A stretch of DNA of 64,000 bases from Methanococcus maripaludis C5 (GTDB taxonomy: Archaea > AGJL01 > Methanococci > Methanococcales > Methanococcaceae), in NCBI RefSeq assembly GCF_000016125.1, contig NC_009135.1, positions 1,674,001 through 1,738,000 on the forward strand, given 5' to 3'. The translations under genes and the position numbers were made by a program. The notes beneath the pieces are model-generated. The model searched no databases. It was given only the letters and a program-made list of their open reading frames with translations, and was not told where the DNA came from. Shown here piece by piece: positions 1 through 64,000 of this stretch; positions within the stretch are counted from its first letter, which is position 1, and each line of letters starts with the position of its first letter.

Positions 1-242
1 GAGTTATCAAAATATGCTCTCGAAATTTCAAATACTGCCATTGTAGCTATCGAAAATCCAATAACTGGAACAATACTATCTGTATTCAATGTTTTCAATG
101 CAATTTCCAAAAGTACGTATGTATTAAGGGTACACATCAATACAATAATCATGTAGTATCCTGTCATGGATTTTGATATTTTGGTAAACACATAACCTAT
201 TATACCGGAAATTAACACAAGGAGTAATGTTTGATAATCCAT
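1..242 (-). CDS. Membrane protein of unknown function (partial, C-terminus beyond the left edge)
   Basis: An open frame starts at an ATG at 242 on the reverse strand, preceded by AGGA at a normal distance, and runs off the left edge without a stop, so only about 80 N-terminal residues are visible. They contain hydrophobic segments at about residues 4-20 and 28-50 and a third weaker one near 60-75, with a short basic stretch (TKISKS) after the first. This looks like a small multi-pass membrane protein. I do not recognise the family. It is divergent from the DHH gene at 376. Confidence 0.6.
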   Translation of the reverse strand, partial: MDYQTLLLVLISGIIGYVFTKISKSMTGYYMIIVLMCTLNTYVLLEIALKTLNTDSIVPVIGFSIATMAVFEISRAYFDN

Positions 243-375
243 AAATATTCCTGCAATGGTTTTTTAAGGGTCAATGATAGATATATATTAATTTTATATT
301 ATATAAATGGTACTCTCACGAGTTTTGAGTTTTAAACGTTTAAATTATGTTTTATTTTGGAATAACGGTGCTGTA

Positions 376-1779
376 ATGGAATATTTAATTAATTTAAAAA
401 AAGCAGTTAAATTACTTAGAAAAAATCGGGATAAAAAAATACTAGTCTGTACTCACATCGATACAGACGGTATAAATTCCAGAATTATTTTAGAAAAAGT
501 GCTTGAAAGATTGAATATTGGGGCGGAATTTCTATTTTTAAGGCAGATTGATTATGGAACAGTTGATACAATTCCATTTGATAATGATTTAATAATATTT
601 GCAGACCTTGGAAGCGGTCAAATCGATTTAATAAATGAAAAGTTAAAAGAAATCTCCAAAAAACCAAAAATAATTATTTTAGACCACCACCTGATTTCAA
701 ATGAAAAAATCCCTGAAAATATTGTAAATGTAAACCCCCACAACAACGGAATTGACGGCGGGAAAGAAATTTGCGGTGCTGGAGTTTGCTACCTTTTTGC
801 AAAGATATGTGATCCCCGATTTACTGATCTTGCAAAATATGCAGTTTTAGGGGCTGTTGGGGATGTTCAAAGTCTTGAAGGAAATTTAATTGGATTGAAT
901 AGGGATGTAATTTTAAAAGATGCAATTAAATCTGGCGATATTTCGGTAAGTCCTGATTTACAGTTTTACGGGAAGCATACGAGGCCGCTTTTTACTTCGA
1001 TTAAATATTTCACCGACGTTAGAACCGATCTTACCGATAACGACTCTCGAATAATTAACTTTATAAACAATGTAAACAGAAAGCACGGAACCGATATAAT
1101 TCCAAAAAATTACCTGTGTGAGCTCACATTTGAAGAAAAAAAGATCATGGGAACTGAGTTTTTACACAAATGCAGTCGATATATTCCTCCTGCATGGCGA
1201 ATACACCTTCCAAAAGTTATTTTTGGGGAAAGTTATGAGTTAACAAATGAAGAATTTAAATCGAATCTGAAGAATCTGGAAGAATTTTCAACCTGTATAA
1301 ATGGATGTTCGAGATACGATGAATATGAAGTTCCTCTGGAAGTTTTAAAAGGGGATCGGGATAAAAACTACAGTAAAATGCTTAGAATGCTTAAAAAACA
1401 CAAAAGAAATCTTGCAGGTTCGATGGATTTTTTAAGGAATGAAGTTGAAATAGTTCAGAAGGAAAATTTCCAGTACTTTAAAGTTGATAAAAATGCAATA
1501 AAAGGAAACATCGTTGGAATTGTTGCAGGAATGAGTTATTCTCTTGAAAAGGTTGACTGGAAAAAGCCAATTTTTGCAGTTTCCGAGGTAGATGGGGGAT
1601 ACAAGGTTTCAGCAAGATGTCCAAAGCTTTTATCCTTTGCACAAGATATTAATCTTGCAACTGCGATAAACTACGCTTCTAAAAAGGTTGGTGGAAGTGG
1701 CGGCGGACACAAATTCGCCTGTGGGGCTTATATCCCAGAAATTGGAGATTTTGTTAAATATCTCGAAGAAAAATTATAA
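376..1779 (+). CDS. DHH-family phosphoesterase, archaeal RecJ-like single-strand nuclease
   Basis: About 467 residues. The N-terminal DHH domain carries HIDTDG (about residues 27-32), ADLGSG and the DHH triad (about 103-105); the C-terminus carries the DHHA1 signature [10 protein letters not shown]. These are the Mn-binding and substrate-binding motifs of RecJ-type nucleases and related phosphodiesterases. Archaeal members include GINS-associated nucleases and replisome-linked RecJ homologues; which subgroup this one belongs to cannot be decided by eye. An in-frame ATG at 307 would add 23 residues, but the ATG at 376 has a GGTG six bases upstream and brings the domain close to the N-terminus, so I prefer it. 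A TATA-like stretch lies near 280-303. Confidence 0.85.
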
Positions 1780-1812
1780 TTTAGATTAAAGTGAAGATTT
1801 GTAGGTAAAAAT

Positions 1813-3099
1813 ATGTTCAAAGAAGACACAAAATTTGCATCACTATATGAAATAAAGGTTTTAAATGAATTAACTGGAAAAAACTTCCAAGAAGATGATT
1901 TAATCCTTTTAGAAAAGCTTTCTGGAGTAGATTATAGAAAAAGGGTTTACGTTTCAGAAGATCAAATCGGAACACTCGAGTTTGATTTACTGGATTTAAC
2001 GTGGAAGTTTATCCCTTCTCCCCTTTATTATATGATCGAAGATCCAAAAATCTCCTTAAAATATACTAAAAAACGGCTTAAAGGAAAATATATTAAAGAA
2101 GAACTTCTGGAAAACCCCGAAGAATTAAATGAAGTCTTAAAAGATGATTTTGAATATATTGGGGTAAAAATTGGAGATTTTTTGGGAGTTGGCGTTAGAA
2201 AAGAGGATCGGGTAAAAGTAAAAGATCTTTCAAGGAAAAAAGAACTCGATTTTCAAAAGATTTCTGATTATTTAGAATATAATAAAGGAAATCTTGACGA
2301 AATGGTTGAATATTCAATAGAAATCCTTCAAGATACTGTCGAAAAATATAAAAGAAAGGGATATGCAATAAACGCATCTTTTAGCGGTGGAAAGGACAGT
2401 GCAGTATCTACATTACTTTCTAAAGAAGTTATTCCTGATCTAGATGTTGTATTTATTGATACCGGTTTAGAATATCCTGAAACCCTAAATTATGTAAAAG
2501 ATTTTGCAAAAAAATATGATATAAACTTAGATACTGTAGATGGGAATAATTTCTGGGACAATCTTGAAAAAGAAGGTATTCCTACGAAAGATAATCGATG
2601 GTGTAACAGTGCATGTAAACTCATGCCTTTGAAAAGATACTTAAAAAAGAAATATGGAAACAAGAAAGTTCTTACAATCGACGGTACAAGAAAATACGAA
2701 AGTTTTACCCGTGCAAATTTAGACTATAAAAGAAAAAGTGGATTTATCGACTTCCAGACAAATTTATTTCCAATTCTCGACTGGAATTCTCTTGATATCT
2801 GGAGTTACATATTTTCAAATGATATCTTATACAATCCGATGTATGACAAAGGCTTTGAAAGAATCGGCTGTTATTTATGCCCTTCAGCATTAAACAGTGA
2901 ATTTTTAAGGGTAAAAGAACTTCATCCCGACTACTTTGAAAGATGGGTCAAATATCTTAAAAAGTACTTCCCGGAAAGCGAAGTATTAAGGGGATTCTGG
3001 AGATGGGATGAACTTCCGCCAAAAATGATCGAGCTCGAGGAAGATATGGGCGTAGATATCGAAAAAAAGAAACGATTAAAAAGAATTACTCAACTGTAA
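1813..3099 (+). CDS. PAPS-reductase-family PP-loop protein (archaeal sulfurtransferase-like)
   Basis: 428 residues. A family-specific N-terminal region of about 180 residues precedes an adenine-nucleotide alpha-hydrolase domain with the PP-loop SGGKDS at residues 191-196. Two cysteine clusters follow (CNSAC near 268 and GCYLC near 355), which could bind an iron-sulfur cluster or zinc or act in sulfur transfer. The domain is that of phosphoadenosine phosphosulfate reductases. Methanococci use sulfide as sulfur source and have no classical sulfate assimilation, so a role in sulfur transfer or RNA modification is more likely than PAPS reduction (inference). It lies 33 bases after the DHH gene and overlaps the convergent glmS 3' end by 14 bases. 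Confidence 0.8.
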   Translation: MFKEDTKFASLYEIKVLNELTGKNFQEDDLILLEKLSGVDYRKRVYVSEDQIGTLEFDLLDLTWKFIPSPLYYMIEDPKISLKYTKKRLKGKYIKEELLENPEELNEVLKDDFEYIGVKIGDFLGVGVRKEDRVKVKDLSRKKELDFQKISDYLEYNKGNLDEMVEYSIEILQDTVEKYKRKGYAINASFSGGKDSAVSTLLSKEVIPDLDVVFIDTGLEYPETLNYVKDFAKKYDINLDTVDGNNFWDNLEKEGIPTKDNRWCNSACKLMPLKRYLKKKYGNKKVLTIDGTRKYESFTRANLDYKRKSGFIDFQTNLFPILDWNSLDIWSYIFSNDILYNPMYDKGFERIGCYLCPSALNSEFLRVKELHPDYFERWVKYLKKYFPESEVLRGFWRWDELPPKMIELEEDMGVDIEKKKRLKRITQL

Positions 3100-4885
3100 C
3101 ACTTTTTGCAAGCCCTCGTGGCTTATCCACATCTCTTTTTAATTCAACGGCTTTGTAGTATGCTAAAAGTTGGCAAGCTGGTGCGTAAACAAAAGGACTT
3201 ACCTCTTCAATTACATCTGGAACTTTTATTGAATATTTTAAATTGTCTTCAACCGGTGAAATTCCGATGATTTTGCCATTCCTTGCTTTTATTTCTTCCA
3301 CATTTGAAAGAACGGAACTTAAAAGTTCAGATTTTGAAGGTGGGATTAGTGCAACAGTATCCATATTTTCATCAATCAAAGAAATAGTTCCGTGTTTTAA
3401 AAATCCGCTGCTCATTCCTTCAGCATGTAAATAGGTTATTTCTTTGAATTTCAAAGCCCCTTCAAGGGCATTTGCAAGATTAATCCCTTTTGAAATAAAA
3501 AGATAGTTTTTAGCGGTTAATTCTTTTGCAATTTTTGAGATATTTTCTTTTTCATCCAAAACTTTTGAAATATAATTCGGAATATTTAGTAATTCTTTTT
3601 CAAAAATATCCATATTTTTTCCGATAATTTTACCATATTCAATGAATAACCGGTATAAAATAACAAGCTGTGACATGAATGTTTTTGTTGCGCAAACTGC
3701 AATTTCTAGGCCCGAACCCATCATTATTGTGATGTCTGCTTCTCTTGTTGCAGTACTTCCAAGTACGTTTACTATGGTTGCAGTTTTTGCACCCTTTTCT
3801 TTAGCGTATTTGATTGCTTTCATGGTGTCGTATGTTTCACCGCTTTGGGTTATCCCAATAACCAAAGTTTTCTCATCAACAATTCCCTTTATTAAAAATT
3901 CAGACGAATCGAGTGGAATAACTAATTTATTTAATCCTGAGAACCAGTATTCCGCAACCATTGCAGCATGAAGTGAAGTGCCCATTGCGGTGATGTATAT
4001 TTTATCACATTTTTCAATTTCACTTGCAAGTTTTTCAATTTCAGGTTTTGAAATTTTCATCGAATTTTTTAAAATTACGGGTTCTTCCATAATTTCTTTT
4101 AACATGAAGTGGTCGTAACCTTCCTTTTCAGCACTTTCCATGTCCCACTGAAGTTCAATGGTATCTCTTTCAACCTTTTTTCCATCATTTAAGACTTCAA
4201 TATCTATTTTTTCGTCTTCTTTTCTTAAAATTACAATATCGCGATCATTTAGTGGCATTGCAAGTTTAGTATATTCTAAAAATGCCGAAATATCGCTTCC
4301 AATAAAGCATTCATCATTTTTTATCCCTAAAATTAGCGGACTTTCGTTCCTAACTCCAATCAATGTTTTCGGAAAAGTCTGATTTAAAATTAAAAGTGCA
4401 TAAGTTCCTTTAAGTTTTCCAATTGCATTTTTAATTGCATCAATGTAGTTATTTTCAGTTAATTCTTCAAAATTTTTCAGTTCTTCTTCAATTAAGTGCG
4501 GGATAACCTCAGTATCTGTTTCAGATCTGAAAAAGTGGCCTTTTGAAATTAAAAATTCTTTTAATTCGCGATAATTTGAAATGATTCCATTGTGCGCAAC
4601 GCAGATTTTTTCGCTACAATCATGGTGGGGATGTGCATTATTTTTTGTGATTCCACCATGTGTCGCCCACCTGCTATGTCCTATACCAATAAATCCAGTC
4701 ATTTCATTAAAATTTTCTTTTTTGGAAACTTCTAGAACTTTTCCTGTATTTTTTTTAAGTTTAATCGTATCATCAATAGTCGCAATTCCGCAGCTATCAT
4801 ATCCCCTATATTCTAGCCTTTTTAAACCATTCAATAGTATCTTCGAAGCCCTTTCATTTCCGATATATCCGATAATTCCACACAT
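3086..4885 (-). CDS. glmS: Glutamine--fructose-6-phosphate aminotransferase (isomerizing)
   Basis: 599 residues. Makes glucosamine-6-phosphate from fructose-6-phosphate and glutamine, the entry to UDP-GlcNAc and the amino-sugars used on glycoproteins. The start is fixed by chemistry: the catalytic Cys must directly follow Met, and MCGIIGYIG begins at the ATG at 4885 with GGGTG upstream. A longer in-frame extension to 4924 would bury that cysteine. Class II glutaminase domain (residues 1 to about 220, with RGYDSCGIA and HSRWATHGG), then two SIS domains (GTSLHAAMVAEYW, QSGETYDT). The C-terminus ends in KPRGLAKSVTVE, the usual GlmS tail. Its UDP-sugar products would feed archaellin N-glycans made for the operon at 7-17 kb (inference). 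Confidence 0.97.
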   Translation of the reverse strand: MCGIIGYIGNERASKILLNGLKRLEYRGYDSCGIATIDDTIKLKKNTGKVLEVSKKENFNEMTGFIGIGHSRWATHGGITKNNAHPHHDCSEKICVAHNGIISNYRELKEFLISKGHFFRSETDTEVIPHLIEEELKNFEELTENNYIDAIKNAIGKLKGTYALLILNQTFPKTLIGVRNESPLILGIKNDECFIGSDISAFLEYTKLAMPLNDRDIVILRKEDEKIDIEVLNDGKKVERDTIELQWDMESAEKEGYDHFMLKEIMEEPVILKNSMKISKPEIEKLASEIEKCDKIYITAMGTSLHAAMVAEYWFSGLNKLVIPLDSSEFLIKGIVDEKTLVIGITQSGETYDTMKAIKYAKEKGAKTATIVNVLGSTATREADITIMMGSGLEIAVCATKTFMSQLVILYRLFIEYGKIIGKNMDIFEKELLNIPNYISKVLDEKENISKIAKELTAKNYLFISKGINLANALEGALKFKEITYLHAEGMSSGFLKHGTISLIDENMDTVALIPPSKSELLSSVLSNVEEIKARNGKIIGISPVEDNLKYSIKVPDVIEEVSPFVYAPACQLLAYYKAVELKRDVDKPRGLAKSVTVE

Positions 4886-4995
4886 ATAAACACCCGTAAT
4901 TTTCGACTGAAATCTATTTGACATTGTTTATATAATATAATTTCGATTATTATAGTTAGTACTATTTATTCAATCTTATTATTGGTGATTTTTTC

Positions 4996-5433
4996 ATGAA
5001 AAAAATAACATTAATTGGTAGCGAGCTTGCAAAAACCGGAAATGAGTTTATTTATCTTGGGCCACTCGAAGAATGTGAACCTTGTAGATTTAAAAGAATA
5101 TGTCATAATAACTTGGAAGTCGGGACGAGATACAAAATAGTAAGCGTTCGATCTGCAAATCACCCCTGTACAGTCCATGAAAACGGAGTTAAAGTGGTAG
5201 AAGTAATGCCGGCAGAATTTACAATAATAATCGAGTCTAAAAAAGCTCTCGAAGGGGTAACTTTAACGCATTCGGATATTCATTGTGACAGGGTATGCTG
5301 TGAAAATTATCTTGCATGCCATCCAGAAGGAATATCTGGAAAATACCGGGTTTCTTCAATACTTCCTGAAAAAGTAGAATGTAAAAAAGGAAATTCTCTT
5401 AAAAAAATTTCAATAGTTCCGGTTCAGCAGTAA
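4996..5433 (+). CDS. UPF0179 family cysteine-rich protein
   Basis: 145 residues, matching the size and motifs of UPF0179, an archaeal family of unknown function. It has nine cysteines in two clusters, [10 protein letters not shown] at about residues 29-38 and [12 protein letters not shown] at about 95-106, plus single Cys near 56 and 127. The arrangement suggests a metal or iron-sulfur site. The ATG at 4996 starts [11 protein letters not shown]. It is divergent from glmS and ends five bases before the convergent TIM-barrel gene. The biochemical role is not known to me. Confidence 0.85.
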
Positions 5434-5437
5434 TTTT

Positions 5438-6259
5438 CTACAATTCTTCATAATTCTTTTTTAAAATAACTGCATCATATTCTAATCTCGGACTTTCACA
5501 AATAACTGTTCCAGAACATTCAAAATCTTTTAGGGCTTTTAATACATCCATATAATTAAATTCAGAATTTAAAATCGGAAAATGCTTTTTTTCGCCCCCT
5601 TTTCCAAAATCAATTCCCGAAATGTGAATGTGCATATCTTTAATTCCTTTTTTTCCAAGATTATTTTCAAGTTTTGTTAGAATATTACAAAATGAATTAT
5701 AATCATTTATTTTTCCAAGACTTCGTGCATAAACATGCGAAAAGTCAATGCAGAGCATTATATCAATTTCACTCGATAAATGGATTAATTCGTCAACGCT
5801 TCCAAACTGCGAGATTTTTCCGGTAGTTTCGGGTCTTAATACGGCATTTATTTTATTTTTATCCATTATTTCAAGTATTTTTTGAATATTTGTTTTTATT
5901 TTTTCATAAACTAATTTCTGATCCTGTTTTAAGTAAAAACCAGAATGAAAAACAACATTTTTATTTTCAGAATTTTTTTTGTTGAATATGTGAATGATTT
6001 TTGCAGAATCAACGATTCTTTTAATACTGGATTCGATTTTTTCAAGTTCTTTTGCATTTAAATTAATGTAATATGGGGCATGTGCACTGAGCGTAATTTC
6101 AAGATTTTTTGCCAAAGTTTCCGCTTTTTCACTTTTTAAGTTAACCCCTCGAACAAATTCGAGTTCCATTGCATCAAGGTTAATTTTTTTTAGATATTCA
6201 AGTGCATTTTCGGTACTTTTCGCATTTATCGGGATTCCTGCGGTTCCAAATTTTAACAT
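5438..6259 (-). CDS. Xylose-isomerase-like TIM-barrel protein, endonuclease IV (Nfo) homologue
   Basis: 273 residues. The fold signature of AP endonuclease family 2 is visible: MLKFGTAGIP at strand 1, SAHAPYYINL at about 58-67 (Nfo-type HAPY), VVFHSGFYL at about 101, RPETTGK (metal-ligand Glu), DFSHVYAR at about 171 and HIHISGIDFG at about 210, then a glutamate near the end (VICESP). Those His, Glu and Asp positions are the trinuclear zinc ligands of endonuclease IV. The family also includes sugar isomerases, so DNA repair is likely but not certain. The ATG at 6259 is the natural start of the barrel. Confidence 0.75.
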   Translation of the reverse strand: MLKFGTAGIPINAKSTENALEYLKKINLDAMELEFVRGVNLKSEKAETLAKNLEITLSAHAPYYINLNAKELEKIESSIKRIVDSAKIIHIFNKKNSENKNVVFHSGFYLKQDQKLVYEKIKTNIQKILEIMDKNKINAVLRPETTGKISQFGSVDELIHLSSEIDIMLCIDFSHVYARSLGKINDYNSFCNILTKLENNLGKKGIKDMHIHISGIDFGKGGEKKHFPILNSEFNYMDVLKALKDFECSGTVICESPRLEYDAVILKKNYEEL

Positions 6260-6331
6260 TTTATCACATTTAGAAGTATTAACCTATTTATCTAAGTTTA
6301 TAGCTATATACTTTATAATGTAGGTGAAGAC

Positions 6332-7168
6332 ATGGGCATAAAAGCATATTTTGAATTAATCAGGTTAAATAATTGTTTGATGGCATCTTTTGGAGCATTT
6401 ATCGGAGGTTTGATTGCATCTTATTTCAATCTAGAAATGGTTAATAATTTAATCTTCGCATCGATAGTCGTTTTTTTAGTTTGCGGGTTTGGAAATGCAT
6501 TAAATGACATTTATGATTTAAAAATTGATAGAATAAACAAACCCGAACGGCCAATTCCTTCAAAAAGAATTTCACTAACTAATGCAAGAATATTTTCGTA
6601 CCTGTTAGTATTTACAGGTTTATGTATATCATTGTTTAACATAACCTGCTTTTTAATGGCAGTTTTAAATTCGATAGTACTCCAACAGTATGCGAGTACG
6701 TACAAAAAAAATAAGATAATTGGAAATTTAATTGTGGCCTATTTAACGGGTTCAGTATTTATTTTTGGAGGAATTGCTGTTGGAAATATCGATGTTACAA
6801 TAATGCTCTTTTTATGCGCATTATTTGCAATGTGGTCTCGAGAAATAATTAAGGACTACGAGGATATCGAAGGGGATATTCAGGAAAAAGTAATTTCAAT
6901 TCCGATAAAATGCGGTGAAAATTCGATATACATTGCTGCACTTTTACTCGTTTTTGCAGTATTATTAAGTTCTTTACCTTATTTGTTTGGATTTTTCGGA
7001 ATATATTACCTAATTTCAGTAGTATTTTGTGATCTATTATTCTTAATCGGAATATTCCCTCTCTTAATAAATCCCTCAAGAAGGGGGGCAAAAAATGCTT
7101 CAAGAAATATAAAAATAGTAACAAATTTGGTTTTAGTAGCTTTCGTAATTGGATCATTCTTTAAATAA
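6332..7168 (+). CDS. Digeranylgeranylglyceryl phosphate synthase (UbiA family)
   Basis: 278 residues, integral membrane prenyltransferase that adds the second geranylgeranyl chain to geranylgeranylglyceryl phosphate, forming the archaeal diether core. The first Asp-rich motif is NDIYDLKIDRINKPERPIPS (about residues 58-77), the second is in KDYEDIEGD (about 177-185); both bind Mg-diphosphate in UbiA enzymes. About eight to nine hydrophobic segments are visible. RBS GTGA precedes the ATG. It is convergent with flaJ, separated by four bases. UbiA paralogues make other prenylated compounds, but size and motif spacing fit DGGGP synthase. Confidence 0.88.
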   Translation: MGIKAYFELIRLNNCLMASFGAFIGGLIASYFNLEMVNNLIFASIVVFLVCGFGNALNDIYDLKIDRINKPERPIPSKRISLTNARIFSYLLVFTGLCISLFNITCFLMAVLNSIVLQQYASTYKKNKIIGNLIVAYLTGSVFIFGGIAVGNIDVTIMLFLCALFAMWSREIIKDYEDIEGDIQEKVISIPIKCGENSIYIAALLLVFAVLLSSLPYLFGFFGIYYLISVVFCDLLFLIGIFPLLINPSRRGAKNASRNIKIVTNLVLVAFVIGSFFK

Positions 7169-7172
7169 CTAG

Positions 7173-8849
7173 TTAAATTGGAAGACTCGTTCCAAGAAGG
7201 CTTCCGGTTGTAACTTCAGTAACATATCCTACAATCGATGCAATCCAGAGCATTATCACAAAATGCATAAGTGAAACCTGATAATGCCCACCATCCATTA
7301 ATTTTATCAAGTATCCTGAAACAACTGAATAAATTACGAGTACGCCGTATATTAGATATGTTATAAGTGCGAAATCGTCAGGAGTTATCATATTTACCAG
7401 TGAAATCATTGTATCTGGTATATCAAGGGTTGTATAAAGGCCATTAACCATGTTTGCAACCCCTGCTGAGGCATAGAGTGTAAGTGCCATACCTCCCGAT
7501 AAACCATACATGATTCCGGAGAATTGGCTAACACTTTGATATTTCGATCTCCTCAAGTTAATTATTTTACGAAAGTTTTTTCCAATCATATGGGCAGCAA
7601 GACCTGCATTTCCCCCTAAAAAGGTACATCGCTCAAACATTTCGGAAAACAGCTGTATCATGTAGCTACATGTATCGTATCCGAAGTATCGCCATGCTTT
7701 TTGACTGTTTACCCTAATTGATACTCTTTTGTAAAGCCCCTCCAAATCTTTCGTTAAGGGTCCAAAGTCGTTTGATGATAAGTATTCCAATGAATCAGTC
7801 ATACCTCCACCTTTTGCGCTAACAGAATCCCCTAGTGATCTTAAAAAATCAGGAAAGTTGAATTCCTTCCTAATTACAATATTTTCTTCACGTTGTGCAA
7901 AGTATCCTCCGACAGCAAGTGGCGTCATCCCTAGTGCAAAAAGTATTTGGTAAGGTATTTTCATTATTTGGGGTATTTCCCCGATAAATTTACCTCCTAA
8001 CAAAAACAAAGTAAGTATTGCAGTTCCAATAATGGATATTATTAACCACTTTTTTAATTTCAGGTCTATTTTGGTTGGTTTTTCCCCCGTATGCCATAAA
8101 CGATCATAAGGAAGTTTACTTTTTATTGCATAAACTAGGATGACTTCGATCAATATAAAACCCAAAAGGGCAACTGTAACCATTGTTACGAAGTCATAAG
8201 GAAGTAAAAATGGTGCAATTATCGCAAAAGTTACGAAAAATGATACGGATGTCACAGCGCTTACGTACATTTCTTTAAAGGTATCCAAGCTGTAAATTGC
8301 CCGCTTATAAAATTCACCGTAGTCTTCCATAACTACATCCTGTTCCCCACTTAAAAACTCTTTTAAGTCCTGACCACTGTCGATAGAGTATGCCATACGA
8401 TCTAAAAAATCGCCGAACTGGCTACTCGGGGATCGATTTGCTAAAAATCGACAAGATTCTGCAAGTGACTGATTCCATCTTTTAATCAATACAAAGATTT
8501 TATGTGATTCATTTGCTAGTTGCCCCAATTCTTCTTTTTCGGTTGCCAAAAGGTTCATTAATTCTTTTCTATCCAAATCAGTGATTGAAAGAACTCCAAA
8601 TTTAGTAATGAATATATGGAGTCGTTCGTTTATTTTTTGACGCTGCGAATCGAGTTCAATATATGGGTAACCTATTGCACTACCCATTAGCAGTAGTGGA
8701 AGGAATAATACAACCAATCTCGTGTATCCTGAAAAATAAGTTATCCCTAGAATTAATAACAAAATTGACAATGCGGTTGCAGGAAGTATAAATTTAAGAA
8801 TGTAATCTTTTGGTTTTAATCCGACTCTTGGAAGTATATCAAAAAACAT
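7173..8849 (-). CDS. flaJ: Archaellum assembly platform membrane protein FlaJ (ArlJ)
   Basis: 558 residues, last gene of the archaellum operon. It is the polytopic membrane core of the type IV-pilus-like export machine and the partner of the FlaI ATPase. Hydrophobic clusters sit near residues 20-65 (N-terminal), 200-245, 270-320 and 440-555 (C-terminal), separated by charged cytoplasmic regions, the TadC/PilC-like layout. GGTG precedes the ATG at 8849 (MFFDILPRVGL) and the gene starts nine bases after flaI. Confidence 0.95.
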   Translation of the reverse strand: MFFDILPRVGLKPKDYILKFILPATALSILLLILGITYFSGYTRLVVLFLPLLLMGSAIGYPYIELDSQRQKINERLHIFITKFGVLSITDLDRKELMNLLATEKEELGQLANESHKIFVLIKRWNQSLAESCRFLANRSPSSQFGDFLDRMAYSIDSGQDLKEFLSGEQDVVMEDYGEFYKRAIYSLDTFKEMYVSAVTSVSFFVTFAIIAPFLLPYDFVTMVTVALLGFILIEVILVYAIKSKLPYDRLWHTGEKPTKIDLKLKKWLIISIIGTAILTLFLLGGKFIGEIPQIMKIPYQILFALGMTPLAVGGYFAQREENIVIRKEFNFPDFLRSLGDSVSAKGGGMTDSLEYLSSNDFGPLTKDLEGLYKRVSIRVNSQKAWRYFGYDTCSYMIQLFSEMFERCTFLGGNAGLAAHMIGKNFRKIINLRRSKYQSVSQFSGIMYGLSGGMALTLYASAGVANMVNGLYTTLDIPDTMISLVNMITPDDFALITYLIYGVLVIYSVVSGYLIKLMDGGHYQVSLMHFVIMLWIASIVGYVTEVTTGSLLGTSLPI

Positions 8850-8858
8850 GAAAACACC

Positions 8859-10499
8859 TTAAACCTGGAATGGCAATCCTTCCAATCCTTTTTCATAGAA
8901 ATTCCAAATGACGTCTAAAACTTCATAATAACCAAAGATTCCTCTTGCAATCATTTCTTCGAGAATCCTGACTCTTAAATCAAGTTCATCGTAAATTTCT
9001 CTCGGATCTTCATATCCTGCAACCGTTGCAATTTTATCTTCAAGAATGTAGCTGTTATTTAATCCGGTAAAATTATGAATGTCTTTTTGAGGGTCCCATT
9101 CAAATACGCCTCTTGTAATAACGCCATCAACTTCTTTGTAGTATCCTTCAATTTCTTCGACAGAAACAACCCTTCTTAAGAATTTTCCTCTTGCATAAAC
9201 TGCAAGCTGGAACAAACAGACGTTTAAGTTATCCATAAATGTTTGAGGAATGTTTATCGGTTCCCCGGTAAGCCTCTGAATCATTTTTCTAACGTCTGCA
9301 GCGTGGAACGTTGAAATTACTGGGTGACCTGTTTGCATGGCTTGGAATGCAACAGCCCCTTCTGCAGACCTGATTTCCCCTACAATGATATAATTTGGTC
9401 TTGATCTCAAAGCAGCTCTCAAAAGATCGAATAGCGTAACCCTACTCTCTTCAGGACCTCTTTCCCTAGTTAATAACTGCTGCCAAACCGGGTTTGGAGG
9501 TTTTACTTCAGAAGTATCTTCACAGGAGAATATCTTTGATTTAGGTTTAACGAATGGCAAAATTGCGTTTAGTGATGTAGTTTTTCCTGACGCAGTTTCT
9601 CCACAGATAAATATACTCATCCCGTATTCGAGGCAAAGCCAAAGGTATGCGGCAGTCTGTGCAGACATTGTACCCCAACTGATAATTTGGGTAATACTTA
9701 TTGGAACATCCGTAAATTTACGAATTGTAAATGATGGACCTTTCAATGAAACGTCTCCCGAATAAAGAATGTTTATCCTTGATCCGTCAGGCATAGAACC
9801 ATCTACAATTGGCGTAGCATCTGAAACCGGTCTACCGATTCTTTCACACATATTTTTTAAATAATTTGAAATATCTCCTTCATCTTCCCATTCAATATTT
9901 GATGGAAGCATATCGTAGATTTTATGAACTATTTGGCAGTTTTTAGCCCCAATTACGTGAATATCTTCAATATATGGGTCTCTTCTGATTGGTTCAAGAG
10001 TTCCAAGTCCGATTAAATCTCTTTTCAATAAATAGAGGAATTTCTCCCGTTCGGTTTTTGTAACGAGTATCTTTCCAGAATCTGTTATTTTTGAAAGTAA
10101 TCCTTTTTTCTTTTCGTTTTTCTGTGTGGATACCTTTGTAACCATATCGAATAATTTTGTAACAATTTTCCCAAATTCTTCATCATTTTCAGGAGTATCG
10201 CTGTAGGGGGCATATTCTAAAATTCTATCTAGGATTTCAAAGTATTTTTTTCTTTCATCCGATCCTGCTAAACGAGGTTCTATTGCGATATATCTTGTTT
10301 TTAAATTTGGTGTTCCGTAAAGGTGGATAAATATTGGATCTCCTATTGGATAAATTATATTTGGATATCTTATTTCTTTAAAATCTCTTGAAAGGCTTGG
10401 AACAAATTCGGGAACTTTCATATATGTTTTTTTAAATTTTTCAACATAGTTTTTCAAATGGGGATTATTGATCTGTGCAGTTTTGAAATCATCAGCCAT
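8859..10499 (-). CDS. flaI: Archaellum motor/assembly ATPase FlaI (ArlI)
   Basis: 546 residues, secretion-superfamily (GspE/PilB-like) hexameric ATPase that drives filament assembly and rotation. Walker A GETASGKTTS is at about residue 296, an Asp box follows (FSCEDTSEVKPP), then the Walker B region (NYIIVGEIRSAEG) and the His box (GHPVISTFHAAD). The N-terminal ~270 residues are the archaellum/pilus-specific domain. GGTGG precedes the ATG at 10499. Partners are encoded on both sides: FlaH upstream and FlaJ downstream. Confidence 0.97.
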   Translation of the reverse strand: MADDFKTAQINNPHLKNYVEKFKKTYMKVPEFVPSLSRDFKEIRYPNIIYPIGDPIFIHLYGTPNLKTRYIAIEPRLAGSDERKKYFEILDRILEYAPYSDTPENDEEFGKIVTKLFDMVTKVSTQKNEKKKGLLSKITDSGKILVTKTEREKFLYLLKRDLIGLGTLEPIRRDPYIEDIHVIGAKNCQIVHKIYDMLPSNIEWEDEGDISNYLKNMCERIGRPVSDATPIVDGSMPDGSRINILYSGDVSLKGPSFTIRKFTDVPISITQIISWGTMSAQTAAYLWLCLEYGMSIFICGETASGKTTSLNAILPFVKPKSKIFSCEDTSEVKPPNPVWQQLLTRERGPEESRVTLFDLLRAALRSRPNYIIVGEIRSAEGAVAFQAMQTGHPVISTFHAADVRKMIQRLTGEPINIPQTFMDNLNVCLFQLAVYARGKFLRRVVSVEEIEGYYKEVDGVITRGVFEWDPQKDIHNFTGLNNSYILEDKIATVAGYEDPREIYDELDLRVRILEEMIARGIFGYYEVLDVIWNFYEKGLEGLPFQV

Positions 10500-10508
10500 A
10501 TTACCACC

Positions 10509-11210
10509 TTATGCTACAGAGGATATTTCTACAGCAATTCCGAGTCCAGGATCGACTCTAAATACCATAATTTTTTGGAAAGAACTTCTTGCAAAGTTAT
10601 ATTTTACAATTTTGGCAGAATTTTTAAGATTTCCACCAAATGCAAATGTTTCTGTTTTTATAACAATTGTTGCAGATGTTCTAAGTATCATAAGAACTGA
10701 ATCAGGGAGTTCTTTTGGATTTACTGTGTAAATTACAATTTTATTCATGGATGCAATTCTTTTAAAAAAAGCCATTAAATCGGTTATCTGTACCTCACTC
10801 GCATCATTTGATACCAGTGTAGATATAGAATCAAATAAAACAATATCTTTTTCATAAAATGCCCGCGTGTTCATCATTTTTTTTATAAAATCATCTTTTA
10901 CGGCATTTTCTGAAATTAATGGATATACTGGAATGTACAAGAGATTTCCATTTAATAATTTTTTATTGATATTATATTTCAACGACATCATCTGTTTTAC
11001 AAATTCTGTGGTGGTTAACTGGGTTGATACGTATGATAATGAGTAAGAATTCTGTAAAAATCCATATGCCAACCTCTGACAAATTATGGATTTACCTGTA
11101 GATTCTTCTCCTTCAATCAAGATAACGCTTCCAAAGGGGATTCCCCCCCCTAATCTTTTATGTACGTCATCTCTACTAAGTTCTATTCTTGCCAGTTTCA
11201 AGTTAACCAC
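10509..11210 (-). CDS. flaH: Archaellum accessory ATP-binding protein FlaH (ArlH)
   Basis: 233 residues, KaiC/RecA-like. Walker A GEESTGKS (about residues 34-41) and a Walker B-type segment IVLFDSIS (about 117-124) are visible. In studied archaea FlaH binds ATP, interacts with FlaI and forms a ring in the motor cytoplasmic part. The GTG- and ATG-containing region at 11210 reads MVNLKLARIELSRD. The gene starts six bases after flaG and ends nine bases before flaI, consistent with translational coupling in one transcript. Confidence 0.95.
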   Translation of the reverse strand: MVNLKLARIELSRDDVHKRLGGGIPFGSVILIEGEESTGKSIICQRLAYGFLQNSYSLSYVSTQLTTTEFVKQMMSLKYNINKKLLNGNLLYIPVYPLISENAVKDDFIKKMMNTRAFYEKDIVLFDSISTLVSNDASEVQITDLMAFFKRIASMNKIVIYTVNPKELPDSVLMILRTSATIVIKTETFAFGGNLKNSAKIVKYNFARSSFQKIMVFRVDPGLGIAVEISSVA

Positions 11211-11216
11211 CGATAT

Positions 11217-11669
11217 TTAATTGAAATTTGCCGTCAAAGTTCTGGATATTCCTTGTTCAGATATGATTTTTATATTGTGAAATCCTGTTTCATTGTATTC
11301 AACTTCAAGTTTTCCGACTTCTGAAGGGCTTAGAATAATGCCTTCATTATTAACGATGCTCGAATTTGAAACATCATATATTTCTCCATCAATTATTGCA
11401 GTAACAGTTTCATTTTGAATGGGGATCTGCGTTTTACCCGTATTTTTTATATAAATTGTGCTTATCCCAGTACTTGAATTTCGAGGTATATATCCAGGAT
11501 CATTAATAATCTCAAAATCCTGCGATAGCTGTGTTGATAATGTATCTCCTTTACTGCTGATTCCAAGAGATATTTTATGCGTACTTGTTGCAAGTAGTCC
11601 TGCAACTGCGGCAGTGATTATCAAAACACTTACGAATATTATTATTTCTGAGAAAACATTGGATGCCAT
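11217..11669 (-). CDS. flaG: Archaellum stator protein FlaG (ArlG)
   Basis: 150 residues with one N-terminal membrane segment (about residues 7-27, IIIFVSVLIITAAVAGL) and an extracytoplasmic beta-rich domain. This is the archaellin-like layout of FlaG, which with FlaF forms the pseudoperiplasmic stator bound to the S-layer. Several N-glycosylation sequons (NSS, NET, NSS, NET) lie in the outer domain, which may be glycosylated like archaellins (inference). Confidence 0.92.
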   Translation of the reverse strand: MASNVFSEIIIFVSVLIITAAVAGLLATSTHKISLGISSKGDTLSTQLSQDFEIINDPGYIPRNSSTGISTIYIKNTGKTQIPIQNETVTAIIDGEIYDVSNSSIVNNEGIILSPSEVGKLEVEYNETGFHNIKIISEQGISRTLTANFN

Positions 11670-11705
11670 TTAATCACCAACGCAATATCCTAAAAATAAG
11701 GATTT

Positions 11706-12113
11706 TTAATTTAAATTGTAGTAATATTGGTTTCCATATTCTGAAACTACAGATATTCTGCCTGGTGAACTCGCATTAATTGAAATTTCAATACTATTTA
11801 GAGGCACCACATATTCATCGTTTGAAACGATTGTAAAGTTTTTTGGGATTCCGTTATACAAAACATCCCATTTTCCGACTTCATGAGTCAACTGCCCTTC
11901 ATTTAAAAGGGTAATATTTATGTTGGCTGTCGAATTTTCAACATCAACAATAGTTAATCTTTCATCTAATTTGTTTTTTAAATATTCTGAATGCTGGCTA
12001 TAAGCATCATTTATTTTTGCAGAGGTTATATCTACAGTACTATACAGATAAATAGAGCTAATAAGTACTGTAGTTAATAACAATGTTAGTCCTGCAGTTG
12101 AACTAAATCCCAT
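11706..12113 (-). CDS. flaF: Archaellum stator protein FlaF (ArlF)
   Basis: 135 residues. One N-terminal hydrophobic segment (about residues 8-24, LTLLLTTVLISSIYLYS) is followed by an exported beta-sandwich-like domain, as in the S-layer-binding stator subunit FlaF. The start overlaps the end of flaE by 11 bases, so translation is probably coupled. The exported domain has sequons NST, NIT and NFT. Confidence 0.92.
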   Translation of the reverse strand: MGFSSTAGLTLLLTTVLISSIYLYSTVDITSAKINDAYSQHSEYLKNKLDERLTIVDVENSTANINITLLNEGQLTHEVGKWDVLYNGIPKNFTIVSNDEYVVPLNSIEISINASSPGRISVVSEYGNQYYYNLN

Positions 12114-12510
12114 AGTATTGCTCTGCTCCTCTTTTTATCCTTCTAATTTCCCATTCTAATTTATCCAATACTTCACTTGATATCTTCTTACCATTTAATC
12201 TTTCGATGAATAATAATGATACCAAATGGTCTGCAATGGTGAGTTTTCCAGAAGGACTTGCAATATCGTCATCGTCTATTTTTATTCCTTTTGAGAATTT
12301 TAATAATCCTGAAATTGCGTTATCTGATAACCATCCTAAATTGTAGTAGAATTCAAGAATATCTCCAATATTTGGCTGACCTACTCTTTCAGAAAGGTAT
12401 TCTAACCATTTAAATGCAAATATCAATGAAAAAGCATCTTCAGGAATAGCTTCTAATTTAGCAGGTTTTTGAGATTCGAGTAATATTGATGATAATGTTG
12501 CAGTGTTCAT
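12103..12510 (-). CDS. flaE: Archaellum accessory protein FlaE (ArlE)
   Basis: 135 residues from the ATG at 12510, which has GGAGTGA upstream; an in-frame GTG three codons earlier is part of that site. The protein is soluble and clearly paralogous to the C-terminal third of FlaD: both contain PED..S...FKWLEFL..RVG, then a YY..LGW(I/L)S block and a DH(V/L)VSLL(Y/F)IE block. FlaC, FlaD and FlaE form the cytosolic switch/collar part of the euryarchaeal motor that receives CheF signals. Confidence 0.92.
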   Translation of the reverse strand: MNTATLSSILLESQKPAKLEAIPEDAFSLIFAFKWLEYLSERVGQPNIGDILEFYYNLGWLSDNAISGLLKFSKGIKIDDDDIASPSGKLTIADHLVSLLFIERLNGKKISSEVLDKLEWEIRRIKRGAEQYYGI

Positions 12511-12537
12511 TTTGTTCACTCCGTATATTCACTTAAT

Positions 12538-13470
12538 TTACATTTTTTGTAGTTCATCGGCCCATTTTTTGATTCTGCTTATTTCTCTTTCCATTCCCTC
12601 AAGTTCTTCAACTGCAATAGGTCTTCCTGCTAGTTTTTCAATGTAGAGTAATGATACAACATGGTCTTCTGGAGCCATACATTCGTTAGCTTTCCAGTCA
12701 ATATCCTCATGGAAATATTTCATGTTTTTGGATACTTTCATCAATTTGCTAATGGATTTTCCAGATATCCAACCCAAGGCATGATAATAATCCAATACAT
12801 CAATTAAATTTCCAGTTCCAACTCGACTTATTAAAAATTCGAGCCATTTGAATACTAACATGGTAGAAAGTGTATCTTCTGGTAATTCCTGAAGTCTTGC
12901 ATTTGATTCAACTACAGGGGCCAATTCATTTCTCATGGTATTTCCCTCCTCAATATTTAAAGGAACCTCTAAAACAATTTGTTTTTCAATTTCTGGTTCG
13001 TTACTTATTTCTATGATGGGTTCGGCCAGTTCTTTGGGGGTTTCCTCAATAATTTCTGGTTCCTCAATAATTTCTGGAGCTTCAATAGTCTTAGAAATTT
13101 CTGGAACTTCAATTTTTTCTTCAAGACCATCTAATTCTTTTTTGATGTCATCAGATACCTTTGTTGCAGATGAAATTGTAGCAACTTTCATTAAAGCATC
13201 TAATTTCTGACTCAAATCATTTATTTTGTTTGTAAGTTCTGCAGCCTTCTTATCTTCAGGTTTTTTCCCAAAGTAAAGGTCAGAAACTCTTCCAACAATT
13301 TTATCTAATTGTGGTCTAGTTAATTTTCTGTTTTTTAAGTTATTTTTTAAGAGCTCTATTATAAAGGAAGGAATTTTGGATCTTAAGTCATCCAAGTATT
13401 CTTCCATTTCGCTCTCAGTAAGGTATTCTTCCGAAAGGGAAGCATATTCCATTTTAACGTTACCAATCAT
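12538..13470 (-). CDS. flaD: Archaellum accessory protein FlaD (ArlD)
   Basis: About 310 residues from the ATG at 13470, which has a strong AGGAGAGG upstream and overlaps the 3' end of flaC by 11 bases. The open frame extends 25 codons further upstream inside flaC, but no ribosome site supports that. The N-terminal ~100 residues are FlaC/D-specific. The middle (about residues 120-175) is a Pro/Glu/Ile-rich low-complexity linker of repeated EIP/EEPEIIE units. The C-terminal ~125 residues match FlaE. A second ribosome site inside the gene could yield the C-terminal domain alone (see 12936-12952). Confidence 0.93.
   Translation of the reverse strand: MIGNVKMEYASLSEEYLTESEMEEYLDDLRSKIPSFIIELLKNNLKNRKLTRPQLDKIVGRVSDLYFGKKPEDKKAAELTNKINDLSQKLDALMKVATISSATKVSDDIKKELDGLEEKIEVPEISKTIEAPEIIEEPEIIEETPKELAEPIIEISNEPEIEKQIVLEVPLNIEEGNTMRNELAPVVESNARLQELPEDTLSTMLVFKWLEFLISRVGTGNLIDVLDYYHALGWISGKSISKLMKVSKNMKYFHEDIDWKANECMAPEDHVVSLLYIEKLAGRPIAVEELEGMEREISRIKKWADELQKM
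12936..12952 (-). promoter_or_regulatory. Internal ribosome-binding site and start codon inside flaD
   Basis: On the minus strand GAGGAGGG (12951 to 12944) lies seven bases before an in-frame ATG (12936 to 12934), close to a perfect Shine-Dalgarno for an anti-SD of the AGGAGGTGA type. Starting here gives a 132-residue protein ending at 12538, almost the size of FlaE (135) and covering just the FlaE-like domain. A shorter FlaD form made by internal initiation has been described in Methanococcus voltae, as far as I recall. Confidence 0.7.
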
Positions 13471-14020
13471 CGGAATCCTCTCCTGATATTGCTTTGGAGA
13501 ATTCTTCTTCTGCAAGCACTTCATTAATAACTCCATCAAGGTCAATCTGGTGCGTATTTAGGTATACGTTCGCTAAAACCACAACATCGTTTTGAAGTTC
13601 TTCAACCCGTTTTTTCAGGTTTTGAGATTCACTCTCCATCTTCTCTACTTTTTCCATGCTGGTTGCTGTGATTTTTGAAATTCCTATGAATGGATTGATT
13701 TGATTTGAGACCACTTCATAGAGGGCCATCATATCTTGAAAATTTTCAGTAATGCTTTGAATGTCACTCCTGAGGTTTTCATTTTCTTTCCTCAGGTTTG
13801 TGACCATCATTTCAATTTTTGGGAACTTGGATTCAAGTTCCCCTATTTTGGCAAGAAGTTCTTCATTTGCAGCAATCAAATCTTCAGATTCAGATACTGT
13901 TTCTTCCTCGAGCGCAAAACTGAACTCGTCATCACTTTCAGCTTCCGAAGTTTTTTCGGTCTTCTTGCCTAATTTTATCTTTTGTTTTATCTCTTCAATA
14001 ATTTCAGAGATATTGGGCAT
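13460..14020 (-). CDS. flaC: Archaellum accessory protein FlaC (ArlC)
   Basis: 186 residues, soluble. After an acidic N-terminal part (about residues 20-50) comes a predicted coiled coil (about 50-150, with heptad-like ANEELLAKIGELES, MVTNLRKENENLRSDI and SQNLKKRVEELQND). An acidic tail ends in SGEDSDDW. Position between archaellins and flaD, length and coiled coil identify FlaC of the CheF-binding cytosolic complex. GGTGAT precedes the ATG at 14020. Confidence 0.92.
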   Translation of the reverse strand: MPNISEIIEEIKQKIKLGKKTEKTSEAESDDEFSFALEEETVSESEDLIAANEELLAKIGELESKFPKIEMMVTNLRKENENLRSDIQSITENFQDMMALYEVVSNQINPFIGISKITATSMEKVEKMESESQNLKKRVEELQNDVVVLANVYLNTHQIDLDGVINEVLAEEEFSKAISGEDSDDW

Positions 14021-14031
14021 AATATCACCAA

Positions 14032-14670
14032 TTATTGAAGTGTAGTTACATTCTCAATAAATACTGATGGGGCCCTAAAATCAATGATTCCCGATGCGCC
14101 GTAGTCAGGTATTACTTCTCCTGAAACTTTAGCTGTTGAACTGATATTCATTGTAATGGTTAGGTAAACTTTATCTCCGTAGTTTATTGTAGGATGCTCT
14201 GAAGCACCTGTGGAGTTATCGCTATCTTGAAGCACTATTATTCCGTAGCTACTACCTGTTCCCCACCCGCCGGCTCCGAAGATATTGTTCGTACCGGAAC
14301 TTTTAATTGTGGAGTTGTAGGCGCTAGAGTTATAAACCATCGTGGATTTGATTTCTCCATCGGATATTGTTAGTAGTGTACTCGATAAATCAATTTCTCC
14401 ACCAACATTTGGAGCAACCATTATAGCTAATTTATCTAGTAGTGTAGTATTTGCTCCATTTCTATGCCCTACTACTTTTAAGACTTGAATACCACTTGCA
14501 ACTTGTTCGGTACTTTCATCACCTACAGTTGAAGCTTTATGTTGAAGTTTTCCCGCAGTATTAATGATAACTGATGCAGCAATTGCTGCAACAAGCACCA
14601 TTGCAATAAAAATAATCAAGGTGCCAATTCCAACAGCACCCTTCTTATTTTTGATGAATTTTTTTAACAT
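14032..14670 (-). CDS. flaB3: Archaellin FlaB3-type (probable hook-like minor filament protein)
   Basis: 212 residues from the ATG at 14670 (GGTG six bases upstream; an in-frame GTG at 14679 is part of that ribosome site). Class III signal [11 protein letters not shown] is cleaved before [10 protein letters not shown] by the prearchaellin peptidase. The mature N-terminal helix is the hydrophobic filament core. It differs from the other three archaellins in its first 45 residues ([20 protein letters not shown]), as expected of the FlaB3 hook-segment type. Sequons NTT, NSS, NST, NST, NIS and NVT are candidate N-glycan sites. Confidence 0.9.
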
Positions 14671-14706
14671 TTCATCCACCTCAAATAAAAAAAATAAGCT
14701 TTTAGC

Positions 14707-15357
14707 TTATTGTAATTGCACTACGCTTTGTGTGCTGATGTATGTTGCAGGGGTTGTGAATGAAATAACGCCTGGAGCACCAAATTCTGGTTGAATGCTT
14801 CCTGCAATATCTGTTCTTGTATCTAATGTTAATTCATCGATTACAATAGCTACAATATCTCCTTTATTTAATACAGGTGTAGTTTTTGAACATGAACCGT
14901 CAGCATCTTGGATTTCTACAACTCCAAATTTGGTTGTATCTGTTAAATTTGCCCAGATTGAACCTGAAGCGTTGTAAATGTTACCTCCTGTGCTTAAATC
15001 TTGGTATGATACGGTTGCATTTGATTTAGTAACAGTTTTTGTAGTTCCATCTGAAATTGATAAAACACATTGTTTTAAATCAATTGGTGCACTTCCTGCG
15101 TTAGGGGTTACGTAGATAGCTAATCTGGTAATGTGGGTATTGTCGTGTTTTCCAGTTACCTGGATAATTTGCAATCCACTTGCAACTTGATCAGTACTTT
15201 CTTTACCTGCGGTCGAAGCTTTTTGTTGCAAGAATCCGCTAGTGTTAATTAAAACACTTGCTGCAACTGCAGCAACTAATACCATTGCAATAAAAACAAT
15301 CAAGGTACCAATTCCGGAAGCACCTTTTTTGTTTTTCATAAATTCTGTTATTTTCAT
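14707..15357 (-). CDS. flaB2: Archaellin (FlaB2-type major filament protein)
   Basis: 216 residues. Signal [12 protein letters not shown] is followed by [10 protein letters not shown], the FlaK cleavage site, then the hydrophobic core helix to about residue 50 and the variable outer domain. The C-terminal signature is PEFGAPG(V)ISFTTPA. Sequons NAT, NAS and NLT lie in the outer domain. Its first ~50 codons are nearly identical in DNA to the two archaellin genes upstream. Numbering follows order in the operon; with four archaellins here it may not match other strains. Confidence 0.92.
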
Positions 15358-15396
15358 AATTTAACCTCCTAGAAGGATGTTTTTAATTACATGCAA

Positions 15397-16044
15397 TTAT
15401 TGTAATTCGATAATTGTGTCAGTGTATGACGCAGGGGTTGTGAATGAAATAATTCCTGGAGCACCAAATTCAGGGATAATTTTTCCAGAAATAACTTTTC
15501 TTTCAGGTATTTGAGTTGTTGCAAATGCAGCACTTGCGTTCACGAGGAATGCAACAGTATCTCCTTTGTTTATAACTGCGCTGTCACTTACTGAATCATC
15601 AGCATCTTGTAATGATGCAATCATGAATGATGTGTTATCTGCGTTTCCAACGTTACCGAATACGTTTGCGTTTCCAGCAGTTAAGTTTAATTTACTTGAG
15701 TAGTTTAATGAACAACTGTATCCGTTGTATTCTAAGAATAATTTTGTCTGAGTTAAATCAATTGCAGAACTTCCTGCGCTAGGTGTTACGTATATTGCTA
15801 AAAGTTCAATGTCTTGGTTACCAAGAGCTGATTTTTTACCTGTAACTCCAACTACTTGTAATCCACTTGCAACTTGTTCGGTACTTTCTTTACCGGTTGT
15901 TGAAGCTTTTTGTTGCAAGAATCCGCTAGTGTTAATTAAAACGCTTGCTGCAACTGCAGCAACTAATACCATTGCAATAAAAACAATCAAGGTACCAATT
16001 CCGGAAGCACCTTTTTTGTTTTTCATAAATTCTGTTATTTTCAT
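15397..16044 (-). CDS. flaB1: Archaellin (FlaB1-type major filament protein)
   Basis: 215 residues with the same signal ([12 protein letters not shown], then [10 protein letters not shown]) and core helix as the gene downstream. The outer domain is distinct and carries sequons NYS, NLT, NTS and NAS. The tail is [28 protein letters not shown] lies upstream of the ATG at 16044. It is second in the transcript and spaced 30-40 bases from its neighbours. Confidence 0.92.
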
Positions 16045-16074
16045 AATTTAACCTCTTAACTGTTTAATAGAGGA

Positions 16075-17043
16075 CTATTGCAGTTCCGCGAGTTCATATA
16101 CGTATGTTGGAGGAGTCGTGAACGAAATAATTCCTGGAGCACCAAATTCAGGCATAATTTTTCCAGAAATTTCTTTCCTATTCAATATTTCAGTTCCAAA
16201 TATTGCTTCAGTATTTAAAACAATGGCTCCAATGTCTCCACCGTTTAATACACCAGAATCTGAAATTGAATCGTCCTCATCCTGCAAAGCTATTATTGTA
16301 AATGATGTAGCATCTGATTTTGCCAAATCTGCAGTTCCATTTATTTTAAACCATTCTAGGCCAGATAACTGTCCATCTGCAGTTACCGCAGCTCCAGCAG
16401 TCATTGAAATGTTAACTGTTAAATTTGAATCGCTTCTAGTGATTGAAGAAACTGCACCGTTTCCTCCAGGAGCGTTTGTATGGTTTGTTACTATTGTAAT
16501 TGCATCGCCACTTGAGAATCCTTTTAAAAGTGCTCTCAAATCAGGATCTGTTGTAGATATTCGAATAATATCTCCAGCCACTTCATCATCTGTGTAGATC
16601 GTGGTTCCCGTATATGACGAAATACTGTGATTGAATGAAAGCGTATCGTCTAGTGAGAATACGTTTGCATTACCTATTGTAGCATTTTCTTTGTGGGTAT
16701 AGTTGATATTTGCGAGTCTGTCGCCATAGGTCAACTGTACTATACAATGCGTAATATCTATAGGCCCACTTCCAGAGTTGGGTGATATGTATACTGCAAT
16801 TTTGTCAAGGCCGTATTTTGTGGCAGATAGTGTATAGATGTGTCCTGTGACACTCAATACCTGAATACCACTTGCAACTTGATCCGTGCTTTCTTTACCG
16901 ACCGTTGAAGCTTTTTGTTGCAAGAATCCGCTAGTGTTAATTAAAACGCTTGCTGCAACTGCCGCAACTAATACCATTGCAATAAAGACAATCAAGGTTC
17001 CAATTCCAGAAGCACCTTTTTTATCATGAATAAAGTACTTCAT
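16075..17043 (-). CDS. flaB: Archaellin with enlarged outer domain, first gene of the operon
   Basis: 322 residues, about 105 longer than the other three. Leader [10 protein letters not shown], then [10 protein letters not shown] and the standard core helix; the tail [17 protein letters not shown] is also standard. The extra sequence lies in the variable outer domain at about residues 135-240 and is rich in Thr, Ser, Asp and Gly, with sequons NHS, NHT, NLT, NIS and NGT on top of NYT and NAT. GGAGGTT precedes the ATG at 17043. It sits directly behind the operon promoter, so it should be well expressed. It could be an additional filament subunit or a strain-specific surface variant (inference). 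Confidence 0.9.
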
Positions 17044-17110
17044 GAAGTAACCTCCATGCCTACACGAATGTATTATAGGGGATATTCCCTAAATGATATG
17101 GCGTATTTTG

Positions 17111-17191
17111 TTAATATATACCTTTTTGGCACTTTTTTTGGCACCTGCTGATGTATTTGGTTTTGTATATGTTTATGTATATGTTTATGTA
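17111..17191 (-). promoter_or_regulatory. Archaellum operon promoter with tandem TACATA (EarA-type) sites
   Basis: Reading on the minus strand: two perfect 12-bp tandem repeats TACATAAACATA occupy 17191-17180 and 17179-17168, giving TACATA at 17191-17186 and 17179-17174. GTGCCAAAAA follows twice with the same 12-bp spacing (17144-17135 and 17132-17123), then a TATA box TATATATTAA at 17120-17111. The expected start of transcription is near 17090, about 45 bases before the first archaellin ATG. TACATA is the recognition element of EarA, the activator of archaellum transcription in M. maripaludis (established knowledge). The GTGCCAAAAA pair is unexplained. Confidence 0.75.
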
Positions 17192-17292
17192 GGTAAATTT
17201 AACAAAAAACTTCGTAACCTACACAAACACATGCAAAAAACCAATATAATCAAGTCAATTCATAATAATAATACTATTAAAAGCGTGATATT

Positions 17293-18972
17293 ATGATAGG
17301 ATCATTTAAATCAACAGATTACCCTTTAAATTCTAAGATTGGTGCAGATGAATCATTGAGTCATCAGTTCGATTTTTCTGACTTTAGGGAGGTTATTGCC
17401 GCTGGAAAATACGCATTTGAAAATAAAGAATCCATAAGATATTTTATTCCAAAATTTGAAAAAACACTAAATTGTGAATTTAAAATAAAATGGGCAACGA
17501 TAACTTCACTTTCAATGATTTCGAGGTCTTATCCATCTGAAGTTGTGCCAATAATTCCAAAAATTGTGGAATTATTAAATGACCCTGACTGGAGAATTCG
17601 AAAAAATGCAATTTTATTTTTTGGAGATTTTGGACTCTTATGTTATGATAATATTGAAAAATACATGAAAAATTTGAAAAAATGTTTTGATGATCCAAAC
17701 ATTGATGTGGTGTGTGCAAGCGCATATGCAGTTTCAAAAATAATGTTGAATTCAAAATGTGAAGAAAAAATCGAAGTATTTGAAATATTACGCGAAAAAA
17801 TAACTTCAAAAGCAGTTTTAATGGATTTAATAAAAAATATTGGGGAAATAAACCCTGATCTTATAAAATGCTGTCAAAATGATATATTATCCTGTTTAGA
17901 TTCAAATGATTCTGCATTAAAGTCAAAAGTAATTAAGATTTTAGGCGATATTACAGATTACGAACTCGATGAAAGTACCGCTAAAATATTGATGGATTCA
18001 TTAAAAAGTGATGATTTAGAAATTAGGCGAAGTTCAATTTATTCAATATGGAAATATTCTGAAAAATACTCAGAATACTTAAAAAATGCAATTGATACGC
18101 TTGTTGAATTTACAAGTTCGCCTGATAAATATACCAAGATATATTCGCTTTTAGCACTGAATAAACTAAGCTATACAGAACCACTTAAATTTGAAAATTT
18201 AAACATAAATCCATTATTGGACGAAGATCCAGACGTAATTTATCCTTCAATCACGCTTCTTTACAATTTATCAAAATACAGCCCGAAAGTTACTACAAGA
18301 CACTATAAAAAAGTCTGTGTACTGATGAATAATCCTGATAAATACATTTCAAAGCAGGCTCTTCGAATTGTTGGTAATCTTGGAAAATACGATCAAAAGT
18401 ACATTAACAGATATATTAATAATGTAAGGCTCAAACTTTCAGACGAAGAACTCTCAAAAGAAGCAACGATTGCAATGGTAAAATCGGGCTACCTCGAGAA
18501 AAAGAACCTCGAAATAATTTTAAAGGCTGCAGACAAGGCTAAATACAATATGGGGTTTTTGAGGGAAGTAATCGAAGAATATCCAAAAGAATTCCTTCCA
18601 TCTTTTGAAAGAGAATTAATTGATCTAAGAAGAACGTGGAATCAGGAGTACATCAATGATCTCTGTTGCTCCATAAAAGAGAAATTATCGTTAAATGATC
18701 CAGATTTTACGAATATAAAATTGGAAAGACCTGAAATTGAGGAACCTCCTGTAATTGTTGCTTTAAAATCGGAGTGCGCCGAAGTAGAACTTGAAGATGG
18801 AAAACAGGTTTATATTTTGGATAAAAGCAAATGTATTGAAACATCGCTTTCAGGGGATCTTTTAGAGCTTTTAGATGTAGAAAACAAAAATGAGTTCGAT
18901 ATTTACAAATTATCGCACGATTTGATGATTCAATCGTTAATAGAATCTGCAATAAATGAGCCAAAAAGATAG
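17293..18972 (+). CDS. HEAT/ARM-type repeat protein of unknown function
   Basis: 559 residues of paired helices with HEAT-like units, e.g. LLNDPDWRIRKNAILFFGDF (about 96-115) and LKSDDLEIRRSSIYSIW (about 237-253), with similar units to about residue 400. The last ~90 residues are different, acidic and possibly a separate small domain. No catalytic motif is seen, so a protein-binding scaffold is likely. It is divergent from the archaellum operon, sharing the 249-base promoter region, but a link to motility is only positional. It resembles in style, not obviously in sequence, the two giant repeat proteins at 27-33 kb. Confidence 0.75.
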   Translation: MIGSFKSTDYPLNSKIGADESLSHQFDFSDFREVIAAGKYAFENKESIRYFIPKFEKTLNCEFKIKWATITSLSMISRSYPSEVVPIIPKIVELLNDPDWRIRKNAILFFGDFGLLCYDNIEKYMKNLKKCFDDPNIDVVCASAYAVSKIMLNSKCEEKIEVFEILREKITSKAVLMDLIKNIGEINPDLIKCCQNDILSCLDSNDSALKSKVIKILGDITDYELDESTAKILMDSLKSDDLEIRRSSIYSIWKYSEKYSEYLKNAIDTLVEFTSSPDKYTKIYSLLALNKLSYTEPLKFENLNINPLLDEDPDVIYPSITLLYNLSKYSPKVTTRHYKKVCVLMNNPDKYISKQALRIVGNLGKYDQKYINRYINNVRLKLSDEELSKEATIAMVKSGYLEKKNLEIILKAADKAKYNMGFLREVIEEYPKEFLPSFERELIDLRRTWNQEYINDLCCSIKEKLSLNDPDFTNIKLERPEIEEPPVIVALKSECAEVELEDGKQVYILDKSKCIETSLSGDLLELLDVENKNEFDIYKLSHDLMIQSLIESAINEPKR

Positions 18973-19006
18973 TTATATTTTATTTTAATTTTTTACTTTT
19001 TTTAAA

Positions 19007-19876
19007 TTATTCACATTTTACAACAACTAGCGGGCTGTGTTCCATTTCTTTTAAAACATCGACAGTTATTTCAAAGGTGTTGTATTTTTTCATCAAATCG
19101 TGAATTGATTTAGTATATGGAACTTGGGATGTATCGGACAGATTTGCGATATAAAGAAGCGTTTTTAAATGATATTTTTTGTAATTTTCATTTCCAACGA
19201 TTGCAAGCGGGGTTGCGCCACAGAGTCCCCCTTGATTTAATCTTTTTCCAAATTTTCCCAAAAGGTACCCTAAAACACCTATTTTTGAGATTATTCCATC
19301 AATTGCAATTGGAAGTGCTGTAACATACCAGTTAAAAAATCTGTATGTCGCATCTGTGTCGATTACCATAACTGTTAAATCGAGGTTCAGTTCTTCTTTT
19401 ATTTTTTTATGGAGTTTTTTTGCAGAATGTTCTGGATTTTCTGGAAGTAATGAAGCATAAGTTCCAGGGACGTTTGTTAAATCGATTCCGCCTTCTGACG
19501 CAGGTTTTAGTGCGTATATCAATCCTAAATTTTCAATTACAATTTGTTTGTGTTTTAGTGTTTCCTTTTTTGGCATTTTTCTTAAATTTTTAACCCTATC
19601 TCCCCTAGTTCCTAAAAGAGGGCCTAAAATATATCCCCAGCCGTATTTTGATAGATAATATGTAAAATATGCCCAGAATTTGGGGTCAGCCAAACTTTCA
19701 TCTACAAAGTTATTCTCACTTGTAGCTATGAATTTTTCGCTGACTACTAAAAAATCCCCGTTTTTTATTTCAAATCCTTGTTTTATTTCTTTTTTCAAAG
19801 AATTTATGGATTCTGATACAAAGTCTTCGTTTCTATCGATATATCTGGTTCTTATCGGTGTCGCAGTTATTTCCAT
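19007..19876 (-). CDS. Coenzyme F420-0:L-glutamate ligase-like protein (CofE superfamily)
   Basis: 289 residues from the ATG at 19876, preceded by CTCGTGAAAAA; an in-frame ATG at 19903 has no ribosome site. It carries CofE-like features such as NGDFLVVSEKFIA, an RGDR segment and MVIDTDATYRFFNW. It is longer than the classical CofE (about 250 residues) and has its own insertions, so it is probably a paralogue of the true F420 ligase rather than that enzyme. The substrate is unknown to me. It is divergent from the aconitase-X gene with 77 bases between starts. Confidence 0.65.
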   Translation of the reverse strand: MEITATPIRTRYIDRNEDFVSESINSLKKEIKQGFEIKNGDFLVVSEKFIATSENNFVDESLADPKFWAYFTYYLSKYGWGYILGPLLGTRGDRVKNLRKMPKKETLKHKQIVIENLGLIYALKPASEGGIDLTNVPGTYASLLPENPEHSAKKLHKKIKEELNLDLTVMVIDTDATYRFFNWYVTALPIAIDGIISKIGVLGYLLGKFGKRLNQGGLCGATPLAIVGNENYKKYHLKTLLYIANLSDTSQVPYTKSIHDLMKKYNTFEITVDVLKEMEHSPLVVVKCE

Positions 19877-19953
19877 TTTTTCACGAGTTAAAACTATCTC
19901 CATTATTTTTATATTTTGGTACCCTATAATTAGTAATGTAAAAGGTGAAAATT

Positions 19954-21159
19954 ATGCATCTAACGAGAGAAGAGGAAAAATTGTATGCAGGAGAATACGG
20001 GGAAGCCCTTGAAACCTGCATGAACTTACTTGTATCTTTAGGGGATATTTACGGCGCAGAAAAACTGGTAAATATATCTTCTGCACAAGTTTCTGGGGTT
20101 TCGTATAAAACTATCGGTGAAAAAGGTTTAGAATTTTTAAAAGACCTTGTAGATCAGGGTTTAAAGGCATCTGTCCCAACTACACTGAATCCTGCTGGAA
20201 TGGATCTGATAAGATACGATGAACTTAAATTTCCAAAATATTTCGCAAAAAAACAGCTCGAAATAATCGACTGTTTTAAAAGAATGGAAATTGAAATAAG
20301 CTGTACCTGTACACCGTATTTAACTGGAAATGTTCCAATGTTTGGTTCACACGTTGCATGGGCAGAATCATCTGCTGTAGCTTACGTAAATTCGGTAATT
20401 GGTGCAAGAACAAACAGGGAAGGGGGTCCTTCAGCATTAGCAGCGGCAATTATTGGAAAAACACCATGTTACGGTTACCATCTGGACGAAAACAGGCTTC
20501 CAACCCAGGTATTTGAAGTTGATATGGAACTTGAAGATGCAAGTTCATTTTACGGGATTTTGGGAAGAATTACTGGAAGAATTGTAAAAAACGGAATTCC
20601 ATACTTTAAATTTAAAAATTGCGAATCAGTCAAAAATGATTATTTAAAAGCACTCGGAGCAGCGCTTGCAGCAAGTGGGGGTGTTGCATTATACCACGTT
20701 GAAGGAATAACTCCCGAAGCAAAAAAAGGACTGGACATCAATGGTCTTGAAAAAGTAGTTATCGGTAAGAAAGATTTTGAAAAAGAATATGATTCATTCA
20801 AAACTTCAGAAAAACCAGATTTAATATGTATTGGATGCCCACACTGCAGTCTTGATGAAGTTAAAGAAGTTGCAGAATTTGTAAAAGCTGAAAACGCAAA
20901 ATTCAATGCAGATGTCTGGGTTTGTACTTCAATTCACATGAAATCGATTGCAGACAGGATGGGATACACGAAAATTATTGAAGATGCTGGCGGAAAAGTA
21001 GTTGTAGATACGTGCATGGTCGTAGCTCCGATTGAAGACATGGGGTACAAAAACGTTGCAACGAATTCTGGAAAAGCTGCAACATATCTGCCGGGTTTTT
21101 GCAAAAGCAACGTGATATATGGAACAACTTATGAAATTTTGAAAAAAGCAACTGAATAA
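19954..21159 (+). CDS. Aconitase X catalytic subunit; phosphomevalonate dehydratase large subunit
   Basis: 401 residues from the ATG at 19954 with GGTG at 19944-19947 (a GTG nine bases earlier is the ribosome site). AcnX family by sequence: SAQVSGVSY, TTLNPAGMD, SCTCTPYLTGN, GSHVAWAESSAVAYVNSVIGA, IGCPHCS and a C-terminal TCMVVAP. The Cys residues in SCTC, CPHC and DTC are candidate ligands of the [4Fe-4S] cluster. In most archaea this enzyme with a small subunit converts mevalonate-5-phosphate to trans-anhydromevalonate-5-phosphate, in the route ending at isopentenyl phosphate. The small subunit is not adjacent. The kinase that finishes the route is at 40664. Confidence 0.9.
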   Translation: MHLTREEEKLYAGEYGEALETCMNLLVSLGDIYGAEKLVNISSAQVSGVSYKTIGEKGLEFLKDLVDQGLKASVPTTLNPAGMDLIRYDELKFPKYFAKKQLEIIDCFKRMEIEISCTCTPYLTGNVPMFGSHVAWAESSAVAYVNSVIGARTNREGGPSALAAAIIGKTPCYGYHLDENRLPTQVFEVDMELEDASSFYGILGRITGRIVKNGIPYFKFKNCESVKNDYLKALGAALAASGGVALYHVEGITPEAKKGLDINGLEKVVIGKKDFEKEYDSFKTSEKPDLICIGCPHCSLDEVKEVAEFVKAENAKFNADVWVCTSIHMKSIADRMGYTKIIEDAGGKVVVDTCMVVAPIEDMGYKNVATNSGKAATYLPGFCKSNVIYGTTYEILKKATE

Positions 21160-21187
21160 TTTAATTAATTTCTTTTTTTAGTAATTT

Positions 21188-21511
21188 TTAAAATTTAGGG
21201 AATTTATCTAAAAATTTCGAAATAGCTTCGAATAATTTTGTCATCGGCTTTGATACAATCTTGAGTTTTAAGGTATTATTTTTATTTTTAGTTTCTCTTA
21301 GAATACTTAGTTTTTCAAGACGAAGAGCTTCAAGTTCCAGTTCAAATTCCCTGTCTTCACCAATATCCCGAGTCCCTTGAAGCATATTTCCAGTATCAAG
21401 ATCATAGTCCAATTTTGCATCATCGAATATTTGATCCAATTCTCCTTCAGAAATGTACTCAAAATTTCTATTTCTTAAATTTTCTAAAATTTCTTTACCT
21501 TCTTCATACAT
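21188..21511 (-). CDS. Small hypothetical protein
   Basis: 107 residues, charged and mostly helical, with no membrane segment. GGCGATAATT before the ATG at 21511 is a usable ribosome site, and the gene fills the gap between two real genes without overlap. Sequence features: an acidic middle (DIGEDREFELELEAL, about residues 49-63) and a basic hydrophobic tail (SKPMTKLFEAISKFLDKFPKF region). I do not recognise the family. Confidence 0.6.
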   Translation of the reverse strand: MYEEGKEILENLRNRNFEYISEGELDQIFDDAKLDYDLDTGNMLQGTRDIGEDREFELELEALRLEKLSILRETKNKNNTLKLKIVSKPMTKLFEAISKFLDKFPKF

Positions 21512-21605
21512 AATTATCGCCTTTTTTATATTTTGAAGTAATACTTAATAAATAATACATTTGATGGCAGTGTTATACGCTTATTTTATTATAACTGGTG
21601 AAATA

Positions 21606-22370
21606 ATGAAAAAGATGATTATTGTTGGAGCGGGCCCTGGAGACAAGGAATTAATCACGATTAAAGGAAAAAATGCAATCGAAAATGCAGATATCTTAAT
21701 TTATGCAGGTTCGTTAGTAAATCCTGAAGTTTTGGATTACAATGAAAAAGGCGCAAAAATCTATAACAGTGCAACAATGACACTCGACGAAGTAATTGAC
21801 GTTGCAGTGAATGGAATTAACAACGGATTAACTGTTGTAAGGGTTCACACTGGAGATCCTGCACTTTACGGTGCGATAAAAGAGCAGATCGATGAGTTGA
21901 AAAAATACGACATCGATGTAGACATAATTCCTGGAGTAACTTCTCTTTTTGCAGCGGCGGCAACCTTAAAATCTGAATTAACACTTCCTAATGTGTCACA
22001 GACAGTAATAATTACAAGGCCTGAAGGAAGAACTCCAAAACCTGCAAAAGAAAGCTTAATTGCTCTTGCAAAACACAACGCTACAATGGCAATTTACCTT
22101 GGAACTGGAATGATCGAAAAAGTATGCAGTGAATTAATTGAAGGCGGATATCCAGATGACACTGCAGTTTCAGTTGTATATCACGCATCATGGCCTGACG
22201 AGAAAAAAATCAAGGGAACACTAAAAGATATCTCTGAAAAAGTAAAAGGCGAAGGAATTACAAAAACAGCACTTATAATCGTTGGAAATGTGACAAATCC
22301 TGATAGTTATGATTATTCAAAACTTTACGACAAAGATTTTGAACACGAATTTAGAAAACCTAAAAATTAA
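21606..22370 (+). CDS. cbiF: Cobalt-precorrin-4 C11-methyltransferase
   Basis: 254 residues from the ATG at 21606 (GGTGA six bases upstream; earlier in-frame ATG at 21561 unsupported). SAM-dependent tetrapyrrole methyltransferase: GAGPGDKELIT at the start, LIYAGSLVNPE, the RVHTGDPALYGA motif, PGVTSLFAAAATL and TRPEGRTP. This set is characteristic of CbiF/CobM. It acts in the anaerobic cobamide pathway, which in methanogens supplies the corrinoid of the Mtr methyltransferase. No other cob/cbi gene is adjacent, in line with the scattered arrangement in methanococci. Confidence 0.93.
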   Translation: MKKMIIVGAGPGDKELITIKGKNAIENADILIYAGSLVNPEVLDYNEKGAKIYNSATMTLDEVIDVAVNGINNGLTVVRVHTGDPALYGAIKEQIDELKKYDIDVDIIPGVTSLFAAAATLKSELTLPNVSQTVIITRPEGRTPKPAKESLIALAKHNATMAIYLGTGMIEKVCSELIEGGYPDDTAVSVVYHASWPDEKKIKGTLKDISEKVKGEGITKTALIIVGNVTNPDSYDYSKLYDKDFEHEFRKPKN

Positions 22371-22564
22371 AGACCAAGTTCTTCTATTTTTTCCATTAAA
22401 ATTTTCAAATCGGTCTTTTTTGCAACATTTTGCTCATTATTTATTAATTCTGTTAATTTTATTTTTAATTCATCAATATTTTCTGATTCTTCAATTAATT
22501 CTCTTACATATTCCATATTTTGAACATAAGGCGCAGTTTCCATCACTAGTTCTCTATTTTCCAT
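22367..22564 (-). CDS. Small helical protein downstream of DUF2304 gene
   Basis: 65 residues from the ATG at 22564, with GGTG six bases upstream. Its 5' end overlaps the DUF2304 gene by 11 bases and its stop overlaps the convergent cbiF stop by four. The sequence is hydrophilic and helical (VRELIEESENIDELKIK at about residues 20-36) with no recognisable motif. Tight overlap indicates co-translation with the membrane protein upstream. A longer in-frame reading to 22642 would lie entirely inside that gene and is less likely. Confidence 0.6.
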   Translation of the reverse strand: MENRELVMETAPYVQNMEYVRELIEESENIDELKIKLTELINNEQNVAKKTDLKILMEKIEELGL

Positions 22565-22913
22565 CATTTTCACCTTTTGTTTTTTTATCATATCTTTCAT
22601 TAATTGCAATTTCTGAAATAATCGTTGTAATCTCTCTTTCAAGGTGTTCGGCCCTTAAGTACGATTTGTAAATCAAGAAAAACAGAATTATTATTCCAAA
22701 GTAGATTAAAAAATCAATACCTCTTCCTATTCCTAATGTATTTGCTATTTTTCCAAGATGATTTGGAAAACTTACCATTAACATTACAAAAATCCATCCA
22801 AAAATCCAGGATAATGCAGTAAATGGTGCAATAGTACTTTTTTTGACTTGAACCGCAATTTTTAAAATAACAATAAATCCAACAATAATTCCGATAATTT
22901 GAACAGGTTCCAT
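22554..22913 (-). CDS. DUF2304 family small membrane protein
   Basis: 119 residues. Three hydrophobic segments at about residues 5-22, 33-50 and 68-86 (IGIIVGFIVILKIAV, LSWIFGWIFVMLMVSF, FLIYFGIIILFFLIY), then a charged cytoplasmic tail. The layout and the central SWIFGW...SFP pattern fit DUF2304. In bacteria such genes often lie beside glycosyltransferases, but none is adjacent here. GAGGTG precedes the ATG at 22913. It is divergent from pyrB and overlaps the 65-residue gene downstream. Confidence 0.75.
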   Translation of the reverse strand: MEPVQIIGIIVGFIVILKIAVQVKKSTIAPFTALSWIFGWIFVMLMVSFPNHLGKIANTLGIGRGIDFLIYFGIIILFFLIYKSYLRAEHLEREITTIISEIAINERYDKKTKGENDGK

Positions 22914-22973
22914 TACTACACCTCGTTTGCATATATATCTTGCACCATAATTTTATATATATTTAATTTATAA

Positions 22974-23906
<933 letters not shown>

Positions 23907-24065
23907 TCAATCTATTATACTTTATTTAACCTATTTTGAAATGCAGTTAATTTTTTATAGTATTATGGCAATCACATATTATACTCGCATACTCTCTCAA
24001 AAAATTTATTAAATATACGGAAAAACTTCGATTTTTTAAAAAATAAACACAAACAAGGTGTAATC

Positions 24066-24452
24066 ATGGCAATTTGGCAAGGAGCAAGCAGAAGGCTCTC
24101 AACAGGAGCTAAAGTCTGGAGAGCTGCAAAGAAACATAAAAGAGAAATGGGAAGACCTGCAGCAGAAACACAAGTTTCAGAAGTAATCAAAAGAAAAATT
24201 GTAAGATGCAGAGGCGCAAACTTAAAAGTTAAGTTGGAAAAAACTAACTACGCAAACGTCTTTGATCAAGCAAACAATGTTTGTAAAAAAGTTGCTGTAA
24301 CAAAAGTTCTCGACAACAAAGCAAACAAACACTATATCAGAAGAAACGTTATGACAAAAGGAGCAATCATCGAAACAGAAATGGGTAAAGCAAAAGTTAC
24401 CTCAAGACCTGGACAAGATGGTGTTGTAAACGCTGTTTTAATTACAGAATAA
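24066..24452 (+). CDS. rps8e: 30S ribosomal protein S8e
   Basis: 128 residues. The start MAIWQGASRRLSTGAK and the block RPAAETQVSE are diagnostic of archaeal S8e; the basic middle and the RPGQDGVVNAVLI tail fit. AAGGTGTAATC precedes the ATG. A TATA-like stretch (TTTATTAAATATA, about 24005-24017) sits about 50 bases upstream. It is a single-gene unit between pyrB and the convergent bpsA. Confidence 0.97.
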   Translation: MAIWQGASRRLSTGAKVWRAAKKHKREMGRPAAETQVSEVIKRKIVRCRGANLKVKLEKTNYANVFDQANNVCKKVAVTKVLDNKANKHYIRRNVMTKGAIIETEMGKAKVTSRPGQDGVVNAVLITE

Positions 24453-24499
24453 TTCTCTTTTTTTATTTAAAAAAAATTTAAAATTTTATTTTTTCAAAG

Positions 24500-25672
24500 T
24501 TATTTTTGTTTTACTTTCGATCGTTTAATCATTGAAAATTTTTTTCCGCCGCATTCACAGGTTAAATCTTCTATTCTTTTTATTTTATTTCCAATTTCAT
24601 GGACTTTTTTACAGTTCATGCACCGGTAGTATCTTAAAGTTGGTTTTAATTCTCCAGTGTATATTTTTTCAGAATTAACGTCTATTTTTTTCAAATTTTT
24701 ACCAACGAGTCTTGCCAAAAATGTAGTGTTTCCAATAATTTCGGTTCCTTCATAAAAGTTAAATCCTGGAATCAACTCATAAATTAAAAAGTTCATATTG
24801 TTGATTGATTTTTGAAGTTCAATGTATTCTTCTACAGGCTTATGAGAGAATGCAAGATACAATATTCCATCGTTTCCAAGTGCTTCGATGCCTCTTGACA
24901 TGAAAAGCACTGCGCCATTCAATGTATATGGGGGATCAGTAAATATTGTGTCAAATTTGTTTACAAATTCACTTGGAAGTTCATTTTTAAAGTCCCATTT
25001 CACAGTTTCAATGTTCAAATTCTCTTTTTTAGAAACTTCTGAAATTAATTTTAAAAGTCTATCATCGATATCTAAAACAACGACTTCACTGCATAGTCCA
25101 GTCATTGCAGTTGGAATTGATGCAAGATCATCATCTCCCACAAATAAAACTCTTTTTCCTTCTAAATCTCCTCGATCGGCCATTATTGTAGCTCTAGCAA
25201 CCGCTGTTTCAGGTGTTGCAAAAGACTGATCAATCATCGTGTTTACTTGCGGCCTTAATTTAGCGTAAGTTTTGTGTTTTTTCAATATCTTTTCAAATTT
25301 TTCATCAAACACAATATTTTTTCCACTGCATACCGGACATTTTAGATCAGATTTAAGTTTAAGTCTAAGTTCCTTTTCGACAAAATCAACACCTTCTTTT
25401 GAAAATACCGCTCCTTTATCGTCTCTTTTTAAGAGAGATTCTCTTTCAAGAATTGATCTAACTTTAGATACAATTGGAAGAGGCAGTTTTACATATTGGC
25501 CTATTTTTTTTGTTGAAATCGGCTGATTTCTGTATATGCATCTTAAAATATCTTCAACAGCCCGTTCTCCTTCTGAAACTTTCACATTTTTTGCAATACG
25601 TTTTAAATATGATTTTTTAGCATCAATTTTTAAGTTTTCCGTTTTTTTACCCATGCTTCCAATAATCTTCAT
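24500..25672 (-). CDS. bpsA: N4-bis(aminopropyl)spermidine synthase-like (BpsA, DUF43) with C-terminal zinc ribbon
   Basis: 390 residues. An N-terminal winged-helix-like region (to about 100) and a Cys pair CPVC near 114 precede the aminopropyltransferase fold: VGDDDLASI (about 175-183, the Asp-rich catalytic loop of BpsA) and FTDPPYTLNG (about 241-250). The C-terminus adds a CxxC-x(n)-CxC zinc-ribbon-like motif (CMNCKK...TCECGG). BpsA makes branched-chain polyamines and is known mainly from hyperthermophiles; here it is in an apparently mesophilic relative. GGTGG precedes the ATG at 25672. Product chemistry is inferred from the family only. Confidence 0.8.
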   Translation of the reverse strand: MKIIGSMGKKTENLKIDAKKSYLKRIAKNVKVSEGERAVEDILRCIYRNQPISTKKIGQYVKLPLPIVSKVRSILERESLLKRDDKGAVFSKEGVDFVEKELRLKLKSDLKCPVCSGKNIVFDEKFEKILKKHKTYAKLRPQVNTMIDQSFATPETAVARATIMADRGDLEGKRVLFVGDDDLASIPTAMTGLCSEVVVLDIDDRLLKLISEVSKKENLNIETVKWDFKNELPSEFVNKFDTIFTDPPYTLNGAVLFMSRGIEALGNDGILYLAFSHKPVEEYIELQKSINNMNFLIYELIPGFNFYEGTEIIGNTTFLARLVGKNLKKIDVNSEKIYTGELKPTLRYYRCMNCKKVHEIGNKIKRIEDLTCECGGKKFSMIKRSKVKQK

Positions 25673-25780
25673 GAATCCACCAGTTTAAATTACAATAAAA
25701 TAATAGCATCTTATTATTAAAAAATAACACATAAAACAGTATATCTAAATTAATAAATTAATACTTCCAAAATAAAAACG

Positions 25781-25854
25781 TGCCAAGGGGGTGATTCGAA
25801 CACCCGACAACTGGATCTTCAGTCCAGCGTTCTCCCAGGCTGAACTACCTTGGC
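25781..25854 (-). tRNA. tRNA-Phe (GAA)
   Basis: Folds as a complete cloverleaf on the minus strand: acceptor GCCAAGG/CCTTGGC, anticodon stem CTGGA/TCCAG with loop CTGAAGA (anticodon GAA), T arm CGGGTGTTCGAATCACCCC-type. Discriminator A; CCA is not encoded. It is transcribed opposite to the five-tRNA cluster to its right. Confidence 0.96.
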
Positions 25855-25917
25855 AATTTCCAGTTAAATCCACAATTAAGCATATCCTTTTTGGTATTTA
25901 TACTTTACTACATAAAG

Positions 25918-25926
25918 TTTATATAT
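25918..25926 (+). promoter_or_regulatory. TATA box of the tRNA cluster
   Basis: TTTATATAT at 25918-25926 is a canonical methanococcal box A. About 26 bases downstream lies TGATTGTTATTGTGCG, the likely start of a transcript covering tRNA-Asn through tRNA-His; the later genes have no comparable TATA in the short spacers. Confidence 0.75.
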
Positions 25927-25970
25927 CAGAATGTTGATTGTTATTGTGCGGTCAAGTAGTAAGACAGCGA

Positions 25971-26044
25971 GCCTCCTTAGCTCAGTAGGTAGCAGCGACG
26001 GACTGTTAATCCGTAGGTCGCAGGTTCGAGCCCTGCAGGAGGCG
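25971..26044 (+). tRNA. tRNA-Asn (GTT)
   Basis: Acceptor GCCTCCT/AGGAGGC, anticodon stem ACGGA/TCCGT with loop CTGTTAA (anticodon GTT), T arm with GGTTCGAGC. Discriminator G at 26044; the next three bases happen to be CCA. Confidence 0.96.
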
Positions 26045-26085
26045 CCATTTTTTCTAACAAATTATTCACTCTCAAGACCGGGTAC

Positions 26086-26160
26086 GGGCCCGTAGCTCAG
26101 GCTGGTTAGAGTGCTCGGCTCATAACCGAGTGGTCATGGGTTCAAATCCCATCGGGCCCA
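26086..26160 (+). tRNA. tRNA-Met (CAT)
   Basis: Acceptor GGGCCCG/CGGGCCC, anticodon stem CTCGG/CCGAG with loop CTCATAA (anticodon CAT), discriminator A. It lacks the three consecutive G-C pairs next to the loop (GGG/CCC) of initiator tRNA, so it is an elongator. A tRNA-Ile2 whose CAT anticodon is modified to read AUA cannot be excluded from sequence alone. Confidence 0.9.
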
Positions 26161-26175
26161 TATAATCTGAAACAA

Positions 26176-26250
26176 GCTCCAGTGGTGTAGTCCGGCCAAT
26201 CATCCGGCCCTTTCGAGGCCGGGACTCGGGTTCAAATCCCGGCTGGAGCA
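26176..26250 (+). tRNA. tRNA-Glu (TTC)
   Basis: Acceptor GCTCCAG/CTGGAGC, anticodon stem CGGCC/GGCCG with loop CTTTCGA (anticodon TTC), T arm GGTTCAAATCC, discriminator A. CCA is not encoded. Besides translation, Glu-tRNA starts tetrapyrrole synthesis in methanogens. Confidence 0.96.
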
Positions 26251-26263
26251 TTTATTTTTAAGT

Positions 26264-26348
26264 GCAGGGGTTGTCGAGCCTGGCCAAAGATGCAGGACTT
26301 AGAATCCTGTCCAGTAGTGGTTCCAGGGTTCAAATCCCTGCCCCTGCA
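26264..26348 (+). tRNA. tRNA-Leu (TAG)
   Basis: 85 nt with a long variable arm (GTCCAGTAGTGG region), as expected for class II tRNA. Acceptor GCAGGGG/CCCCTGC, anticodon loop CTTAGAA (anticodon TAG), T arm GGTTCAAATCC, discriminator A. No encoded CCA. Confidence 0.96.
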
Positions 26349-26377
26349 TTATATCAATCGTAAAAGATGATTATTGT

Positions 26378-26450
26378 GGCCGTGGTAGGGTAGTGGCTAT
26401 CCTGAGGGACTGTGGATCCCTCGACCCGGGTTCGATTCCCGGTCTCGGCC
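26378..26450 (+). tRNA. tRNA-His (GTG)
   Basis: Anticodon stem AGGGA/TCCCT with loop CTGTGGA (anticodon GTG). The extra 5' G (26378) pairs with the discriminator C, the tRNA-His identity feature. The acceptor stem has a T-T mismatch at its fifth pair. CCA follows in the DNA at 26451-26453. Last gene of the five-tRNA cluster. Confidence 0.94.
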
Positions 26451-26569
26451 CCATTTTTATTTTGGGAATATATATTTATTAATTTAGATATATAATTTAT
26501 TATACAAATTTTTAAATAATGATTCAAAACTATCCGTAATAAGTACAATTTATAAAAAACGGTGAATTT

Positions 26570-27133
26570 ATGAAAATAATGGGAATACTTGGCATTCAGG
26601 GAGATATAGAAGAACACGAAGATGCAGTTAGAAAAATAAACTGTATTCCTAAACGCATAAGAACTGTAGACGATTTAGAAGGGATAGATGCTTTAATAAT
26701 CCCGGGTGGGGAGAGCACCACTATTGGGAAATTGATGGTAAGCTATGGATTTATCGATAAAATTAGAAATTTAAAAATCCCGATACTTGGCACCTGTGCA
26801 GGTATGGTTCTTTTATCAAAGGGAACAGGAAAAGAGCAGCCATTACTAGATATTTTAAATGTAACAATAAAAAGAAATGCATACGGTAGCCAAAAGGACA
26901 GTTTTGAGAAAGAAATAGTATTGGGTGGAAAAGAGATACACGCAGTATTTATCCGGGCCCCACAAGTTGGAGATATACTTTCGAAAGACGTAGAAATAAT
27001 TTCAAAAGATGACGAAAATATTGTTGGAGTAAAACAAGGAAATATCATGGCAATTTCATTTCATCCTGAACTCTCAGACGATGGTGTTATTGCATACGAA
27101 TACTTTTTGAAAAATTTTGTGGAAAAAAATTAA
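26570..27133 (+). CDS. pdxT: Pyridoxal 5'-phosphate synthase glutaminase subunit PdxT
   Basis: 187 residues. Supplies ammonia from glutamine to PdxS for one-step PLP synthesis. [12 protein letters not shown] at the start, PGGESTTI at about 45, the nucleophile in LGTCAGMVL (Cys near 78), and the catalytic HPE at about 166 are all present. GGTGAATTT precedes the ATG. PdxS is not adjacent. The stop codon abuts that of the convergent repeat-protein gene with no spacer, so the two transcripts must overlap at their 3' ends. Confidence 0.95.
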
Positions 27134-30100
27134 TTATTGATTTATAATCCCTTTTCTTTTATGAATCAATTCTGCTATTTCAGAACTCACATATGGGTTC
27201 GGACTATTTTCAAATTCTTTTAATTCGTCAAATAAGTAATCTGGGATTTTATTTATTCCTTTTATTTTAAAGAATTTTATTAAAAATAGTTTAGAATCGT
27301 CCTGGGAACTTTTAAGGTAGTCTATAATTCTTTTACTTACTTTTTCAAGGATTTCTTCGTTATCTTCAAAATTGCAGGCATATACTACATCAAGAGCTTT
27401 TCTAAAGATTATCCATTTTTCATCATTGCTTATTAAATTCAGAACTTTTTCATGAATTTCGGGGTAATCTGTGCATTTAATATTTAATTTGATCATACTT
27501 GCAAGAGTTTCTAAACTTTCAACCTGTATTTGGGATGAATCTTCATCAAGAAGTTTTGAAACAAGTATTAAATATTCTTCAAAATTTTTGGATTTTAAAA
27601 CTGCTTCTTCAAACCAGAATGTTTTTTTAGACATTATTGTTTTCAATAATTCAAGGCCTTTGTATGCCAGTAATGGATATTGTCTGTTAAAAATAATTTC
27701 TGAAATGTTTTTAAGGATATATTCTTTATTATTTTCGATTTCATTTAATAATTTGGTGTCTTCTGATTTTACATTGGTTTTTAAGACATCCAATAGTATT
27801 GTCGTAATCATTAAGGAATTTTTATTTGATTTTAGGATATTGAACTTTATAAAATCTGAAAATTCAAGATTTACATAATTTAGGGTTTTGTAATCTTGGG
27901 TTAACAGATATTTTAATGAGAAATATATCTCTTTCCACGTTTGATTTTTAACATCAACAATTTCTGATTCAGCATGGTTTTTAGATAAATATTCTTCAAG
28001 TTCAAGTTTTTCAGCTACTAATTTTGTAGATTCCTCTTTTTTAAGATTGTTAAGTATTTTTAAAGATATTTCTGTTATTTTAGGGTTTACTTGTGGGTAT
28101 ATAACAAATTCTTTTACTTTTTCAGTGATTTTTCCGCTTAATTCAAAATCTTCTTCAATATATCCAAAAATTTCATTTAAAGAATCAATTCGTCTTGAAA
28201 CAATTAGTTCATTTAAATTTCCATAAAGAATATTTTCACGCGAGTTTGGAACTTTTTTAAATTTATTTTTTAAAGTGGTCAAAATGGAATTTGCAGTATC
28301 AAATTCGTTTTTAATCCTTAGCAATTCTGAAAATATATGGAAATATTCTTCGGTAATGTCCTGTTTTTCAATAAATCCAAGGATTTTTTGAATATGTTCA
28401 TAATCTTTAGAATTAATATAACTTCTTAATTTAACTTTAATTCGAATTATGGCAGATTTTTTAAGTTCCGGGTGGTTAATTGTATTTTCAAGAGTTTTAA
28501 ATTTCGCTTTTAATGGTTTATCTTCATAATTCATTAGATATTCTGAATTGGGAAATAATTTTAAAGTATTTTCACAGATGTTTCTTATTATCATAAATTT
28601 ATCCGTGAAATATTTGGTCATGAGTGCAGATTGTAATTTGAATTTCAATTCGGTATCTCCTAATATTTCAGCATATTTTTTAACAAGTATGTTGTAAAAA
28701 ATGGAATAATCCTGCCGTACTTCCATATTGGGGTCATCAAAGTAGGAAATGGATTTAATAAGTAATTCTTTTGGAATTTTAATATTTCTTTCTAAACTAA
28801 TTTGTAATATCCAGACGCCCACGGACCTAACAAGAAATGTATTATCATTTAAAAGCATATCAATAAGTTTATAATTGTATTTGATTCCTTTAGGGATTGC
28901 ATAGGATAGATTTCCAACTTTTTTTCCGATTTCGTATCGATAAAGCCAGTCATCACTTTCAAATTCTTTTTCAAGATTTTTAAATTTTTCATGAATCATG
29001 CTTTTTGGAATTTCTTCATAGGTATTTATGGCATTTTCATTAAAATAAGGACTTTTTTCAGGACCCAATAGGTCGTATCGTTCGAGATTTGCCAGTAATT
29101 TAACGCCCGAATAATAATTGATATTGTTTTTTCTAAAAATTTCGCAAATATTTTTAGATTCTAGAATTTCTTCAATATTCATATTCAATTCTTTATAATT
29201 CATTAAAACAAACGAATTTAGAATTTCTAATCCATAATTACTGATTAAATAGTTTTCATGTCTTAAATAATCATTAGATACATTTTTAATAAGTTTTAAA
29301 GCTTTTTCATGGGTAACGTTTGAACTTATAAGTATTTTTACGTATGAAGAATTTAAAATTGCGTTTAAACTATCAATTTCAGTTTTTGATTCCAAAACTT
29401 TAAAAATTAAAGAATTAATATCTAATAAAATTTCATTTTTAGATTCATTTAATTTTTTTAGTAAATCAGTATGTTTTTTGGCAGTAATTGCAGATATAAA
29501 TGCTATTTTGAATTCAAAATTATCCAAATGTTTTAAAATTAACAATAACTCTTCTTTACTAATTTCTTTTTTGAGATTAATAATTACAAGTTTTCTAAAT
29601 AATTTATTTTCCTTATCAAGGCTATTTTCATCGATATGTGGTGATTCTATCAAAAATTTTAATTCTTTTATAATCGATTTAGGAATGCTTTCAAACTCAT
29701 CAAGTATCGCTTGAGCAAGTATTCTAGAAAGTTCTGAACTTGAATATAGTGAAATCATCGAAAGTTCCGGAAGTGAATTTTTGAGATATTCTGGGGAGTA
29801 TATTGATACGAAACCTAAAACAAGCAGGGCCCTTACAACTTCAAAATTATTTTTTGAATATAACTTTGATGTATGGTATGTCACGATATTATCTATTACT
29901 TTTGGATTTATTGAGTCAATAATCTGCCTTGAAAATTCTTTTACAAGATTATTTGAAAATTCAGTATTTATATACACGTGTATTAAAAGTTTTTCTGATT
30001 TTTTGGGATATTTTAAAATAATATTTTTTATAGAACTAAGCAAATTCAATAATACTGCAATATTTGGGTCAGAATTCAGTACTACAATTTTTTGAATCCT

Positions 30101-30229
30101 TTTTTCAAGTTCTTCTTCACCAATGTATCCTAAAATTTTTGCAGATTCCGCCCTTTCTTTATAATCTTTGGATTCTATAAACTTATCAAAAAGTGATATA
30201 AGGTCTTTTTGAGGTAGATCTTGATACAT
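27134..30229 (-). CDS. Giant HEAT-like repeat protein, paralogue A
   Basis: 1031 residues, almost entirely predicted alpha-helix and Leu/Ile/Lys/Glu/Asn-rich, with no membrane segment or catalytic motif. The N-terminus (SKDYKERAESAKILGYIGEE) matches the upstream gene in the block AKILGY(I/L)G, and the mid-protein block VGVWIL (about residue 477) is also shared, so the two arose by duplication. HEAT-type A/B helices recur. GGAG precedes the ATG at 30229 and the gene follows its paralogue by 17 bases, so one transcript is likely. A scaffold role is inference. Confidence 0.75.
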   Translation of the reverse strand: MYQDLPQKDLISLFDKFIESKDYKERAESAKILGYIGEEELEKRIQKIVVLNSDPNIAVLLNLLSSIKNIILKYPKKSEKLLIHVYINTEFSNNLVKEFSRQIIDSINPKVIDNIVTYHTSKLYSKNNFEVVRALLVLGFVSIYSPEYLKNSLPELSMISLYSSSELSRILAQAILDEFESIPKSIIKELKFLIESPHIDENSLDKENKLFRKLVIINLKKEISKEELLLILKHLDNFEFKIAFISAITAKKHTDLLKKLNESKNEILLDINSLIFKVLESKTEIDSLNAILNSSYVKILISSNVTHEKALKLIKNVSNDYLRHENYLISNYGLEILNSFVLMNYKELNMNIEEILESKNICEIFRKNNINYYSGVKLLANLERYDLLGPEKSPYFNENAINTYEEIPKSMIHEKFKNLEKEFESDDWLYRYEIGKKVGNLSYAIPKGIKYNYKLIDMLLNDNTFLVRSVGVWILQISLERNIKIPKELLIKSISYFDDPNMEVRQDYSIFYNILVKKYAEILGDTELKFKLQSALMTKYFTDKFMIIRNICENTLKLFPNSEYLMNYEDKPLKAKFKTLENTINHPELKKSAIIRIKVKLRSYINSKDYEHIQKILGFIEKQDITEEYFHIFSELLRIKNEFDTANSILTTLKNKFKKVPNSRENILYGNLNELIVSRRIDSLNEIFGYIEEDFELSGKITEKVKEFVIYPQVNPKITEISLKILNNLKKEESTKLVAEKLELEEYLSKNHAESEIVDVKNQTWKEIYFSLKYLLTQDYKTLNYVNLEFSDFIKFNILKSNKNSLMITTILLDVLKTNVKSEDTKLLNEIENNKEYILKNISEIIFNRQYPLLAYKGLELLKTIMSKKTFWFEEAVLKSKNFEEYLILVSKLLDEDSSQIQVESLETLASMIKLNIKCTDYPEIHEKVLNLISNDEKWIIFRKALDVVYACNFEDNEEILEKVSKRIIDYLKSSQDDSKLFLIKFFKIKGINKIPDYLFDELKEFENSPNPYVSSEIAELIHKRKGIINQ

Positions 30230-30246
30230 AGTTTAACTCCGAATAC

Positions 30247-33200
30247 TTAATGATTAAGTTTGGATTCAATTTCTCCAATATCTCTTTTAATATCATAATT
30301 TTCAGAATTTTTAAGGTTAAAGAGTTTATTTATCAAATTTTCGTCTATTTGTGTAATATCTTGAATTTTAAAGAATCTTAATAATATCAATTTAGAATCA
30401 TCGTTTGAATTTTCAATTTTTTTAATCAATAATTCAGAAATATGGTTTAAAAGTTCCTTTTCCATCTTATAACTACTGAGTACGTTTACAATTTTTTTGA
30501 AGTTTGTCCAGTTTGAATTATCCACTAGATTGATGAGTTTTTCAATAAATTCTTCTGAAAAACCGCAATATTTTGAATTTTTGGCATAATAATCAAGTGC
30601 GTCGAGAGTTTCGCTAATTACATTATCATCTGGATAATCTAAAAGTGAATTTAAGAATATGCACCAGTTTTTATTTTTTGAATCATTATAAAGATGTTCT
30701 AAAAGCCATTCGGGTTTATTTTTAACAATTTCGACAGTTAATAATAGTGCATTTTTTGAAAGTATTTTATAATCCGTTAAATGTATCAAATAATACAAAT
30801 TATCCAGAATTTTTGGATTTTCAACATCGATTCTGGTTATTATATCAGAATTCTGGTCCGCAATTGCATTTTTTAAAATTTTTAATATAATTGTAGTTAA
30901 AATTACGGAAGGACGTTTTGAATAATCCGATAAAAAGTATAAAATATCGTTAAAATTAACTGATCCATAATCGTAATCTGATGTTTTATGTAGATAATGG
31001 CTCAATTTTATATAAAGGTCTTCAGAAGATATATCTTTTATTTTTTCATCAGACTGCTCTTTAATTTTTTTTAAATCGTTTAAATATGTTTCAAACTCTT
31101 CTTTTTCAAGAACTATTCTTCTACTTTCAATATCGGACTGTAAATTTAAAATATCAATACAATGTTCTGTAAGTTTTTCATCTCGGTACATTATCAAAAT
31201 TTCCTTTATTTTAAGTTTTATTTCGTCACTGAGTTCGAATCCTTCGTTTAAATACATAAGGATTTCTTCAACTCCCTCGATTTTATATTCAACTATCGGA
31301 CTATCTAAACTGTCCAAGATATGGATCTCAAGAGATTTTGGAATTAATTTGTAACTTTTTTTTAAGTTATTCAATAGATAATCCGCACCATCATAATTCT
31401 TTTTTAATTTTACGAGTTCTTCCAATAAATAAGAACAATCGAGTTTTGATTCATGTGTTTCGAGGAATTTTAAAATGTTTAAAATATTTTTTTCATCATT
31501 TTTCAAGATGTAACTATCCATATTTACCTTTAATTTTTCTAAAAATGCCGCAGACGATACTGGATTTTCAAGATAAGGTTCAGGATAATCCAAAGTATTT
31601 AATTCATTCTGAAACTTTTCAGATCTGTTTTCCAAACTTTCCAATATTTTATTTAATATATTTTTGATAACTGCTTTTGAAGGAGAATGTTTTTCAGTCA
31701 CATACAGATTTCCTAAAGTAGATTTAAGTTTTGACGCAATATTGAAGTTTTTTACTATTTCCGAATTTTTTTCCAATAATTCATTGAAGAATAAGTAGTA
31801 TTCAAATCTCAATTCCCAATATGGGCTTTTTAAATTGTGAATTGATTGTAAAATAATCCTTTCGGGAATTTTTACGTCGTATTTTGAAAGTACCCTAAGT
31901 ATCCATACTCCAATGGTTCTTACAAGATATATCTCATCATGAAGAATATTGTTTAAAAGGTCGAAGTTCATAAAATCTTTTGATTCTTCAAAATATAGTG
32001 CAGTTCCTAATTTTTTTACACTTTCATATCTTTCAAGCCAGTATACACTTTCAAAGTTTTTTTCAGCCGATTTTAAATACTCGTAACGTTCTGAATGACT
32101 CATGTAACGCATTTTTAAATCAAGAGATTTGATCAAATATGGGCTTTCATCAATTTCCGGTAGGACATTATATTTCTCAATTAAAAGTGGAATTCCAAAG
32201 TGGTAGCATAATGGATGTTCTTTTAAAACATTTTCAAATGGATGATTATCAAAAAGTTCATCAATTTTTTCATCTAAATTCAATTTTTCTATTTTAAATA
32301 ATGAATAAATCATTTTCAATGAGTATGCTTTTAACAGATGGTTTTTTCCAGAGATATTTTTTTTTAAATAGTAAAATATCTTTTCAAAATCCAAGTGTTT
32401 AATGTCCATATTTAACATGCGGCATATATCCAAAATTAAATAGTATGAAACTAGCTGTTGCATATTGCCGAGATGTTTTTTGTAGAATTTTGAAATATGG
32501 TTTTGAAATATCAAAGGATATTCTGAAAATGTATCTTTAACTTTAAAAATATTGTTTTGAAGTGAAATTGCTGCAAGTAACGAATAAAAGTCGTTTTCAT
32601 TCGATAAATATTTTAACAATTCCTGCAGCGTATTTTCATCTGCTTCTTTTGAAATTGTAAGGTTAATTAGGAATTTAGAAGTTTCATCATTGGTTTCAGC
32701 AAGATTTATCAATTTTATATCTATTTTTTTATTGAAAACAAGGTAGGAATACCTCAAAAGGTTTCTATCAAGTTTTGAAAAGTCATCGAGGGTTCCAAGT
32801 GCGATTAACTGAATTAAATTGGATTTATCGTACGTAGAAACCATTACAATTTCAGATAGTGCTTTATCCAAAAATTCTGGGCTGAATCTTGAGATTAATG
32901 AAAGACCGACGATTGATTTTAATCTTTCTTCTGTATTTTTTGAATAAATTCCATTTTTAAAATATTCAACATGCCTTTCGATTACATCTGGTTCAAAAGC
33001 TCTTATTTCATTTTTAGCATGTTCTGATAGAATATTGTTTGAAAATTCTGCATTGAAATACATACAGGATAAAAATTCGCTAAAAACTTCCGGAAATCTA
33101 TTTAAGATATTTGAAAACGCAGTTATTACATTTAAGCGTATTGAAATGTCATTTTCCAAAGTAAGTTTTAAAATATTGTCCATTCGACTTTTAATTTCTT

Positions 33201-33315
33201 TTATTCCGAGGTATCCTAATAGTTTTGTAGCTTCTGTCTTTTCCTTAATATCGTCTGAAATTATGTACTCGTCAAATCTTTTCAATAATTCTTCTTTTGA
33301 CATTTCCGCATACAT
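30247..33315 (-). CDS. Giant HEAT-like repeat protein, paralogue B
   Basis: 1022 residues with the same architecture and length as the downstream gene. Shared blocks include (S/T)(A/K)(K/L)LGY(I/L)G near residue 30, EFSNN near 90, YSKN near 125, FSPEFL near 145 and IGVWILR near 465. It starts MYAEMSKEELLKRF at the ATG at 33315 with GGTGAGG upstream. No domain with known chemistry is seen. The pair appears as a two-gene operon divergent from the tungstate/molybdate transporter. Sequence divergence between the copies is high, so the duplication is old. Confidence 0.75.
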   Translation of the reverse strand: MYAEMSKEELLKRFDEYIISDDIKEKTEATKLLGYLGIKEIKSRMDNILKLTLENDISIRLNVITAFSNILNRFPEVFSEFLSCMYFNAEFSNNILSEHAKNEIRAFEPDVIERHVEYFKNGIYSKNTEERLKSIVGLSLISRFSPEFLDKALSEIVMVSTYDKSNLIQLIALGTLDDFSKLDRNLLRYSYLVFNKKIDIKLINLAETNDETSKFLINLTISKEADENTLQELLKYLSNENDFYSLLAAISLQNNIFKVKDTFSEYPLIFQNHISKFYKKHLGNMQQLVSYYLILDICRMLNMDIKHLDFEKIFYYLKKNISGKNHLLKAYSLKMIYSLFKIEKLNLDEKIDELFDNHPFENVLKEHPLCYHFGIPLLIEKYNVLPEIDESPYLIKSLDLKMRYMSHSERYEYLKSAEKNFESVYWLERYESVKKLGTALYFEESKDFMNFDLLNNILHDEIYLVRTIGVWILRVLSKYDVKIPERIILQSIHNLKSPYWELRFEYYLFFNELLEKNSEIVKNFNIASKLKSTLGNLYVTEKHSPSKAVIKNILNKILESLENRSEKFQNELNTLDYPEPYLENPVSSAAFLEKLKVNMDSYILKNDEKNILNILKFLETHESKLDCSYLLEELVKLKKNYDGADYLLNNLKKSYKLIPKSLEIHILDSLDSPIVEYKIEGVEEILMYLNEGFELSDEIKLKIKEILIMYRDEKLTEHCIDILNLQSDIESRRIVLEKEEFETYLNDLKKIKEQSDEKIKDISSEDLYIKLSHYLHKTSDYDYGSVNFNDILYFLSDYSKRPSVILTTIILKILKNAIADQNSDIITRIDVENPKILDNLYYLIHLTDYKILSKNALLLTVEIVKNKPEWLLEHLYNDSKNKNWCIFLNSLLDYPDDNVISETLDALDYYAKNSKYCGFSEEFIEKLINLVDNSNWTNFKKIVNVLSSYKMEKELLNHISELLIKKIENSNDDSKLILLRFFKIQDITQIDENLINKLFNLKNSENYDIKRDIGEIESKLNH

Positions 33316-34685
<1,370 letters not shown>

Positions 34686-34767
34686 TTAAAATCCATTATT
34701 TTTTTTCGCATTTTTTGATTTTAAACATATGTGCGAAATTATTATGCTCTATAAATCCGGTGATAAT

Positions 34768-35571
34768 TTGAAAAAAATATTGGTGCTAGGAATTGTTGGA
34801 ATTTTACTTCTAACATGTTTTGCAGGCTGTACTGATAATTCAGCAGATACAGGCTCTGAAAAGATATACGATGGTAAAACATTAAGATTATGCTGTGGAG
34901 CAGGTTTAATGAAACCTATGAATGAAATAATTGCTAACTTTGAAAATGAAACTGGAGCAAAAGTTCAGGTTCACTACGGTGGAAGCGCTGAAGTATTCGG
35001 TGTTTTAACCACAACCGGTGAATGTGACGTATTTATTCCAGGCGCATACAAATATACTGAAGATGCAATGAAAGCTGGATACATATTAAATGACACTGTT
35101 TTAATGGTGGTCTACCACGTTCCAGTTATTGCAGTTCCTGAAGGAAATCCTAAAAATGTAACGTGTCTTGAAGATTTAACAAGAGAAGATGTATCAGTTG
35201 TTTTAGGAGACCCACAAGCATGTGCTATTGGAAAAACTGCTAAAAGCATATGCGAAAAGAACGGGATATGGGAAGATGTAAATTCAAATGTTGAAGTTTT
35301 CACCCCTACCGTAAACCAGCTTTTAATATACGAAGCAACAGGACAGGCAGATGCAACCATTATATGGGAAGACATGGTTACATGGGCAGAATCAGAAGGA
35401 AAAATTGTAGTTATTCAAATACCAAAAGATCAAAATACCATCAAAACAATCCCAACTGCAGTTACCACTATGGCAGAGGATGTTGAAGTTGCAAAAGCTT
35501 TCAATGATTATGTAATCTCAGAAGAATCATTGGGACTCTGGCAGAAGTGGGGTTTTAACCCATGCAACTAA
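34768..35571 (+). CDS. ModA-like molybdate/oxyanion-binding lipoprotein
   Basis: 267 residues from a TTG at 34768, five bases after GGTG; an in-frame ATG at 34729 lacks a ribosome site and would put 13 residues before the signal. The signal KKILVLGIVGILLLTCFAGC has a lipobox (FAGC). The body is a ModA-type periplasmic-fold protein: RLCCGAGLMKPMNEI, VHYGGSAEVFG, GDPQACAIGKTA and ATIIWEDMV. It is not a close copy of the WtpA next to it. Its end overlaps the permease start by ten bases, so it is in the same operon. Confidence 0.85.
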   Translation: MKKILVLGIVGILLLTCFAGCTDNSADTGSEKIYDGKTLRLCCGAGLMKPMNEIIANFENETGAKVQVHYGGSAEVFGVLTTTGECDVFIPGAYKYTEDAMKAGYILNDTVLMVVYHVPVIAVPEGNPKNVTCLEDLTREDVSVVLGDPQACAIGKTAKSICEKNGIWEDVNSNVEVFTPTVNQLLIYEATGQADATIIWEDMVTWAESEGKIVVIQIPKDQNTIKTIPTAVTTMAEDVEVAKAFNDYVISEESLGLWQKWGFNPCN

Positions 35572-36344
35572 TTAATTTTAAAAAAATGTCAATTTTTCTG
35601 ACATTTTCATTTACATTTTTACTTTTTTTATCGATAAGTTCACTCATTCTAGTTCCGAAGTTTGAAGATGTTTTTGCAGCGTTATTTCATCCAGAAATGA
35701 TCTATTCTCTTAAAGTATCGTTGTATTCCTCATTACTTTCAACAGCATTCGTTTTAGGATTTTCAATTCCTACAGGCTATGCGATATCTAGATACTCGTT
35801 TCCAGGAAAAAATGTAGTAAAAGCAATACTTGATTTACCAATAGCTTTTCCAGAGCTTGTTTTAGGGCTTGCACTCTTACTTTTATTCGGTCAGACATTT
35901 ATTGGAGACATTTTAGAATTTTTTGGAATAAAAGTAGTATTTACCAAACTAGGAATAGTTGTAGCCCAGATTTTTACAGCACTTCCTTATGCGATAAGGA
36001 TTGTATGTTCTACTTTTCAGGATATTAATCCAAGATATGAACTCGTTTCAAGGAGTCTTGGATACAGCGAGTTTGAAACTTTTAAAAATGTTACCCTCCC
36101 AATGGCAAGAAGCGGGATTTTTGCTTCATCGATAATCGCGTTTGCAAGGTGCATGGGTACGTTTGGAACAGTTTTGATGCTTGCCGGCGGTACGTACATG
36201 TACACAGAAACGCTTCCAATAACTTTGTACCTAAACATGTCATATGGGAACCTCGGGATGGCAATTTCAAGCGGAATTGTGCTTCTAATGATATCCTTTA
36301 TCGCAATATTGATATTTGAGAAATACGAAGGAGGGAAATTTTGA
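35562..36344 (+). CDS. Molybdate/tungstate ABC transporter permease (ModB/WtpB)
   Basis: 260 residues with about six membrane segments. The cytoplasmic EAA-type loop that docks on the ATPase is visible as RSLGYSEFETFKNVTLPMARSGI (from about residue 164). One permease gene serves both binding proteins upstream. Its stop codon overlaps the TTG start of the ATPase gene. Confidence 0.92.
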   Translation: MQLINFKKMSIFLTFSFTFLLFLSISSLILVPKFEDVFAALFHPEMIYSLKVSLYSSLLSTAFVLGFSIPTGYAISRYSFPGKNVVKAILDLPIAFPELVLGLALLLLFGQTFIGDILEFFGIKVVFTKLGIVVAQIFTALPYAIRIVCSTFQDINPRYELVSRSLGYSEFETFKNVTLPMARSGIFASSIIAFARCMGTFGTVLMLAGGTYMYTETLPITLYLNMSYGNLGMAISSGIVLLMISFIAILIFEKYEGGKF

Positions 36345-37402
36345 GTTTCGTTAAAGTTGAAAACTTAAATATCAATCTGGGCGAGTTTAAGTTAGAGGAC
36401 GTTAATTTAAGCGTTGAAAAAGGAGATTATGTAACAATAATCGGGCCAACTGGTAGCGGAAAATCCATACTCTTAGAAACTGCGCTTGGATTTTATACTC
36501 CTGAAACTGGAAAGATATTTTTGGAAGAAAAAGAGATAACAGGTTTAGATCCTGAAAAAAGGAATATAAGCATAATTTATCAAGATTATGCACTGTTTCC
36601 ACACATGACAGTTTACGAAAATATCGAATACGGTCTTAAAAAGAAATTGAAGGATAAAAAAGTCATAAAAGAAGAAATCCTTCAGATAACAAAACTTCTC
36701 GGAATCGATCATCTGTTAAACCGAAAACCCGAAACCCTTAGTGGTGGAGAAATGCAAAGGGCATCCATTGCAAGAGGGCTTATCATAAAGCCAAAAATCC
36801 TTTTTATGGATGAACCTTTCAGTGCATTGGACGTTAAAACAAAAGAAAAGATAAGAATACTCGTTAAAACTGCAATAAAAAAATATGGAACGACAGTACT
36901 TCATGTAACTCACGATTTTGATGATATATGGAGTCTTGCAGATAAAGTTTTGATAATGAAGGGCGGGAGAGTTTACCAGTACGGAACTCCTGAAGACGTA
37001 TTTTCAAACCCTTCATCTGAAATAGTTGCAGATTTTGTTGGTACAAACATTCTTGATTCAAAAGTGGAAGAGGTACTGGGGGACATTTCAGTTTTGGATG
37101 TTTCAGGAGTAAAGATGTATTCTTCAGATATTGCAGAAGTTGGCGAGAATGTAAAATTATCAATTAGGCCTGAAAATATAATCGTTGCTTTGAAGTGTTT
37201 TGACAGCTCTGCAAAAAACGTATTCAATGGAAAAGTTACCGAAATTCAAAAAAGAGGCCATTTGGTCTGGTTAACATTGGATATTGGCGGTGTTGATCTA
37301 AAAGTGCTTGTTACACCAAATTCTCTTGAAGCTTTGGAAATTGAAGAAAATAAAATATTATGTGTAATGTTCAAAGCAACAGGCGTTAAAATAATAAGAT
37401 AA
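36341..37402 (+). CDS. Molybdate/tungstate ABC transporter ATPase (ModC/WtpC)
   Basis: 353 residues from a TTG at 36341 behind GGAGGG. Walker A GPTGSGKS (about 37-44), Q-loop IYQDYALFPH, signature LSGGEMQRA (about 133), Walker B ILFMDEPFSALD and switch His in HVTHDFDD. From about residue 235 to the end is a TOBE/Mop-like domain that can bind the oxyanion and inhibit transport. Operon order is wtpA, modA-like, permease, ATPase. Confidence 0.93.
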   Translation: MSFVKVENLNINLGEFKLEDVNLSVEKGDYVTIIGPTGSGKSILLETALGFYTPETGKIFLEEKEITGLDPEKRNISIIYQDYALFPHMTVYENIEYGLKKKLKDKKVIKEEILQITKLLGIDHLLNRKPETLSGGEMQRASIARGLIIKPKILFMDEPFSALDVKTKEKIRILVKTAIKKYGTTVLHVTHDFDDIWSLADKVLIMKGGRVYQYGTPEDVFSNPSSEIVADFVGTNILDSKVEEVLGDISVLDVSGVKMYSSDIAEVGENVKLSIRPENIIVALKCFDSSAKNVFNGKVTEIQKRGHLVWLTLDIGGVDLKVLVTPNSLEALEIEENKILCVMFKATGVKIIR

Positions 37403-37406
37403 TAAT

Positions 37407-38597
37407 TTATTTTTTTAATTTTTCAATATGGTTTAAAACTGCAATAACACTCATTGCTACACCTTCAACTTCAATTCCGCCGACTCCTTTTACACCATCT
37501 CCAACAAGTAATAAGTTATCCCTAACGATTGGATTTAAGTCAGTTCCATTTGAAGCATGATTTACAGGCCAACCATTACCGTAACTTTGAATGGATATTA
37601 TTTCATAGTCTTTTCCACCAAATAATGATTCAATATCATTTAAAGCAAGGTTTATTTCTTCTTTAGTGTTATTTTTGATTTGAGTTGCATGAAGCATTAT
37701 TAAATTATAGTCTTCCTTTGCTAAACTCCTGTCAACATTTGAAGGCTGGTTTAAACCATTAATTCTTTCGCAATCCGTTGTAAATATGACACTTGCACCA
37801 TCTACAAGACTCGATTTACTTGCAACGTTTATTTTTATTCCTTTTGAAGGAACTGGTTCTTTTTCAATGAATTTAATGTTTGACATTTTTTCAGTTAATT
37901 TTGGAGATGCATTGCTTATTACTATATCAAACTGCTCTGAATCAATAAATGCACTATTTTCTTCAACTTCGATTTTTTCTACCGCATGATTTGTGTAGAT
38001 TTTCCCGCCGTTTTTATTGATTATTTCAACAAGGCTATCGGTAACGCCTTTACAACCGCCAACTGGAATTCCCGGGCCTCCAAATTTATGGTATAACTTA
38101 CTTATTTCCATAATTTCTGACATAGGGGTGTCGTAAGCATTTAAACTCAAAGCCCAACCGCTAAAAGAGTTTCCAACCGCAAGGGCAAGAGGAATATCTT
38201 CTAAAAATTCACCAAATGGTATATTTTTATCAATTTTTCCAAGTTTAAGGCTTGCAGCAAGTTTCAATCCTTTTAATTTTTCTTTTGTATTAACGAGTCC
38301 AAAAATATCCTTATATTCGTGATTTTTCCCATTTACTCTGAAGTATCCATCAGGTTCTGAATTTACTATTTTTACATCACTTCCAGCTCTTCGAAGTGTT
38401 TGTGCTAAATACCCGTCGTTTCCGTGAGGTATCATGTGAAGTGCCCCGGTAGTTAATTGAAACCCTTTGTATGGAATATTTGTAAATCTGCCCCCAACAA
38501 ATGGAAGTTTTTCGTAAATTGTAACGGAGTGTTCTTTTGATAAAATTGCACCGCTTAATAGGCCTCCAAGGCCCGCTCCAATAATTCCAATTTTCAT
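37407..38597 (-). CDS. FAD-dependent phytoene-desaturase-like oxidoreductase
   Basis: 396 residues from the ATG at 38597 (GTGAT four bases upstream; GTG and ATG two to three codons earlier are part of that site). N-terminal Rossmann motif GIIGAGLGGLLSGA (about 4-17), then YEKLPFVGGR for FAD. The C-terminal FAD motif is LLVGDGVKGVGGIEVEGVAMS. This is the COG1233-type flavoprotein family (phytoene dehydrogenase, carotenoid isomerase and related). In methanogens a role on polyprenyl lipids is possible but unproven. Convergent with the transporter operon, four bases apart. Confidence 0.8.
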   Translation of the reverse strand: MKIGIIGAGLGGLLSGAILSKEHSVTIYEKLPFVGGRFTNIPYKGFQLTTGALHMIPHGNDGYLAQTLRRAGSDVKIVNSEPDGYFRVNGKNHEYKDIFGLVNTKEKLKGLKLAASLKLGKIDKNIPFGEFLEDIPLALAVGNSFSGWALSLNAYDTPMSEIMEISKLYHKFGGPGIPVGGCKGVTDSLVEIINKNGGKIYTNHAVEKIEVEENSAFIDSEQFDIVISNASPKLTEKMSNIKFIEKEPVPSKGIKINVASKSSLVDGASVIFTTDCERINGLNQPSNVDRSLAKEDYNLIMLHATQIKNNTKEEINLALNDIESLFGGKDYEIISIQSYGNGWPVNHASNGTDLNPIVRDNLLLVGDGVKGVGGIEVEGVAMSVIAVLNHIEKLKK

Positions 38598-38651
38598 AAA
38601 CATCACTTAAAAAAGTTTAAAATAAAAATAATTTAAAAAAATAGTAGTCAA

Positions 38652-39875
38652 TTATCCGTACATTACGGTTAATTGTGGCATGTCGTAACTGCATTTTTCT
38701 TTTTTACCGGTAATTTTTGTGATAGCTTCTCTAAAGTCATCCATTTTGATGAATTCTCTTTCTTCTCTTATTGCAAACATACCTGCTTCAGTACATACCG
38801 CTTTTAAGTCAGCACCGACCATATTTTCTGCAATTTTTGCAACTTCTCTTAAATCCACACCTTTAAGGTTCATTTTTTCAGTGTGGATTTTCAAGATGTC
38901 GAGTCTTCCATCTTCATCAGGCATTGAAATTTCAATGATTCTATCAAATCTTCCAGGTCTGAGTATTGCAGGATCTAAAATGTCTGGCCTGTTCGTTGCA
39001 GCGATGATTTTTACATCTCCTCTTGAATCAAAACCATCCATTTCTGCAAGAAGCTGCATTAAAGTTCTTTGAACTTCTCTGTCTCCACCAGTTAGCGATT
39101 CAGTTCTTTTGCTTGCAACTGCATCGATTTCATCAATAAATATAATGCAAGGTGATTTCTCTTTTGCAAGTTTGAACACATCCCTTACAAGTTTTGCACC
39201 TTCACCGATGAATTTTTTGACGAGTTCTGAACCAACAACCCTAACGAATGATGCGTTGGTTTCGTATGCAACAGCTTTTGCAAGAAGTGTTTTTCCAGTT
39301 CCTGGTGGGCCGTAAAGCAATACTCCTTTTGGTGGAACGATACCCACTTTTTCGAATAATTCAGGGTTTTTAAGTGGGAGTTCTACTACTTCTTTAATAT
39401 CTCTTATCTGGTTGTTCAAACCACCGATATCTTCAAAGGAAATGTCTGGTTTTTCCTCAATTTCCATTGCCATAGCTCGGTAGTCTTTTTCTTTAGGAAG
39501 TACTTCTACAATTGCTAAAGTCTGCTGATTTAAACAAACTCTTGCTCCTGGAACGATATCGTCAGGATCTACAAATTGTGAAAGATTTACAAGGAAATTT
39601 GGCCCCGTAGAACTTTTAACAACTGCTTTTCTTTCATTTACTCTATCGAGTATTGTACCAAGTATTAAGGGAGGAATTCTTAATTTATCAAGTTCTCGCT
39701 TTAATATTTCATTTTCTTTTTTAATTTGTACATTCTCTCTACTAATATCTTTATTTTTTAATTCCAATCTCAAAACTTTGCTTTCTAACTCTGCAATCTG
39801 AGTTTTTTCTTTAAATTCTTTTAAATCCATTTTATTTTTTTCTATATCTGTGGAATAATCATCTGGGTAACTCAT
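38652..39875 (-). CDS. pan: Proteasome-activating nucleotidase PAN
   Basis: 407 residues. N-terminal coiled coil (about 16-65), OB-fold (about 70-140), then the AAA domain: Walker A GPPGTGKT (about 189-196), Walker [10 protein letters not shown], sensor/arginine-finger region [20 protein letters not shown]. The protein ends VMYG, which keeps the HbYX-type aromatic tail used to open the 20S gate. It unfolds substrates for the archaeal proteasome. GGAGGT precedes the ATG at 39875. Confidence 0.97.
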
Positions 39876-40176
39876 GATTTACCTCCATAATAATTATGAT
39901 AAAAATGATGCTATATAGCGCTTTCTCATTGATTTTCGTTCTCGCAAAACAGTTTTACACCCCATCGAAAACATCTTTACAACTCTCCAATAAGGGTATA
40001 TGTTTATAATTTATTTGAGCTATATAAATTTATGGATATAATATATAAATACCAAAATAGATACTATTAAATAATTGAAGATATATTCTCTAATGAAGCA
40101 TTTACCATTTGAATACTATGTAATTAGGATAATATGGTTAAAAATATCTTTAAATTTAGTATATTAGGGTGTAGGT
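39876..40176. promoter_or_regulatory. Divergent promoter region of pan and aMBF1
   Basis: 301 bases without a gene. Toward pan, the palindromic GCTATATAGC at 39911-39920 is a TATA box about 35-45 bases before the start codon. Toward the aMBF1 gene no equally strong box is close to its ATG; ATATGGTTAAAAATATC near 40133-40149 is the best candidate. Other TATA-like strings (GAGCTATATAAATTTATGG at 40016-40034) lie in the middle. I see no repeats or RNA structure. Confidence 0.45.
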
Positions 40177-40656
40177 ATGCAATGCGAACTCTGCGGAAAA
40201 GAGGTTAAGGATATCATTAAAACAAGAGTAGAAGGCGTAGAAATGAATGTTTGCGAGGCTTGCGCAAAGTTTGGAATGTCGCCTAAAGGATATTCTAGGA
40301 AACCAAAGGCAGTATTCAAAAATAATGAGAAAAAACCAAAACAAGCTAAAAGGCCTAGAAGGGACATGTTTGATAATTTAAAAACTCTGGTCGAAGATTA
40401 CGGATCTCTTGTAAAAGAAGCAAGGGAAAAGAAAAACATGACCTTAGAAGAACTTTCAAGAGCTGTTGGAATTAAAGAATCCCTTATCCATAAAATAGAA
40501 AGAAATGAAATTGAGCCTGAGGAAAAATACGTAAAAATCCTTGAAAAAGCACTTGGAATTTCGTTCTACGAAGAAGGAGATCTCAACTACGAATCAAGCA
40601 GTGATGATGGTGATTTTACACTTGGGGACTTCATTAAAGTTAAAAACAGAAAATAA
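40177..40656 (+). CDS. Archaeal multiprotein bridging factor 1 (aMBF1)
   Basis: 159 residues. An N-terminal zinc ribbon (CELCGK at 3-8 and CEACAKFG at about 31-38) and a basic linker precede a helix-turn-helix of the XRE/Cro type (about residues 75-130: EKKNMTLEELSRAVGIKESLIHKIERNEIEPE, read in parts). This is the domain order of aMBF1, which binds the small ribosomal subunit and may bridge transcription factors. GGTGTAGGT precedes the ATG. Confidence 0.92.
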   Translation: MQCELCGKEVKDIIKTRVEGVEMNVCEACAKFGMSPKGYSRKPKAVFKNNEKKPKQAKRPRRDMFDNLKTLVEDYGSLVKEAREKKNMTLEELSRAVGIKESLIHKIERNEIEPEEKYVKILEKALGISFYEEGDLNYESSSDDGDFTLGDFIKVKNRK

Positions 40657-40663
40657 TTTAAAA

Positions 40664-41437
40664 TTAATTTATTAATGTTCCTTTTACATTTTTTAAAAGG
40701 GCATTGTATATATTTCTTTTTTTATTTCCATTGAAAATTATCGTTTCAATGCCTAAATTATAGCATTCCATTACTTTTAGATGCATTCCGCCGGTTACAT
40801 CTTCTTTATTTGACGGTTTCAACGATTTTAAAACATCTTCGATATTTTTTGAATTGATATTTTCAATTATTTTAAATTCTGAATCCCATACTCCATCGAC
40901 GTCTGACGCATGAAGGCTTAGATCGGGATTCAATTTTTTTGAAAGGAACGGAAGTGCATGGTCTCCTGAAAAAATCTTGAAATTATCAGTTTTTTCATCA
41001 ATTACAATATCGCCATGAATTACTGGGATCAATCCTTTATCGAGCATTTTTTCAATTGCATTTGTATCAAAATGTAAATTAGATTTATGGTTAAATGTGA
41101 TAAACGATGAAGCCTGAATTGAAACTGCAGGAATTTCAAAGTTTTGGAGTTCTTCAATTACAATGTTGTTGAATTTACGCATTGCTTTTTGAATTTCCCA
41201 GTATCCTTTTCCCATATCTTCAAATTTTTCATTCTTAAGATATTTTTTTGCAACAGGGTGGCCGAATGAGCCCCCGCCATGAACAATAATAAGTTTAAAA
41301 TCTTCGTTTTTAGAACTATAGTATTCAATCGCTTCTTTTATTTCAATCGCGATATTTTCTAAATTTTCCCAGTTTATCGAGTACGGGACATTTTTATCGC
41401 AGAGGATGCTCCCGCCTAGTTTTAAGATTGCAAACAT
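40664..41437 (-). CDS. Isopentenyl phosphate kinase
   Basis: 257 residues, amino-acid-kinase fold. ILKLGGSILCDK at the N-terminus, IVHGGGSFGHPVAKKY at about 50-65 with the catalytic-site His after GSFG, SGDHALPFLS near 158, DVDGVWD near 182 and DVTGGMHLKV near 214. These are IPK signatures. It phosphorylates isopentenyl phosphate to IPP, the last step of the archaeal mevalonate route whose dehydratase is at 19954. Eight bases separate it from the convergent aMBF1. Confidence 0.93.
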   Translation of the reverse strand: MFAILKLGGSILCDKNVPYSINWENLENIAIEIKEAIEYYSSKNEDFKLIIVHGGGSFGHPVAKKYLKNEKFEDMGKGYWEIQKAMRKFNNIVIEELQNFEIPAVSIQASSFITFNHKSNLHFDTNAIEKMLDKGLIPVIHGDIVIDEKTDNFKIFSGDHALPFLSKKLNPDLSLHASDVDGVWDSEFKIIENINSKNIEDVLKSLKPSNKEDVTGGMHLKVMECYNLGIETIIFNGNKKRNIYNALLKNVKGTLIN

Positions 41438-41461
41438 GGATATTCACCAAATAAAAAAAGA

Positions 41462-42313
41462 TTATTGAGGGGGTTCTGTAAAGTAAGGTAGTGATTCATT
41501 TGTAGTTATCAAAATAGGCTTGTCAATTTCTTTTAATCGTTCAAATAAAAGTTCTTTCCCAGAATTTGAAAGCGCAAATATTGGAACTCCGCTTCCAGCT
41601 TGAGCTTTTATATAGAGTGATTTTGATTTCAACAGATTTTTAGAAGCGCATGCTGAAATTAAATCAATATACTGGAGGTATTCGTCATAATCCGAAAGGC
41701 CAATTCCTGTTGTATGAACTCCAAAAGTTATAATTTTTACATCGTTCTTTTCCAATTTTTTTATTTCAAAAGCATCTTTTAAATTTGAAACAGAAACTCC
41801 GATTTTTTTGTATCCGAGTTCAATTGCAAGTTTTACTCCTTTTATCTGGTCAATTGAAGCATCTTCTTTTGAAAGAACTATTCCTTTAGCTTTCTCAATT
41901 TTTTCGATTACTTCCTTTACAGGAGTAGTTTTGACAATTCCTGAAATTCTTCCACATAATCCCTGAACGAGTTTTGGATTATTTGTAACAACAGTTCCAG
42001 CACAGTCGCTTACAACAACAACTGCATCTAAAAATCCTTTATTTAAAGCGCTCATGAAAATTTCGGAAGTTCCAAAACCAACAAAAGGAGAATCATCTAA
42101 AACAACTCTATCTTTTGTAAATAACCCAAAACTTTCAATCCGAAATTCAACGTTTTTCTGGATTGATTCTTTGTTAATTTCTTTAATTCCCCGATGTTTT
42201 GCAAAAAGAGGACAAAATGATAGTATGGGATCGCTAACATCGACAACTTTCCCATTTTTTACGGTAACTTTAGCATTTCCGAGAACTTCCATTATGTGGA
42301 TATCTTCATTCAA
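41462..42313 (-). CDS. DUF2099 family, methanogenesis marker protein 8
   Basis: 283 residues from a TTG at 42313 with GGTGG five bases upstream. The sequence fits the DUF2099 / methanogenesis-marker-8 family, found in methanogens and of unknown function. Visible features: a central nucleotide- or cofactor-binding-like segment VVVVSDCAGTVVTNNPKLVQG, a conserved Cys-rich start (ILSFCPLF) and VHTTGIGLS. It is followed by the IPK gene 24 bases later, so the two may be co-transcribed. Confidence 0.8.
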   Translation of the reverse strand: MNEDIHIMEVLGNAKVTVKNGKVVDVSDPILSFCPLFAKHRGIKEINKESIQKNVEFRIESFGLFTKDRVVLDDSPFVGFGTSEIFMSALNKGFLDAVVVVSDCAGTVVTNNPKLVQGLCGRISGIVKTTPVKEVIEKIEKAKGIVLSKEDASIDQIKGVKLAIELGYKKIGVSVSNLKDAFEIKKLEKNDVKIITFGVHTTGIGLSDYDEYLQYIDLISACASKNLLKSKSLYIKAQAGSGVPIFALSNSGKELLFERLKEIDKPILITTNESLPYFTEPPQ

Positions 42314-42335
42314 TTAAGCCACCATTCTTAAGTTA

Positions 42336-42737
42336 TTATTTCTTTTTATTCAGTTTCAATTTTGGGGTTTCTTCTTTTACCATTCTTTCGATTGCGGTGT
42401 TTGAAGGAACTGCTAAAACTTTGGTTTCGCAGAGTCTTACTATTTTTCCGCCAGTTTTTCCAACTTTTTCTTTTAAACTGGATAAAACTTTTGCGTAGTC
42501 GTCATCAAGATCTCTTTCAAGGTTGATCGTGTTTGCAATAACTAAATAGCCTGCTTCAGTTAACACTGCTATTTCTGTTGCATCTTTGAAATCTTCTAAA
42601 TCACATACTTTAATTTTTACAGTTTCAAGTCCTTCGTAGCCTTTTACCGGGAGTTCTACGTATTCTTCAATTGGTACAGGACTGCTTGTTTTTAATGTAT
42701 CGCCTGAAATCATCTTTTTGATTTTTTTTAACAACAC
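42336..42737 (-). CDS. sepF: Archaeal SepF (DUF552) cell-division protein
   Basis: 133 residues. N-terminal MLLKKIKKMI is a short amphipathic basic-hydrophobic stretch suited to membrane anchoring. The C-terminal SepF fold covers about residues 45-122, with VKVCDLEDFKDA near the start and a GGKIVRL and TKVLAVPS end. In archaea SepF tethers FtsZ to the membrane at midcell. The gene starts three bases after the GTPase gene, so they are translated together. Confidence 0.85.
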   Translation of the reverse strand: MLLKKIKKMISGDTLKTSSPVPIEEYVELPVKGYEGLETVKIKVCDLEDFKDATEIAVLTEAGYLVIANTINLERDLDDDYAKVLSSLKEKVGKTGGKIVRLCETKVLAVPSNTAIERMVKEETPKLKLNKKK

Positions 42738-42740
42738 AGA

Positions 42741-43295
42741 TCACCTTCTTAATATTTCTATGATGGTACTTAGTAATTCCCCGATACCTTCGTATGTAGT
42801 TGAAGATGTGAAAAAAACCTTGTTTTCCAATCTCCCCTCAACATACTTTCGCAAATCTTCTCGTTTGGAATTTTCTATCAAATCACATTTATTAATAACT
42901 ACTATAATAGGTTTTCGATATCGGAATTTCAATAAGTGGTGCAATTTTTCGAAACTTTTGAATAATTCACTACTTCCATCGATTATGTGGATTATCAAGT
43001 CCGAGTCATCAATTTCTTCATAGGTTTTTTCAAGAACACTTCCCACCATAACAACCGATCGATTTTCGCCCGCGTAGAGCCCACCCAAATCTACAAACGT
43101 GATTTTTGCAAAATCTGGATTAATCTTTTGTTTTCCTATTTTGATTTTTCCCCAGAATTTTTTCACAGGCATTTTAGTAGTTCCACCGACTTCTGAAACT
43201 TCTGAAATGTTTTTTCCAAAAATGGAGTTTACAATAGAGGATTTTCCAGAATTTTCCGGACCAACAAGTGCTATTTTAAACTGAAGTTCTTCCAT
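42741..43295 (-). CDS. Small GTPase (Era-like) upstream of sepF
   Basis: 184 residues. G1 GPENSGKSS at about 12-20, G3 in VDLGG (near 69), G4 NKCD at about 135-138 and G5-like SSTT near 159. It lacks extra domains, so it is a single Ras-like G domain related to Era/Der or Rag-type proteins. Coupling with sepF (three-base gap) suggests a regulatory role in cell division or membrane placement (inference). The start is the ATG at 43295, with ATAAA and no strong ribosome site before it. Confidence 0.78.
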   Translation of the reverse strand: MEELQFKIALVGPENSGKSSIVNSIFGKNISEVSEVGGTTKMPVKKFWGKIKIGKQKINPDFAKITFVDLGGLYAGENRSVVMVGSVLEKTYEEIDDSDLIIHIIDGSSELFKSFEKLHHLLKFRYRKPIIVVINKCDLIENSKREDLRKYVEGRLENKVFFTSSTTYEGIGELLSTIIEILRR

Positions 43296-43372
43296 GTTTT
43301 ATCCCAAAGTTTGTTAATTATAAAGTATAATAATTACATAATATTTAACGTATAACAATTTTTAGGGATAAC

Positions 43373-44164
43373 ATGAAACTCGCAGTAGTTTTTGATGCAT
43401 CGGGCACTCTTGTAAGCATAAGGAGAATTATCAAAAATGTAGTTACTCAGAAGTTTTTGTGCAACTGTCAGACTGTGGATATCGTAGATCAGAAAGAAGG
43501 ACGAACTCTTGTAATTTTAAAAGAAAATCCCCTCGAAGTATTGGATAATGAAAATCCCGACGTTTTAATTTCAAGTTTTTTGAATGGTGTAAACTGGGGA
43601 ATTTCTTACTGTAATCCTCCAATCGACCAATCAGGGATCTTTAAAGATAATGAAACTAAATTAAAAGAACTCCAGGATCCATTAAAGGTTTTAAAAAGAT
43701 TTGATATTGAAACCGATTATGGTTCAGCAATTATTGCAGATACAATAACTGGCAGGATAGAATATACTGTTGCAACAGGAGGCTGTATTTTCCCAGAAGT
43801 TTCAAGAACAATTCAAACACTTGAAAATATGGGTGCATCGGTATTTATCGCGTCAGGGGACAGTAGAAAATTCATAGAACGGCTTGGAAATATTGTTGGA
43901 GTTCAAAATAAATGTTTAATGCCTGAAGCCCACCATAAATTAAAGAGAGACCTTATTTTAAATTTAAAACAGGACGGATATACTGTAATAATGGTAGGAG
44001 ATGCTTCAAACGATATTTTAGCAATGGAAGAAAGTGATTTATCAGTTATAACTCTTCAAAATGGAAATGTATCAAAAAAAGCGCTAGAAACAGCACAAAT
44101 AAAAATTGAAAATATTTCTGAAATAGTCGATGTAGTTAAAAATTACATAAATGAAAAAAAATAA
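43373..44164 (+). CDS. HAD-superfamily protein
   Basis: 263 residues. Motif I is VFDASGTLVS (about residues 6-15): the nucleophile Asp is present but the usual acid/base Asp two positions later is Ser, as in the P-type-ATPase-like DxTGT pattern. Motif II ASGDSRKF at about 160 and motif III-IV GDASNDILAMEESD at about 205-218 are intact. A cap-like region of about 90 residues lies between. The replaced Asp suggests a phosphatase with slowed hydrolysis or a different reaction. Divergent from the GTPase gene and convergent with mat. Confidence 0.8.
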   Translation: MKLAVVFDASGTLVSIRRIIKNVVTQKFLCNCQTVDIVDQKEGRTLVILKENPLEVLDNENPDVLISSFLNGVNWGISYCNPPIDQSGIFKDNETKLKELQDPLKVLKRFDIETDYGSAIIADTITGRIEYTVATGGCIFPEVSRTIQTLENMGASVFIASGDSRKFIERLGNIVGVQNKCLMPEAHHKLKRDLILNLKQDGYTVIMVGDASNDILAMEESDLSVITLQNGNVSKKALETAQIKIENISEIVDVVKNYINEKK

Positions 44165-44169
44165 TTTAA

Positions 44170-45399
<1,230 letters not shown>

Positions 45400-45510
45400 T
45401 TAAATTTATGGTACTCTCGATAAAAATACTAAAACCATAATTGAATTTATATTATTTAAATCTACCTTTTTTAAAATAACTCAAAAATTCAGATAAAAAA
45501 TGGAATTTTT

Positions 45511-46701
45511 TTAATATTGTACGTTTTTAACACGTTTTTCAATGTTTTGAAGCTTTTTAAAAATTTCCACGGAATTATTCCCTAGAATTATTAAAATAGG
45601 TTTTTTTTCATTAACATACAAAATATGGGGATAAATTTTATCAGAATTGATACAATCTGTCAAACCTGAAATAATGCTGTTTTTTTCTAAATTGGCGATT
45701 GAACCCATTGAAATTTCTGAGTTTTTTAACTTTTCCACGGATAATTTATCGCATTCTATTTTTATACAAGCCCTTATCTTTGGATTAATTTCTTTTAAAT
45801 TTAGTAATATTTCTGAAACATCATTTGAAATTCCAAATTTAATTATTTCATCATAGGTAATTGTAGCAATATCCGAATAATTTTCTGGTAAAAGGATACT
45901 TTCTACAATTTTAAAATCTGTTTTAACGAACAATTCAATATTTTTAAGTAACGTTAAAGCGTAAGATAAATTTTTTTCAACAGATTCTTTAGTAACAGAT
46001 ATTGGATTAGAATTGTAGCCATATTTTGTTTTTTCTGCGTAGATTACTGATCCTAACACAAACTCTTTTGCAGATTTTATTGAATCTTCAAAAGTCATTC
46101 CCATGGATAAAAAGCAGGTAATTGCAGAGGAATAGGTACAGCCAGTTCCATGAACCTCTTTTTCTACATATTTTCCAGTTATTTCGATATGTTTATTATT
46201 AATTTTTAAAATATCCGTTTTTCCGGTCACTAGTACATTAATATTATTTAAATTGAATCTGGACGTTTCAAACATTTTTTCAATAATTTCAAATTCTTTT
46301 AAATTAGGAGTTATCAAGAAACACTCTTCAAAAAATTCCAAATACTTTTTAATTAACACTTCATCCGAAAACTCGAAATCCGTAGTTGATTTCAAAACAG
46401 GGTCGCAAATTATATTAAAATTATATTTCTTTTTAAATTCTAAAATAATATCAATTGAATCATTAGTTAAAACGCCTGTTTTAACCCAATTTACCTCAAA
46501 ATCTTCAAAAATTGCATCAAATTGTGCTTTTATCTCTTCTTTTGACAAATCCCTTTTTAAAAAAACTTTATTATTGTTTTGAGGGATAATTGACGTAATT
46601 ATTGAAAGGGGATTTTTTTGAAGTTCTTTTATCGTTTTTACATCTGCAACAATGCCTGCACCGCCTGTTGGGTCAAAACCTCCAACTGTCAAAACATTCA
46701 T
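45511..46701 (-). CDS. thiD: Bifunctional HMP(-P) kinase / thiamine-phosphate synthase (ThiD-ThiN)
   Basis: 396 residues from the ATG at 46701 (GGTGG upstream; the frame extends 21 codons further without a site). N-terminal ThiD ribokinase fold: VGGFDPTGGAGIVAD (about 5-19), CDPVLKST near 99 and VHGTGCTYSSAI near 184. C-terminal ThiN domain from about residue 230 (KNIELFVK...IPE-less variant with SDIATITY, GSIANLEKNSIISG-type loop). ThiN replaces ThiE in archaea. Starts eight bases before the end of the radical SAM gene region, so the two likely form an operon. Confidence 0.9.
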   Translation of the reverse strand: MNVLTVGGFDPTGGAGIVADVKTIKELQKNPLSIITSIIPQNNNKVFLKRDLSKEEIKAQFDAIFEDFEVNWVKTGVLTNDSIDIILEFKKKYNFNIICDPVLKSTTDFEFSDEVLIKKYLEFFEECFLITPNLKEFEIIEKMFETSRFNLNNINVLVTGKTDILKINNKHIEITGKYVEKEVHGTGCTYSSAITCFLSMGMTFEDSIKSAKEFVLGSVIYAEKTKYGYNSNPISVTKESVEKNLSYALTLLKNIELFVKTDFKIVESILLPENYSDIATITYDEIIKFGISNDVSEILLNLKEINPKIRACIKIECDKLSVEKLKNSEISMGSIANLEKNSIISGLTDCINSDKIYPHILYVNEKKPILIILGNNSVEIFKKLQNIEKRVKNVQY

Positions 46702-46709
46702 AAAACCAC

Positions 46710-47573
46710 CTAAAATGAAATTGGTGCGTATTCCCTTTTTATTTCGGGAACTTCTGAAACACAATTACTATTTATTGAATTTAGTATAAATCCATCCATT
46801 GTTTTTAAATAAACAAGCAAACATCCTTTAATAGTAACGTTTACGTTTGGCGCAGCTTTTTTAATTTTTTCAATCAACAGTAACAGATCTTTTATTTTTC
46901 CAACGTTTTCAAGATTTCCTACTTTTTCAAGTTTTTCCAAATTTTCGGGATGAACTACGAGCTGGTGAACCATTATTTCGGAAACTCCGATTTTATTTAA
47001 CATTTCACCAAGTTTTACAAGTTCATCATCGTTGAACCCAGGGATATATACTGATCTTACAATCGTGTGGAAATATTTTGAAGAGAGTTTTATATTTTCA
47101 AAAACTTTTTCAAAGGTATCTTCTTTTACAAGTTTTTCATGCGTTTTTTTGTCAGATGCACTTAAACTGATCATGATCATGTCTAAACCAAGGTCTTTAA
47201 ATTCTTTTAAAAGTTCTTCGTTTAAAAATACCCCGTTAGTCTGTAAATCGCATCTTAATCCTTTGGATTTTACATATTTAATTGCATTTTTTACTTTTTT
47301 TGGATAAATTAGTGGTTCGCCATACTGGCTTATTGTAACCGCTTTAAATTTACTTAAATCTCCGTATAATCCAGGTTTTACACTAGTTAAATTAGAGTAA
47401 CAAAATATACAGTCGTGATTACATTCTTGTGTTATTTCGATAGTCGGGTGGTGATGTGGGTCTTCATTTTTTAGATCCATTCCTTCGCAACCGATACAGT
47501 GTCTTATAACTTTTAAATCACTTACAATATTTTCCAAACGGTCACAAATCTCATTTCTTAACGTTATTTTCAA
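46710..47573 (-). CDS. Radical SAM protein of unknown substrate
   Basis: 287 residues from a TTG at 47573 (GGTGG upstream). The radical SAM cluster motif is ECNHDCIFCYS (CxxxCxxC, about residues 51-58), followed by the GEP-type SAM-binding element SQYGEPLIYP at about 82. A Cys pair near the N-terminus (HCIGCEG) and Cys residues near the C-terminus (GCLLVY, NCVSE) may bind an auxiliary cluster. Immediately upstream of thiDN in the same direction, which makes a link to thiamine possible but unproven. Confidence 0.85.
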   Translation of the reverse strand: MKITLRNEICDRLENIVSDLKVIRHCIGCEGMDLKNEDPHHHPTIEITQECNHDCIFCYSNLTSVKPGLYGDLSKFKAVTISQYGEPLIYPKKVKNAIKYVKSKGLRCDLQTNGVFLNEELLKEFKDLGLDMIMISLSASDKKTHEKLVKEDTFEKVFENIKLSSKYFHTIVRSVYIPGFNDDELVKLGEMLNKIGVSEIMVHQLVVHPENLEKLEKVGNLENVGKIKDLLLLIEKIKKAAPNVNVTIKGCLLVYLKTMDGFILNSINSNCVSEVPEIKREYAPISF

Positions 47574-47697
47574 AATACCACCGGATTATTTCGAAAGATA
47601 TTTATTTTTCAATCTTTAAAATTATACTGCACATACAACATAGATAAAATATGTGGATAAAAGGGTAGTTGTGCAAGGTTTTAACACAAATGAAAAC

Positions 47698-47743
47698 ATT
47701 TATATATTACGGATGTTGATAGTTGTGTGTAAAACATACACAA
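47698..47743 (+). promoter_or_regulatory. Promoter with candidate operator upstream of the DUF169 gene
   Basis: TTTATATATTA at 47698-47708 is a TATA box. TTGTGTGTAA (47723-47732) and ACATACACAA (47734-47743) form an imperfect inverted repeat, perfect in its outer TTGTGT/ACACAA arms, placed where transcription should begin. A protein bound there would block initiation, so repression is plausible. Confidence 0.5.
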
Positions 47744-47770
47744 ATAGATTTAGTGGACTGGTGATAGTAA

Positions 47771-48463
47771 ATGGAAATTCAAAAAATTAAAGAACTCGGA
47801 CAAAAACTTCAAGACTTTTTAGGGCTTGAAAAACCTGCAACAGCAGTTAAACTTGCAAAATCAAAAGAAGAAATTCCTGAAGGTTACGCTGAAATAGACG
47901 CACCCATAAGACACTGTGAAATGATCCAAAATGCAAGAATCGAAGGTAAAAAGTTCTACGCAACAGCAGAAAAACATGCATGTAAGGGTGGAGCTTACGC
48001 AATTGGAATCTTACAAAATCCTCCTGAACCATTAAAAACAGGTGTTTTATACCACAATTTAGGAAATTTCCCAACTGAAGAAGCTGCAATCAAAACCGTT
48101 GAGGCGATTCCAAGAGTTAAAGAAGAAATTTACGCAGGAGTTTATGCACCATTAAATGATGCAGACTTTGAACCCGACAGCATTGTAGTTTTAGTAACTC
48201 CAAAACAGGGTCTAAGACTTACTCAAGCTTTAAATTACACAGCAGGCGGTAGATTCCAGGCAGATTTCGCAGGAATTCAATCATTATGTGCTGATGCAGT
48301 AGCTGCAGTAAAAACAAGAGGTGTAGCAAACGCAACACTTGGATGCAACGGTTCAAGAGCTTACGCACACGTTAAAGACGATGAACTCGTGTTTGCATTC
48401 CCACTTTCAGACCTTGAAGATGTAGTTTCAGCACTTGAATACTTCAAAGAAAAATGGAATTAA
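47771..48463 (+). CDS. DUF169 family protein
   Basis: 230 residues, soluble. The family signature elements are visible: PATAVKLAKSKEEIP near 22, RHCEMIQNAR near 47, the Cys- and Gly-containing HACKGGAYAIG near 69 and GCNGSRAYAHV near 193. DUF169 proteins are widespread in anaerobes and of unknown function. Conserved Cys residues (48, 70, 172, 194, approximate) hint at metal or heme binding. It has its own strong promoter and RBS GGTGATAGT. Confidence 0.85.
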   Translation: MEIQKIKELGQKLQDFLGLEKPATAVKLAKSKEEIPEGYAEIDAPIRHCEMIQNARIEGKKFYATAEKHACKGGAYAIGILQNPPEPLKTGVLYHNLGNFPTEEAAIKTVEAIPRVKEEIYAGVYAPLNDADFEPDSIVVLVTPKQGLRLTQALNYTAGGRFQADFAGIQSLCADAVAAVKTRGVANATLGCNGSRAYAHVKDDELVFAFPLSDLEDVVSALEYFKEKWN

Positions 48464-48474
48464 AAATTAAACAA

Positions 48475-49845
48475 TTAATTTTTATTTCTGATATTTTTTC
48501 TAGCAAGTGACGCAAAAATTCCGATTGCACATAAAACTGCAGAAACTTTAAATGATGTAGTTATTCCTTGAAGGAATAGCGGACTGAATTCTGCAGAAAT
48601 TGGATTATTTCCAACATAATACGCAATCAATACAGTTATTATTGCCATACTGGTCATTTGACCTAAAATTCTTACAGTTGCAAGCATTGCAGATGCAACT
48701 CCTGCAAATTTCCTTTCAACTGAACTCATTATTGCATTTGTGTTTGGAGAGCTGAATACTGCAAATCCAAAACCGAGAAGTACTAAATTTAAGATTATTT
48801 GGTAAATACTTGTATCTAACTGCATAAATGTGAATAATACTAATCCAACACAGGTAATTCCCATTCCAATGGATGCTAAAATCCTAGGTTCGATTTTGTC
48901 GGATAGTTTTCCGGTAATTGGTGAAAATATTGCCTGTACAAGTGGTTGTGCTAAAAGAATAAATCCCGCGTCCTGAGCAGAAAATCCTCTCAAACTTTGA
49001 AGATAAAAACTGATTAAAAATGCTACTGCGTAAGTTGCACCGTAATTTAGGAGTGCAGCAAGGTTTGACATTGAAAATGCGAGATTATTTGTGAGGAGTT
49101 TGATGTTTAGAATCGGATTTTCTGTTCTATGCTCCCTATGGATAAATATTGATCCAAAAAGCAACGACACAAGTATAAATATTGATCCGCCTGAACTAAA
49201 AGTAATAAACCCATAAACCAAGAATACAAGCGAAATCATGTATGTAATCGAGCCGAAATAGTCAAAAGTTTCGCCTTTTGCATCACACCATTCATTTAAT
49301 ACGAATTTCTTGGCAATAATGTAAGTTATAATTCCAATTATTCCTGAAAATAAAAATATACTTCTCCATCCGAAATAATGGGTCAAAATTCCGCCAAGGA
49401 ACGGCCCTAAACTGAGACCAATGTAAACTGTGGCAATATTAATTCCGAGGGCTTTTCCTCTTTCATTTAACGGATAAACCGAAGTTAGTATTGCAATGGC
49501 AGTTCCAAATATCATGGCACTGCCGATTCCTTGAATTACACGAAGTAGTATCAATTGATTAATTGACCCTGAAAATATTCCCATTAAAGACGATAATCCA
49601 AAAATTAACAATCCATTTAATAAAATTCGTTTCCTACCGATTATATCTGCAATCCTGCCAATAGGTAGCAAAAGTGCAGAACTTGCAAGTAGGAATGAAG
49701 TTACAAGCCACCCTAAAAGAATAGTATCGGCTGAAAATTCTGTTCCAATACTTGGAAGGGCAAGATTTAGTGCAGTGCCCATAAAGGGTGTTAAAAATGA
49801 TGAAATTGCGGCAACAACTGCCACGATGGATTTTTCGTTTCGCAT
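48475..49845 (-). CDS. MFS transporter, DHA2 (14-TM) drug-exporter type
   Basis: 456 residues with about 14 hydrophobic segments. MFS motif A is GRIADIIGRKR at about residues 62-72 and motif C-like GLSLGPFLGGIL lies near 137. Length and helix number fit the EmrB/QacA group of proton-driven exporters. GGCGATTTG precedes the ATG at 49845. No regulator is adjacent. The substrate cannot be told from sequence. Confidence 0.9.
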   Translation of the reverse strand: MRNEKSIVAVVAAISSFLTPFMGTALNLALPSIGTEFSADTILLGWLVTSFLLASSALLLPIGRIADIIGRKRILLNGLLIFGLSSLMGIFSGSINQLILLRVIQGIGSAMIFGTAIAILTSVYPLNERGKALGINIATVYIGLSLGPFLGGILTHYFGWRSIFLFSGIIGIITYIIAKKFVLNEWCDAKGETFDYFGSITYMISLVFLVYGFITFSSGGSIFILVSLLFGSIFIHREHRTENPILNIKLLTNNLAFSMSNLAALLNYGATYAVAFLISFYLQSLRGFSAQDAGFILLAQPLVQAIFSPITGKLSDKIEPRILASIGMGITCVGLVLFTFMQLDTSIYQIILNLVLLGFGFAVFSSPNTNAIMSSVERKFAGVASAMLATVRILGQMTSMAIITVLIAYYVGNNPISAEFSPLFLQGITTSFKVSAVLCAIGIFASLARKNIRNKN

Positions 49846-49919
49846 TCAAATCGCCAGATATATAATGTCTCAATCTTATAATTTATTCAAGCAAATAAAA
49901 AAACTTATCGGGTGAATTT

Positions 49920-50162
49920 ATGGTAAAAGTTGAAGTATTTACATCACCTATGTGTCCACACTGCCCAGCAGCTAAAAGAGTGGTCGATGAAGTTGCAAAA
50001 GAGATCGAAGGACTCGAAGTCGTACACATTAATGTAATGGACCACCCTGAAAAGGCTGCCGAACTTGGAATTATGGCAGTTCCAACCGTTGCAATAAACG
50101 GAGAAATTAAATTTGTTGGAGCACCAACAAAAGATGCATTACTTGCAGAACTTAAAAAATAA
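49920..50162 (+). CDS. Small thioredoxin/glutaredoxin-like protein (CPHC)
   Basis: 80 residues. Redox motif CPHC at about residues 12-15 in FTSPMCPHCPAAK, cis-Pro in VPTVAING near 59 and GAPT turn near 68. This size and motif are those of the short methanogen thioredoxin-like proteins (MJ0307 type). GGGTGAATTT precedes the ATG. Divergent from the MFS gene. Confidence 0.92.
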   Translation: MVKVEVFTSPMCPHCPAAKRVVDEVAKEIEGLEVVHINVMDHPEKAAELGIMAVPTVAINGEIKFVGAPTKDALLAELKK

Positions 50163-50276
50163 CCTATTTTACACATTTTATTAACTTTAATTTAATCTTA
50201 AAAATCAGGAAATATCGAAGACACATAAAGAATGGTTGTGCATACTAATGACATATCTATAAATTATGGTGTAATC

Positions 50277-51092
50277 ATGATAAAAGAGATAAACGTAAAA
50301 TCACTCAGAAGTCCTGCAATGCTCGTAGAAAAAGTAATCGAGAAAACAGACGGCGGAATTTTGGTAATTGAAACCGAGGGGGATTCCCAGATAAACGAAA
50401 TTTCCGAATTAATAAAAAAAATGGGATATAAAATGGAAGTCGACGGAACAAATGTTAAAGTGAGCATTGGCGAAATCGAAGCTTCAAAATCCATAAATGT
50501 TGTTGGAGCAAGCTGTCCTGGTCCAATTTTAATGGTTGGTGAAGTTTTAGAAAGAATGGCTGTTGGTGAAGTTTTGGAAATAACTGCCGGTCCAAATGCG
50601 TTTACTGATCTCACTGAAGGACTGAAAAGCATGGGAAATGACATACTCTCTGCAGAAAAGACGGATGACGGAAATTACAAAATTTTAATTAAAAAAGAAG
50701 AAAAGAAAAAAGAGCTCGGAGTTTCAGTTGACATCGATGAAGTATTTATCATAAACATGACAGGAACTGGAAATGCTGAAAAAGCATACGCAACTTTTAT
50801 GATGGCAAACGTGGCTCAGAACATGAAATTAAAGCCAACGATCTTTTTAATGTTTGATGGAGCAAGTCTTGCATTAAAAGGAGAATGTGACAAGGTAAAA
50901 CACCCTGCATTCCCAAAACTGGGCGATAAATTAAGAGATGCAATAAAAGCAGGAGTTAAAATATATGTGTGTGAAATGAGTTCTGAATTTAGGGGCGTTG
51001 ACAAAAAACTAGAAGAAGGAATTGAAATTGCCGGAGCACCTACATTCTTTAGATTTCTCTCAAAACCAAATGCAAGGCCAGTATGGTTATAA
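50277..51092 (+). CDS. TusA-TusA-DsrE fusion, sulfur-carrier-like protein
   Basis: 271 residues from the ATG at 50277 with GGTG upstream. Residues 1 to about 60 look like a degenerate TusA domain in which the usual C-P-x-P loop reads RSPAML (no Cys). Residues about 65-130 form a second TusA domain with the intact CPGPIL loop. From about 150 to the end is a DsrE/DsrF-like domain (VFIINMTGTGNAEKAYATFMMA, split here; IFLMFDGASLALKG; IYVCEMSS). TusA and DsrE proteins pass persulfide sulfur between carriers. A single chain with both suggests intramolecular transfer. In operon with the membrane protein that follows. Confidence 0.85.
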   Translation: MIKEINVKSLRSPAMLVEKVIEKTDGGILVIETEGDSQINEISELIKKMGYKMEVDGTNVKVSIGEIEASKSINVVGASCPGPILMVGEVLERMAVGEVLEITAGPNAFTDLTEGLKSMGNDILSAEKTDDGNYKILIKKEEKKKELGVSVDIDEVFIINMTGTGNAEKAYATFMMANVAQNMKLKPTIFLMFDGASLALKGECDKVKHPAFPKLGDKLRDAIKAGVKIYVCEMSSEFRGVDKKLEEGIEIAGAPTFFRFLSKPNARPVWL

Positions 51093-51105
51093 TTAAGGTG
51101 AAAAT

Positions 51106-51435
51106 ATGTCGGACGTAACAATGCTAGTATCTTTAGCTTTAATTTTTGGTTCAATGCTTTCTGGATTTGCAACATTTAGAATGAGTGGAATGAGGTTAAT
51201 GCCTCACTTTATAGCTTTAATTTTGGCATTTGTACTTACTATTGGAACATTCATAACACCAAATATGATAATATTCTATTTGGCAATATTCTTCCAAATT
51301 TTAGCGCCAATAACGGTTTGTGGAACCATATGTAATATCCTAAAGACCCAGTACCAAACCACAGGGATATATTCCTCCCACCTCGCATTAATGGGAATGC
51401 TGATTGTAATGGCGATTGGAAACCTATTGATGTAA
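51106..51435 (+). CDS. Small three-helix membrane protein downstream of TusA-DsrE
   Basis: 109 residues with hydrophobic segments at about 5-23, 35-52, 55-75 and 88-108. AAGGTGAAAAT precedes the ATG, and 13 bases separate it from the TusA-DsrE gene. No motif is recognised. Co-transcription suggests a membrane partner of sulfur transfer, perhaps transport (inference). Confidence 0.7.
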   Translation: MSDVTMLVSLALIFGSMLSGFATFRMSGMRLMPHFIALILAFVLTIGTFITPNMIIFYLAIFFQILAPITVCGTICNILKTQYQTTGIYSSHLALMGMLIVMAIGNLLM

Positions 51436-51699
51436 AATATAAATTTCATTGCCTGTTATGGGGAACATTTTACATATATTAATATATATTAATATTCGGA
51501 ATTTCCGAATTAATGTTTAAAATCTTTTATTTTTTTATGGTATTTAAAAACGATAAGTTAAAAATAATGGTTATTTTGGGGTAAATTCAAAATGAAACAA
51601 GTACGTGGCTACGGGTGGAATGTAGGACTTTGCCTATATACGTTTTGAACTTATGATCTAATTTGGATCGAAAAAATAGTAAATGGGTTACTGCTGTCA

Positions 51700-51981
51700 G
51701 TCAATGAACCCCAACTTTATCCCAATATGCAAGATTATTGATTTTTAGGTTGCCGCAGTTTTCCGATTCGGCACGCAACAGGGAGCATAAATTTTATTGC
51801 AATTATAATATCCAATGCAAAAACAGGTTTTTTTTCATCGGGGATCAAAAATAGCGAAATCATAAGTTTCGACATGTTTTCGAAGTTTGATAATCTCAGC
51901 ACATCTTTTATCGTTGATTTCTTTAATCAATTGCACAATAGCAAGTCTTCTTTCAAAATCTGTTTTTTCAATTGCTTTCAC
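51700..51981 (-). pseudogene. Transposase-like relic 1 (N-terminal fragment and internal scrap)
   Basis: From a GTG at 51981 a 48-codon frame reads KAIEKTDFERRLAIVQLIKE and continues with a helical DNA-binding-like segment to a TGA at 51835. The reading then shifts (DEKKPVFALDIIIAIKF) and a later piece at about 51700-51745 reads KINNLAYWDKVGVH. That last piece resembles IKNHCIWDKIEK in relic 2, which links the two. An IS630-like transposase origin is inferred from relic 2. Clearly not functional. Confidence 0.35.
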
Positions 51982-52071
51982 TATTAAGTTTTCTTATAAC
52001 TTATATTTACAAAATGATCATTTTTAAAGTCTAGTTGTGAATTTAAAGATTAATAACTGAACAATTCCCAA

Positions 52072-52210
52072 AAATATAAATATTAAATTTACAAATGTGT
52101 CTTAAGTCCTGTTTTGAATTTATTGGATTATTGTGGACCTTAAAGCTGAAAACTTTTAAAATCTACATTCAACCCCATTTTTTAGCAGGACTGACGTTTT
52201 CAGCTTTTTT
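52072..52210 (+). ncRNA. Candidate pseudoknot small RNA, copy A (with its TATA box)
   Basis: TATA-like AAATATAAATAT at 52072-52083 predicts a start near 52103. Stem a: AGTCCTGTT (52105-52113) pairs with 52184-52192, including one G-U. Stem b: AAAGCTGAAAAC (52142-52153) pairs with GTTTTCAGCTTT (52196-52207). The order a, b, a', b' is that of a pseudoknot. The loop holds GGATTATTGTGGAC, identical in copy B. The element ends in CAGCTTTTTT, an oligo-T typical of archaeal termination. Start and end are predictions, not mapped. Confidence 0.5.
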
Positions 52211-52442
52211 AACAATTAATAAAACGATGTGTCGATTTTGCGTCATATTCAATTTTCAAATATTTGATCATTTTATCGAGGTTATAACCTCTTTAAAACC
52301 TTTATTTTCAACACTGAAACACTTTAGATCTAATTTCGATCTAAATCTCAAGATATCTTTAATATTAAAATGCCCAGATTAACAAATAAATCGATATATG
52401 ATTTTAAATGTTGATTTGGTGCCATAATTTTCCATATTTCCG

Positions 52443-52568
52443 AAAAATATAAATATGAAATCCACATATGTGGTTTTAGTCCTGTTTAGCATTATCGGAT
52501 TATTGTGGACTTCGAAGCTGAAAATATGAAAATATTCTCCCCAAACAGGACTAATATTTTCAGCTTTT
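52443..52568 (+). ncRNA. Candidate pseudoknot small RNA, copy B (with its TATA box)
   Basis: TATA-like AAAAATATAAATAT at 52443-52456 predicts a start near 52477. Stem a: 52477-52487 (TAGTCCTGTTT) pairs perfectly with 52543-52553. Stem b: 52515-52527 (AAGCTGAAAATAT) pairs perfectly with 52554-52566, with no spacer between a' and b', so the two helices could stack. Compared with copy A, one pair of stem b changes from C-G to T-A with pairing kept. The loop motif GGATTATTGTGGAC is unchanged. A palindrome CCACATATGTGG (52462-52473) sits between TATA box and start. The tail is CAGCTTTTC. Confidence 0.55.
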
Positions 52569-52589
52569 CTGAAATGCTTTTTTAAAATT

Positions 52590-52873
52590 TTACACGTTCA
52601 ATACATTACAAGCACTGTTTTCTAAAAGCTCTTTAAGATCTTTTAACGAGTATATTTCTTTTGGAACATTCATTTTATTTTTAAGAGGAATTTCGATCTC
52701 AAATCTCAAAAATCTCGATTTTTATCGGGCCCCGAATAAACGTTTAATTTTTCTATTTTATCCCAAATGCAATGATTTTTTATAGTTTCAAGCAAAGAAG
52801 TATGGTGGCGAGAAATCGCTATATTGTCCACAACAATTCGATAAATTCAGGAATTTATCGTCACAATTTTCAT
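52590..52873 (-). pseudogene. Transposase-like relic 2 (IS630-like C-terminal part)
   Basis: Minus-strand translation gives RIVVDNIAISRHHTSLLETI, then KNHCIWDKIEKLNVYSGPDKN, then after a one-frame shift EIEIPLKNKMNVPKEIYSL and KDLKELLENSACNVLNV with a TAA at 52590. The succession VVDN..H, then a (V)YS.PD.N block about 35 residues later, resembles the second Asp and the YSPDLNPIE region of IS630/Tc1-type DDE transposases. At least one frameshift, one internal stop and a damaged PIE motif make it a pseudogene. The family assignment rests on motif resemblance only. Confidence 0.4.
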
Positions 52874-52968
52874 TAAGTTTTTATCTCTTTTTTTCTATTT
52901 TATCCCAAACCTAATTACTTTTTATAATCCCGATTACAGAATATATATTGGCGAGAAATCGTCAAGCA
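52748..52968. repeat. Two degenerate direct repeats, ~80 bp, 141 bp apart
   Basis: 52748-52827 and 52889-52968 share TTTTTCTATTTTATCCCAAA near the left end and GGCGAGAAATCG near the right end, with a variable middle. On the minus strand both read into an AISR(H/Q)...WDKIEK segment, so the second copy is another scrap of the relic 2 transposase. A weaker third copy (CTTTATCCCAATATGCAAG) lies near 51715. Confidence 0.5.
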
Positions 52969-53162
52969 CTCTTCATAATGGCCCATATACTACCCTCGTA
53001 TAAAGTAGTTAAAATAAACCCAATAAGTGTGTGAAATTACGATTTTTTTCTAAAAATTTCTTTTTTTGATAATTTTAATCATTTTATACGTATTTGTTGT
53101 AACTTTTTCGATCTTTACACGACCGAAAATGGCTTATATGCAAATTTTCAAAATTTGTATTA

Positions 53163-53182
53163 CCTGAGAATTATTTCTCAGG
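53163..53182 (+). other. Perfect hairpin CCTGAGAA-TTAT-TTCTCAGG
   Basis: Eight base pairs with a four-base loop, extendable by TA/TA with one bulged G. TATTTGGGGGATTATAAGTGG follows at 53184, which resembles the conserved loop region of the two hairpins at 53219 and 53288. Confidence 0.5.
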
Positions 53183-53218
53183 GTATTTGGGGGATTATAA
53201 GTGGCAGTGGTTTCAATA

Positions 53219-53332
53219 TTTGGGACTGTTTATTTAGAGGGGATTTAAATGGTCCTTAAAGTTTATTTTTTTAATGGGTTTCATACCTTTAGAACAGTTC
53301 AATTTTTGAGGGGATTTTGGATCTGTTCTGAA
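53219..53332 (+). ncRNA. Pair of homologous hairpins with shared GAGGGGATTT loop
   Basis: Hairpin 1: 53219-53232 pairs with 53246-53260 (one bulge, three G-U). Hairpin 2: TTTAGAACAG at 53288-53297 pairs with CTGTTCTGAA at 53323-53332 (one G-U). The stems differ in sequence but both pair, while the apical GAGGGGATTT (53237-53246 and 53308-53317) is identical. The G-U pairs only work on the plus strand, so this is the likely RNA strand. No convincing TATA box is directly upstream. A T6 run follows hairpin 2 at 53341-53346. Confidence 0.4.
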
Positions 53333-53407
53333 AATTTAACTTTTTTAAGTTTTAAAATCCAATTTAGTGAATATACTAAATTAAAGGCACAAAAACCTAC
53401 ACAAATC

Positions 53408-53495
53408 AAATATATATTTTAAAAACCACTTTTTTATTAAGTCCCGAATGTCCAGATGGATCAGATGTTATAGGTTCAAGTTTCTGGATTTCGGG
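53408..53495 (+). ncRNA. Candidate small RNA: TATA box plus two-part stem-loop
   Basis: A TATA box AATATATATT at 53408-53417 predicts a start near 53440. There CCCGAA (53443-53448) and TCCAGA (53451-53456) pair with TTCGGG (53490-53495) and TCTGGA (53483-53488), two 6-bp helices separated by a small internal loop and closed by a 26-base loop. Single copy, so no covariation support. Confidence 0.3.
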
Positions 53496-54068
53496 TTGCA
53501 TGACCTCAATTTACATTTTCAGAGTTACGTTAAATTTGTGCCATTTAATGTATCAAATAAACCTGAAACAACAGATCATTACCTCGAATACTCAAAATAC
53601 CACTTTTTTTAAAATGCCGTATTACTTCTGTCCTAATTTCGCAGATCGGGGCAGAATTTTGAATTTTTTAAACAGATGATTCACTTCTAAAACTCTAGCA
53701 ATGCCCGTATGCATTAGAATATGTCACCCTCAATGCTCTTTTATACTGTATTCACATTTCATTTTCAAAATTTCTTTTTTATTTTTCCACAATTGAACCC
53801 TTAAATCATTGTTTAGACATCTTCATGAATAAAAACGTATTCAAGAGATTTTTCGTTTTCAATCATGTAATTTTCGCATTGCGGACAGATAAAGTACATT
53901 TCAAGAGTGCCAGAAAGTATTTTGCAAAATTATTTATTAAAAGATTAAATTATTATATTTTTATTTACAGATGTGTATACATATGAATTTATTAAATTGG
54001 CCAAAGCAGGATTTAAATTAATTACTAGATATGCCACACACTGAAATTTAGATTAAAAGAGGGATATT

Positions 54069-54671
54069 TTGGATGATAAATTAAATGATCTAAAAATCGA
54101 ACGCGACGACTATAAAAAAGTACTATATCGGTATTTAATACTTCTTTCGATCGGAATTAACATTGTTGGAGCACATTTGGTGCTTTTTTTAAATTTACCT
54201 GCTTATTTGGATAGTGTGGGAACAATTCTCGCCGCAATTTTGATGGGGCCAATAATTGGGGCAATTGTAGGTCTTGCAACACATTTTGGTTTAGGGGTAA
54301 TCCTGGGGCCGGTTTATTTCCATTTTGCAATTGTAAATGGATTAATTGGACTTATTACGGGTTACATATTTGATAAATACCCCTTTAATTTAAAAACAGT
54401 TCTTGTAGCATCTGTCATTATTTCATTAATGGCTTCACTAATGGGGAATACCATAAGTTACATTGTATTTTCGGGAATTACTGGTGAATCAGTTGATATT
54501 TTAACAGAACATCTGTTAGAACTTGGTTTTAACTTGTTTACTGCTGTATACATATCGGGATTTTTCTCAAATTTCTTGGATAAATTGATTTCATTTGCAA
54601 TAGTGTTTTATGTAATAGTACTACTATGCGATAAATTCAAACTAAAAGAATTTGAAATATGTAGAAAATAA
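54069..54671 (+). CDS. ECF transporter S-component-like membrane protein
   Basis: 200 residues from a TTG at 54069 after GAGGGAT. A charged N-terminus (about 1-18) is followed by about five to six membrane segments. NLPAYLDSVGTILAAILMGP (about 44-63) and IGAIVGLATHFG are typical of substrate-binding S components of energy-coupling factor transporters. No ECF A or T gene is adjacent, so it would share a distant module or act alone. Substrate unknown. A broken paralogue lies at 55593. Confidence 0.7.
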   Translation: MDDKLNDLKIERDDYKKVLYRYLILLSIGINIVGAHLVLFLNLPAYLDSVGTILAAILMGPIIGAIVGLATHFGLGVILGPVYFHFAIVNGLIGLITGYIFDKYPFNLKTVLVASVIISLMASLMGNTISYIVFSGITGESVDILTEHLLELGFNLFTAVYISGFFSNFLDKLISFAIVFYVIVLLCDKFKLKEFEICRK

Positions 54672-55592
54672 TTTTAAAATACTATTTTTAAATTTTAATT
54701 GAAAAAAGGGTTTTTATGTCACCCAGGGTAAAAGTGATATGAATTCACTGCTTTTCACGTGAGGGTATGTAAAAAGTGTCATGTAGTTATTCATATTGGG
54801 GTAAACTTTTTTTGAGGATTAGTAAAATTCATTATCGTTTGGATTATTGGGGACATAAAAACATTATTGATATAGGGCATAAATAATATATAAAATATCA
54901 TAATTTAATCGGAAACATAATGTATAAATAATGAGCAAAGTCGTTTCGCTTAAATGTCAGTAAATAATTCAAAAGGAATATAATTACATATAATCCTTTA
55001 ATTTTGAAAATTACTCTTTTTAAAATGATTAACGGGTAAGTGTCTTAAGATATGTATATTAGATTTTTGGATCGCCCCATTTCTAAAATTTTAATTAAAA
55101 ACATATTAGTATCGATCAGCGATAAAATAAATAGGGGACGTTTTTCCCCATAAATCCTGAACAGACTATTCAAAATAGGGGGTAGTTTATGGATTTAATG
55201 TCGATTTTACATTTAATTAGGGGTAATTAAATTATTTTCGACAAAATTTTATTTGGGGGAGTTATTTCTCCCAGATATCTCCCTCGCAAATATTGTTACA
55301 TACATAACCATCTACATAATTATTTGCGTAAATATCAGTCTATTTTAATCGGATGATTAAAAAAATTCTTATTTTAAAATGTTTTCACAGAGCAATGAAA
55401 ATTACTCTTTTTAAATATTTAATAAAATCCACAATTAAACCTTTAAATTATATATACGATTTTAACATAGTGGTATGCATTTGATTTTAACATAGGGATC
55501 CGGGAATTTACAACATTTATATTTTTAAAATTGTGAACAGTTACATTATTCATATCTCTGAAACAAACAATGCTACTCAAGGAGGGATATTT
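54672..55592. other. Gene-free interval between ECF-S-like gene and its broken paralogue
   Basis: About 920 bases with no open frame of note. Contents: hairpin GGGGA-cgtttt-TCCCC near 55133-55149; a nested hairpin with TGTCGA/TCGACA (55199-55204, 55238-55243) enclosing TTTAATTA-GGGG-TAATTAAA (55212-55231); GGGAG-ttattt-CTCCC near 55258-55273; two copies of GAAAATTACTCTTTTTAAA (55006-55024, 55397-55415); two copies of GATTTTAACATAG (55458-55470, 55483-55495) next to a TATA box. At 54828-54856 a short sequence recalls the loop motif of the pseudoknot elements. Confidence 0.5.
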
Positions 55593-56194
55593 TTGGACGG
55601 TAGATCGAAGGAGTTACAAAAAGACCGTGAAAACTATAAAAAAGTACTTTATCAGCATTTAATAATTCTTTCTATCTGCATCAACATAATTGGGGTGGAG
55701 TTAGTTCCCATTTTGAATATTCCTACATTTTTAAATGCAGTTGGAACTATTTTTGCAGGGATATTATTGGGCCCATTTGCGGGTGCACTGGTGGGACTTT
55801 TAACAAGTATTATTCTAGGTTTTTTTATAGATCCAGGATATTTTTATTTTACATTTGTCAGCGTAATGGTTGGATTTATTACAGGATATATTTTTAAAGA
55901 ATATCCTTTTAACATAAAAACGGTTATCGGTGCATCGATCTTTATTTCGGTAATAACTGCAATTGTCGGAAATACGATAAGTTATATGGCGCTTGGAGGC
56001 GTTGCTGGAGAACAAATTGATAAAGTAACTCAAATTTTAATTGAGAGGGATTTAACACATTCTTTGCAGTAAATATCACAGGATTTTTTGCAAATTTGTT
56101 TGATAAACTACTTTCATTTGTTTTGGTGTTTTTAGTAATTATAATAATGGATAAAAAAATAGATATGCAGGATTTTCAGATAAGGTGGAAATAA
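55593..56194 (+). pseudogene. ECF S-component-like gene broken by a 2-base frameshift
   Basis: Begins with a TTG at 55593 after GGAGGGAT, exactly like its paralogue at 54069, and reads MDGRSKELQKDRENYKKVL then the NIPTFLNAVGTIFAGILLGP membrane region. The frame ends early at 56072. Removing one AC from the ACAC at about 56054-56058 restores a frame that continues TFFAVNITGFFANLFDKLLS and ends at 56194, colinear and equal in length with the paralogue. So the break is a 2-base insertion. It could be a real mutation, slippage or a sequencing error. Confidence 0.75.
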
Positions 56195-56405
56195 AACTAT
56201 TTTAAAATTTAAATCTAGCTATTTTAGTTTTAAGAAGTAAAATAAAGAAATTGTATCTCAAAGATTCTAAAAAGTCTTTTTAGATATATGTTATGTTTTT
56301 GCGAAGATAAATCGAAGCGATTGCAATATCGTTACGACCCAATTAAGAGGGTGTTTTTAAGTTCATTTTATTATTATGCAGTTTGTAGTAAATGCATGTC
56401 TTAAT

Positions 56406-56525
56406 TCATTTGTATTGGAATTTCAGGGAAAATCTTGCAAATTCAGCAACGTTTTGAAATCCACATTCTTTATCCGTCCTTTTAAGTTCTTCTTCAGGGT
56501 TCCCAAAAAAGTAACTTTGAGCCAT
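56406..56525 (-). pseudogene. Short ribbon-helix-helix-like frame, probably a gene remnant
   Basis: 39 codons from an ATG at 56525 to a TGA at 56406. The sequence ELKRTDKECGFQNVAEFARF resembles the helix-turn of ribbon-helix-helix proteins (GF.NV.EF.R pattern of CopG/MobC types), but the N-terminal strand is missing and there is no good ribosome site. An adjacent frame upstream also looks coding. A remnant of a plasmid- or toxin-antitoxin-type regulator is the likeliest reading. Confidence 0.3.
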
Positions 56526-56639
56526 ACTTATTCAAACTTTCAAAACTGCCTTTCTGTGTTATAAGATTACTACTAAATTTGGATTAGTTCTGTTTCGCGT
56601 TGTATGTCAACAGAGTATCAAAAAGATAGTTATTAATGT

Positions 56640-56669
56640 AATTTCACCATTATAGAATTTGGTGAAATT
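56640..56669 (+). promoter_or_regulatory. Hairpin masking the ribosome-binding site of the PAP2 gene
   Basis: AATTTCACCA (56640-56649) and TGGTGAAATT (56660-56669) are perfect inverted complements with a 10-base loop. The right arm contains GGTGA, the ribosome site of the gene starting at 56673. In RNA the 10-bp helix would hide it, so translation could be controlled by whatever melts the helix. Confidence 0.55.
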
Positions 56670-56672
56670 TTA

Positions 56673-57221
56673 ATGTTACTAAAAAGCTTACAAAAAACGG
56701 ATATTGATTTATTTTATTTAGTAAATTCGGGAGTTAAAAACCCCTTTTTTGATTTTTTAACCATTTTTATAAGTGACACAGTATACATTTATATTTTGTT
56801 AATTTCGTACTTTTCATTTAAAAATGATAGAAAAGTTTTAATCCAAGTTTTATTCGCAATGTTTCTTCTGTCTATCCTTGTATTTGCTGTAAAATACTGG
56901 ATAAGCGAGCCAAGGCCTTATGAAATGCTTGAAGGAGTAATTCTTTTAAAAAACATGGGAACGCAGCCATCCTTTCCAAGTGGGCATACAACAATTGCAT
57001 TTGGATTTTGGATAATTTTTACAAGAAATATTAAAAATTCAATCAATTTAGATTCAAAAAAGTCATTTAAAATAATGCTGTTACTTTTATGGGCATTTTT
57101 GGTTGCATTTAGCAGAATTTACGTTGGAGTGCATTTCCCACACGATGTACTTGGAGGAATGCTTATTGGGGTAGTATTTGGATACATATTTATTAGATTT
57201 TCAGAAAAAATTATAAAATAA
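56673..57221 (+). CDS. PAP2-family membrane phosphatase
   Basis: 182 residues with about five to six membrane segments. All three phosphatase motifs are present: KYWISEPRP (about residues 75-83), PSGHT (about 104-108) and SRIYVGVHFPHDVLGG (about 149-164). Such enzymes remove phosphate from lipid or polyprenyl phosphates, and recycling of dolichyl diphosphate after N-glycosylation is one option. Ends two bases before the convergent atwA. Confidence 0.92.
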   Translation: MLLKSLQKTDIDLFYLVNSGVKNPFFDFLTIFISDTVYIYILLISYFSFKNDRKVLIQVLFAMFLLSILVFAVKYWISEPRPYEMLEGVILLKNMGTQPSFPSGHTTIAFGFWIIFTRNIKNSINLDSKKSFKIMLLLLWAFLVAFSRIYVGVHFPHDVLGGMLIGVVFGYIFIRFSEKIIK

Positions 57222-57223
57222 GT

Positions 57224-58873
57224 TTATTGATTCATAAACTTCGAATTACTTCTTTCAATGAATTTTTCGCAGACTTCTTCTGGATTTCCATCCATCAAGA
57301 GTTTTCCTTCATCGATTAATATTGCACGATCGCTGATCTCTTTTATCAAGTCAACGTGGTGGCTTATCATAATAATTGTGGTTCCAACAGTATCATTTAT
57401 CTTTTTGAGGTAATTTGAAACTTCTCTAAGTGTTAATGGATCCAAATCTCCAAATGGTTCGTCTAAAAGTAATATATCTGGTTCCAATACAAGCTGAAGT
57501 GCCATTGCAACTCTTACTTTTTCCCCACCACTCAATTCAGTTGGTTTTTTGTTCAAGGTTTCTCTATTCAAATCAAGCGCATCTAAAAGTTCATTTGCAT
57601 CATATTCAACAGGTTTTGCAGGAAAAAGCTTTCTTACAACCATTTCAGAAATTCCAATTTTGTCAAGTTTGTTTCTCATTTCAGTTTCTGGAAGATCTAA
57701 AAGCTGGTAGAGTCCATCAACCATTTTTGGAGAAATTCCAAGTTCCGCAGCTTTTAATTTTGCGCTTTCAACGGTTTCAATACTTTTTACGCCAAGTCTG
57801 TATTTTAAAAGTTCATTTACCGTTAAATAATGTGCAAGGGAAAATTCTTGGTGCATAATTCCAATTTTCCTTCTTAAATTCATCCTGTCCCATCCAAAAT
57901 CCAGTAAATCGATTCCTTCTAATTTAACTACTCCTTTGTCGGGTGATTCAAGGCCTGCAAGAAGTCTGAGTATTACGGATTTTCCGGTTCCACTTGGGCC
58001 AAGGATTGATAAAATCTCTTTTTCTTTAACTTCAAAAGATATATCTTTTAAATTCAGTGTTTCTCCACCATTTACAACGTAGTATCTTTTAGACGCATTT
58101 TCAACTTCTACAATAGTTTTTTCAGTAGGTTTAGATATTCTGCCGTATTTTTCAACCATATCTTTTAAAAATTCGTCAACTACTTTTTCAGGAGTATCTT
58201 TCATTACTATTTTTCCGTTTTCAATTAAAATGCAAGATTTACACAAGTATTTATGAATTTCTGGAAGGTGTGAAGTTACAATGATCGTAACTCCTAATTT
58301 TTCATTGATATTTTTCAAAACATCTAAAAGAATCTGTTTTGATGCAGGACACGCCATTGTTGCAGGTTCATCGAGTAAAAGTACCCCGTCACCATTTTTC
58401 GCATAAATTTTTGCAATCTGCCTTCCCAAAATGAGTCTCTGTTTTTCCCCGCCACTTAGAATGTTCGAGTAAGCATCCCTTTTATGTTCTAAACCAACCA
58501 ATTTTAAAATTTCCGTGGCATCTTTCCTATATTCTTCCATTTCTTCTTCAACTGGAAGGCCTTCATCAGAATTGGTTCTAACTGCGTAGAGTTTTCTTAT
58601 AATATTGTATATTGCAGGTTCTGCCCACAAAGCAAAATTTCTCTGAAGGTGAATTGCAGTAATTTCCCTTAAATTTTCTGTTTTTCCAGAAACTTCGATT
58701 TTTCCTTCGTCAAAACTTTCAGTGCCCCGAAGTATCTTTATGAGAGTCGTTTTTCCAGCACCGGATTTTCCGATAATGCCCAAGATATCCCCTTTTTTAA
58801 CGTCAAAACTAACGTTATCAAGAGCAACCTTTTCTCCATACCGTTTTGTTAAATTCTCGACTGTTACGGTCAT
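57224..58873 (-). CDS. atwA: Methyl-coenzyme M reductase system component A2 (AtwA), twin ABC ATPase
   Basis: 549 residues from the ATG at 58873 (GGTGAAATT upstream; the frame extends 25 codons further without a site). Two ABC domains: Walker A GKSGAGKTT (about 36-44) and GPSGTGKSV (about 306); signatures LSGGEKQR and LSGGEKVR; Walker B VLLLDEPAT and ILLLDEPFGDLD. No membrane segment. AtwA is part of the ATP-dependent machinery that reactivates the nickel cofactor F430 of methyl-CoM reductase. The ehb operon starts divergently 150 bases away. Confidence 0.9.
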   Translation of the reverse strand: MTVTVENLTKRYGEKVALDNVSFDVKKGDILGIIGKSGAGKTTLIKILRGTESFDEGKIEVSGKTENLREITAIHLQRNFALWAEPAIYNIIRKLYAVRTNSDEGLPVEEEMEEYRKDATEILKLVGLEHKRDAYSNILSGGEKQRLILGRQIAKIYAKNGDGVLLLDEPATMACPASKQILLDVLKNINEKLGVTIIVTSHLPEIHKYLCKSCILIENGKIVMKDTPEKVVDEFLKDMVEKYGRISKPTEKTIVEVENASKRYYVVNGGETLNLKDISFEVKEKEILSILGPSGTGKSVILRLLAGLESPDKGVVKLEGIDLLDFGWDRMNLRRKIGIMHQEFSLAHYLTVNELLKYRLGVKSIETVESAKLKAAELGISPKMVDGLYQLLDLPETEMRNKLDKIGISEMVVRKLFPAKPVEYDANELLDALDLNRETLNKKPTELSGGEKVRVAMALQLVLEPDILLLDEPFGDLDPLTLREVSNYLKKINDTVGTTIIMISHHVDLIKEISDRAILIDEGKLLMDGNPEEVCEKFIERSNSKFMNQ

Positions 58874-58912
58874 AATTTCACCAAAATTATCATGAACATA
58901 AATGTACCATAA

Positions 58913-58962
58913 TCTATATATATTTAGTTTTTTAAAGGTATTTATCATTATAATTAATGATA
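58913..58962. promoter_or_regulatory. Divergent atwA/ehb promoter region with palindrome
   Basis: CTATATATAT at 58913-58922 serves as TATA box toward atwA on the minus strand. TATCATT (58943-58949) and AATGATA (58956-58962) form a perfect inverted repeat with a 6-base spacer on the side facing ehb. It could be an operator shared by both units or, on RNA, a leader hairpin. Confidence 0.4.
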
Positions 58963-59025
58963 GATTAAGAGGATTTTTAAATTTAACATTTTAAATCGAG
59001 TTTTTTGGTCCCTAACGGTGGTAAT

Positions 59026-59382
59026 ATGGATTTACAACTTGCTTCCTTTATAACTGCAGGTATTTTAATTGTTATTGGGTTATACGGGACTTTCTTTGTT
59101 GATAATGTTCTTAAAAAAATTATCGCACTTTCTGCGCTTGGAAACGGTGTAAATTTGACACTGATTGCCATAGGATACACTGGCGGAATAGTTCCTATAA
59201 AGGCACCAGAAATGGAATTTGCACTGTTTTCAACTCTTGCAAGCTATCCACTTCCTCAAGCGCTTGTTCTTACGAATATCGTTATTGAAGCTTCAATGCT
59301 CGCAATAATGCTCGGACTTTCAATAGTGTTCTACAAAAAATACAAAACACTAAAATCTTCAGAAATCTTGAAAGAAGACTAA
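59026..59382 (+). CDS. ehbE: Energy-converting hydrogenase B subunit E (MnhC/NuoK-like)
   Basis: 118 residues from the ATG at 59026 (GGTGG upstream; earlier in-frame codons lack a site). Three membrane segments (about 5-22, 30-55, 80-105) with the NuoK/MnhC pattern: a conserved buried Glu in LTNIVIEASMLAIMLGLS. First gene of the ehb cluster. Ehb uses the ion gradient to drive ferredoxin reduction by H2 for carbon assimilation. The letter is by position relative to the known cluster. Confidence 0.8.
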   Translation: MDLQLASFITAGILIVIGLYGTFFVDNVLKKIIALSALGNGVNLTLIAIGYTGGIVPIKAPEMEFALFSTLASYPLPQALVLTNIVIEASMLAIMLGLSIVFYKKYKTLKSSEILKED

Positions 59383-59408
59383 CGATTTAACTTTAAACGG
59401 TGAGCTCA

Positions 59409-60857
59409 ATGAACTTACTTCCCCTGATTGTAGTTTTTCCTATGTTCGTGGCCATCATATTCAATTATCTTAACGGGAAAGATAAATTAATCAGGCCGAT
59501 GACACTTTTAATGGCTATTCTATTATTGGCACTTCCATTTATCGGATCTTATGGAATTTATAACTTCGGAGCCCACGGCTTAGAAAACGGGCTTATTTCA
59601 GGAATATCTTACCTTTATACTCCAGTAAAACAGCTTATTATCACCGTTATAATGTTAATCGGCTCTTTAGTGTTGATAACAGGACTCGGAGAAAAAAAGT
59701 CAAGCGGTCTTTTTGTAGCGTTAATGTTAATGGGTTTGGCGAGTGTTTCAGCGGTAGTTTTAGCAGATGATTTATTTAACATCTATGTATTCTATGAAAT
59801 AGCTGCAATTGCACAAACCGGACTTGTTATTGCATCAGGTACCGAAAAAGCTTACCGAGCTGCTTTTAGATATTTAATACTTGGTAATTTTGCAGGTTCT
59901 ATTCTTTTGCTCGGAGTTTCAATGCTTTTAGCAGCAACTGGAACTTTGAATATTTCGGATATGCACAATTTCCTTTTAAACAATCCATCAACTCCAACGA
60001 TCTATGGTGGACTTTTAATGCTTATTATCGGGCTTTGCTATGGTAGCGGTCTTCCACCGTTCCATACTGTAAAAGCAGATATTTACGCAAGAGCAAAACC
60101 GTTTGTTGCTGCAATGCTTCAGACGTATTCAAAATTCGTACTTGTTGCATTATTGCTTGTAATTTTCAAGTTATTTGGTGGACTTTCTTACTTTGCAAGT
60201 GCTCACGGAGTTTTAATTGCACTTTCCGTTTTAGGAATGGTTTTTGGAGTTGTAATGGCACTATTGCAAAATGATTACAAAAAACTCCTTGCATATCACG
60301 CGATAAGTCAGGGCGGTTATGTTGCAGCAGGAATTGCAATTGGAACTCCTTTAGGAATTGTTGCAGGAATATTCCACGCAATAAACCACGTTATTTATAA
60401 AAGTGCTCTGTTTTTGGGTGCCCAAATAGTTGAAAGAAGAAATGCAGGAAATTTAAACAAACTTGGCGGCCTTCTTCCAGTAATCCCTGCAACTGCATTC
60501 ATGGTTTTATGTGCAAAACTTGCAATCAGTGGTGTACCTCCATTCAACGGATTCCAAAGTAAATTATTGTTAGCAGAAGCTGCAATGAATGTTAATATGC
60601 CTGAACTTGCAATCATTATGATTCTTGTGAGTATCGGAACGTTTGTATCCATGATGAAGGCATTTTACTTAATTTACTTGAAGCCTTGCAGTCAGGAACA
60701 GATTGAAGAATACAAAAAAGCAAAACCTTCAAAATACGCGGTATTTTCACTCGCGGTTTTAACATTCTTGTGCATACTTTTAGGTATATTCCCAAGCCTT
60801 GCAACAGACATAATCTATCCATTTGCAAACGAAATTGGAAGGGTATGGACTTTATAG
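59409..60857 (+). CDS. ehbF: Energy-converting hydrogenase B antiporter-like subunit F (MnhD/NuoN-like)
   Basis: 482 residues from the ATG at 59409 (GGTG six bases upstream). About 14 membrane segments. Ion-pump features: Glu in VFYEIAAIAQTGLVIASG (about 130), Lys in FHTVKADIYARAKP (about 220-233), LLAYHAISQGGYVAAGI (about 296) and Lys in NHVIYKSALFLGAQ (about 325). This is the proton/sodium-translocating subunit family. Confidence 0.9.
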   Translation: MNLLPLIVVFPMFVAIIFNYLNGKDKLIRPMTLLMAILLLALPFIGSYGIYNFGAHGLENGLISGISYLYTPVKQLIITVIMLIGSLVLITGLGEKKSSGLFVALMLMGLASVSAVVLADDLFNIYVFYEIAAIAQTGLVIASGTEKAYRAAFRYLILGNFAGSILLLGVSMLLAATGTLNISDMHNFLLNNPSTPTIYGGLLMLIIGLCYGSGLPPFHTVKADIYARAKPFVAAMLQTYSKFVLVALLLVIFKLFGGLSYFASAHGVLIALSVLGMVFGVVMALLQNDYKKLLAYHAISQGGYVAAGIAIGTPLGIVAGIFHAINHVIYKSALFLGAQIVERRNAGNLNKLGGLLPVIPATAFMVLCAKLAISGVPPFNGFQSKLLLAEAAMNVNMPELAIIMILVSIGTFVSMMKAFYLIYLKPCSQEQIEEYKKAKPSKYAVFSLAVLTFLCILLGIFPSLATDIIYPFANEIGRVWTL

Positions 60858-60874
60858 TCTGATTCGGTGATAAA

Positions 60875-61183
60875 ATGACTTACGGCGATTTCAAAAAAGA
60901 AATGGATGAACAAAACCACGGAGACGGAATTTCTGTTGGTGCAGTTTTAACGGCTGAATTTACGCTCTACGGATTTTTAATCCTGTCTTTATTTTTAATT
61001 TTTAGGGTATACGGAAATATCTTGTTTGTACTGATTGGACTATCAGTAATCGGTTTAGCGTACTCCTGGATGCCATTAATATTCAAATTTCAAAAAGAAA
61101 ATTCAAACGATGTAAATAACCAGCTTTTCTGGCTTTCGATGTTTTCGGGACTTCTGACAATGGTTATTTACTTTGCCAGATAA
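60875..61183 (+). CDS. ehbG: Energy-converting hydrogenase B small membrane subunit (EhbG-type)
   Basis: 102 residues. A hydrophilic N-terminus (MTYGDFKKEMDEQNHGD) is followed by membrane segments at about 27-45, 48-68 and 82-100. Position directly after the antiporter-like subunit and size fit EhbG. GGTGATAA precedes the ATG. Confidence 0.75.
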   Translation: MTYGDFKKEMDEQNHGDGISVGAVLTAEFTLYGFLILSLFLIFRVYGNILFVLIGLSVIGLAYSWMPLIFKFQKENSNDVNNQLFWLSMFSGLLTMVIYFAR

Positions 61184-61192
61184 GGTGGTAAA

Positions 61193-61954
61193 ATGACTCA
61201 AAAAAGAGAAATCGCAGTTTTTCTTTCATTTGTGTTCTTTGGATCGGCAATACTCTATTCATTATTTAATATAAATGTCGTAGAAGGTGTAAATTACATT
61301 TACACTCAAAATTATATCGTTCCAAACCTGATAACGGCAGTTCTGTTCGACTGGAGAGGTTTTGATACTTTAGGGGAATGTATGATTCTTGTAACCTCCG
61401 TTTTAGTTACTGGAATGGTTTTTGGAAGAGGATTATTCGAAACAGAATTTTTAAAAGAAGTTTATTCAAATTCTAAAGAAGAATCAGACGCCGAAATTGG
61501 ATTTACTTCAATAATTAAGGTTTTAGCAATGCCTTTAAGTATTTTACTAATGGCTTTGGGAATTACTATAATTTTGGGCGGACATATAACTCCAGGTGGA
61601 GGATTCCAGGGCGGTTCATTAATTGCAGCAGCATATATTTTAAGTATCGTTGCATTTGGATCAAAAACTCCAATTAAATTCAAACACCACTTTTTAGAGT
61701 CTTTAGAATCATTTGGAGCAATATTATTCATGTCATTAGGTGTTCTTGGAATAATTGTTTCAGGATTTTATCTCTTTAATTTTGGAGATTTATTTGGATA
61801 TCCTGTATTTTTATCCCCTTCAGGACTTGAAAATACTGGAATTATTCCTTATTTAAATATTGCAGTAGGTTTAAAGGTTTTAGCAGGTCTTTCAACAATT
61901 ACATTCCTATTAACTGGTGAAAAGGTAGTTAAAGACTACATCGTCAGGGAATAG
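61193..61954 (+). CDS. Energy-converting hydrogenase B MnhB-domain subunit (EhbH/EhbI-type)
   Basis: 253 residues. Membrane segments near 9-25, 57-75, 105-125, 135-155, 170-195 and 220-240. The central part [20 protein letters not shown] (about 128-147) is the MnhB (Na+/H+ antiporter subunit B) signature. Letter assignment between EhbH and EhbI is uncertain, and the protein may combine both. GGTGG precedes the ATG; ten bases after the previous gene. Confidence 0.8.
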
Positions 61955-61965
61955 TCGGTGATACA

Positions 61966-62226
61966 ATGTACAATTTTGCACTCAATCAAATCATGACTTT
62001 AAATTTGAACTTTGTGGCCATTATCGGCGTTTTAGTGGGTCTCTTATTGGGATTGAAAATAGAAAATAGAAATAACGTAATTTTATGGTTAATTGGAGCA
62101 TTATGTATCTCGTATTTAATGAATCCAACGCCGTATTATGAAGCAATACCCTTTTCACACATATTTTTCTCAGGAATTGTTGGAATTTTAATAGGTAGTG
62201 GAATTAAAGGTATTTCCGGGCGATAA
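61966..62226 (+). CDS. Energy-converting hydrogenase B small membrane subunit (EhbJ-like)
   Basis: 86 residues with three hydrophobic segments (about 14-30, 38-55, 62-80). CGGTGATACA precedes the ATG. The stop overlaps the region of the polyferredoxin start. Assignment as the EhbJ position of the cluster is by order only. Confidence 0.65.
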   Translation: MYNFALNQIMTLNLNFVAIIGVLVGLLLGLKIENRNNVILWLIGALCISYLMNPTPYYEAIPFSHIFFSGIVGILIGSGIKGISGR

Positions 62227-62227
62227 T

Positions 62228-63673
62228 ATGATTGTAACAGACATCAAAAAATGCAGGACTTACGAAGAATGTGAAAACTGTAAAAATAAAGAAATTTCAA
62301 AATGCATGGAAGTTTGCCCAACAAATGCAATAAAAATGATTGACGGTAAGGCGTTTTCATGTATTACTTGCGGAACATGTGCAAAAGAATGTCCAACCGG
62401 CGCAATCAAGAAAAACGAATACGGTGGATACTATGTTAACAGAAAACTCTGTACTGGATGCGGAATCTGTAAAAACGTATGTCCTATCGATATAATTGAC
62501 ATAAGGGAAGATTCAACTGGAAAAGCTTACCCTACAGGAATGTGTGTTATGTGCGGACTTTGTACTACAGAATGCCCCTATGATGCAAGACTTTACTTTG
62601 ATCCAAGCAGCCTCAAAGATACCAAAAATAAAATGTTGATGGAAAGGTACTCCACAATTTTTAAAATGATGGGAAAAACATACGAATTCCCTGAGCCAAA
62701 ACACGTAAAAATTGTAAAACCTGCTGAAAGGAAAGTAAGAACCTCAATTTCAATAGATTCTGAAAAATGCATAGAATGCGGGAAGTGCATTTATTTATGT
62801 CCTAAAGACACGATTATTGAATCAGAAACAGTTGATGGATGTACAAGATGTAATATCTGTAAGGAAGTCTGCCCTGTTGATGCAATAGACTACGGAGAAG
62901 TTACTGAAAACTGTATACTCTGTGGAAACTGCATTTCAAAATGTCCTAAAGATGTTCTTGAGATTTCTGAATTTAAAGTTGTAAAAACAAAAGAAGACGT
63001 AAAAGCAAAACCTGAAAAACACTGTATAAACTGCGGTCTTTGTGTTGATCTGTGTCCTTCAAATGCTTTGAGATTTGAGAACGGAAAAATACTCTACGAC
63101 CCAAAAACCTGCACATTGTGTAACACCTGCGTTAAAGAGTGCCCACAAGGAGTCAGAATTAATAAAGGAGAATTTGTTAATGGTGGATGCGTACTCTGTG
63201 AAGTATGTATTAAAGAGTGCCCAGAAGACGCAATTTCCATTAAAGAAAGGTCAAAATTTACTTCAATCGACAAGGAAGAATGCATTGCATGTGGAACCTG
63301 TTCAATGGTCTGTCCAAACGATGCAATCACTGTAAAGATTGATAGTTTAAATTTCAGTGGAAATAAAGTGCATTCCGAAGTTATATTCAATGACAACTGT
63401 GTAATGTGCGAAAAATGTGCAATAAACTGCCCAAGAGACGTTATTGAAAATACATCTGGACACAAAAAGGTAGTTGATAGGGAAAACTCTTACATAAGAA
63501 CAGACAGTGACTACTGCGTAAAATGCGGTCTTTGTACCATTATCTGTCCAAACGATGCAATAGATAAGGGCGAAATAAATACTGAAAAATGCGAATACTG
63601 TTCAGCATGTGTTAATATCTGTCCTACAAGGGCCATAAGAATCTACAGAACTTGGAATGAAAAGACCAAATAA
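62228..63673 (+). CDS. ehbK: Energy-converting hydrogenase B polyferredoxin EhbK
   Basis: 481 residues from the ATG at 62228 (GGGCGATAAT upstream; an earlier in-frame ATG at 62198 lies inside the preceding gene). I count 13 perfect CxxCxxCxxxCP motifs, from CITCGTCAKECP to CEYCSACVNICP, and one atypical Cys cluster at the N-terminus (CENCKNKEISKCMEVCP), room for about 14 [4Fe-4S] clusters. It is an electron conduit between the hydrogenase and ferredoxin-linked carbon assimilation enzymes. Confidence 0.92.
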   Translation: MIVTDIKKCRTYEECENCKNKEISKCMEVCPTNAIKMIDGKAFSCITCGTCAKECPTGAIKKNEYGGYYVNRKLCTGCGICKNVCPIDIIDIREDSTGKAYPTGMCVMCGLCTTECPYDARLYFDPSSLKDTKNKMLMERYSTIFKMMGKTYEFPEPKHVKIVKPAERKVRTSISIDSEKCIECGKCIYLCPKDTIIESETVDGCTRCNICKEVCPVDAIDYGEVTENCILCGNCISKCPKDVLEISEFKVVKTKEDVKAKPEKHCINCGLCVDLCPSNALRFENGKILYDPKTCTLCNTCVKECPQGVRINKGEFVNGGCVLCEVCIKECPEDAISIKERSKFTSIDKEECIACGTCSMVCPNDAITVKIDSLNFSGNKVHSEVIFNDNCVMCEKCAINCPRDVIENTSGHKKVVDRENSYIRTDSDYCVKCGLCTIICPNDAIDKGEINTEKCEYCSACVNICPTRAIRIYRTWNEKTK

Positions 63674-63692
63674 TTTAAGCAAAGGGATAATC

Positions 63693-64000
63693 ATGACGTT
63701 AAAAGGACTTACAAAAGTGTTTATTTCTGGTTTTTACGAGAATCTGGAAAGAATAATTCTCGGAAGCGATAGATACACATCAAAAGAGATGACGGCAGAG
63801 ATTTTAAACGGTATTGAACTTCCTAGTTCAGTATTTTCTGAACTCTGTATCGGTTGTGGAGGATGTAAAAATGCATGTCCTACAAAGGCTATCGAAATGA
63901 TGCCTGTAGAACCTGTAAAAATTACTGAAACCTATTCCAAAGAAGCAGTTCCAAAAATAGACTATGATAAATGTGTATACTGTTTATACTGTCATGATTT
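63693..64000 (+). CDS. ehbL: Energy-converting hydrogenase B ferredoxin subunit EhbL (partial, right edge)
   Basis: Starts at the ATG at 63693 behind AAAGGGATAA and runs off the right edge after 102 codons. A hydrophilic N-terminus is followed by CIGCGGCKNACPTKAIEM (about residues 54-71) and the start of a second cluster, CVYCLYCHDF, so it is a 2x[4Fe-4S] ferredoxin-type subunit as expected after the polyferredoxin. Confidence 0.85.
   Translation, partial: MTLKGLTKVFISGFYENLERIILGSDRYTSKEMTAEILNGIELPSSVFSELCIGCGGCKNACPTKAIEMMPVEPVKITETYSKEAVPKIDYDKCVYCLYCHD

Follow-up and report, generated by a model that had tools for sequence, protein, structure and literature searches.

To our knowledge, few archaeal small RNAs have a known target. 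Type III toxin-antitoxin RNAs (ToxI) are pseudoknotted small RNAs that sometimes come with tandem repeats, and the plasmid antisense control RNAs (RNA I, CopA), which are encoded on mobile replicons, set an antisense loop against the hairpin loop of a target leader. In Methanosarcina mazei, sRNA162 was described to mask a ribosome-binding site via an unstructured stretch and to possess two targeting domains (PMC3510493). With respect to mobile DNA, Badel et al. list a remnant of the archaeal pT26-2 plasmid family in Methanococcus maripaludis C5, and the part of their study drawn on here reports no conserved ori sequence among the elements (PMC6972569). Here, we analysed a stretch of 64,000 nucleotides of M. 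maripaludis C5 (contig NC_009135.1, positions 1,674,001 to 1,738,000; called the window for simplicity). The C5 genome consists of a chromosome of 1,780,761 bases and a plasmid of 8,285 bases (NC_001811.1). The window contains two members of a previously undescribed family of small-RNA genes that often reside on mobile DNA. Judged by base complementarity, these twins probably switch off chemotaxis sensors via the ribosome-binding sites of MCP (methyl-accepting chemotaxis protein) mRNAs.

A first-pass annotation had proposed twin pseudoknot-type RNA genes at 52072-52210 (copy A) and 52443-52568 (copy B), and all features it ascribed to them are present in the sequence (Table 1). The pairing order a-b-a'-b' is seen in both copies as well as in the entire family (10/10 copies), the loop motif GGATTATTGTGGAC is exact in A and B, both end in oligo-T, and a C-G pair of stem b is indeed changed to T-A between the two. 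Helix lengths of 9+12 bp (A) and 11+13 bp (B) hold, given that base 52554 can be claimed by both helices of copy B. Two details had to be adjusted: the U-G pair of copy A is real, but a G-U pair is likewise found at the outer end of stem b in copy B, and the spacing of about 26 bases between TATA box and first stem applies to the centre of the box, since its start lies 30 nt upstream of stem a. An operator-like palindrome (CCACATATGTGG) at the start of copy B was discarded, as the other copies do not conserve it.

Table 1. Features of the two RNA gene copies and of their surroundings (window coordinates).
Feature	Position	Strand	Remarks
Copy A, TATA box TATAAATA	52075..52082	+	sequence; A-rich BRE-like bases in front
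Copy A, stem a, 5' strand	52105..52114	+	partner 52183-52192
Copy A, loop 1, putative guide TATTGGATTATTGTGG	52121..52136	+	family-conserved; antisense to MCP leader, -21.5 kcal/mol, rank 1/136 leaders
Copy A, stem b, 5' strand	52142..52153	+	partner 52196-52207
Copy A, loop 2, includes CATTCAACCCC	52154..52182	+	motif ATTCAACCCC again in E and H
Copy A, 3' strands a' and b'	52183..52207	+	followed by oligo-T
Copy B, TATA box	52448..52455	+	spacing to stem a constant across the family
Copy B, stem a, 5' strand	52476..52487	+	partner 52543-52554
Copy B, loop 1, putative guide TATCGGATTATTGTGG	52493..52508	+	best MCP leader -23.0 kcal/mol; 0/300 shuffled guides as good
Copy B, stem b, 5' strand	52515..52527	+	partner 52554-52566
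Copy B, 3' strands a' and b', directly adjacent	52543..52566	+	followed by oligo-T
Noncoding region homologous to element noncoding regions at C1:910 kb and C1:1227 kb	51976..53671	+	element genes absent
Site complementary to loop 1 of A and B, GTCCACAACAATTCGATAA	52826..52844	+	duplex -28.5 (A) and -23.6 (B) kcal/mol
Hairpin CGATAAATTC-AG-GAATTTATCG overlapping the 52826-52844 site	52839..52860	+	+ strand favoured by a wobble pair of the element-D homologue
GAAA-capped hairpin upstream of the 52826-52844 site	52806..52821	+	from sequence comparison with other element regions

Ten recognisable copies (A-J) make up the family, seven in M. maripaludis C5 and three in a second Methanococcus species (called G002 here). 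The predicted RNAs measure about 95-140 nt, except for that of copy H, which with its repeats reaches about 250 nt. Searching C5's own genome gave copies C (910 kb) and D (1227 kb), and copies E and F were found in G002 using the element noncoding region as query. A covariance model built from A-F recovered two distant copies, G from G002 and H from C5, both of which occupy the same chromosomal position between an MCP gene followed by a 162-aa gene and a MarR gene. Copy I lies directly downstream of another MCP gene; copy J and one decayed neighbour (C5) came from further loci. This decayed copy (C1:524541-524644, - strand) is next to intact J and has both stems broken. The seven C5 copies themselves lie at C1:1726104-1726210, 1726477-1726568, 910552-910657, 1227306-1227407, 1239334-1239590, 1489854-1489991 and 523932-524025. 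Copies A-F are within integrated-element DNA or remnants of it, and G, H and I are downstream of MCP (chemoreceptor) genes. The copies fall into three sequence subfamilies, whose stems read GTCCTGTTT with GCTGAAAA in subfamily 1 (A-F), GTTCCGTTA with GTTCTGGAAAA in subfamily 2 (G, H, I) and GGCCCTGTTT with ATTTAAAAT in copy J. A recognisable loop 1 is common to all ten; it reads TATTGGATTATTGTGGAC in subfamily 1 and CACCTATTGAATTATTGTGG in subfamily 2 (G, H).

The covariance-model search of Methanococcales suggested with the first-pass annotation thus yielded divergent relatives in which the stems are changed and the pairing is kept. In 36 Methanococcales genomes, two further covariance models failed to reveal additional clear copies, and loose matches in other Methanococcales (G027, G009, G004) were rejected as they had no convincing second helix or were coding-like. 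A 14-bp stem in G004 (C1:702621-702725; GGTCCTGTTTTAGT/ACTAAAACAGGACC) resembles stem a, comes without stem b and is perhaps a related or degenerate RNA. Phage and plasmid collections compared with the element noncoding region gave no match. Pattern scans of IMG/VR returned one chance match and 40 further loci unsupported by the covariance model; in a contig scan beyond Methanococcales the pattern was too loose, with unrelated bacteria among the matches listed, and a free pseudoknot descriptor was too unselective (background rate 170/3000).

In the alignment of ten copies (hand-fitted, N-padded and without the repeats of H, the hand-fitting being biased toward structure) 92.3% of the cells were paired, as compared to 33-55% when the partner strand was slid. 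Two-sided changes were observed in 16 of the 26 pairs and in 38 cells, with eight such pairs in each of both helices, and none of 500 shuffles was as good. The helices of each copy can be read directly in that copy's own sequence. Copies A-F alone exhibited weak covariation (one two-sided pair; 83/500 shuffles as good), so that the evidence available to the first-pass annotation was suggestive and not strong; the strong covariation stems from the divergent relatives and not from the close copies. The RNAs thereby show what defines an H-type pseudoknot, namely two crossing helices with compensatory change, and nested folding gave precedence to one helix over the other, as a pseudoknot predicts. 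A third helix (L1-L2), present in some folds, was rejected; it is not kept in B and D. The TATA box is located 27-30 nt before stem a in all ten copies, indicating a transcription start at about stem a, and oligo-T follows b' in subfamily 1 and is weaker in G-I. An independent promoter and terminator, as expected for a trans-acting antisense sRNA, were thus found. That we are dealing with a structured RNA family is near certain, and the earlier impression of a new archaeal family was confirmed by the strong compensatory change over ten copies, the constant TATA spacing and a search of Rfam 15 at gathering and relaxed thresholds, which gave no credible family match. We consider it extremely unlikely that the copies represent a DNA-level feature, i.e. 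an origin, a cruciform or the end of a non-autonomous transposable element: they are repeated and AT-rich, lie within mobile-element noncoding DNA and have neighbouring modules with dispersed relatives, but the pairs are preserved through two-sided changes, the wobble pairs (UG, GU) are mostly valid on the + strand only, the TATA box is at fixed spacing and loop 1 is constant while the stems change. Moreover, by eye no shared ends, terminal inverted repeats or target-site duplications were noticed.

Across 51976-53671, the homologous part of the window shows block-wise identity of 78-86% to the noncoding regions of the 910-kb and 1227-kb elements, and no convincing protein-coding ORF was found at 51436-54068. 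Since the window holds the noncoding region only, we regard it as the remnant of an integrated element. The 910-kb and 1227-kb elements encode a 707-aa Hel308-like helicase, the 1227-kb element additionally an ATPase matching a phage replication-initiation family, and an ArdC-type anti-restriction protein is encoded about 10 kb away. The earlier term "transposon-end derivative" found no support as worded, whereas a location of the window copies in the remnant of an integrated-element noncoding region did. Loss of the element genes from the window, together with the decayed copy elsewhere (C1:524541), would be in line with real RNA genes by descent whose window copies are silent remnants; this is very unlikely, as A and B retain an intact promoter, both stems, the putative guide and the terminator, and the longest helices of subfamily 1 are those of copy B. 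Further conserved modules are present in the element noncoding region (L010:5429-6653 and relatives), and one module (query 644-840) has about eight dispersed copies in G002 and several in C5 and ends in a Shine-Dalgarno-like GAGGGG plus ATG. Paralogous ECF-transporter-like membrane proteins adjoin the remnant (window 54069-54671 and 55533-56072), and a near-identical paralogue (L014:3627-4229) is encoded within 10 kb of copy D. The gene-free region of the C5 plasmid (L012:66-300) contains repeated ATCGAACATTTT units, both inverted and direct, and is possibly the plasmid origin.

A genome search with the loop 1 pattern (<=3 mismatches) gave few matches outside the RNA genes, and the best complementary match in C5 (2 mismatches) was an MCP gene leader ending in AGTAGGTGCTAATATG. 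The motif search in seven genomes returned a reverse-strand match in C5 at C1:1535733 that is not an RNA copy and corresponds to the leader of an MCP gene (ACCACAATAACCCAGTAGGTGCTAAT-ATG); the leader of a related MCP gene in G002 reads TTCCCACAATATCCAATAGGTGCTAAA-ATG. The MCP target was noticed only after searching, and duplex energies were read against leaders from sampled loci (136 in C5 and 59-62 in G002, start codons assigned by rule). In the RNAduplex ranking, that C5 MCP leader came 1st of 136 for guides A, D, H and I, and a second MCP took rank 2 for A, D and H. Guides G, E and F ranked the G002 MCP leader 1st of 62, often with other MCPs close behind, and MCP leaders occupied ranks 1, 2 and 3 of 62 for guide G. 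For eight guides in both species, the top partner among the sampled leaders was always an MCP leader (-21 to -29 kcal/mol). Only 0-3 of 300 dinucleotide-shuffled guides reached the observed energy of these eight guides, with one non-MCP C5 leader mislabelled "MCP" (due to the letters MCP in its protein) for real and shuffled guides alike; the names of the top matches were inspected for A, D, H, I, G, E and F. The RNAs thus possess an unpaired stretch complementary to a trans-encoded ribosome-binding site beyond chance, as expected for an antisense sRNA. The target motif CCACAATAN{0,2}CCARTAGGTG occurs in 2/36 Methanococcales genomes, namely the two RNA-carrying ones, and in five congeners without detected RNA the MCP leaders pair at best with -10 to -18 kcal/mol (rank test, p = 0.002). 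Window copies A and B have no CACC (the Shine-Dalgarno partner), and their loop ends just short of the Shine-Dalgarno sequence. In the predicted fold of the C5 target leader, the Shine-Dalgarno sequence is paired with GCACUA and ACCACAAUAACCC is exposed in a loop, which suggests loop-loop initiation of pairing. The best predicted C5 target gene (C1:1535758) carries an in-frame TGA at codon 117, indicating that the target mRNA in C5 may be decayed; its G002 relative is intact.

The regulatory function envisaged in the first-pass annotation thereby gained a specific candidate target, and the predicted targeting of MCP leaders is well supported. Conserved loops on variable stems would equally fit recognition by a protein, i.e. 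a structured RNA acting as chaperone, decoy or antitoxin-like RNA without antisense target. We judge this improbable, because it leaves unexplained the first ranks of MCP leaders in two species, the co-variation of guide and target and the multiplied Shine-Dalgarno-complementary repeat of copy H (see below). In addition, a toxin gene is absent next to the copies, which speaks against the RNA antitoxin-like element considered earlier.

Copies A and B pair with the site at 52826-52844 at least as strongly as with any MCP leader, which makes antisense control within the element the main rival reading. According to it, loop 1 would act on the element's own noncoding transcript and thereby regulate its copy number or replication, with the MCP match being secondary. 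Loop 1 of copy A reaches -28.5 kcal/mol with the window site and -33 kcal/mol with the element-D site, which is stronger than with MCP leaders, and RNA and site are located within a single noncoding region of helicase-carrying elements. Yet the site (<=3 mismatches) was found only in the window and in element D and not with copy C, nor was it seen with E or F, and subfamily 2 has no such region but keeps the same loop 1. Furthermore, the site resembles an MCP leader (GTCCTCATACTTCGATAATGTTAGG), as would fit a sponge. On balance, we hold element-internal control to be unlikely, and from its sequence the site could serve as sponge or as cis target. A second GAAA-capped hairpin is located at about 52948-52963, and wobble pairs in both GAAA-capped hairpins favour the + strand; similar hairpins are present downstream of the RNA in other element regions.

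Returning to the MCP leaders, the putative guide and its predicted target vary together between the two species. In C5 the leader reads CAGUAGGUG and loop 1 of copy H contains five CACCUACUG units plus one CACCUAUUG unit, and in G002 a leader reading CAAUAGGUG goes with CACCUAUUG in copy G; since the two species are related, the two guide-target pairs are not fully independent. Loop 1 of copy H contains a six-copy 21-nt tandem repeat (C1:1239414-1239538) that multiplies the Shine-Dalgarno-complementary unit. Loop 2 may harbour a second guide, a less secure proposal with a target in C5 only and no G002 counterpart: loop 2 of copy H holds UAUUCAACCCC, which over 11 nt is fully complementary to the ribosome-binding site of a further C5 MCP (AAGGGGUUGAAUACUAUG; target GGGGUUGAAUA), and, with weaker evidence, loop 2 of copy A is complementary to a second C5 MCP ribosome-binding site.

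Taken as a whole, the data are best explained by trans-acting antisense sRNAs that are spread by mobile elements and mask the Shine-Dalgarno region of MCP mRNAs, an interpretation we favour with slight confidence. Each copy would be a free-standing RNA gene with its own TATA promoter, whose transcript would start near the first base of stem a and run to the oligo-T behind b'. In the cell, the two stems would form an H-type pseudoknot, a scaffold holding loop 1 (and perhaps loop 2) single-stranded, and loop 1 would serve as antisense guide that binds the MCP mRNA leader. The subfamily 2 guide would cover the Shine-Dalgarno sequence AGGUG and that of subfamily 1, including the window copies, the bases just upstream, and pairing would block ribosome binding. 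By analogy with antisense biology and the precedent of sRNA162 (PMC3510493), transcription of the copies, loop-loop recognition, masking and finally repression would be expected. As the carriers of subfamily 1 are integrated mobile elements or their remnants, host chemotaxis would thereby be dampened, presumably to the benefit of the element. A more far-reaching version, in which element-borne guide RNAs on a pseudoknot scaffold silence host chemoreceptors with swappable and multipliable guides in both loops and a leader-like sponge site, is tentative and rather doubtful. If true, mobile DNA would manipulate archaeal taxis through RNA, and a pseudoknot presenting an antisense loop that is expandable into an array would be a new scaffold. 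The predicted target, the guide-target co-variation, tractable hosts and an RNA-free control species make the proposal quickly testable.

Among the known systems, the pT26-2 family likewise comprises integrated plasmid-like elements of Methanococcales, and no RNA of the present type is mentioned in the part of that study drawn on (PMC6972569). Unlike for ToxI, no ToxN-family toxin gene adjoins the window copies (51436-54068), and in copy H it is the putative guide within a loop that is repeated rather than the whole pseudoknot. In contrast to RNA I and CopA, the best-supported target is a trans-encoded host chemoreceptor mRNA and not the element's replication gene. With sRNA162 the family shares its occurrence in methanogens and the (here predicted) masking of a ribosome-binding site by base-pairing in an unstructured stretch (PMC3510493); a sequence relation between the two was not noticed, albeit without direct comparison. 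Whereas multicopy occurrence or carriage by mobile elements is not reported for sRNA162 in the portion of the source used here (PMC3510493), the C5 family exhibits both. Finally, sRNA162 uses a single-stranded linker and its 5' end to target a transcription-factor mRNA and a cis-encoded mRNA (PMC3510493), while the C5 family presents its putative guide in a loop of a pseudoknot scaffold and is predicted to address chemoreceptors.

Follow-up and report, generated by a model that had tools for sequence, protein, structure and literature searches.

The 64,000-nucleotide stretch of the Methanococcus maripaludis C5 genome that we analysed (contig NC_009135.1, positions 1,674,001 to 1,738,000; hereafter the window, whose coordinates are used unless a genome or contig is named) contains a stretch free of genes, bounded by a DUF5400 gene (51106-51435) on one side and by an ECF-transporter S-component gene (54069-54671) on the other. 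Two hairpins at 53219-53332 lie in this stretch, and they are part of a non-coding element of about 1.2 kb on the plus strand (approximately 52430-53671). Further copies of the S-component gene are located in the same genome (G000) at 1236627-1237229, 1603888, 1156147 and 1060854. Searching the window with Rfam 15 yielded six tRNAs only and no family for the element; the six tRNA genes form a cluster at 25781-26450, with five on the plus strand.

Hairpin 1 pairs positions 53222-53232 with 53246-53256 (11 pairs, three of them G·U) around the loop TTTAGAGGGGATT, and hairpin 2 pairs 53288-53302 with 53317-53332 (15 pairs and a bulged base at 53322) around the loop region TTTTTGAGGGGATT. The loop motif GAGGGGATTT is found exactly at 53237 and 53308, and a minus-strand occurrence at 43525 is its only other in the whole window. 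The preliminary description of this DNA had located both hairpins, given each at least 10 paired positions and noted the identical loop, all of which holds. When one mismatch is allowed, the motif has 8 matches in the window compared to 4.3 expected, a number reached by 5 of 100 shuffles. The predicted fold of hairpin 2 (53288-53332) beats 199 of 200 shuffles (z = -3.4), but that of hairpin 1 (53222-53256) is unremarkable, with 20 of 200 shuffles equally good (z = -1.3), and an unconstrained fold of the whole 131 nt pairs the two hairpin regions with each other. Because the hairpin evidence is uneven when taken singly, the case for the hairpins rests on comparison.

We built a covariance model (R1) from 12 units and searched 36 genomes with E-values up to 0.05; the phylum-wide search covers the same 36 genomes as the order-wide one. 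The model has 29 matches in five of these genomes: 14 in the strain's own genome, 11 in G002 (another Methanococcus species), two in G004, and one each in G003 and G025. The G025 match (E = 0.039) is marginal and was treated as chance, leaving the unit in four of the 36 genomes. Both hairpins align to one helix, P4, of this single RNA family. In the model-fitted alignment of the 29 matches, which retains a probable chance match at L105:9819-9960 (E = 0.019), 94.6% of cells are paired and all 16 pairs of helices P1 and P4 are double-changed, as high as none of 500 shuffles. Such an alignment leans towards the structure; therefore, 14 copies selected for their diversity were aligned without structure and counted again. 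Here, 87.7% of cells are paired (34-56% in slid versions) and 13 of 17 pairs are double-changed. Neither the paired percentage nor the covariation score was matched in 500 shuffles, the number of double-changed pairs was matched by one of 500, and the further pair types were matched by 134 of 500. P4 in particular keeps its pairing through double changes on this alignment made without structure.

The same signal is weak among the 12 closest unit copies (two double-changed pairs; 5 of 500 shuffles). In an unconstrained covariation scan, the top pairs include P1 and P4 mixed with non-helical pairs and, consequently, helix claims from the scan stop at P1 and P4. A further putative helix of the units, P0 (AACCC with GGGGA), is proposed from reading the complementary strands, including AACTCC variants, and is given without a count. 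The comparison also covered freely varying loops and unpaired stems, which the preliminary description had named as evidence against a functional RNA. The stems pair in the related copies, where further compensatory changes were found; the loop is not invariant, with a GGGG core in 18 and the exact GAGGGGATTT in 6 of 22 P4 hairpins that were picked by eye and listed by hand. The compensated stems of a functional RNA hairpin are thus supported by covariation on both alignments. Taken as a statement about sequences, these comparisons establish a family of structured, non-coding, modular elements with compensatory changes that is tied to integrated elements.

The strain's own genome holds two more long copies with about 80% identity, as well as partial copies. 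Copy A (L009; G000:910.5-911.65 kb) lies in integrated element A and copy B (L010; 1227.2-1228.3 kb) in integrated element B, and a shorter copy is found in a third integrated element, C, in G002. Elements A and B share a helicase (86% identical), a replication-block protein, an ATPase and an integrase, and the G002 element shares the replication-block protein, the ATPase and a 488/487-aa protein. In all three elements, the RNA has the replication block on one side and the membrane-protein block on the other, and runs on the opposite strand. The integrated elements yielded no identifiable capsid gene, and phage and plasmid collections contained no match for the two element proteins tried; on these grounds we name the elements virus/plasmid-like. 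Phage and plasmid records gave no match for the RNA either. IMG/VR returned nothing for the helicase, a 467-aa protein or the P4 hairpin pattern, and the GTDB 220 collection nothing for a WYL-like protein described below or the P4 pattern; several of the database searches without matches possibly left out records very near the strain's own genome. A relation to the 8.3-kb plasmid contig L052 was considered and rejected, as the contig has no model match.

Reading the copies together, the plus-strand order is a 5′ module with a pseudoknot, one or two GAAA-capped hairpins, two units, a 3′ domain, a closing hairpin and a T-run. In the window copy, the 5′ module is present a second time and a fragment is inserted after it; both GNRA modules, unit 1 and the 3′ domain are there, and unit 2 is represented by its 3′ part alone. 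The first copy of the 5′ module (51994-52222, plus strand), with a TATA-like promoter and pseudoknot, has 86% identity to L009 5440-5668, copy A being its closest relative. The second (52432-52568, plus strand) carries the TATA-like AAAAATATAAATAT at about 52443-52456, and its pseudoknot begins about 25 nt downstream, a spacing that we take to fit an archaeal promoter. AAAATATAAATA is invariant in all six aligned 5′ modules. The pseudoknot is composed of two plus-strand stems, each formed by complementary segments: stem a (52476-52487 with 52543-52554), which is kept in the aligned 5′ modules, and stem b (52515-52527 with 52554-52566), which interlocks with it in the order a-b-a′-b′. Across six sequences, 96% of the cells of both stems are paired, compared to 37-55% in slid versions. 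The pseudoknot is conserved more than covarying, with one of 21 pairs double-changed and 90 of 500 shuffles equal.

An inserted segment (52576-52745) separates the second 5′ module from the first GNRA module; neither of the full-length copies, A and B, has a counterpart to it, and its sole match is weak, partial and to L109. Its minus strand (52590-52720) carries a gene fragment ending ...MNVPKEIYSLKDLKELLENSACNVLNV* when translated by eye, suggesting that recombination between copies may have placed a gene fragment inside the relic RNA. A plus-strand long-range helix, GGATTATTGTGGAC with GTCCACAACAATTC (52497-52510 with 52826-52839), has 13 of 14 positions paired in the window and 14 of 14 in copy B; copy A is without the partner strand. 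The GAAA-capped (GNRA) hairpins, identified by helix comparison among copies, are on the plus strand at 52805-52821 in module 1 (52748-52861) and at 52948-52964 in module 2 (52889-53000; TTGGCGA-GAAA-TCGTCAA), and the stem of the latter varies across copies as GGCGA/UCGCU, GGCGA/UCGUC and GACGAG/CUCGUC.

Unit 1 occupies 53101-53256 on the plus strand (model R1, E = 1.3e-5; 6.4e-5 in the whole-genome search). Its helix P1 (CCTGAG at 53163-53168 with CTCAGG at 53177-53182) covaries both in the 29 matches and in the structure-free alignment, and its P4, identified by fold and covariation, is hairpin 1 (53222-53256). Unit 2 is a plus-strand remnant whose 5′ half is absent in the window copy (53262-53328; model positions 103-169, E = 2.5e-4), and its P4 is, on the same grounds, hairpin 2 (53288-53332). 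The preliminary description was therefore right to speak of a repeated unit, as the two hairpins are the ends of two tandem homologous units. The 3′ domain (53335-53671, plus strand; 79-80% identity to copies A and B) contains a double helix, P5 (53443-53448/53490-53495 and 53451-53456/53483-53488), that pairs with compensatory changes in 5 of 5 copies listed. A plus-strand closing hairpin, TTCTGTCC...GGGGCAGAA followed by TTTTGAATTTTTT (53626-53669), is likewise paired in all five copies listed, one of which has a C-G to U-A change. The helix counts for the GNRA hairpins, P5 and the closing hairpin were made on copies chosen because the helix was recognisable, and the 5/5 figures consequently describe a selected set. 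The closing hairpin and TTTTGAATTTTTT are likely a terminator; a bacterial-terminator scan did not output this hairpin because its loop is too long for the scan.

The preliminary description had read the plus strand from the G-U pairs. In the alignment, 37 G·U versus 5 A·C wobble cells support this choice, and the plus strand outfolds its complement in 21 of the 22 hand-listed P4 hairpins. Over the long element of the window copy and of copy B, the two strands fold with about the same stability (z = -3.7 to -3.8; 30 shuffles each), and therefore bulk folding does not name the strand. From the promoter, the wobble bias and the closing hairpin, we infer that the element is transcribed from the plus strand.

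It is extremely improbable that the hairpins arose by chance or belong to a small protein gene, even though hairpin 1 alone is no better than shuffles, copy A has a 154-aa frame that overlaps unit 1, and in the window a 57-aa frame starts at 53249. The covariation on the model-fitted (29 matches) and structure-free (14 copies) alignments rules out chance. The 154-aa frame is open in the window and shut in copy B, and its changes are spread evenly over the codon positions (11/11/14) and are mostly nonsynonymous (19 nonsynonymous versus 9 synonymous codons), on which grounds a coding origin was rejected.

Decayed genes flank the window copy. On its 3′ side, two minus-strand fragments follow the gene order of element C: 53671-53778 derives from its 94-aa gene (tblastn, 67% over 36 aa) and contains two stops, and 53834-53929 derives from the C terminus of its 452-aa replication-block gene (62% over 32 aa). 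Upstream, a remnant at 51652-51782 matches DNA from the end of integrated element A (G000:902455-902590) with 79% identity. The downstream element C fragments, taken with the upstream element A-end fragment, mark the window copy as a relic, on these alignments that of a fourth integrated element. One copy of the ECF S-component gene, 89% identical, adjoins integrated element B, just as the gene at 54069-54671 adjoins the relic.

A rival explanation is that the element acts as DNA: it would serve the integrated elements as a replication origin or a single-strand recombination site, and the hairpins would be foldbacks recognised by a protein. It is non-coding and repeat-rich, it lies next to the replication block in each of the three elements, and its copies sit at synteny breaks; a single-strand DNA site could also give the same wobble bias. 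We liken elements A-C, without assigning them, to the pT26-2 plasmid family, which is integrated in Methanococcus; a survey of this family predicts origins in repeat-rich non-coding regions near rep genes and lists a remnant for strain C5 (PMC6972569). Unlike the conserved element, those origins are reported without a conserved consensus (PMC6972569). Two orthologous solo units (G000:C1:575292, L051:10293; and G002:C2:6139, L046), identical over about 400 upstream bases and most of the unit, diverge from a point inside P4, where the unit could be the mark of a recombination junction; the next genes in the strain's own genome are EVE-like and type I restriction genes. However, the promoter-pseudoknot geometry, the one-strand wobble bias and the 3′ hairpin with its T-run fit a transcript better, and the units double as the 5′ leader of a gene. 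A DNA site is, on balance, an unlikely explanation.

We assign a similarly low likelihood to a MITE-like or solo repeat that is spread by recombination and tolerated at gene ends, with P4 and a T-tract acting as a terminator. Several solo units do directly follow a stop codon, on the same strand as the gene, TTAACTTTTTTT comes after many P4 hairpins, and solo units at ordinary gene ends fit a passive repeat or terminator as well as they fit an RNA. The full-length element, by contrast, occupies a fixed place in the integrated elements, and along its 1.2 kb the modules stay in order and the helices covary; a simple terminator needs neither P1, the pseudoknot nor the 3′ domain. An empty site, as for a MITE, was not found in the loci compared. 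A partial 3′ domain without visible other modules is located at G000:C1:1490456-1490567 (L011:6457-6568, minus strand), between a chemoreceptor-like gene and an IMP dehydrogenase gene.

Two units are located directly upstream of a 96-aa WYL-like gene at three loci (G000:921.1 kb, G000:1096.2 kb and G002:C2:24.8 kb), that is, in three of four intact copies of the gene; two more copies are broken, and at the G004 locus the order is reversed, with the gene ahead of its unit. The gene is found in 3 of the 36 genomes, all of them unit-bearing, and no WYL gene was found in the searched stretches of element B and the G002 element. The leaders, when read, show a second unit that lacks P4 and whose GGGGG strand serves as the ribosome site GAGGGGGAATTAAATG, so that the ribosome-binding GGGGG lies inside the unit, opposite AACCC. 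The P4 hairpins of these leaders are without GGGG. Against the Pfam WYL model (PF13280), the 96-aa protein scores 20.9 bits, below the cut-off of 21.8, with E = 3.6e-4 over model positions 2-68 of 70, and a PDB sequence search gave no related WYL chain. Behind the WYL-like gene there is each time a conserved gene of about 97 aa (L104:11485-12127, L105:6358-6998 and L106:6077-6718), without a Pfam match and winged-helix-like by eye.

Tandem structured units directly upstream of a small gene, as at these three loci, resemble type III toxin-antitoxin systems, in which tandem RNA repeats bind and silence a neighbouring toxin, and the preliminary description had offered a repeated antitoxin unit. 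The antitoxin part of that proposal fails: no type III toxin-like gene was seen beside the copies, and the units are about 150-170 nt long within a 1.2-kb RNA. Known type III antitoxin repeats are a few tens of nucleotides. There is no ToxN-like endoribonuclease beside the repeats, the small neighbour resembling a WYL protein rather than a ToxN-type nuclease, and no such small gene lies beside the full-length copies. The arrays differ further in that the second unit overlaps the ribosome site GAGGGGGAATTAAATG, with no terminator between repeats and gene in the leaders as read. A type III system is therefore very unlikely. For the protein-binding site that the preliminary description had also suggested, the WYL-like protein is a candidate binder, as its own gene has the same units in the leader.

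The reading we prefer, with a probability of roughly 0.65, is that the element is a modular structured non-coding RNA gene of about 1.2 kb, belonging to integrated Methanococcus elements and acting in trans, with the WYL-like protein as a candidate partner. Judged by the alignments, the two hairpins are the P4 helices of two tandem homologous units in this predicted gene, and the window holds a relic copy. Transcription would start at the RNA's own TATA promoter, run in the direction opposite to the flanking element genes and stop at the closing hairpin plus U-tract. The transcript would fold into a 5′ pseudoknot domain, GNRA hairpins, units with P0 (AACCC with GGGGA), P1 and P4, and a 3′ domain. 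Once folded, the RNA may serve as a trans-acting scaffold or sponge, most likely for the WYL-like protein, although trans action with this protein is conjecture. Because the ribosome-binding GGGGG lies inside the leader unit, a protein (or the ribosome) binding that unit would control translation of the protein's own gene, and the long element RNA, whose GGGG loops would be exposed, would act as a competitor for the WYL-like protein.

A simple GGGG sponge was rejected as the whole story: G-runs are only mildly enriched in the window copy (4 versus 1.9; 26 of 300 shuffles), and the WYL-leader P4 hairpins are without GGGG. A more elaborate circuit is a doubtful extension of the RNA-gene reading. 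There, the WYL-like protein would grip the ribosome-site unit and repress its own translation, the 1.2-kb RNA would titrate it through its homologous units and its GGGG loops, with which a C-rich loop of the pseudoknot could form kissing contacts, and relic and solo copies in the chromosome would provide RNA-based interference in trans with incoming elements of the same family.

The nearest kind of known RNA is that of GOLLD and ROOL, large ornate phage and prophage RNAs described as pseudoknotted, multi-domain and of unknown function, with suspected loop-loop contacts (PMC12286853). The Methanococcus element is likewise a large, multi-domain, pseudoknotted non-coding RNA, as predicted, in integrated or viral elements, and loop-loop contacts may be suspected in it as well. 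Its long covarying multi-domain structure in (pro)viral elements would place it in the functional class of large ornate RNAs of mobile elements. It differs in having no Rfam match, an archaeal host and no tRNA island at the window relic, and in being built from repeated units of about 160 nt that are also found solo and as the leader of a protein gene. In the region of copy A, Rfam 15 searched to E = 5 gave four chance-level eukaryotic matches (12-19 bits compared to cut-offs of 50-65). No Rfam 15 family, GOLLD, ROOL, OLE, HEARO, tRNA-like RNAs and riboswitches included, thus reached its gathering threshold in the element.

A second comparison is with the CsrB and RsmZ sponge RNAs of CsrA, which present tandem hairpins with G-rich loops. 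The element shares such hairpins and a small protein gene with the same motif at its ribosome site, but the candidate protein is WYL-like, the G-runs are only mildly enriched, and there are many other conserved domains. WYL domains have an Sm-like barrel, and RspWYL1, a Cas13d accessory protein, binds single-stranded RNA (PMC6547453). RspWYL1 has three domains and needs the others for RNA binding, unlike the stand-alone 96-aa archaeal protein with its borderline WYL assignment (PMC6547453).

No published description of this element was found in the literature searched, which comprised open-licence PMC papers. Bacterial phages are known to carry large ornate RNAs whose function is unknown (GOLLD and ROOL), and a comparable RNA in integrated elements of Methanococcus, which has close relatives among the genetically tractable laboratory archaea, would make the question accessible to direct genetics in the other domain of prokaryotes. 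The RNA comes with a candidate protein partner and, in the leader of the WYL-like gene, a built-in reporter. As the window copy shows, non-coding relics of integrated elements can retain RNA structure.
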